A DNA stretch of 35,558 bases from SAR86 cluster bacterium (GTDB lineage: Bacteria; Pseudomonadota; Gammaproteobacteria; Magnimaribacterales; D2472): assembly GCA_029254395.1 (NCBI GenBank), contig JAQWXQ010000099.1:1-35558 (forward strand), given 5' to 3'. Numbering within the stretch: position 1 is the stretch's first letter; every line of letters starts with the position of its first letter. Shown one piece after another: positions 1-35,558 of this stretch. The notes under the pieces are model-generated. The model was not told the origin of the DNA. It saw nothing but the letters and a program-made list of their open reading frames with translations, and made no database searches. The translations under genes and the position numbers were made by a program.

Positions 1-248
1 TCAACCCAAACACCTCTCATGTACATGTAATGCCAAAAAGCAATACCTGTAACAAGACCTGATACAGTTAAAGATGTTTTCCATTTAGAACTTACGTTAT
101 CTCTTTCAACAAAAAAGAAAACTGTTGCAGCCAATAAAGCAGCTGTAACTAGCCAAAAAGATACGCCAGTCATATCATTTGCTGCTAAATCCCCCGCAGC
201 GAATGATGGCATAGCCATAAGTCCCGTTAACATTAATAAATATTTCAT
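1..248 (-). CDS. Proteorhodopsin, N-terminal part (truncated by window start)
   Basis: Minus-strand translation from ATG at 248: MKYLLMLTGLMAMPSFAAGDLAANDMTGVSFWLVTAALLAATVFFFVERDNVSSKWKTSLTVSGLVTGIAFWHYMYMRGVWV. It has a signal peptide followed by the characteristic proteorhodopsin helix A/B sequence. Good SD (GAGGAG) upstream. Not in the ORF track because it is partial. Confidence 0.96.
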   Translation of the reverse strand, partial: MKYLLMLTGLMAMPSFAAGDLAANDMTGVSFWLVTAALLAATVFFFVERDNVSSKWKTSLTVSGLVTGIAFWHYMYMRGVWV

Positions 249-308
249 ATATAACTCCTCACATATATATAAGCCTAAATTGGCTATTTATTTTAAATAC
301 GAGCTTTA

Positions 309-337
309 ATAATAGAAAACAAAATATAACTATGCAA
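309..337 (-). promoter_or_regulatory. Putative sigma70-type promoter for proteorhodopsin (TTGCAT-N17-TATTAT)
   Basis: On the minus strand, TTGCAT (332-337) and TATTAT (309-314) with exactly 17 nt spacing. Predicted start near 302 gives a ~54-nt 5'UTR with an SD before the ATG at 248. Confidence 0.6.
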
Positions 338-368
338 GGGGATTCTACAAATAAGTAATTACTAAAAA

Positions 369-397
369 TTTACTAAAAGATTATTGTTTAGTATTAT
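369..397 (+). promoter_or_regulatory. Putative sigma70-type promoter for coaD (TTTACT-N17-TATTAT)
   Basis: TTTACT (369-374), 17-nt spacer, TATTAT (392-397), 6 nt before the coaD ATG at 404. Confidence 0.6.
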
Positions 398-403
398 CTT
401 GTT

Positions 404-889
404 ATGAAAGTTGCAATATATCCTGGTTCATTTGATCCCATCACGCTCGGCCATATGGACATAATAGATAGAGGCTGCGGCCTCTTTGATAAAATAATTG
501 TAGCAGTTGCTCAAAGTGAATCAAAAAAACCTTTGTTCTCGCTCGATGAAAGAGTTAGGCTTGTAAAACAAATTTATAAAGAAAATACCAATGTTGAAGT
601 TATGGGCTTTCCCCGTCAGCTTACAGTTGATTTGGCAAGAGAGCATGGTGCATGCGCAATTATTAGAGGTCTCCGCGCTGTAGCTGATTTTGAGTATGAG
701 TTTCAACTTGCAACAATGAATAGAGCCCTTGCTCCTGATATCGAAAGCATTTTTCTAACACCCAAAGAGAGTCTAATTTATGTCTCATCCAGCCTAATAA
801 AAGAGATATCCGATCTTAAGGGAGATGTCACGAATTTTGTTCATCCAATTGTTGAACAAGCACTTAAGGCTAAATTGGACAGAACTTAA
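404..889 (+). CDS. coaD: Phosphopantetheine adenylyltransferase
   Basis: MKVAIYPGSFDPITLGHMDIIDRG (nucleotidyltransferase TxGH motif), IIRGLRAVADFEYEFQLATMNR; 161 aa, typical length. Confidence 0.97.
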   Translation: MKVAIYPGSFDPITLGHMDIIDRGCGLFDKIIVAVAQSESKKPLFSLDERVRLVKQIYKENTNVEVMGFPRQLTVDLAREHGACAIIRGLRAVADFEYEFQLATMNRALAPDIESIFLTPKESLIYVSSSLIKEISDLKGDVTNFVHPIVEQALKAKLDRT

Positions 890-1695
890 ATCTGGCAGTT
901 ATTGCAATAAAAAGTTGCTCTCTGATTTTGCACAGTCTTTATAATCTTTTCATCACAGACCAAACAGCCCTCATTTTCTCGCCCATATGCCTTTAGTTTA
1001 AATTTGAAGTAACCAGCGCTGCCATCGGCAGAATAAAAATCTTTTAGAGTAGTACCACCAACTTTGATAGCATTCTTAAGAATTTTTTTTATGCACTTAG
1101 CAAGGCTTGTACATTCATGCTCACTTAGCAGACTTGATTCCTTTAGTGGGTTTATTTTTGCTTCAAACAGACTCTCACAGGCGTAGATATTCCCAACTCC
1201 CACAACATTTTTTTGATTCATTATCAAACTTTTAATAGGTGCCCTAGATTTACTGCAAATACTAAATAAGTAAGAGCCATTAAATTTTTTTTCCAGCGGC
1301 TCTATACCAAGTTTGTTAATTAAAAAATGTGATTTAATATTTTTTGTGAGATGTATTGATCCAAACCTCCTTGGATCGTTGTAAATAATTTTTTTGTCTT
1401 CAAAAATAAACTCGACATGATCATGTTTTTTAAAATGATTAGATGCTCTATTTAATATTCTTAAGCTACCAGACATCCCAAGGTGAAGAAGTATGGAATA
1501 ATTATCCGAGTTAAAAATAATATACTTTGCTCTTCTGGTTATATCATTGATTTTGAAGTTATTAATAATACTTTCAAAATTTTTATCTACCTTCCACCTT
1601 AAATTAGGATTATTTACTTTAGAAGATTCTATAACCTTTCCTTCAAATTGAGATATTGCTCTTCTGGTCGTTTCAACCTCAGGCAACTCGGGCAT
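886..1695 (-). CDS. mutM: Formamidopyrimidine-DNA glycosylase
   Basis: N-terminal MPELPEVETTRRAI and C-terminal zinc finger CLVC...CNNC. Confidence 0.97.
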   Translation of the reverse strand: MPELPEVETTRRAISQFEGKVIESSKVNNPNLRWKVDKNFESIINNFKINDITRRAKYIIFNSDNYSILLHLGMSGSLRILNRASNHFKKHDHVEFIFEDKKIIYNDPRRFGSIHLTKNIKSHFLINKLGIEPLEKKFNGSYLFSICSKSRAPIKSLIMNQKNVVGVGNIYACESLFEAKINPLKESSLLSEHECTSLAKCIKKILKNAIKVGGTTLKDFYSADGSAGYFKFKLKAYGRENEGCLVCDEKIIKTVQNQRATFYCNNCQI

Positions 1696-1698
1696 GGT

Positions 1699-3048
1699 TT
1701 AATTTAAAAGATTATTGATATTAATGATATCTTTAGGAGCTATAGTTCCGGATGCTAAGCCCAATCTTAAATTTGCTAATATATAATCATATTTGGCATT
1801 GGCTAGATTCTTTTCTGCGCTATAAAGATTTTTTTCTGCCTGCAATAAATCAACAACATTTCTTGTACCTACTTTATAACCAACCTGAGTTGCCTCAAGC
1901 GCACTAGTTGCTGATATAACTGCTTGTTTTTGAGCTGTAACATTAGCAACAAGGGTAATGACATTTGAATATTGCGATCTGACCTCTTGAATAACAGATC
2001 TTTCAGTGAATAATGTATTCTCAGTAGTTCTATCATATTGAGCATATGCTTGTTTTCTTCTTGAACTCACAGCACCTCCTTGATACAAAGGCATGCTTAG
2101 TTGAATAGAGTAATTTCTTCTACCAGTAACTGATGGCACAGGTATTCCTTGGCCGTTAATGCTAAAACCTTCATAGTTATATTGATTGGTTTCAGACTCA
2201 GATTCCGTCCCAACAATATTTATTTTTGGTAGATGATTTGAAGCTGCGCTCCTTGCACCGCTTTTGGCCGCATCTTTCCTTAAATATGCTGACTGCAATC
2301 TATAATTTTTTTTCAATGCTAGCTCAACCCATCTTTCTTTCGATGTAGGAGTCGGAGCTACAATTTCTAGATTCTCACCGAGCTCATTAACGCTAAAGAC
2401 TTCTCTACCAATTAAAGCATTCAATGCTTCTCTTGCTGAAAATAAGTTTCCTTCGGTGCTAATTCTTGCTGCTTTACTTATATCAAATGCCAGCTGAGCT
2501 TCCTGAACACCAGTAATTGCAGAAAGGCCAACTTCAAATCTTTGCTGAGCCTGATCAAGCTGCTGCTTAATAGCTTTTTCCTCTGAAATAGCAGCGTTTA
2601 GATTATCAATTGCTCTCAAGACACCAAAATAGAGTTCCGCTGTTCTTAATAAGAGGTTTTGCTGTTCATAGGCAAAATCTGCTTCCGCCGCGCTAGTTAA
2701 GGCCTTTGATTGTTTATAAGAAAACCAACTATCAAGCCTTAGTAAAGGCTGGCTAATGGTTGCAGATGAAGAGAAAGAATTATAGTTCTGAGTCAATTCT
2801 TTATTTTGATAATATTCATTCCAGTTAGTGCTTCCACTTATAGAGACGCTCGGCAGTAACCCAGCCCTTCCTTGAACAACAATTTCTTTATCAGCTAAGT
2901 ATGAATATTCAGCTGCTCTATACGTTGGGTCATTTTCTAAAGCTTCATTATAAATATCTAAGATATTTTCTGACGATGCAGCAGGTGAAAGTAGTAAGCC
3001 AATGACAATCCAAAGGCATAATAAGTTGGAAGATTTTTTCATATTCAT
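1699..3048 (-). CDS. tolC: TolC family outer membrane efflux/secretion protein
   Basis: Signal peptide followed by ILDIYNEALENDPTYRAAEYSYLADKE, RNVVDLLQAEKNLYSAEKNLANAKYDYILANLRL, typical of TolC. Confidence 0.93.
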   Translation of the reverse strand: MNMKKSSNLLCLWIVIGLLLSPAASSENILDIYNEALENDPTYRAAEYSYLADKEIVVQGRAGLLPSVSISGSTNWNEYYQNKELTQNYNSFSSSATISQPLLRLDSWFSYKQSKALTSAAEADFAYEQQNLLLRTAELYFGVLRAIDNLNAAISEEKAIKQQLDQAQQRFEVGLSAITGVQEAQLAFDISKAARISTEGNLFSAREALNALIGREVFSVNELGENLEIVAPTPTSKERWVELALKKNYRLQSAYLRKDAAKSGARSAASNHLPKINIVGTESESETNQYNYEGFSINGQGIPVPSVTGRRNYSIQLSMPLYQGGAVSSRRKQAYAQYDRTTENTLFTERSVIQEVRSQYSNVITLVANVTAQKQAVISATSALEATQVGYKVGTRNVVDLLQAEKNLYSAEKNLANAKYDYILANLRLGLASGTIAPKDIININNLLN

Positions 3049-3224
3049 TCTAATATATTAACTCAAATTTAATGTGTGCAGTGTAAACATTTTGATAAAT
3101 TTTGCAATGCCACCAGTCCTTATAATAATATTAAAAATTTACTCACTTATAAATAATATTACTAATTTCTTAGAGTAGAATATATGTAAATAGTTCAATA
3201 CTAATATTAATAAGGTTTACAAAA

Positions 3225-5117
3225 TTGTCTAACTCATACGACTCTAAAGCAATCGAGGTTCTCTCAGGTCTAGACCCTGTTAAAAAGAGACCTGGTATGT
3301 ACACGGATACCAATAATCCAAATCATTTAATTCAAGAGGTTTTGGATAACTCAATTGATGAAGCGCTATCTGGACATTGTTCAGCAATCAAAGTCAGCCT
3401 CTTTAAAGATGGTTTTATACAGATTGTTGATGATGGAAGAGGGATGCCAGTTGATATTCATCCTGAGCATAAGGTCTCCGGAGTAGAGTTAATAATGTGC
3501 AAGCTTCATGCTGGAGCCAAGTTCTCAGGTGATGAATATAATTTTTCAGGAGGTCTTCATGGTGTTGGAGTCTCAGTTGTTAATGCTCTTTCAGACGAAT
3601 TAGAGGTAAAAGTAAGAAGAGATTCAAAAGAGTACAGCATTTCCTTTAATAATGGAGATAAAGCTAAAGAGTTGCACCAAGTGGGAGAGGTAGGGTCAAG
3701 AAATACTGGAACAACCATAAAATTTAAACCAAACCCAAAATATTTTGAAACTATTGAAGTCCAGCTGAAACACTTGAAACACTTGCTAAAAGCTAAGGCT
3801 GTTTTGTGTCCTGGGCTAACAATCGATTTCTTTTATGAAAAAAAATCCGAAAGACAGAGGTGGTTTTATGAGGATGGTCTTAAAGGCTATCTTCTAGAAT
3901 CTTCTGACGGCGCCGATCTTATTCTTAATGAATCTATTCTTTGCTCTAAGCCAAGCAATATTCAAGAGGTAGAGTTTGTTGTGAATTGGTCCCCAAGAGT
4001 TTTAAAAAATAGGCTTGATGAGACATATGTAAATTTAATCCCTACCGCTCAAGGTGGATCACACTTAAATGGTTTCAAATCTGGTCTTTTAGAGGCAGTT
4101 AAAGAATTTTGTGATTATAGAAACCTTCTTCCGAAAGGCTTAAAAATTAATGCAGAAGATGTTATTTCAAATGCTTACTTTGTTGTCTCATCAAAATTAC
4201 AAAACCCACAATTTGCAGGGCAAACAAAAGAAAGGCTTGATTCAAAGGACCATATGAGCTTTGTAGCAAGTACAACAAAAGATGCTTTGAGCATATGGTT
4301 TAACACTAATACTGAGGAAGGGGAAAAAATAGCAGACTTGGCAATCTCTTCAGCACAAGCAAGAGCTAAGGCTTCAAAAGTTGTAGAAAGAAAGAAAACT
4401 TTTAAAGGCCCAGCACTCCCTGGAAAGCTTTCTGACTGCAATAGTGAAGATCTAAATGAAACAGAACTATTTCTTGTTGAGGGCGACTCTGCTGGAGGTT
4501 CAGCAAAGCAAGCAAGAGAAAGATCTTTTCAAGCGATAATGCCTTTAAGGGGAAAGATACTAAATACTTGGGATCTTGAGAGTGTTGAAATTATAAAATC
4601 TCAAGAGATAAAAAATTTATCTACAGCCATAGGTGTTATGCCTGGAAATGATGATATCTCTGGTTTGAGATACGGAAAAATCTGCATACTAGCTGATGCT
4701 GATTCAGATGGCTTGCATATTGCAACTTTACTATGTGCTTTGTTTTTAAGGCATTATAAAACTCTTGTTCAACAAGGCAGAATCTATGTATCCATGCCTC
4801 CGTTATACAGAATAGACTGTGGCAAAGAAGTGGCATACGCGCTCGATGATTTTCAGAGAGAGGAGATAGTAACCTCTTTGAAATCAAAAAAAGGAAAGCC
4901 AAAAATTAATATTCAAAGGTTTAAAGGTCTTGGAGAAATGAATCCATCTCAATTAAGAGAGACAGTAATGGATCCCCAATCCAGACAGCTAGTAAACCTA
5001 TCAATTAGCTCAAGTGATGACGCAAATTCTGTTATGGATTTACTTTTAAGTAAGAAAAGAGCCCCTGATAGAAAAGAATGGCTCGAAAAGAAAGGCTCTT
5101 TAGCGGAAGTAAAATAA
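3225..5117 (+). CDS. parE: DNA topoisomerase IV subunit B (TTG start)
   Basis: GHKL ATPase motifs ([40 protein letters not shown]), [19 protein letters not shown], and 630 aa length favouring ParE over GyrB. Adjacent to parC. Confidence 0.95.
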
Positions 5118-5118
5118 T

Positions 5119-7368
5119 ATGAAAAAAATAGAATCTATTAGCTTAAAAAAATACGCAGAAGACTCTTATCTTAATTATGCTATGTATGTAATTCTCGACA
5201 GAGCTTTGCCGAATATAGGAGATGGATTAAAACCAGTCCAAAGAAGGATTTTGTATGCCATGTCAGAGCTTGGACTTGATGCCGGGTCTAAATATAAAAA
5301 ATCTGCTAGAACCGTTGGAGATGTAATTGGTAAGTTTCATCCTCATGGCGATGGTGCTGCATATGAAGCGATGGTGTTAATGGCACAAAACTTTTCATTT
5401 AAATATCCTTTTGTTGATGGCCAAGGAAATTGGGGCTCTCAAGATGACCCCAAGTCATTTGCGGCTATGCGATATACAGAATCTAAATTAACTAAATTTG
5501 CTAATTTATTAATAAAAGAACTTAAATCTGGAACTGTAGACTGGCAACCAAACTTTGATGGTTCTCTTTTGGAGCCAGTAATTTTTCCATCAAAGTTGCC
5601 ATCTATATTGCTGAATGGAACTTCTGGTATAGCAGTAGGTATGGCGACAGATATCCCTTCTCATAATATAAATGAAGTTATAGATTCAACTGTCTATTTA
5701 TTGGAAAATCCTAAAGCTGAATTAAAGGATATCTTGCAAATAGTAAAAGGCCCAGATTTCTCAAATAACTCCTCAATAATAGCTAGCCAGGAAGAGCTTA
5801 ATGAAATTTATTCAACAGGTAGAGGAGGATTTAAAATCCAAGCTCAATGGGCTCAAGAAAAAAATCAAATTATAATTAACGCACTTCCATACCAGGCTTC
5901 TGGATCAAAAATTCTTGAGCAAATAGCAGACCAGATGCTTAAAAAGAAGATTCCTATGGTTGTAGATCTTACTGATGAAGGTGACCATGAGGAGCCAATA
6001 AGATTAGTAATAACCCTAAAATCTAATCGAGTAGTTGCTGAAGATGTTATGAATCATCTTTTCGCATCTACTGACCTTCAAAAAAATTATAGAGTTAATA
6101 TGAATTTGATAGCCTTAAGCGGGGGGCCAAAAGTATTCTCTTTAATAGAGTTGTTAAAGGAATGGATCACTTTTAGGAAAGAAACTGTTGTCAGAAGGCT
6201 TGAGCATAGGCTTGATCAAGTGAATGATAGGCTGCATATTTTAGAAGGCCTGCTCGCCGTCTATTTAAATATCGATGAAGTTATTAAAATTATTAGAGAG
6301 TCTGATAAACCTAAGCAAGAGATTATTTCAAAATTTAATCTTTCTGAAATTCAAGCAAATGCAATTCTTGATATAAAGCTCAGGCAACTTGCAAAACTTG
6401 AGCAGATTAAGCTTGAGGATGAAAGAGAGATTTTATCCAAAGAGCAAGATGAAATTGAAACTGTTCTATCTTCAAAGGCAAGACTAAAAACTTTAATTAA
6501 AAAAGAGCTAATTGAGATTAAGGATGAGTTTGGTGAGGAGAGAGTCTCTCCAATAAAAGATTCCTCAAATGCAAAAATATTTTCTGAAGAAGAGACATTA
6601 GTTACTGAACCAATAACAGTTGTTTTATCAAAGGCAGGGTGGATTAGAAGCGCTAAAGGCCATGAAATTGATCCCTCCTCTTTAGGCTATAGAGGAGAAG
6701 ATAAACTTCAAGATTTTTCTAGAGGTAAAAGCAATCAAATTTCAGTATTTATGGACTCTAGCGGCAAAGTATTTTCGTTACCAAGTCACTCATTGCCATC
6801 TGCAAGAGGGATGGGTGAGCCAATCTCAGGTAGAGTCACTGCAGAATCTGGTGTGAGTTTTATATCATCATTTGTCGGAGACCCAGAAGATAAGTATATT
6901 TTTACCAATTCTGCTGGGTATGGGTATATTTCAGAATTTAGCAATACAGTATCCAATAAGAAAACTGGCAAGGCTTTCATGAAGGTTCCGGATGGTGCCA
7001 GTCTATTAAAGGCTCAAAAATTGAAATCTGGGCATAAGTACATAGCAGCAGTATCAAATATTGGAAAACTGCTTATTTTTGAAATTGATGAGCTTCCAAT
7101 TTTACCAAAAGGGAAAGGGAACAAAATTATCAACATCCCAACTGCAAAATTTAAATCTAAAGATGAATTCATGATTGATATTCAATTACTTGCCGAGGAC
7201 AGCAATCTTGTTGTTCATTATGGGAGCAAGTCTAGGTCACTGCCGTATAAAGATTGGCAACACTACATTTCTTCTAGAGCCAAAAGAGGCAATATATTGG
7301 CAGGACATCTTAAGCGAGTAGAGGCTATTTCAGAAGAGGAAAAAATTAAAGACTCTGAATCTGAGTAA
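5119..7368 (+). CDS. parC: DNA topoisomerase IV subunit A
   Basis: [32 protein letters not shown]; catalytic Tyr region [11 protein letters not shown]; downstream of parE. Confidence 0.96.
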
Positions 7369-8548
7369 GAGTCTTTTCAAATATGAACATAGATTTCCTT
7401 ATAAGCACATCCTCAATTATAAGGCTTGGTGAGAACCTGACTGTATCAATATTTGCCTTCAAAATCATAAGCCCATTTTGATGGCTTTTTGCAATAAGTT
7501 CGTCAACCTGTATATTTGAATCCTTTGAAAAGGTAACGCTCAACCAAAGTCCTTTAGATTTAACCTCACTAAATACATTTAAGTTGTTATTAATATCCTT
7601 GAGGAGGTCTAAGAATAACTCCTCTTTCTTTTTCACCCTGTTAAGAAAAGACTTTTTTGAAATAATATCTATAACTTTTTCTCCAACAGCACAGGCAATA
7701 GGATTACCTCCAAAGGTGCTACCATGCAGCCCTGGAGCCATAAAAGATGACACTTCATCAGTAGTTATAATCCCACCTAAAGGTAAGCCATTAGCAATAC
7801 CTTTGGCAAAGCAGACGATATCTGGTTTAATTTTAAACTGCTCATAAGCAAACAAGCTTCCAGTTCTGCCTACTCCTGATTGAACTTCATCAATAATTAT
7901 TAAAGCATTGTGTTTCTTTGCTAATTTTTTTAGCCCAGCAATAAATTTAGTACTTGCAGATGTTATGCCAGATTGCCACTGGACAACCTCAAGAATAATT
8001 GCAGAAGTATTGTCTGAAACAACTTTTTCTAAGTCTATAGTTGAATTGTATTCATGACTTTTTATCCCTTTTGGTAAGGGTCCAAAGCCATCATCAAGGG
8101 CCTTTGAATGAGCAAGAGTTATCCCCATCAAGGTTCGCCCATGAAATGAAGTTGTAAAGGATACTATCTCATTTTTCTTTGAATGAAATTTTTTTGTTGA
8201 GTACTTACGAGCTGTCTTAACTGCTGCCTCTATAGCTTCAGCCCCTGAGTTAGAAAAAAATACTTTATCTCCAAAAGTATTTTTACATAGCCTGTTTGCC
8301 AGCCTTACCGATGGCTCATTTATGTAAAGGTTTGATAAATGCCACAGATTTTTTGTCTGTTTGGAAACAATACTATTTAATTCTGAATTGCTATGACCAA
8401 GACTTGTAACCGCAATACCTGCAGTAAGATCGATAAACTTATTTCCATCTGTATCCCAGACATGTGAACCCTTTGCTTTTTTTACAACAAATTCTGCAGG
8501 CATATAAAATGGCATTATATAATGATCATATTTATTAATTATTTTCAT
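7346..8548 (-). CDS. argD: Class III pyridoxal-phosphate aminotransferase, acetylornithine aminotransferase-like
   Basis: [78 protein letters not shown]. ArgD/AstC-like; substrate not certain. Confidence 0.88.
7348..7377. terminator. Putative bidirectional intrinsic-type terminator inside the parC/argD 3' overlap
   Basis: AAAGACTC (7348-7355) pairs with GAGTCTTT (7369-7376), 13-nt loop. Followed on + by a short T run and on - by TTTAATTTTTT. Confidence 0.5.
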
Positions 8549-8562
8549 ATATTTATTGTAAC

Positions 8563-9039
8563 GTGGTTATTGTTAAAACAATTAGTGAAGACAGCTATTT
8601 AATAGATGTTAGTCCAAACTCGTCCTTGAATGGAATTGCGAGAATTATATTTTTGTTAAGTATTTCTATAGTTTGCATTGGGATCGCGACAGTATTTTTC
8701 TTGCTTGGAGCAGTATTAATACTGCCTTTTGCTGGACTTGAGATAGCAATTTTATTAACAGCATTTTACCTAAACTTTAATTGGAGCCGCCAAAAGCAAA
8801 AAATTTTTATATCCCAAGATTTAGTTTTAATTCAAAAGGGTAGAAAAAAAATAGAATATAGTTGGCAAGAATTTAGAACATTTACTTCCTTTCGTGTGGA
8901 TAAGAAATCTGACGAAATTACAAAGCTATGTTTCAGATCAAAAGGTAAAGATATAGAGGTGGCTGAGTTTTTAAATCAAGATGATAAAAAAGTCTTACAA
9001 GATGAAATTAGCAGTATCGTCAATAAGCTTAACGACTAA
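8563..9039 (+). CDS. DUF2244-family integral membrane protein (GTG start)
   Basis: 158 aa, two TM segments around FFLLGAVLILPFAGLEIAILLTAFYLNFNWSRQKQ, matching the DUF2244 pattern. Confidence 0.8.
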   Translation: MVIVKTISEDSYLIDVSPNSSLNGIARIIFLLSISIVCIGIATVFFLLGAVLILPFAGLEIAILLTAFYLNFNWSRQKQKIFISQDLVLIQKGRKKIEYSWQEFRTFTSFRVDKKSDEITKLCFRSKGKDIEVAEFLNQDDKKVLQDEISSIVNKLND

Positions 9040-10292
9040 ATATCCCAAGCCTCTAGTTTCTTTTTTACAAGCTCAAGCTTCAATTTTTTTATCTCAGGCA
9101 GACCATTCTTAAAAGCGGTCTTAGCCTCGCCTTGGATAAGAGGTTGAAGATACTCGACCCCCTTTTTAGTAATACCAAAACCATTCTTTGTTATGAAGTT
9201 TTTTGGCAATTTTTTTTCAAGATTTGCTATTTTTGATAAAGGTGCAGGCTCAATTGACCAACTATAAGATTTCGTTGGCAATCTCTTAATTACAGGCATT
9301 GTCCCGTTCATCCCCTCAACTGCATATTTTACAGCATACCTTCCAACAGCCTGTGCATGTTCTAAGTCAGTTTGCGACGCTATATGTCTTGCACTCCTTT
9401 GAAGATAGTCAGCTACAGCCCAATGATTTTTCATTTTAAGGTTCTTAGAGACTAAGTTAGATATAAATGGTGCCACTCCTCCAAGTTGGGCATGCCCAAA
9501 TGCATCCTTTGTATCAGACTCAGCAAGGAAATTCCCTCTATAATTTCTGACACCTTCAGACACAACGACAACACAATAACCTTCATTTTTAACATAACCC
9601 CTGACCTCATCCAAAAACCTTTTTTGATTAAAAGTTATTTCAGGAAGAAGGATAATATGCGGAGCACTTTGATGTTCACTTCTTGCCAAAACACTTGATG
9701 CTGCCATCCATCCTGCATGCCTTCCCATAACCTCTAGAATAAAAACTTTTGTAGACGATTCAGACATTGACTGAACATCCAAGGATCCTTCCAAGGTTGA
9801 GGTAGCAATATATTTTGCAGCGGAACCAAACCCTGGACATGAATCTGTTATAACTAAGTCGTTATCAACAGTTTTAGGAATAGCTATACAAGTAAGTTCA
9901 TACCCCATCTCTTTACTTATTTTTGAAACCTTTAAAGCCGTATCTGCTGAGTCATTGCCGCCATTATAGAAAAAATAGCCAATATTATGAGCTTTAAAAA
10001 CTTCTATTAGCCTTTTGTACTGATCAATGTCAGTTTTAATATCCTTTAACTTATATCTACAAGACCCAAAAACACCTCCGGGTCTATAATTGAGTGATTC
10101 AATTACAGCAGAAGTTTCCTTTGATGTATCAATAAGATCTTCACGCAAAGCGCCCAAGATCCCGTTTTTACCCGCAAAAACTTTACCAATTTTATTTTTA
10201 TGATTTTTAGCCTCAAGAAGAAGGGCGCCAGCTGTTGCATTTATAACTGCAGTAACACCACCAGATTGAGCATAAAAAGCATTTTTTTTCAT
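9036..10292 (-). CDS. 6-phosphofructokinase, probably pyrophosphate-dependent
   Basis: AQSGGVTAVINATAGALL, YNGGNDSADTALKVSKI, AIPKTVDNDLVITDSCPGFGSAAKY, EVMGRHAGWMAASS. GGND and PKTVDND are PPi-PFK-type signatures. Confidence 0.9.
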   Translation of the reverse strand: MKKNAFYAQSGGVTAVINATAGALLLEAKNHKNKIGKVFAGKNGILGALREDLIDTSKETSAVIESLNYRPGGVFGSCRYKLKDIKTDIDQYKRLIEVFKAHNIGYFFYNGGNDSADTALKVSKISKEMGYELTCIAIPKTVDNDLVITDSCPGFGSAAKYIATSTLEGSLDVQSMSESSTKVFILEVMGRHAGWMAASSVLARSEHQSAPHIILLPEITFNQKRFLDEVRGYVKNEGYCVVVVSEGVRNYRGNFLAESDTKDAFGHAQLGGVAPFISNLVSKNLKMKNHWAVADYLQRSARHIASQTDLEHAQAVGRYAVKYAVEGMNGTMPVIKRLPTKSYSWSIEPAPLSKIANLEKKLPKNFITKNGFGITKKGVEYLQPLIQGEAKTAFKNGLPEIKKLKLELVKKKLEAWDI

Positions 10293-10344
10293 AAAATAGA
10301 CCTTTACATTTAAAATTTAAAACATCCAAAGTATTATAACCATT

Positions 10345-11655
10345 ATGAGAATACATATTCTAGGCATTTGCGGAACCTTCATGGGAGGTATTGCTCATAT
10401 CTTAAAAGACTCAGGTCATCATATTTCGGGCTCTGATATGCAGTTCTATCCACCCATGTCAGATCAGCTTCAGGATTCTGGGATAGAGCTTATATCTGGA
10501 TATGAAGCATCATCGTTACCAGATGCGGATCTTTATATAATTGGAAATGCACTTTCTAGAGGCAATGAATCCATTGAGTTCATTCTTGAGAATAAACTTC
10601 CTTTTAAATCTGGTCCTGAAATACTTGGAGAAATGTTAGCTAAAAAAAACGTTATTGCAGTATCTGGCACTCATGGCAAGACAACAACTTCATACATGTT
10701 GTGTCATATTTTCTTATCTCAAGGAAGAGATATAGGCTATCTTGTTGGAGGAATTTCTAGCTCAACTGATAAATCTGCATATCTTGGAAGTGATCCTGTT
10801 TTTGTTGTTGAGGCCGATGAGTATGATTCAGCTTTTTTTGATAAGAGATCTAAATTCATACATTACAAACCATCCACTTTAATTATTAACAATATTGAAT
10901 TTGATCATGCAGATATCTTTAGAGATATTGAAGATATTAAAAAGCAATTTCATCACCTGATCAAGACTATACCTAGCTCAGGAAATATTATTTTTTATAA
11001 TGACAATGAAAATACTTCTGACGTCATAGGTCGCGGCATATGGTCAAATGAAGTGCCTATAAATAATGGCAATATAATCCTAGATTCACAAAATAAATGC
11101 CTCAAAATTTCAGATAAAGAATTTTACCTTGGTGACCTTCCTTTAATTGGCGATCATAATCTTCAAAATTACTCATCTGCAATACTTGGAGCATATAAAA
11201 ATGGTATTTCAGTTGAAGCATCTATAGCAAGTCTTATGAATTTTAAAGGTGTAAAAAGGAGGCTGGAGCTTAAAGGCGAATACAATAATGTTAAAATTTT
11301 TGACGACTTTGCTCATCATCCAACTGCTATAAAATATACCGCAGATGCACTCTATAACCACTTCAAAGATAAAAAAATCTTTGCCATTGTTGAGCTTGGC
11401 TCTAACACAATGTCCGGAGGTTTCCACGGCGATGATATTTTTGACGCCTCAAAAGCTTTGGCAAAAACTATATGGATTGATCATAAGGACAGCGTGATGA
11501 ATGAAAGTTATAAAAATGAAATATTTGATTCGCTTGATGGAGCAATAAAGTTCACAAAAAGCTGTATTGAGCAATATGATATTATTTTAATTATGACTAA
11601 TAAGGATAGTTCTAAAATCTATAACCCATTAATTGCACATCTTGAAAAAAACTAA
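10345..11655 (+). CDS. mpl: UDP-N-acetylmuramate:L-alanyl-gamma-D-glutamyl-meso-diaminopimelate ligase
   Basis: MRIHILGICGTFMGGIAHILKDSGHHISGSDMQFYPPMSDQL, SGTHGKTTTSYML, EADEYDSAFFDKRSKFIHY, FDDFAHHPTAI. Confidence 0.95.
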   Translation: MRIHILGICGTFMGGIAHILKDSGHHISGSDMQFYPPMSDQLQDSGIELISGYEASSLPDADLYIIGNALSRGNESIEFILENKLPFKSGPEILGEMLAKKNVIAVSGTHGKTTTSYMLCHIFLSQGRDIGYLVGGISSSTDKSAYLGSDPVFVVEADEYDSAFFDKRSKFIHYKPSTLIINNIEFDHADIFRDIEDIKKQFHHLIKTIPSSGNIIFYNDNENTSDVIGRGIWSNEVPINNGNIILDSQNKCLKISDKEFYLGDLPLIGDHNLQNYSSAILGAYKNGISVEASIASLMNFKGVKRRLELKGEYNNVKIFDDFAHHPTAIKYTADALYNHFKDKKIFAIVELGSNTMSGGFHGDDIFDASKALAKTIWIDHKDSVMNESYKNEIFDSLDGAIKFTKSCIEQYDIILIMTNKDSSKIYNPLIAHLEKN

Positions 11656-12232
11656 CGTACCAGTATTCCCTTTAAAGTCTGTTGCTCTTCCAGGTAGCAT
11701 TCAATCACTTCAAATCTTTGAACCAAGATACATCAACATGATTAAAGAGTCTTTGAAATCAAACAAAGGCTTTGTTATTGCTTTTTTTGATGAAGGAAAT
11801 GTAAAAAATAACATATTGATCTCTAAAAAAGGATCCTATGTAAAAATTATTGACTTCAATAATTTACCAAATGGATTGTTGGGAATAACAGTTAAATCAG
11901 AGCATAAAGTTTCAATTAATAACATATGCCAGCTTGAAGATGGTTTAAATATCGCAGACGTTGAAGCTATGGTTGACCCTGAAGTTGATGACCAGGCTAT
12001 TCTTGCTGAATATCCAGAATTTATAAATATCCTTACTCAAATAATGAAACACCCAAAGGTTCTTGAGATGCCTATTGAGGTCGACTTTAATTCAGCAGAT
12101 TCAATTGCATATCATCTTGGAGGTTTAATACCCATAACCTCAGAAGAAAAGCAAAGCTTATTAGAGGCATTTGATGCATCTCAACGTTTTGCTATTTTGT
12201 CAAAATGTATTGAAAGAATGAACGACCAATAA
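11633..12232 (+). CDS. LON substrate-binding-domain protein (standalone Lon N-terminal-type domain)
   Basis: VPVFPLKSVALPGSIQSLQIFEPRYINMIKESLKSNKGFVIAFFDEG; 199 aa with no ATPase or protease domain. Overlaps the mpl 3' end by 23 bp. Confidence 0.85.
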   Translation: MHILKKTNVPVFPLKSVALPGSIQSLQIFEPRYINMIKESLKSNKGFVIAFFDEGNVKNNILISKKGSYVKIIDFNNLPNGLLGITVKSEHKVSINNICQLEDGLNIADVEAMVDPEVDDQAILAEYPEFINILTQIMKHPKVLEMPIEVDFNSADSIAYHLGGLIPITSEEKQSLLEAFDASQRFAILSKCIERMNDQ

Positions 12233-12237
12233 GTTTT

Positions 12238-12669
12238 TCAATCAAGTTTTATTTTATCAACATTGGATTTAATTCTTATCCAATTAATACCTTTTCTTAC
12301 TGCCTTAATTGTTATTATTTTCTTCTCTAAATCGAATTTTTTTGGGTAATCACTCATCATTAAACCAACAAGTATCATTAGGATGCCTTGGCCAGGCAAA
12401 ACTAAAGCCACTAACCCCATAATAATAAAAACGTAACCAATAATGTTTTTAAAGACTATATAAATTATCCACAATAATATAGAACGATTTTTTAGTGCAG
12501 AAACCCTTTTTTTATTAATAAAGTAATCTGACGGAATAGCTAGGATGAATAGCCTTAAACCAACTATGCTAAATACAAAAACAAGAATGGAAACAATGCC
12601 AGCATAGAAAAAAATATAACTATTATTCTCTAACCATGCATACAAAAAATTTAAACCATAAATTTCCAA
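12238..12669 (-). CDS. PGPGW-family transmembrane protein
   Basis: IIMGLVALVLPGQGILMILVGLMMSDYPKKF resembles the PGPGW transmembrane domain; several hydrophobic segments. Confidence 0.7.
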   Translation of the reverse strand: MEIYGLNFLYAWLENNSYIFFYAGIVSILVFVFSIVGLRLFILAIPSDYFINKKRVSALKNRSILLWIIYIVFKNIIGYVFIIMGLVALVLPGQGILMILVGLMMSDYPKKFDLEKKIITIKAVRKGINWIRIKSNVDKIKLD

Positions 12670-12739
12670 ATTTACTTATCTTTTTAATTGAATTTAATTT
12701 AGTATATCTTAAGATTACATAAATTATATATAACCAGCT

Positions 12740-13084
12740 TTGCCAAAAAATAAAATCATAAACGTTTGCTTAGAATCTTTAGAAAATAGTAAGGCTCTTG
12801 ATATATTGTCGCTTGATATTGAAGGAATATCATCATTTGCAGATAAAATTATAATAGCCACAGCAAACTCAAACAGGCATGCAAAATCTATTTCTAATAA
12901 GCTTATTGAAGAGGTTAAAGATAATAATTTTGAGATACTTGGAAGCGAAGGGAGTGCAGATTCTGGCTGGATACTTGTCGACTGTGGTTCAGTAGTAATT
13001 AACCTTATGCGACCTGAAACTAGGGAGTTTTATGATTTAGAGGGGCTATGGGGAGAGAATACCTTGCTCTCAACTAACTCCTGA
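12740..13084 (+). CDS. rsfS: Ribosomal silencing factor RsfS (TTG start)
   Basis: LDIEGISSFADKIIIATANSNRHAKSI, GSADSGWILVDCGSVVINLMRPETREFYDLEGLW; upstream of rlmH. Confidence 0.95.
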   Translation: MPKNKIINVCLESLENSKALDILSLDIEGISSFADKIIIATANSNRHAKSISNKLIEEVKDNNFEILGSEGSADSGWILVDCGSVVINLMRPETREFYDLEGLWGENTLLSTNS

Positions 13085-13549
13085 ATGGTTTTTAATATAA
13101 TTAGCGTATCTAATAAATTATCTAAATGGGAATCAGAGGGGATAGACTCTTATAAAAAACAGCTCCCAAATAATCTTTCTTTAAGATTTGACATCATTAA
13201 AGGACAGCAACACCCTAAAAGATCAATTTCTGAGATTAAATCTTTGGAATCAAAATTAATTTCCTCAAAAATAAAACAGGGCTCATTTACTATAGCTTTT
13301 GATTTAAATGGCAAGGAGCTTGATAGTATTGAATTTAGCAAGCTCATCAAAGAATGTTCCGAAAAAAATAAAATAACAAATTTTCTTATTGGGGGTTCGT
13401 TTGGTTTATCGCAAGAAGTAATTAGCTCATCGAATGCCTCAATTTCAATTTCAAAGATGACCTTCCCGCATCGGCTTTTTAAAGTATTATTAGTCGAGCA
13501 AATTTATAGATCTTTCTCAATTTTAAATAACTCCCCTTATCATAAATGA
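13085..13549 (+). CDS. rlmH: 23S rRNA (pseudouridine1915-N3)-methyltransferase RlmH
   Basis: IAFDLNGKELDSIEFSKLI, FLIGGSFGLSQEV, KMTFPHRLFKVLLVEQIYRSFSILNNSPYHK. Confidence 0.97.
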   Translation: MVFNIISVSNKLSKWESEGIDSYKKQLPNNLSLRFDIIKGQQHPKRSISEIKSLESKLISSKIKQGSFTIAFDLNGKELDSIEFSKLIKECSEKNKITNFLIGGSFGLSQEVISSSNASISISKMTFPHRLFKVLLVEQIYRSFSILNNSPYHK

Positions 13550-15384
13550 TTGGTATTGAAGATAGGTTTATTGAGAAAAGAATTTTTAAAAGCAGACTAA
13601 TTCTTATCTATCTTTTTTTTGGCATTTTATTCTCAGCCTTTATTTATCGCACCTACACCCTTCAAGTTTATAGTTATTCAAGTTATGAGCTTGCATCAAT
13701 AAAAAACAAAACAAGATCACTTTTAGTCCAACCTAAAAGAGGTATTATTTACGATAGAAATGGGAATATTTTAATCAATAATGTTCCTAGTCATGACTTA
13801 ATAATTCAGCCCGCACAAATAAAAAACATTAGTAAATACCTTGATAGATTGAATGATATTATTTTGATTAATAAGGAAGAGCGAGAGTATGTTTTAGAAC
13901 GATTTGAGAATAGGTCAATTTATAACAGAGAACTTGCTGTCAAGAGGGGCTTGTCAGATGAAGAGATAGCAAGATTTGAAGTAAGGAGCTATCTTTTTCC
14001 CGAGGCTGTAATTGATAAAAGGTATAGAAGAGAAAGCGAGTACCCTCATTTATTTTCACATGTGCTTGGTTTTGTTGGCGGTGCAGAAAATGAGAATATG
14101 TCTGATATTCTTAATAAACAAGGCAAGGCGCTAGGAGAAACATTATTTACATATGCAAATGGATATTTAATTGGAAAAACAGGAATTGAGAATACATATG
14201 ATGACTCCCTGAGAGGGGTTTTTGGCGAAAAGATTTTTGAGGTAGATGCCAAAGGGAAGCTTCTTAAGGAAATAGATTTTATTGAACCTAAAGATGGTAT
14301 AGATACATTTACATCCCTTGATTTAGATGCTCAAAAGGTTGCTTTTGAAGCCATGGCTGGAAGGAAAGGTGCAGTTGTAGTTGTTGAAATAGAGTCAGGT
14401 GCAATCATCACCTATTTAAGCTCACCGACATTTTCAATTAATCAGATATCAAATGGCATATCCTCAGCAAATTTCGAAAAGCTTATAAATGATAAGGATA
14501 AGCCTTTTTTTGATAGAGTTTCCCAGGGTCGTTATTCACCAGCATCTACAATAAAACCTGCGATTGGACTCTATGGGCTAGAGAATAAAATTATAAATTG
14601 GGATTACACAATTGATGATCCTGGCTTTTTTGTTTTACCTGAAGATCAGAGAATATACCGAGGTTGGAAAAAAGGTGGTCATGGGACAATAAATCTTGAG
14701 AGTGCATTGATAGAAAGCTCAAACACTTTCTTTTTTTCATTAGCATATCAATCAGAAATAAATGATCTCATTGAACATTTAGCAAATTTTGGCTTTGGAA
14801 AAAATATTTGTGTAGACTGTTTCAATCCTGGCAAGGGCTTGTTGCCAAGCCCACAATGGAAAATGAATAACTTAAATTTTGGATGGTTTAAAGGCGACTC
14901 AGTTAACTTGGGTGTCGGCCAGGGTTATTTGAGTGCAACCCCAGCTCAACTAGCTTTTTATAGCGCATTTATTAGTAACAAGGGCTCATTAGAAAAATTA
15001 TCTTTAATTAATAACAATATAGAGAAGGATACTTTAGTATTGCCAGCATCTAATATTACCAATAAAGATTGGGATAGAATTCATAAGAGCATGATAGGTG
15101 TGATTGAAAACCCAAAAGGTACCGCAAAAAGATTAAAAAACTTAAAGTCTTATAATATTGCTGCAAAATCTGGCACTGTTGAATTAGTTAGTCTCGATAG
15201 TAAAGAAGATTACGAACTTGTAAGACAAGATATTTCGAAAAGAGACCATGGTATTATGATTGCATTTGCACCAATGCCTAATCCAAAATATGCAATTAGT
15301 GTTGTTATTGAAAATGCCGAAAGCGGCGGATCTGTTGCTGGCCCAGTTGCAGTTAAAGTTCTCAACTCACTAATAACAGAATGA
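13546..15384 (+). CDS. mrdA: Penicillin-binding protein 2 (peptidoglycan transpeptidase)
   Basis: RGIIYDRNGNIL, SPASTIKPAIGL (SxxK), SSNTFF (SxN), AAKSGTVE (KSGT); operon context with rodA. Confidence 0.97.
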   Translation: MIGIEDRFIEKRIFKSRLILIYLFFGILFSAFIYRTYTLQVYSYSSYELASIKNKTRSLLVQPKRGIIYDRNGNILINNVPSHDLIIQPAQIKNISKYLDRLNDIILINKEEREYVLERFENRSIYNRELAVKRGLSDEEIARFEVRSYLFPEAVIDKRYRRESEYPHLFSHVLGFVGGAENENMSDILNKQGKALGETLFTYANGYLIGKTGIENTYDDSLRGVFGEKIFEVDAKGKLLKEIDFIEPKDGIDTFTSLDLDAQKVAFEAMAGRKGAVVVVEIESGAIITYLSSPTFSINQISNGISSANFEKLINDKDKPFFDRVSQGRYSPASTIKPAIGLYGLENKIINWDYTIDDPGFFVLPEDQRIYRGWKKGGHGTINLESALIESSNTFFFSLAYQSEINDLIEHLANFGFGKNICVDCFNPGKGLLPSPQWKMNNLNFGWFKGDSVNLGVGQGYLSATPAQLAFYSAFISNKGSLEKLSLINNNIEKDTLVLPASNITNKDWDRIHKSMIGVIENPKGTAKRLKNLKSYNIAAKSGTVELVSLDSKEDYELVRQDISKRDHGIMIAFAPMPNPKYAISVVIENAESGGSVAGPVAVKVLNSLITE

Positions 15385-16478
15385 AGCAAGCATCATTTAA
15401 AAGATTTACTATTTTTTTTGATCAACATCTATTTATCTCTATTACTTTATTATCCGTAATGGGATTATTTTTTTTATATAGCGCATCACAAGGCAATATT
15501 AATGTGGTTATGAAACAAGCAATATTTGTAGGCTTCGGTATTTTTTTGATGTTTATATTGAGCCAACCAGATCCGGATATTTACAAGATATTATCTTTAG
15601 TTTTTTTAGTAACCTCTTTGCTATTAGTTTTAATAACAATTCTTTTTGCTAAAGAAATTAACGGAGCGAAGCGATGGTTGGATTTAGGAATTTTCACTCT
15701 TCAACCTTCTGAGTTAGTCAAAATAGCACTACCCATATATCTTGCTTCATATTTATTTGAAAAACCTATTCCTATAGATATACGGAATACTTTTAAAAGC
15801 CTTTCAATTATTGGTATTTGTTTTTTTCTTATTGCTCGTCAACCAGATTTAGGCACAAGCTTAGTTGTTTCAATGGCAGGTATTTATATTTTATTTTTTG
15901 CCGGCCTTAGTTGGAAATTTATAGGGTCGTCTGTTTTAGTCTTTCTTATATCGCTTCCGTTTTTATGGAATAATTTTCTTCAGCCTTTTCAACAGCAAAG
16001 GATATTAACATCTCTTGATCCAAGTGCTGACCCTTTTGGAAGTGGATGGAATATTACACAGTCTAAAATTGCCATAGGTTCAGGAGGAATTTCTGGAAAA
16101 GGTTTTGAGGCAGGTTCGCAGTCTCATCTTGACTTTTTACCTGAGACAGAAACAGACTTTATTTTTGCAGTTATAGCAGAAGAGTTTGGCTTTATTGGAG
16201 TGTGCATACTTCTGTCTGTGTACATGTTTATACTTTTAAGATGTATGTATTTAGCTTTTAATGCTCGAGATAGGTTTTGTAGATTAACAATTGGGGGTCT
16301 TAGTTTGGTATTTGCTTCCACCTTATTCATAAACTTGGCAATGGTTACCGGATTGATCCCAGTAGTTGGAATGCCCTTACCATTTATAAGCAAAGGTGGG
16401 TCATCTTTGTTATCATTTTATATAGCTTTTGGGATTATAATCTCAATGGCTTCTCATAAAAAACTAATGCAACGATGA
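15381..16478 (+). CDS. rodA: Rod shape-determining protein RodA (SEDS glycosyltransferase)
   Basis: NGAKRWLDLGIFTLQPSELVKIALPIYLASYL, ARQPDLGTSLVV, LPETETDFIFAVIAEEFGFIG, GMPLPFISKGGSSLL. Confidence 0.97.
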   Translation: MKQASFKRFTIFFDQHLFISITLLSVMGLFFLYSASQGNINVVMKQAIFVGFGIFLMFILSQPDPDIYKILSLVFLVTSLLLVLITILFAKEINGAKRWLDLGIFTLQPSELVKIALPIYLASYLFEKPIPIDIRNTFKSLSIIGICFFLIARQPDLGTSLVVSMAGIYILFFAGLSWKFIGSSVLVFLISLPFLWNNFLQPFQQQRILTSLDPSADPFGSGWNITQSKIAIGSGGISGKGFEAGSQSHLDFLPETETDFIFAVIAEEFGFIGVCILLSVYMFILLRCMYLAFNARDRFCRLTIGGLSLVFASTLFINLAMVTGLIPVVGMPLPFISKGGSSLLSFYIAFGIIISMASHKKLMQR

Positions 16479-17515
16479 ATAAATTTTTTACAATAATAAC
16501 CCTTTTCTTTTCAGCCAATAGCACTGCAAATTATTTAGATCATCCAGACGCAAATGATCTTGTGGAGGAGCTTGTCAACCTCCATAATTTTGAAAAAAGC
16601 TATGTTGAAGAAATAATTTCTAATGCCAAGAAAAAGCAAAAAATATTAGATGATATGTCTAGCCCGGCTGAATTTACTCTTACATGGGATAGATATAAAG
16701 CAATTTTTATTGAAAACAAGAGAATTCAGAATGGTAAAATTTTTATAGAAAAAAATCTTGCGACTCTAGAAAGAGCAGAGAATGATTTTGGTGTACCTAA
16801 AGAAATCATTACAGCGATTATTGGAGTTGAAACCAGATATGGAAAAATTCAAGGAAGCCATAGAGTGATAGATAGTCTTTTCACTTTAGGCCTCGATTAT
16901 CCAAGGCGCTCAAAGTTTTTTAGGAGTGAATTGATTAATTTTTTTCTTCTAACTAGAGAGAACAACCTAGATATTTTACAAATCAAAGGATCATATGCTG
17001 GTGCCATGGGCTACGGTCAGTTTATTTCATCAAGCTATAGATCTTATGCGATTGATTACGATGATGATGGTGTTGCTGACTTATTTGGCTCGGTTGATGA
17101 TGCAATTGGGAGCGTTGCAAATTATCTTGTTAAGAGAGGCGGTTGGAAGAGGGATGGTCAGATAATTCAGGAAGTAAAGCTAAACACACCAAGACTTACT
17201 TACACTCCAAACTCTGCTTCCAGTAAATTCATTCCTCTATTATTTTCTGAGGGAGAGGATATGCATTATATTGTTAAGAGCGGTGACACTTTATCAGATA
17301 TAGCCTTGCAAAATAATTTATCAACTAAGAGTCTTGCTAAGTTAAACAATTTAAAAAATGAAAATAAATTATTTGCAGGCCAAAAAATCTTAGTAAGAAA
17401 GAAAAAAGATTTATATTTCATCGGAGATGATAATTTTATTGCAATTACGAAATATAATATTAGCCACTTTTACGCAATGGCAGTATATTACTTATCAGAA
17501 GAGCTAAAAACATGA
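16475..17515 (+). CDS. mltB: Membrane-bound lytic murein transglycosylase B with internal LysM domain
   Basis: SLT_2 motifs: IIGVETRYGKIQGSHRVIDSLFTLGLDYPRRSKFFRSEL, GAMGYGQFISSSYRSYAIDYDDDGVADLFGS. LysM: HYIVKSGDTLSDIALQNNLSTKSLAKLNNLKNENKLFAGQKILV. MltB-type tail: NFIAITKYNISHFYAMAVYYLSEEL. Confidence 0.92.
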   Translation: MNKFFTIITLFFSANSTANYLDHPDANDLVEELVNLHNFEKSYVEEIISNAKKKQKILDDMSSPAEFTLTWDRYKAIFIENKRIQNGKIFIEKNLATLERAENDFGVPKEIITAIIGVETRYGKIQGSHRVIDSLFTLGLDYPRRSKFFRSELINFFLLTRENNLDILQIKGSYAGAMGYGQFISSSYRSYAIDYDDDGVADLFGSVDDAIGSVANYLVKRGGWKRDGQIIQEVKLNTPRLTYTPNSASSKFIPLLFSEGEDMHYIVKSGDTLSDIALQNNLSTKSLAKLNNLKNENKLFAGQKILVRKKKDLYFIGDDNFIAITKYNISHFYAMAVYYLSEELKT

Positions 17516-18672
17516 AAAAATTACTTTTAACATCAATAATACTATTTTCCTCAATAGCAGAGTCGCAAAGCTTTGTTCCAGACTCGCCACCTCTGAACGT
17601 AAAAAGCTATATATTGCTTGAGCCAAATACCGGAACTGTAATTGCTGAATTTAATTCTGAAAATCCAATTGAACCAGCAAGTATGACAAAAATCATGACT
17701 AGCTACGTTGTTGCCGATCAAATATCCAATGGTTTAATATCATTGGAGGATGATGTTTTGATTAGCGAGAAGGCATGGAAGATGCAAGGTTCAAAAACTT
17801 TCATTGAGGCTGGCAAAAGAGTCAAAGTATCAGACTTGCTTAAAGGAATAATGATCCAGTCAGGAAATGATGCTTCTGTAGCAATAGCTGAATATGCAGG
17901 AGGCACCGAAGAGGGCTTTGTGGACTTAATGAATGCTTACGCAGCATCACTTGGTATGAATAATACACTCTTCCAAAACGCAACCGGGCTGCCAAGCGAA
18001 AATCACTTTTCATCAGCGAAAGATTTAGCCAATTTAACATCAAACTATATTAATAAATTCCCAGAAGAATATGCTTTATATAAGCAAAAGCAATTCACAT
18101 TCAACAATATAAAACAGCTGAATAGAAATAAATTATTATGGCGCGATGAGTCAGCTGATGGTGTTAAAACAGGCCACACAGATGCAGCCGGTTACTGTTT
18201 GGTAGGGTCTGCAAAAAGGGGTGGAATGCGACTCATAACTGTTGTTGCTGGAAGCAGCTCAGATAAGGATAGATTTTCTGACACCCAGAGATTATTAGAG
18301 TATGGCTTCAGGTTTTTTGCAACTCAAAAAGTAATTTCCGCTGACCAGCAACTTAAAGAAATTGCAGTTTGGGGTGGCTTGGCTGATTCGTTGAAAATAG
18401 GAGTTATTGAAGATATTTCCTTAACATTACCGAGAACCTCTTTTAAAGATCTTCAAATAAACTACAAGCATAAAAATAATGTCCAAGCACCTATAAAAAA
18501 AGGAAAGCTTATTGGCTCACTGGAAATAGTAAGTGGTGATAAAGTAGTTTACGCAGAGGATTTAGTTGCATTGGAAAGCATTGATTCTAAAGGTTTTTTT
18601 GGAAGGGTATGGTCTAAGTTTGTTCTTTGGATAATGGGCCTTTTCGGATTAAATGATAATGGATCAAATTAA
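17512..18672 (+). CDS. dacA: D-alanyl-D-alanine carboxypeptidase (PBP5/6 family)
   Basis: Signal peptide; PASMTKIMTSYVV (SxxK), IQSGNDASVAIAE (SGN), DGVKTGHTDAAGYCLVGSA (KTG); C-terminal amphipathic/hydrophobic anchor. Confidence 0.95.
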   Translation: MKKLLLTSIILFSSIAESQSFVPDSPPLNVKSYILLEPNTGTVIAEFNSENPIEPASMTKIMTSYVVADQISNGLISLEDDVLISEKAWKMQGSKTFIEAGKRVKVSDLLKGIMIQSGNDASVAIAEYAGGTEEGFVDLMNAYAASLGMNNTLFQNATGLPSENHFSSAKDLANLTSNYINKFPEEYALYKQKQFTFNNIKQLNRNKLLWRDESADGVKTGHTDAAGYCLVGSAKRGGMRLITVVAGSSSDKDRFSDTQRLLEYGFRFFATQKVISADQQLKEIAVWGGLADSLKIGVIEDISLTLPRTSFKDLQINYKHKNNVQAPIKKGKLIGSLEIVSGDKVVYAEDLVALESIDSKGFFGRVWSKFVLWIMGLFGLNDNGSN

Positions 18673-19489
18673 CGCCGTCTATCAGGGCAATTTCGATTCT
18701 TTAGATAATATTCAAGTTTCACCGCTCAGCAGAGCTTATACCTTCTCAGATAGCATATATGAAGTTATACCTTTTTTTAGAGGGGTTGCCATTGGCTATA
18801 ACGAACATCTTGCAAGACTTCAAAGAAGTGCAAATGCTATAGATATTGATGTAGACCAGTCTTTAGTTTCAAAAGAAGTATCACAACTCATTGAATCTTG
18901 TGACTATGAAAACGGATATGTTTACTATCAAGTATCTCGAGGGGTAGATCAAATTAGAAATCATATTTATAACAATAATATTGAGATTGAATATTTTGGG
19001 TATGTAAAAAATCATGGTTTTGAAGATCAAAAATTTAAAGTTCTAGTTTGCGATGATATAAGGTGGGGAAGATGTGATATTAAATCAACTTCTCTTCTTG
19101 CGAATACTATGATGATGAATCAAGCGCATCAAAAAGGCTGTAATGAAATTATTATGCATAAATTTGGATATATTACTGAGGCGGGAGCCTCAAATATTTT
19201 CTTTATTTATAAAGATAAGGTTTGTACGCCAAAGTTGAATAATAATATTCTTCCAGGCATAACAAGAAGCATGTCGATTGATATTTTTAAAAAAAATGGT
19301 ATTGGTGTTATAGAGGACGACTTCAGTATTGATATTTTATCTCAAGCTTCTAAAATTTGGCTGACTAGTTCAACCAAGGGGATGGCAGAGATATATGATA
19401 TTGACAACCTGAAACATTGTATTAGCAATGAGAATGCTCTTTTTAAAAAATGCAAACTAGCATTTAATAAATCTTTTTTTAACCTCTAG
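18653..19489 (+). CDS. Class IV aminotransferase, probably D-amino acid aminotransferase
   Basis: VYQGNFDSLDNIQVSPLSRAYTFSDSIYEVIPFFRG, EAGASNIFFIYKDKVCTPKLNNNILPGITR, LTSSTKGMAEI. Located after dacA, as in some gammaproteobacteria. Confidence 0.88.
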   Translation: MIMDQINAVYQGNFDSLDNIQVSPLSRAYTFSDSIYEVIPFFRGVAIGYNEHLARLQRSANAIDIDVDQSLVSKEVSQLIESCDYENGYVYYQVSRGVDQIRNHIYNNNIEIEYFGYVKNHGFEDQKFKVLVCDDIRWGRCDIKSTSLLANTMMMNQAHQKGCNEIIMHKFGYITEAGASNIFFIYKDKVCTPKLNNNILPGITRSMSIDIFKKNGIGVIEDDFSIDILSQASKIWLTSSTKGMAEIYDIDNLKHCISNENALFKKCKLAFNKSFFNL

Positions 19490-20459
19490 CCAACTCCATA
19501 ATCAAATCATTTAGTCTTTCCCAAAAATTTGCTTTATTGATTCCCTTATTTGATAGATCTAGTTGAAATACTTTTCTTTGAAATCCAATCATATCCTTGA
19601 GTTCAAATTTAGACATTAGAGCTCTATAGTCACCAACTTTGTTATTCCACACACCTAATTTAATTAGGGCAGCATCAGGTCTTGATGACTGCATTGCAGA
19701 TGTTGCATTATTAATAATTTTACCTACTACCCAAACCAATAGCGCTGCATAATGGCTCTCAAGCTCTTTAATTGAGTTTACTATTCTAATTGCGCCTTTC
19801 ACATCACCTTTTATAATCCTATCCTCTAATTCAAATGGCATAAATTCAGCCTGATCTTTCATGGAACTATTGCTGCAGCTATTTTCGGGAGAGCTCATTA
19901 ATTTAAGCAGCTTTATTTCATTTTGCTGAGCAACAAGATTGCCAGAGCTCAGTGCAGAAATCTTATTTACAAGTTCTGATTTTTTTGAGCTTTCTATAAA
20001 ACTAAGTTGTTGTTTTAACCAAATTTTTTCTTCAAAGGATTTAAGTTTTTTAGATTCAATAATAAGAGCAATTTCATCTAATTTTTTAACCCATTTTAAA
20101 GAGTTGCTGACCTTATCAACATGTGAGTCAATAATGATAGCAATATCATCTCTTGTCTTTAAATGGTTCATATCTACTATTGATTGTATTGACTCAGGTA
20201 TTTTCCCTTTAGTATGTGATATTTCTATTATTATTTTTGATGCAAAGAGTGACCCTCCAACATTTTCAGCAATAACTTTATCTAAGCGGTCAATTTCTTT
20301 ATCTTGAACCATTTTTTTTTCAACAAAGCCTTTGTCAGCAAGATAGACTTTTATATCGTCTTTAGCATTATTTTTTAGAACTATCTCAGGCCCGAAGAGA
20401 AAAAATATATTAAGCCCTTTGTTAATATATTTTTGATATGAAAGGCCGTCACATTTCAA
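19479..20459 (-). CDS. holA: DNA polymerase III subunit delta
   Basis: FFLFGPEIVLKNNAKDDIKVYL, SLFASKIIIEISHTKGKI, ELKDMIGFQRKVFQLDLSNKGINKANFWERLNDLI; linked to lptE and leuS. Confidence 0.88.
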   Translation of the reverse strand: MKCDGLSYQKYINKGLNIFFLFGPEIVLKNNAKDDIKVYLADKGFVEKKMVQDKEIDRLDKVIAENVGGSLFASKIIIEISHTKGKIPESIQSIVDMNHLKTRDDIAIIIDSHVDKVSNSLKWVKKLDEIALIIESKKLKSFEEKIWLKQQLSFIESSKKSELVNKISALSSGNLVAQQNEIKLLKLMSSPENSCSNSSMKDQAEFMPFELEDRIIKGDVKGAIRIVNSIKELESHYAALLVWVVGKIINNATSAMQSSRPDAALIKLGVWNNKVGDYRALMSKFELKDMIGFQRKVFQLDLSNKGINKANFWERLNDLIMELARG

Positions 20460-20910
20460 TTAAATTTACCTCAAGCATTATTTGCTCAATCAAACTGTCT
20501 TCCATTTGATCCTTTAGCAGCTTTACTGCCTCGTTTTGTGAAAAAGGATTTAGTTCATTTGTCTTATATCTTTTTATTGTCACAAAATTTTTAGTTTTAA
20601 TAATGCCATTTTCTGAACTTATTGAAACATCTATACTAAGCTTTAGCTCACCCTCAAGAGACCTGATTGCGACTCCTCCAAATACTTCATATTTTTTAAA
20701 ATCATAGCTGCTTACAGATACTTCCAATTTACTAGATTCCTCATGATTAGGTATAGCAAGCAGTTTTGCTTTAAAGTCCTTTGGCAAATCTTGAGAAATA
20801 TTGTAATTTATTTTTATATTTGTCTTTTGAAGCGGCATATAGCCACATCCATATATGATTATTAATAATAGTGGAAAAATGAATATGTATTTTTGTTTTG
20901 AAAACATCAT
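20449..20910 (-). CDS. lptE: LPS-assembly lipoprotein LptE
   Basis: Lipobox IIIYGCGYMPLQ, 153 aa, between leuS and holA. Confidence 0.88.
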   Translation of the reverse strand: MMFSKQKYIFIFPLLLIIIYGCGYMPLQKTNIKINYNISQDLPKDFKAKLLAIPNHEESSKLEVSVSSYDFKKYEVFGGVAIRSLEGELKLSIDVSISSENGIIKTKNFVTIKRYKTNELNPFSQNEAVKLLKDQMEDSLIEQIMLEVNLIEM

Positions 20911-20918
20911 TAGATATT

Positions 20919-23324
20919 CTATATCACAAAATTAATAATTTTCTCTTTGATATAAATAACTTTTCTTATAGTTTGATTTTCTAAATTAGCTTTAATATTT
21001 TCAACCTCTTTTGCAGCACTTTCAACTTCTTCTTGTGATAAATTTTTGTCAATTTCAATCCTGCCTCTAACTTTTCCGTTGACTTGAATTACAAGTTGAA
21101 AGCTTTCCGCCTCCATAAGAGTCCTATCTGGAGCAGGCCAAGAAGTATCAATATTCCCAAGCATGCCAACTGTAAAATTATTCCATAAAAACTCTGAAAG
21201 ATGCGGTGCTATTGGATGAATTGCTTTGAGGATAAATATAATTGTCTCATTTAAGCAAAATATTTCAGATTCACTTGCCTGATCTCCCTTAAATGATTCA
21301 GGTATTGAATTAAAAAGTTCCATAATAGCCGCAATTGCAGTATTGAATGAATGCCTATTTTCGTAGTCATTCATAATTTTATTTAATGAAAAATGCGCCT
21401 TCCTTCTTAAATTTTTCTCATCTTTATTCAAGGTCTGGGGCTCATTAATTAACTCATATTTTCGACCATTAACCAAGTACCACAATTTTTTAAGAAATCT
21501 TGATGAGCCTTCCACCGAGGCTTCAGACCATTCTAGGCTTTGCTCTGGTGGGGAAGTGAACATCATATAGAGCCTCACAGTGTCTGCCCCATATTTGTCG
21601 ATGTATGATTGAGGATCAACTGTATTTCCTTTAGATTTTGACATCTTGGCACCATCTTTTAAGACCATGCCTTGAGTTAATAACTTTTTAAATGGCTCAT
21701 CACCATCGACAAGACCAAGATCTCTTAGGGCCTTGTGAAGGAATCTTGAATAAAGCAAATGAAGAATTGCATGTTCAATACCTCCAATATACAAATCAAC
21801 AGGTAGCCAGTAATTTGAGTTTTTATCGAATACCTCATCATCATTGTCAGCAGAAGGAAACCTTGCGTAATACCATGAGGAATCCATAAATGTATCAAAG
21901 GTATCTGTCTCTCTTTTATATCCTATTTTAGAGTTAATAAAATCATCATTTTGGCTCAGTGGAATTGGTCCCGATCCTTCAGGAAGTTTTGGAAGTTCAA
22001 CAGGTAGCTCACTTTCATCCACAAGAGATGGAGCACCATCTTTATATAAAACTGGTATAGGACATCCCCAGTACCTTTGCCTACTTACACCCCAATCTCT
22101 GAGTCTAAATTGAACTAAACCCTCTCCAAGATCACTGCTTTTAAGCTCTTCAATAATTTTTGAAATAGCTTCTTCTGATTCAAGACCATCATAATTTGCT
22201 GAGTTAAGAAGTTTTCCTTTCTGTAGTATAGGCAGCTCGCTAGCTTCGCCACTTATAACCTGTTTAATATCCAAATTATATTTGGAAGCAAATTCAAAGT
22301 CTCTTTGATCATGCCCAGGAACACCCATCACAACCCCAGTACCATAATCAAGAAGAACAAAATTACCTATCCACAGTGGTATTTTATTTCCTGTTAACGG
22401 GTGTATTACATTTAAACCTGTTTTAATGCCAAGCTTTTCTGCCTTTGCCATATCTGCTTCTGCAGCTTTAACTTCCTTACATTTAATCAAGAAGTCATTT
22501 ACATCTGAATTATTTTTACCTAGCTCAATAGCAATTTTGTGTTGCGGCGAGATTGCTAGGAAGCTTGCGCCAAATATAGTATCAGGTCTTGTAGAAAATA
22601 TAGTTAGATATTCATCAGAGTTTTCAATCTTAAACTTTATATGTGCTCCATTAGATTTACCAATCCAATTTCTCTGCATAGTTTTTACATTTTCTGGCCA
22701 GTCAAGTCCATCCAAGGAATCTAATAATTCATCTGCATAGTCTGTTATTTTGATGAACCATTGATCAATTTCTTTAATCTCAACTTGAGCACCTGATCTC
22801 CAACCTTTGCCATCTATAACCTGTTCATTTGCAAGAACGGTCTCATCTACTGGATCCCAGTTTACAAAAGATTTCTTTTTATAGACGAGCCCTTTTTCGT
22901 GAAATTTCTTAAAAAGAAGTTGTTCCCACTTATAGTATGTAGGCTCGCAAGTTCTTAATTCCTTAGACCAATCATACCCAAGACCAAGAGAATTCAATTG
23001 ACCTTTCATATATTCAATATTCTGCTTAGTCCATTCTGAAGGGCTTACTTTATTTGCTATTGCAGCATTTTCGGCTGGCAACCCAAATGCGTCCCATCCC
23101 ATCGGTTGAAATACATTAAATCCCTGCATTTTTTTATACCTAGATATAACATCGCCAATTGTATAGTTCCTAACATGACCCATATGCAATTTGCCAGAAG
23201 GGTAAGGAAACATTGATAAACAATAAAATTTCTCTCTATCGTCTGGAACAGATTTAAAACGCTCTTCATCTTTCCATATCTTTTGGATAGACCTTTCAAT
23301 TTTAGATGGATTGTATTCACTCAT
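20919..23324 (-). CDS. leuS: Leucyl-tRNA synthetase (start reassigned to ATG at 23324)
   Basis: [44 protein letters not shown] (HIGH region), [21 protein letters not shown] (KMSKS). The ORF-track start at 23393 adds 23 residues not expected in LeuS and lies inside accC. Confidence 0.97.
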
Positions 23325-24669
23325 AGTTATTGGGCAAAAACTCTCTTTCAAGATAATTAATAGTGTGTTTATTTTCCTTAAAAGTTTCATCATTTAGCAC
23401 GTCTTGATGAAGAGAGTGATTTGTTTTTATTCCTTGAACAAAGAATTCATCAAGTGCACTCAACATTCTTTTTATTGCAGACTCTCTAGTATTTGCAAGC
23501 GTTATTATTTTTGACAATAGTGAGTCATAGTATGGAGGCACTCTATATCCTCCATAAATGTGTGAATCGTACCTAATACCAAATCCACCAGGTGTATGCA
23601 TCTTAGTAATCAATCCAGGAGATGGTTGGAAAGTTCTTGGATCTTCAGCATTTATCCTGCACTCAATAGCATGCCCTTTAAAATTTATTTCACTTTGGTC
23701 TAACTCAATCTCCATTCCTAAAGCTATTCTTAATTGTGCTTTAACAAGATCATACCCTGTTATCATTTCTGTAACTGGATGTTCTACTTGAATGCGGGTA
23801 TTCATTTCAATAAAGTAAAATTCCTCATTTTCATAAAGAAACTCTATAGTCCCAACTCCTTCGTATTTAATTTCTTTGCATAGCTCTACACAAGCATTAA
23901 GTGTTTGTTGAAGGGACTTCTCATTTACATCAAGCGCCGGAGCTTCTTCAATAATTTTTTGATGCTTCCTCTGCATACTGCAATCTCTTGTGCCTAAATG
24001 TATTGCCTCACCCATTCCATCACCAACAATTTGAACCTCAACATGCCTCGGGTTTTCAATAAATTTCTCTAGGTACACAGTCCCATTGCCAAATGCATTA
24101 AGCGCCTCTTGAATAGTGACCTCCAGAGAATTAAACAATTCAGATTCATCTCTCACCATCCTCATTCCTCTTCCACCACCACCCGCTGTGGCTTTGATCA
24201 TGATTGGATATCCTATTCGATTAACGATTTTTGATAGCTCTGATTTATCGTCAGGCAGATCGCCTTTATACCCAGGAACAATTTGAATCCCTGATTTTTC
24301 AGCCAGTGTCTTAGCGGTAATCTTGTCTCCCATTTTTCTTATAATGTCTGAACTTGGGCCAATAAATTTAAAGCCACTCTTTTCACACATTTCTGCAAAA
24401 TTAGGATCTTCTGCAAGGAACCCGTATCCTGGATATATAGCATTTGCCTCAGTTAATTCAGCCGCAGACAGGATAGACGCAACATTTAAATAACTTAATG
24501 TTGGGGAGGCTGGGCCGATACAAACAGTCTCATCTGCAAATTTTAAATGCTTTAGATCCTTATCAGCATTTGAGTAAACTGCAACGGTTTGTAAGCCCAA
24601 TTCTTTACATGCCCTCATGGCACGCAGGGCTATCTCTCCTCTATTAGCAATGAGAATTTTATAAGACAT
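23317..24669 (-). CDS. accC: Acetyl-CoA carboxylase, biotin carboxylase subunit
   Basis: [77 protein letters not shown]. Confidence 0.97.
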
Positions 24670-24670
24670 T

Positions 24671-25111
24671 TTATTCTATTGTTATTATGTGTTGATCAAA
24701 CTCAATTGGGTCGCCATCTTCAGCATTTATAGCAGTTATTTTGCCACTATATTCAGATTTAATTTCATTCATCATTTTCATAGCTTCAACAATGCACAAA
24801 ACGTCACCCACCTCTACTGAATCACCAACTTTTATGAATGGATCTTTGTCAGGTCCAGGCCTCCTATAAAAAGTTCCAACTATAGGTGACTTCACTGCGA
24901 GGCCAGTTACAGTTTCCGCTTGGTGAGCTTGTTGTTGAGGTGCGACTTGAACATCTGCAATGGTTTGGTTGCTTATAGGAGTAGCTGCTACAAATTGTGA
25001 GGCTCCACCTCTTGTAATCCTAACAGACTCATCTCCTTGGCCTACCTCTATTTCAGTGAGATCTGATTCTTGCAGCATCTCTATTAGTTTTTTTATTTTT
25101 CTTATATCCAT
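24671..25111 (-). CDS. accB: Acetyl-CoA carboxylase biotin carboxyl carrier protein
   Basis: MDIRKIKKLIEMLQESDLTEIEVGQGDESVRITRGG, biotinyl motif EAMKMMNEIKSE. Confidence 0.97.
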   Translation of the reverse strand: MDIRKIKKLIEMLQESDLTEIEVGQGDESVRITRGGASQFVAATPISNQTIADVQVAPQQQAHQAETVTGLAVKSPIVGTFYRRPGPDKDPFIKVGDSVEVGDVLCIVEAMKMMNEIKSEYSGKITAINAEDGDPIEFDQHIITIE

Positions 25112-25116
25112 AATTA

Positions 25117-25551
25117 TTACTTAAATTTTAAAATTGCATCAAGGAGTGCATATTCATACCCAGCAGCCCCAAGCCCACATATTACACCAGTTGCTTTGTC
25201 CGAGAAATACGAATGATGCCTAAATTCTTCCCTAGAAAATATATTTGAAATATGCACTTCATAAAAAGGAATGCCTACAGCAAGCAGAGCATCTCTTATT
25301 GCAATACTTGTATGCGTAAAAGCTCCTGGGTTTATAATGATCGAATCAATACTTCCATCAATATATTTTTGTATTTCATCAACTATCTCATGCTCAGCGT
25401 TACTTTGAAAAAAACTAATTTCACTACTGTGCATTTGAGCTAGGTCAGCAAGGTTATTTTCAATTTTATCAAGATCAATATCACCGTAGTGATTATTTTC
25501 TCTTTTACCGAGAAGATTTAAATTTGGCCCATTAACAACTAATATTTTCAT
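25117..25551 (-). CDS. aroQ: 3-dehydroquinate dehydratase type II
   Basis: [80 protein letters not shown]. Confidence 0.97.
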
Positions 25552-25593
25552 ATTTTTAGATTTTAACAGATTTTAAAATAATTTTTCAAGAAC

Positions 25594-26022
25594 TTATAAG
25601 ATTATATCGGACAGTTTTAATTTTTGTAATGGGTAGCAAAAACCTGATTCTGAACATCCTTGAAAGTATACCAAGATACTATCGATATTTAAGTCTTTCT
25701 CTAATTCAAAACGAAGGGAAAGTTGCCCTTTAAATATCTGAGTGTTTCCAAAATATTCATCACTGAAAGTCGATTCATTTGAGCTTAAAATTTTGAAGTT
25801 ATATATGTTATTTGGATCACTGAGCTTAAATGATTTTTTATACATGTAGTAACCATCTTTTATGGACCAACTGATATCTACAATATTATTTTTTTTAAAA
25901 CCTGAAATAGCAAAAGCCTCAGATGCATTTAAAATAACTTCGTCCTGATCAAGAAAGGCATTTGCATAGCTTGCTTGAGCTATAAGGATAGCTGCCAAAA
26001 TAATATTTAATGCTTTAAACAT
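25594..26022 (-). CDS. Standalone DsbD N-terminal (nDsbD/DsbD-alpha type) periplasmic domain protein
   Basis: 142 aa with signal peptide; contains VYFQGCSESGFCYPLQKLKL, matching the nDsbD Cys pair (GCADAGFCYP in E. coli). Stop immediately after the domain; no DsbD membrane or thioredoxin domain follows. Confidence 0.85.
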   Translation of the reverse strand: MFKALNIILAAILIAQASYANAFLDQDEVILNASEAFAISGFKKNNIVDISWSIKDGYYMYKKSFKLSDPNNIYNFKILSSNESTFSDEYFGNTQIFKGQLSLRFELEKDLNIDSILVYFQGCSESGFCYPLQKLKLSDIIL

Positions 26023-26091
26023 CTCAAAATAATAAACTTTGTATCATATAAAAGGAAGAAAATTTATGATTAAAAGTTTAAAGTAGTATCT

Positions 26092-27102
26092 ATGTTTAAA
26101 AAAATAATTTTAAATTTTTTCTTCTTTTTACCAGCCTGGTTTTTTGAGTTTATTGGAATTTTTAACAAGACTATTTCACGTGGGCATATATTAGACTCTC
26201 AAACTAAAATTTTTCTTAATTTCATACCAACTAAAGATCTAGATGAAATCGTAAATATTGATATTCCAAGAATTAGATCATCTTATGAATCAAGAGCTAG
26301 TTTTATATCTACTGTGCCAAAGCCAGTGCAAAGTGTTTTGTTTGAAGACATTCAAATAAAACAATCCAATTTAAGGATGAGGAAATATTCACCATCTAAA
26401 TCATATACTAATAAATCAATTTTATATTTTCACGGAGGAGGGTACGCGTTTGGAAGCATTGAAACGCATCATGAGCTTTTAATGTATTACTCTGCTTATT
26501 TGGGGGCTGAAATCTATTCACTAGGATACTCATTATCGCCAGAAAATAAATTTCCTGTTGCATTAGCAGACGCCATGACATCATACAAATGGCTATTAAA
26601 TTCAGGGGTTTTGCCAAAAAATATAAGCCTGTGTGGAGATAGTGCAGGCGGACACCTTGCTGCATCTTTGTCATACAAGTTAAGCCAGGACGATTTGCCA
26701 CTTCCAGATAGCCAGTTACTTATATATCCAATGATTAGCCCGGGTTGTAAAACAGAATCATTTAAGCTCTATGAGTCCAATTATTTTTTGACCGCTTCAA
26801 ACATGCGATGGATATGGAAAAAATTGTCTGACAATAATATGAACAATAACAACCCCTGCTTTGATCTTTTAGGAGGAGTTTTTCAAAAGGATAAATTTCC
26901 AAAATCCATTATTGTCACTGCTGGATTCGATCCGTTGTGTGATGAAGCAGAGAAATATGCCTACCTATTACATCAAAAACATATTAATATTCACCAACTG
27001 CATTACCCGTCATTAATTCATGGCTTTGCTTCTATGAGTAAACTAAAGAGAGCAAAATTAGCAGTAGATAATTTTTTAGATGAATATAAGAAAATATTAT
27101 GA
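26092..27102 (+). CDS. Alpha/beta hydrolase, HSL (hormone-sensitive lipase)-like esterase
   Basis: LYFHGGGYAFGSIETHHELL (HGGG oxyanion), SLCGDSAGGHLAASL (GDSAGG nucleophile), GFDPLCDEAEKYA, HGFASMSKL. Confidence 0.9.
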   Translation: MFKKIILNFFFFLPAWFFEFIGIFNKTISRGHILDSQTKIFLNFIPTKDLDEIVNIDIPRIRSSYESRASFISTVPKPVQSVLFEDIQIKQSNLRMRKYSPSKSYTNKSILYFHGGGYAFGSIETHHELLMYYSAYLGAEIYSLGYSLSPENKFPVALADAMTSYKWLLNSGVLPKNISLCGDSAGGHLAASLSYKLSQDDLPLPDSQLLIYPMISPGCKTESFKLYESNYFLTASNMRWIWKKLSDNNMNNNNPCFDLLGGVFQKDKFPKSIIVTAGFDPLCDEAEKYAYLLHQKHINIHQLHYPSLIHGFASMSKLKRAKLAVDNFLDEYKKIL

Positions 27103-28697
27103 GTAAAATTTTAAAGGTTAAAGACCTAAGTATTAGTTTTGAGGTAAGAGATAAAAGTTTCCTAGCGGTTGATGGAATTAGCTTTGATATTGAAAGAAAT
27201 CAAACCCTAGCTCTTGTGGGTGAATCAGGCTCAGGAAAGTCTGTAACGGCAATGTCAATTCTTCAATTGCTTCCAAGACCACAGGCTTCTTACTCAAAGG
27301 CTTCCTCAATTCTTTTTAATGATAAGGAGGTTATAGACGCACCTAATAGTGAGCTTATTAAGATACGTGGCAATATTATTTCTATGGTCTTTCAAGAGCC
27401 AATGACATCTCTAAACCCTTATCATAGAGTAGGTAATCAAATTACAGAATCAATCCTTCTTCATTCAAAAAAAACTAAAATTGAGGCCGACAATGAAGCT
27501 AAAAAATTAATGAGATTAGTTGAAATTGATGATGTTGATAGAAGGTTTACAGCATATCCACATGAGTTATCTGGAGGCCAAAGGCAGAGAATAATGATTG
27601 CAATGGCCCTTGTTAATAAGCCCGATCTTTTGATTGCAGATGAGCCAACTACTGCGCTTGATGTAACAATACAAGCCCAGATATTAGACTTGATGACCAA
27701 GCTTCAAAAAGAGCTTGGAATGTCAATTCTTTTTATTACACATGATCTTGGGTTAGTGGAAAAGTTCTCTGATGAAGTTTGTGTTATGAAAGATGGAAAG
27801 ATTGTTGAAAAGGGAAATACGAAAACTGTATTTGAAAATCCTAAGCATGAATATACTCAAAAATTATTAGATGCAGAGCCACAGCCAAAAGAAAATTTTT
27901 CAACAAATGATTTATCTTTATTAGAAATACGAAAATTAAATGTTTTTTATAATATACCTTCCTCAAATCCTTTTAAAAAGGAATCTTTTCATGCTGTAAA
28001 AGATATATCTTTTTCGATTAAAGAAAATTCAACCATTGGCCTTGTGGGCGAATCAGGATCTGGAAAATCAACCCTTGGAAGAGCTATTGCAAACTTAATA
28101 CCCTATGAAGGCAATATTATTTACGATGGCAAGGATATTGGTAAAAACACATCACAACAAACAAAAAAATTAAAAAAAGATATTCAAATTATCTTTCAAG
28201 ATCCTTATGGTTCACTTTCGCCAAGGATGACAATTGGAGAGATAGTTGGCGAGGGTTTGGGAGTCCACTTCGCTTTCTCCAAAGAAGAGAAGAATAAAAA
28301 AATTGATAAGGTGTTAAATGATGTGGGTATAAGCCCGTCTGATAAGTCTAAGTATCCTCATGAGTTTTCAGGAGGCCAAAGGCAAAGAATTGCTATAGCG
28401 CGATCACTTATAATGAGTCCAGCATTTATGATCTTAGATGAGCCTACATCGGCATTAGACCGCTCCATTCAAATACAGGTCATAAAACTCCTTAAAGACT
28501 TGCAAAATGAATACTCTCTAACGTATCTATTTATTAGCCATGACTTGAAAGTTATTAGGTCAATGTCAGACACTATTTTTGTAATGAAGCAAGGAAGAAT
28601 TATTGAAGCTGGGCCATCTAAAGATGTTTTTGATTCTCCAAAAGAAGAGTATACAAAAAGGCTGCTGAATGCTGCCTTAAGTTATGCATCAGGCTAG
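27099..28697 (+). CDS. ABC transporter ATP-binding protein with two fused ATPase domains (peptide/YejF-like)
   Basis: Two Walker A motifs ([24 protein letters not shown]), two [16 protein letters not shown] signatures, two Walker B motifs; 532 aa. Confidence 0.92.
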
Positions 28698-28702
28698 ATA
28701 TT

Positions 28703-30358
28703 ATGAATAGAAAGTACTCAAAAGATTTAGTTGATGGACCAAATCAATCCGCTTCAAGATCAATGCTCAGAGGAGTGGGCTTCACTTCCGAAGATTTTAA
28801 AAAACCTCTTGTTGGAATTGCATCAACAGGAGCGAAAGTAACACCTTGTAATATGCATATAAATGAATTGGCAGAGGTCGTAGAGACTGCTGTAAATAGC
28901 GCAGATGGAAAAGGAGTTTTATTTAATACCATAACAGTATCAGATGGTATTTCTATGGGAACTCAAGGGATGAAGTATTCATTAGTCTCAAGAGAGGTCA
29001 TTGCAGATTCAATCGAAACAGTAGTTGGATGCCTTGGTTACGATGGCGTTATATCTATTGGGGGTTGTGATAAAAATATGCCTGGCTGCATTATTGGGAT
29101 GGCAAGATTAAATCGCCCATCTATTTTTGTATATGGAGGCTCTATTAAACCAAGTAGTGAGAATACTGACTACGTTACAGTGTGCGAGAAAACAGGTGAA
29201 TTTTCGAAGGGCGATCTTCCAGAGCATGAGCTGATCCATGTAGAAAAAATTTCTGTTAAAGGCCCGGGCTCATGTGGCGGGATGTATACCGCTAATACAA
29301 TGGCATCTGCAGTAGAGGCTTTGGGAATGAGCTTGCCTGGAAGCAGCAGCCAAGATGCTGTATCGAGCGATAAAAAATCTGATTGTAGAGACGCAGGCAA
29401 AGCAATTCTAAATTTACTAAACCATGATATTAAGCCTTCAGATATTATGACAAAAGAGGCTTTTGAAAATGCTATTGCTGTTGTTATAGCTCTTGGCGGC
29501 TCAACAAATGCAGTTCTGCATATAATAGCTATGGCTGATGCTATTGGGGTTGAAATCTGCCTTGATGACTTCACAAGGATAGGTAAAAAAACACCGGTAT
29601 TAGCTGATTTAAAACCTTTTGGAAAGCACTTCATGTCCGAGCTAAATGCTACAGGTGGCATTCAGCCTTTAATGAAAATGATGCTTGAAAAAGGTATCTT
29701 AAATGGAGATTGCATTACTGTAACTGGCAAAACTCTTGGAGAGAATCTTGAGAATGTTAAGCCATATAAAAATAACGATATTATTAGAGCTTTTGGCAAT
29801 CCAATAAAAGAAAATAGTCATCTAAGAATACTTTATGGCAATCTTGCTAAGGACGGAGCTGTTGCAAAAATAACTGGCAAAGAAGGCACATCATTTACTG
29901 GATCCGCAAGAGTGTTTAATTCAGAAGAAGAAGGGGTTGAAGCGATTTTATCAAAAAACATAAAAGCAGGCGATGTTGTAGTTATAAGATATGAGGGTCC
30001 CAAGGGAGGGCCTGGTATGAGAGAGATGCTTAAACCTACTTCTGCAATAATGGGTCAAGGCTTAGGCGACAAAGTCGCATTTATAACTGATGGAAGATTT
30101 TCTGGTGGAACTCATGGTTTTGTTGTTGGGCATATAACTCCTGAAGCTGCTGATGGCGGGGTTATCGCTATCATTAAGGATGGTGATGGAATTACAATTG
30201 ATGCTGATAATGACCAACTGACATTAAATATCAATAATGATGAAATTAACTCAAGACTTGCCTTATGGAAGAATCCAAAAACACCTCCATCAAAAGGAGT
30301 TTTGTCAAAATATGCAAAAAGTGTAAAATCTGCAAGCCTTGGCGCTGTTACTGATTAA
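28703..30358 (+). CDS. ilvD: Dihydroxy-acid dehydratase
   Basis: [36 protein letters not shown] (IlvD-type), [60 protein letters not shown]. Confidence 0.95.
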
Positions 30359-30360
30359 AT

Positions 30361-31350
30361 ATGTTAAATAGAAAATTTCCACTCACAAGATTAAGAAGAC
30401 TTAGATCAAACTCTTTTATAAGAGATATTGTTGATGAAAATAAAATCACAACAGATGATCTGATACAGCCTATTTTTGTAAAAGACTCAGATGGAATTGA
30501 AGAGATTGACAAGATGCCTAATGTTTTTAGATATGGGCTGGATGTCTTAATAAAAGAAGTGTGCGAGATATGCGAACTGGGCATAAAATCCATAGCAATC
30601 TTTCCTGTAATAGATTCATCAAAGCGAGACGCAGCAGGCTCAGAGGCTTTCAACGAAAATAATTTAGCATGCTCTGCCATAAAACTTATCAAAGAACATT
30701 ACCCAGATTTAATTATTATCTCTGATGTGGCTTTGGATCCTTATACAAATCATGGTCATGACGGAGTTCTTATTAATGGCTATGTAGACAATGATTCAAC
30801 GGTAAGCGCTCTTGTTAAACAGGCGCTATGTCTTGCAAATGCTGGAGCAGACATTATTGCTCCATCTGACATGATGGATGGAAGAATAAAATTTATAAGA
30901 GAGGCATTAGAGGAAAGTAACTTTAAGAATACTATTATTTTGTCTTACGCAGCCAAATATAGCTCTAGCTTTTATGGTCCTTTTAGAGAGGCAGTGAAAT
31001 CATCTTCCAAACTTGGCAATAGTTCTAAGTCGTCCTATCAAATGTCATCAGCAAACTCTGACGAGGCTATCCATGAGGTTGCAATGGATATTAATGAAGG
31101 TGCAGACATGGTAATGGTAAAACCAGGTATGCCCTACTTAGACATAATATCTAAGGTTAAGGAAGTATTTCAAATTCCAACATTCGCATATCAAGTTAGC
31201 GGAGAATACAGCATGCTGAAGTATGCTATTGAGAATGGCTTGTTAGATAATAAAGTTATGCTAGAATCAATTTTATGCTTCAAAAGAGCAGGCGCAGATG
31301 CAATTCTTACATATGCAGCAAAAGAAATTTCCAAGGAGTTAAACAAATAA
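30361..31350 (+). CDS. hemB: Delta-aminolevulinic acid dehydratase (porphobilinogen synthase)
   Basis: [79 protein letters not shown]. Confidence 0.97.
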
Positions 31351-31670
31351 TGAGTAATGTAAATATAGTCAACCAAGATAACTTTGATACTGATGTATTA
31401 AATTCCGATAAACCTGTATTGGTTGATTTTTGGGCAGAGTGGTGCGGGCCTTGCAAACAACTAGCTCCTACAGTTCAAGAAATAGCTAACGAAAACACAG
31501 ACATTATGGTTTGTAAAATGGACGTTGACTCTAACAGAGATACGGCAGTGAAATATGGTATTAGGTCGATACCAACACTAATGCTTTTTAAAAATGGTGA
31601 GGCTATTGGTACAGAAGTTGGAGCCTTGACTAAACAGCAACTTGAAGAATTTATTACTAAAGCTAAATAA
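31350..31670 (+). CDS. trxA: Thioredoxin 1 (start reassigned to ATG at 31350)
   Basis: [48 protein letters not shown] upstream; TAATG overlap with the hemB stop. The ORF-track N-terminus is an over-extension into hemB. Confidence 0.96.
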
Positions 31671-31787
31671 GAAGTCATTTGTTTTGCATCTTTGCTCAAA
31701 AAGATTTATGATTTTTTTAAAGATCTGATTTATATATTTCCAATAATTCTCAAAAATCCAAATATAACTAATACATAGGGAAACCAA

Positions 31788-33065
31788 ATGAACCTAACCG
31801 AAATTAAAGTTAAACCAATCAGCGAGCTCGTTGATATTGCAAAAGACCTTGGATTAGAAGATGTGGGTAGGCTTAAAAAACAAGAAATAATATTCAAGAT
31901 TTTTAAATTTAAAGCTTCTGAAGGTGTTGATATATATGGTGGCGGTGTTTTAGAAATATTAAATGATGGTTTTGGTTTTTTAAGATCTCCTGAGGGCTCA
32001 TATTGCGCAGGTGAAGATGATATATATGTTTCGCCTAGTCAAATAAGAAAATTTAATCTAAGAAAAGGAGATTCTGTTGCTGGAAAAATTAGAACCCCTA
32101 AAGATAAGGAAAGATACTTTGCGTTAATTCAGGTTGATACTATTAATGGTGAAGACCCAAGAAAAACAAAAAACAAGATTTTATTTGAAAACTTAACTCC
32201 ATTATTTCCAAATGAAAGGCTTTCTCTTGAACAAGGTAGTGGCTCTAAAGAAGATCTTTCATCAAGAATTATTGATTTAATAGCACCTATAGGAAAGGGC
32301 CAAAGGGGTCTGATAGTTTCACCGCCAAAAGCAGGTAAAACATTAATGCTTCAGAGTATTGCTCACTCGATAAAAAGCAATAATCCTGAGGTGGAGCTTA
32401 TCGTTTTATTAATAGACGAAAGGCCAGAAGAAGTTACCGAAATGTCGAGAACAGTTAAGGGCGAGGTAGTAGCTAGTACATTTGATGAGCCGCCTACGAG
32501 ACATGTACAAGTAGCAAATATGGTTATAGAAAAAGCAAAAAGACTTGTTGAGCATAAGAAAGATGTTGTAATACTTTTAGACTCTATTACTCGTTTAGGA
32601 AGGGCTTATAACTCTGTTCAGCCCGCTTCAGGTAAAATTTTAAGTGGTGGTGTTGATTCAAATGCTCTTGAAAGACCAAAAAGATTTTTTGGTGCTGCAA
32701 GAAACTTAGAAGAGGGCGGAAGTCTAACGATTTTAGCTACTGCTCTGGTTGATACTGGCTCAAAAATGGATGAAGTTATTTATGAAGAATTTAAAGGTAC
32801 GGGCAACATGGAGATACATTTAGAGCGAAAGATTGCTGAAAAAAGAATATATCCTGCCATTAACATTAGACGATCTGGAACTAGAAGAGAGGACTTACTT
32901 ACAGCTGATGATGAACTTCAAAGAATGTGGGTCTTAAGAAAAATATTAGATGAGATGGAAGACACCCAAGGCATTCAATTTTTAATTGATAGACTTAAAT
33001 CATTTAAAACAAACGATGAGTTCTTTACTTCTATGAAGTCTGGAAATGGTAAAAAGACTAGATAA
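31788..33065 (+). CDS. rho: Transcription termination factor Rho
   Basis: [95 protein letters not shown]. Confidence 0.98.
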
Positions 33066-33771
33066 AGCTTGATGCTTTTTTAAGCATTTGTAGGTCACTC
33101 GGCTCGTCTGCAATGTAAATCTTAAGACCCTCAATATTTTTTCTAGACTCTCTTAATTGCTCTAAAATTCTATTAGAAGCAACAATAAAAACTTTAGAAT
33201 TTAAAATTTCCATATCTAATGACGAAACAATGAAGTCCAATGTTTTAAAATTATATACAAGAATAATTTCATCATTTCTTTCTATTTGCTTTAATGCATT
33301 CGAATTAAATACTAAGTCATAGCAATCGATTACATCTAAATTTATTAAATTATCTTTTAAATAACCCCTAGAGTTTTTGCCACAAAACAACAGACTTCTG
33401 CCTCTTTTATTTCTGATTACTTCCAATAAGCCCTCCGAATTATAAGACTGTGCAACTATTGGGTTAATTCCTCTTTTTTGCAGCTCTAAAGATGTGGCAG
33501 GACCAATTGAATAGATCTCACCCTCAAATGATTTAGAAAGATCTTCCAAATTAAGAATTTTTGAACCAAACTTTACAGCAGACTGACTGGTAAAAATAAT
33601 ATTATCGTAAGCTGAAATTTCATTTACATACAAATCAAATCTCTGATTATCCAAAGAACTTTCATTTGACTCTAGTGTGGACAGATGGATGTTCTTTAAA
33701 TCTAACACCTGATCTTTTGCAAGGAGAATAATATTTTCTGATAAAGACAAGGGGCGAGTATTTACAATCAT
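33058..33771 (-). CDS. hemD: Uroporphyrinogen-III synthase
   Basis: [47 protein letters not shown]-coupled to hemC. Confidence 0.87.
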
Positions 33772-34664
33772 AGAATAAGCGACTTAGCACCTTTGCTTTT
33801 AAAAAGCTTTATTAGTTTTTTCATCTCTTCACTTAAATTAGATAAATTTGTTTGTGTTTTGTGCGAAATTTCTTTTTGGCCATCTACTGAGAGTACCTTT
33901 GCAATAATATTTACTTCATTATTTTTGTATTCACATAGTATACATATTGGAGATATACATGAGCCATCTAAAGCCTCTACAAAACTCCGCTCTGCATCAG
34001 CAAGCATCATATCGATTTCAGAATTAATAGAACTTATAACCTTATTAGCATCATTTTTTTTATTTAAACATTGAATACCAATATAGCCTTGTGAGGCCGC
34101 TGGCACCATTTTTTTTAAGCTGAACCTTTCAGAGAATTCGCATTTTATATTAAGTCTATTTAGAGCTGCATCAGCAACAACTATTGCATCAAAGCTCTCA
34201 TTCTGAAGCTTGTCTAGTCTTGTTGCTATGTTCCCCCTTATTGGCTTTATATCTATATTTTTGTTTAAACTTAAAATTTGAGCTGCTCTTCTTGGGCTCG
34301 AAGTTCCAATAATGGAGCCTTTAGGCATTTCATTAAACAGAATATTATTCTTTTTTACCAATATGTCAGCATAGCTCTCTCTTTCAATTACAGCAGCCAA
34401 GGTAAACTCTTTATTCATTTTTGCTGGCATGTCCTTGAGGCTATGAACAGCGCAATCAATCTTATTTTTCAACAATGCATCTTCAAGTGTGCTGACAAAC
34501 AGGCCTTTTCCTCCAATTTCATGAAGAGGCCCATCTCTCACATCACCCTCAGAAATAATAGGAACAATCTCTACATCGTAGCCAAGGGCAATAATTTTTT
34601 TCTTAACAAAGTTTGCTTGAAATAATGCCAATTCTGATTTTCTTGTCCCTATTCTTATTTTCAT
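33768..34664 (-). CDS. hemC: Porphobilinogen deaminase (hydroxymethylbilane synthase)
   Basis: MKIRIGTRKSELALFQANFVKKKI, AVHSLKDMP, IGTSSPRRAAQIL, RGNIATRLDKL, ASQGYIGIQ, DGSCISPI (cofactor Cys). Confidence 0.97.
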   Translation of the reverse strand: MKIRIGTRKSELALFQANFVKKKIIALGYDVEIVPIISEGDVRDGPLHEIGGKGLFVSTLEDALLKNKIDCAVHSLKDMPAKMNKEFTLAAVIERESYADILVKKNNILFNEMPKGSIIGTSSPRRAAQILSLNKNIDIKPIRGNIATRLDKLQNESFDAIVVADAALNRLNIKCEFSERFSLKKMVPAASQGYIGIQCLNKKNDANKVISSINSEIDMMLADAERSFVEALDGSCISPICILCEYKNNEVNIIAKVLSVDGQKEISHKTQTNLSNLSEEMKKLIKLFKSKGAKSLIL

Positions 34665-35212
34665 ATTTCAATAAGCAAAGCTCTTACATCTCCAAGTTTT
34701 TTTTCCTTTATTACATTCACAGTTTTTGGTATTTCCAAATCAACAAATTTGCTATATTCGATATATATTTTACAGGATTTCTTTAGCTCATTTTTTTTTA
34801 AAATTTGCTTTAAGATCTTTTCTTCGAACCCTTTTTCAAATGGAGGATCAATTATTATTAGATCAAATTTAGATAAATCATTTTTTTGGATCCAAGAGAA
34901 AGAGTCTCTAAAAACCAATTTTGCATTATCTTGAAGATCTAGTTTAGATATATTCTTCTTTATATTTTGGTAGTGTTTCTTGTTTAACTCAATAAAAAAT
35001 ACCTTACTTGCACCCCTAGAAATTGCCTCTACACCCATAGAACCAGTTCCAGCAAAAAGATCCAAGCATATGTAGTTATCAGTTATATCAAATTGAATCC
35101 AGTTAAATAATATTTCTTTTAGCTTGTTAGTTGTTGGCCTTAAATTATCTCTGAAATCAAAATCAATTTTTTTACCTTTAAGCAAGCCTCCAGATATTCT
35201 TATACTATTCAT
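34661..35212 (-). CDS. rsmD: 16S rRNA (guanine966-N2)-methyltransferase
   Basis: IRISGGLLKGKKIDF, LRPTTNKLKEILFNWIQ, CLDLFAGTGSMGVEAISRGASKVFFIE, IIIDPPFEKG. Confidence 0.95.
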   Translation of the reverse strand: MNSIRISGGLLKGKKIDFDFRDNLRPTTNKLKEILFNWIQFDITDNYICLDLFAGTGSMGVEAISRGASKVFFIELNKKHYQNIKKNISKLDLQDNAKLVFRDSFSWIQKNDLSKFDLIIIDPPFEKGFEEKILKQILKKNELKKSCKIYIEYSKFVDLEIPKTVNVIKEKKLGDVRALLIEI

Positions 35213-35268
35213 ATCTTTTTGTGTAATGTTTGTGCAAAATTAATCATAAATATAATCTTTATCCAAAG

Positions 35269-35274
35269 TATAAT
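35269..35274 (+). promoter_or_regulatory. Putative -10 box TATAAT for the flavin reductase-like gene
   Basis: Consensus TATAAT 6 nt upstream of the ATG at 35281; no clear -35. Confidence 0.4.
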
Positions 35275-35280
35275 TCATCC

Positions 35281-35558
35281 ATGAGCATTCAAGATAATTT
35301 TAGGTTAGCAATGAGGAGTTATATATACTCTGTAAGTGTTCTTTCCAATAAAACAGAAGATGGAAATTGTAATGCAATTACTGTTTCATCCGTAACGTCT
35401 ATATCTATGGATCCTCCAAGTCTGCTTGTGTGTATAAATAAGGACTCAAAAATACATTCTTCTCTGAAAGAAGGATCAGATTTTTGTATTAACTTATTGA
35501 AAAAAGACCAACAAAACATATCAAATGTTTGTTCAAGCGAAGCTATGCATGACCAAAG
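35281..35558 (+). CDS. Flavin reductase-like (FMN-binding split barrel) protein, N-terminal part (truncated by window end)
   Basis: MSIQDNFRLAMRSYIYSVSVLSNKTEDGNCNAITVSSVTSISMDPPSLLVCINKDSKIHSSLKEGSDFCINLLKKDQQNIS, typical of the flavin reductase domain. Confidence 0.85.
   Translation, partial: MSIQDNFRLAMRSYIYSVSVLSNKTEDGNCNAITVSSVTSISMDPPSLLVCINKDSKIHSSLKEGSDFCINLLKKDQQNISNVCSSEAMHDQ

Follow-up and report, generated by a model that had tools for sequence, protein, structure and literature searches.

A free-standing DsbD N-terminal domain conserved upstream of aroQ in most of the SAR86 order, and an ScsB-type reductase as its likely partner

DsbD is the textbook three-domain electron relay, and SAR86 is among the commonest bacteria of the surface ocean. 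The window analyzed here, a stretch of 35,558 nucleotides from a SAR86 cluster bacterium (contig JAQWXQ010000099.1), carries on its minus strand a short ORF for the N-terminal (alpha) domain of DsbD, nDsbD, hereafter the solo nDsbD or solo. Its stop codon is followed, after 42 bp, by aroQ and then by accB and accC:

25594..26022, minus strand: stand-alone nDsbD (DsbD alpha domain), 142 aa; PF11412 at 77.3 bits, fold as 1L6P, Cys pair in 47/47
25636..25656, minus strand: active-site stretch C-S-E-S-G-F-C (Cys123-Cys129), equivalent to E. coli C103/C109 by alignment and the numbering of PMC7347389
25747..25761, minus strand: cap-loop stretch D-E-Y-F-G, residues 88-92, corresponding to E. coli D68-E69-F70-Y71-G72 in an alignment of 47 solos
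25552..25593, minus strand: 42-bp gap between the solo and aroQ, with no room for a transmembrane (TM) or thioredoxin remnant
25117..25551, minus strand: aroQ (type II 3-dehydroquinate dehydratase), syntenic anchor
24671..25111, minus strand: accB, syntenic anchor
23317..24669, minus strand: accC, syntenic anchor

These coordinates confirm the first-pass annotation, in which the ORF ends with the domain, 42 bp before aroQ, and leaves no trace of the TM or thioredoxin domains.

The ORF starts with ATG and encodes a classical nDsbD. DsbD_N (PF11412) matches residues 30-134 with 77.3 bits (cut-off 25, E 1.3e-21), no other Pfam match was found in the ORF, and just positions 1-134 of the 574 in NCBIfam NF001419 (protein-disulfide reductase DsbD) align with it. 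A PDB sequence search returned nine matches at E <= 2.5e-7, all of them nDsbD of E. coli or Neisseria. The AlphaFold2 model, for which the window protein was combined with related loci (mean pLDDT 88.6), predicts an immunoglobulin-type fold as in E. coli nDsbD (1L6P), which is also the top match when the model is compared with the PDB by Foldseek (E 3.6e-10, TM 0.62/0.73); all 18 PDB matches at E <= 0.001 are nDsbD structures. Judged by eye, the N-terminus, MFKALNIILAAILIAQASYANA, resembles a Sec signal peptide, putatively residues 1-22, and the model has a helix predicted at residues 3-24. A full DsbD carries an 8-TM domain and a C-terminal thioredoxin domain on the same chain, whereas this ORF stops after alpha. 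The earlier assignment of the 142-aa ORF to nDsbD is thus borne out by profile, PDB sequence matches and predicted fold, and the structural comparison with E. coli nDsbD, where a poor match had been named as grounds for abandoning the assignment, puts nDsbD first in the PDB.

In E. coli nDsbD, a cap loop (D68-G72) with F70 shields the C103-C109 pair, and electrons pass from cDsbD (gamma) to nDsbD (alpha) and on to DsbC, CcmG and DsbG (PMC7347389). The solo carries the motif GCSESGFC, its Cys123 and Cys129 having the same spacing as C103/C109, as annotated at first pass, and both cysteines are invariant in an alignment of all 47 intact solos. Cap-loop residues D88 and G92 are likewise invariant (47/47), as are the Gly preceding the first Cys and one Tyr. 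The position equivalent to F70 is aromatic in 46 of the 47 (F 40, Y 6, L 1), the window solo with its Tyr90 being among the six Tyr cases. The alignment as a whole is strongly divergent, with a mean column identity of 30%.

The sample in which these solos were found comprises 61 genomes, i.e., the window's own and 60 relatives of the same order, in families f1 (37 genomes), f2 (8), f3 (8) and f4 (8). The 47 intact ORFs fall into three families, with 34/37 genomes in f1, 5/8 in f2 and 8/8 in f3, and aroQ lies directly downstream on the same strand in every one of them, L071 being counted among them from its coordinates. A scan of genome contigs found 44 short nDsbD loci in named, mostly SAR86, records, again all upstream of aroQ. 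The gap to aroQ is about equally small in dozens of genomes, single-contig ones included. Solo-bearing genomes are small (~1-1.8 Mb), and the catalytic residues are invariant in them. The three f2 genomes without a solo are those in which the aroQ locus was not found or is truncated at a contig end, and two short frames, G182 C113 and G151 C236, are not counted as solos, since contig ends cut both. A divergent alpha/beta hydrolase gene (26092-27102 in the window) starts 69 bp from the solo; it adjoins the solo in most f1 genomes, and in f2 and f3 it is seen there only in G037. Because the solo is conserved across dozens of genomes, a chance ORF is ruled out; rather than being peculiar to one genome, the solo is shared by most of the SAR86 order. 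Whether the short form and its Cys pair persist in related genomes, which the first-pass annotation had left to an alignment of homologs, is hereby answered: both do, the former beside aroQ and the latter without exception (47/47 each).

No solo nDsbD was found in the eight genomes of f4, and the upstream neighbor of aroQ is a divergent hemB in 7/7 f4 genomes with aroQ found. Seen at the level of the individual loci (L230-L236), the solo is cleanly missing, and hemB, then trxA, stand divergent beside aroQ-accB-accC. Family f4 mostly retains DsbC and CcmH, and because it keeps these without the solo, the solo is dispensable in some settings. A solo nDsbD at the aroQ locus recurs in two other gammaproteobacterial lineages, with other partners. 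In G170, the gene row reads cutA-like, a 175-aa solo nDsbD (L112:2846-3373), aroQ, accB and accC, and the only DsbD_TM protein is a CcdA-type protein of 258 aa (L218:1441-2217). The aroQ locus of G144 holds a solo nDsbD, then a TlpA-like thioredoxin, then aroQ; elsewhere this genome encodes a 400-aa beta-gamma-only DsbD with a separate downstream C-x5-C alpha-like protein, and also a CcdA-type protein. The DsbD of G144 is naturally split (loci L113:2348-3555 and L219:335-2136).

Synteny and phylogeny both bear on the origin of the solo. Loci for full-length classical DsbD were retrieved from other gammaproteobacterial families, 15 in all, and in 11 of them aroQ-accB follows on the same strand, either immediately or a short way downstream; this agrees with the earlier statement that in Pseudomonas-like genomes full-length dsbD sits upstream of aroQ-accB-accC. 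In a maximum-likelihood tree of alpha domains (about 150 columns, a short domain whose deep branches are weak; input including 23 chains with tandem nDsbD domains), the SAR86 solos group with the alpha of the full-length, 585-aa DsbD of G201 (93/94), the gene for which ends 66 bp ahead of aroQ. ScsB-type alphas occupy a separate branch (100/100), and the solos of G170, G144 and G111 are placed elsewhere among classical alphas. As a single clade the SAR86 solos have moderate support (72/29), with a long-branched Campylobacter row near them. Tandem nDsbD pairs occur in many gammaproteobacterial DsbD proteins, in frames of about 740-900 aa (L082, L084, L085, L125, L126 and others). Because synteny, tree and gap agree, loss of the membrane (beta) and thioredoxin (gamma) domains in place from a full-length DsbD is the best reading and well supported; in-place loss with the Cys pair kept, as first proposed, draws its support from synteny, tree and conservation together.

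A genome search for DsbD beta and gamma domains, as suggested at first pass, yields a single DsbD_TM protein in the window's genome (G000), encoded on a different contig (C23:7579-9558, minus strand) and 659 aa long. It contains DsbD_N, DsbD_TM and Thioredoxin_7 domains and three Cys pairs; its alpha matches the periplasmic domain of P. mirabilis ScsB (6C29, E 1.3e-11), no nDsbD structure is among the PDB matches of this alpha, and the solo profile fails to match ScsB-type alphas. By its sequence, this protein is a complete ScsB-type reductase. Across ScsB-type proteins, the alpha and beta Cys pairs are present in 48/48 and the gamma pair in 47/48 (one gap). Each genome in which DsbD_TM was detected has one such protein, among them the single-contig G003, G008, G038 and G040; no DsbD_TM was found in G001, G020 and G023, the assemblies of which are probably incomplete. 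In G026 (C2:153144-153777), the ScsB-type gene lies in two frames and looks like one broken ORF, possibly owing to a frameshift or sequencing error. A separate CcdA was not found in the SAR86-order genomes searched, and a classical DsbD hidden elsewhere in the genome was rejected, since the second DsbD_N belongs to the ScsB-type protein and relatives have one DsbD_TM each. The solo and ScsB-type genes are unlinked in the genome, and no scsC-like or thioredoxin-fold gene was seen beside the ScsB-type gene (L003 neighbors, ORFs read). This partner inventory makes the ScsB-type protein the likely reductant of the solo. The earlier proposal of a separate partner, CcdA or ScsB-like, stands insofar as an intact ScsB-type reductase, the only DsbD_TM protein, is present; that it reduces the solo is what we infer from the inventory.

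The genome also encodes the classical nDsbD clients DsbC (at C21, with CGYC) and CcmG (at C70, over cut-off, with CcmH next), as identified from sequence. DsbC_N is found in 56/61 genomes and CcmH in 57/61; since both also occur in f4, client co-occurrence is uninformative as an explanation of solo presence or absence. Mirror-tree analysis gives a positive distance co-variation between solo and ScsB-type protein (partial r 0.30), which is not counted as evidence because the control, solo versus accB given aroQ, is equally high (0.41).

The explanation that we favor, and hold to be probable, joins in-place loss of DsbD domains to a relay in trans. An ancestor shared by most of the SAR86 order would have had a full-length classical DsbD at the dsbD-aroQ-accBC locus; this DsbD would have lost beta and gamma while its alpha survived as a free protein, and transmembrane electron transfer would have been taken over by the ScsB-type protein (G000:C23:7579-9558). 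Electrons would pass from cytoplasmic thioredoxin to ScsB beta, from there to ScsB gamma, and from gamma in trans to Cys123/Cys129 of the solo nDsbD, which would in turn reduce DsbC and CcmG. The solo would thus be a diffusible periplasmic adaptor through which an ScsB-type reductase can reach clients adapted to classical nDsbD. We infer both that the ScsB-type protein reduces the solo in trans and that DsbC and CcmG are the solo's clients. In E. coli, electron transfer is reportedly restored when the DsbD domains are expressed separately (Katzen and Beckwith 2000). A consideration against an adaptor is that the ScsB-type protein has an alpha of its own and might itself serve DsbC and CcmG. 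A more far-reaching version, to which we give an even chance, is a split chimeric reductase, in which an ScsB-type core replaced the classical DsbD core, the old alpha was kept as a trans-acting specificity adaptor between new transporter and old clients through most of the order's history, and at least two further splits arose at the same locus with other partners.

The alternative that survives best, although we consider it rather unlikely, sees in the solo an independent thiol carrier whose clients or electron source are new, while the ScsB-type alpha serves DsbC and CcmG. It would account for f4, where DsbC and CcmH occur with the ScsB-type protein alone, and would suit both the TlpA-like thioredoxin adjoining the solo at the same locus in G144 and the high divergence of solo sequences (30% mean column identity); however, the residues conserved in the solos are the classical nDsbD ones, and no other candidate partner adjoins the SAR86 solo, which is flanked by aroQ and, in the majority of f1 genomes, by the divergent hydrolase. 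Such a role might lie, for example, in a pathway for peroxide or sulfenic acid in the periplasm, or the partner might be TlpA-like, both rather unlikely as well. That the solo is a decaying remnant without an important role, as its absence from f4 with hemB beside aroQ might suggest, is very unlikely given that it is intact in 34/37 f1, 5/8 f2 and 8/8 f3 genomes, that the three f2 gaps coincide with aroQ loci that either were not recovered or run into contig ends, and that its catalytic residues are invariant in genomes of just ~1-1.8 Mb. Independent acquisition of a solo nDsbD, which by chance would have taken the place of DsbD upstream of aroQ, is highly improbable: a solo away from aroQ does exist (L114 in G111, alongside a full-length DsbD), but the slot normally holds full-length DsbD, and the nearest alpha in the tree is that of such a DsbD. 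A frameshift or assembly artefact of full-length dsbD, which the first-pass annotation had named as fatal to its reading and for which the fragmented assembly of the window (145 contigs) might speak, is rejected as having a negligible probability, since close relatives carry the same short form, dozens of independent genomes, single-contig ones among them, show it at a similarly small distance from aroQ, and all 47 intact copies and all 44 short loci lie upstream of aroQ.

In the literature searched, with subscription papers outside its scope, no relevant description of a stand-alone nDsbD or of SAR86 DsbD was found. As far as this literature shows, the arrangement of a solo classical nDsbD with an ScsB-type reductase is undescribed, the component domains being known. 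Its novelty is limited because public databases already list short DsbD_N proteins under nonspecific names. With the adaptor reading, SAR86 seems to leave the last step of the relay to a free protein that receives its electrons from another class of transporter. This provides a natural test of whether an ScsB-type gamma can reduce a classical nDsbD and whether alpha sets client choice. That a single conserved locus goes with at least three different sets of partners suggests that the domains of the relay are exchangeable in evolution.

Compared with nDsbD of E. coli and Neisseria (PF11412), the solo shares the immunoglobulin-type fold, the C-x5-C pair and the cap loop and may likewise be exported, but is a free protein without the fused 8-TM and thioredoxin domains. 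The solos of G170 and G144, from other Gammaproteobacteria, are the same domain in the same slot upstream of aroQ-accB, yet G170 has just a CcdA-type protein as a partner, and G144 combines a beta-gamma-only DsbD with a CcdA-type protein and, next to the solo, a TlpA-like thioredoxin, as against an ScsB-type protein in SAR86. CcdA with a thioredoxin-fold partner (CcmG, ResA or TlpA) likewise places the membrane and periplasmic steps on separate chains, whereas the periplasmic piece in SAR86 is an Ig-fold nDsbD. With ScsB, the known client of which is ScsC (PMC8900818), the candidate partner shares the alpha, TM and thioredoxin domains, the three Cys pairs and the alpha match to 6C29; in contrast, the SAR86 gene stands without an adjoining scsC-like gene, and its proposed acceptor is the solo nDsbD.
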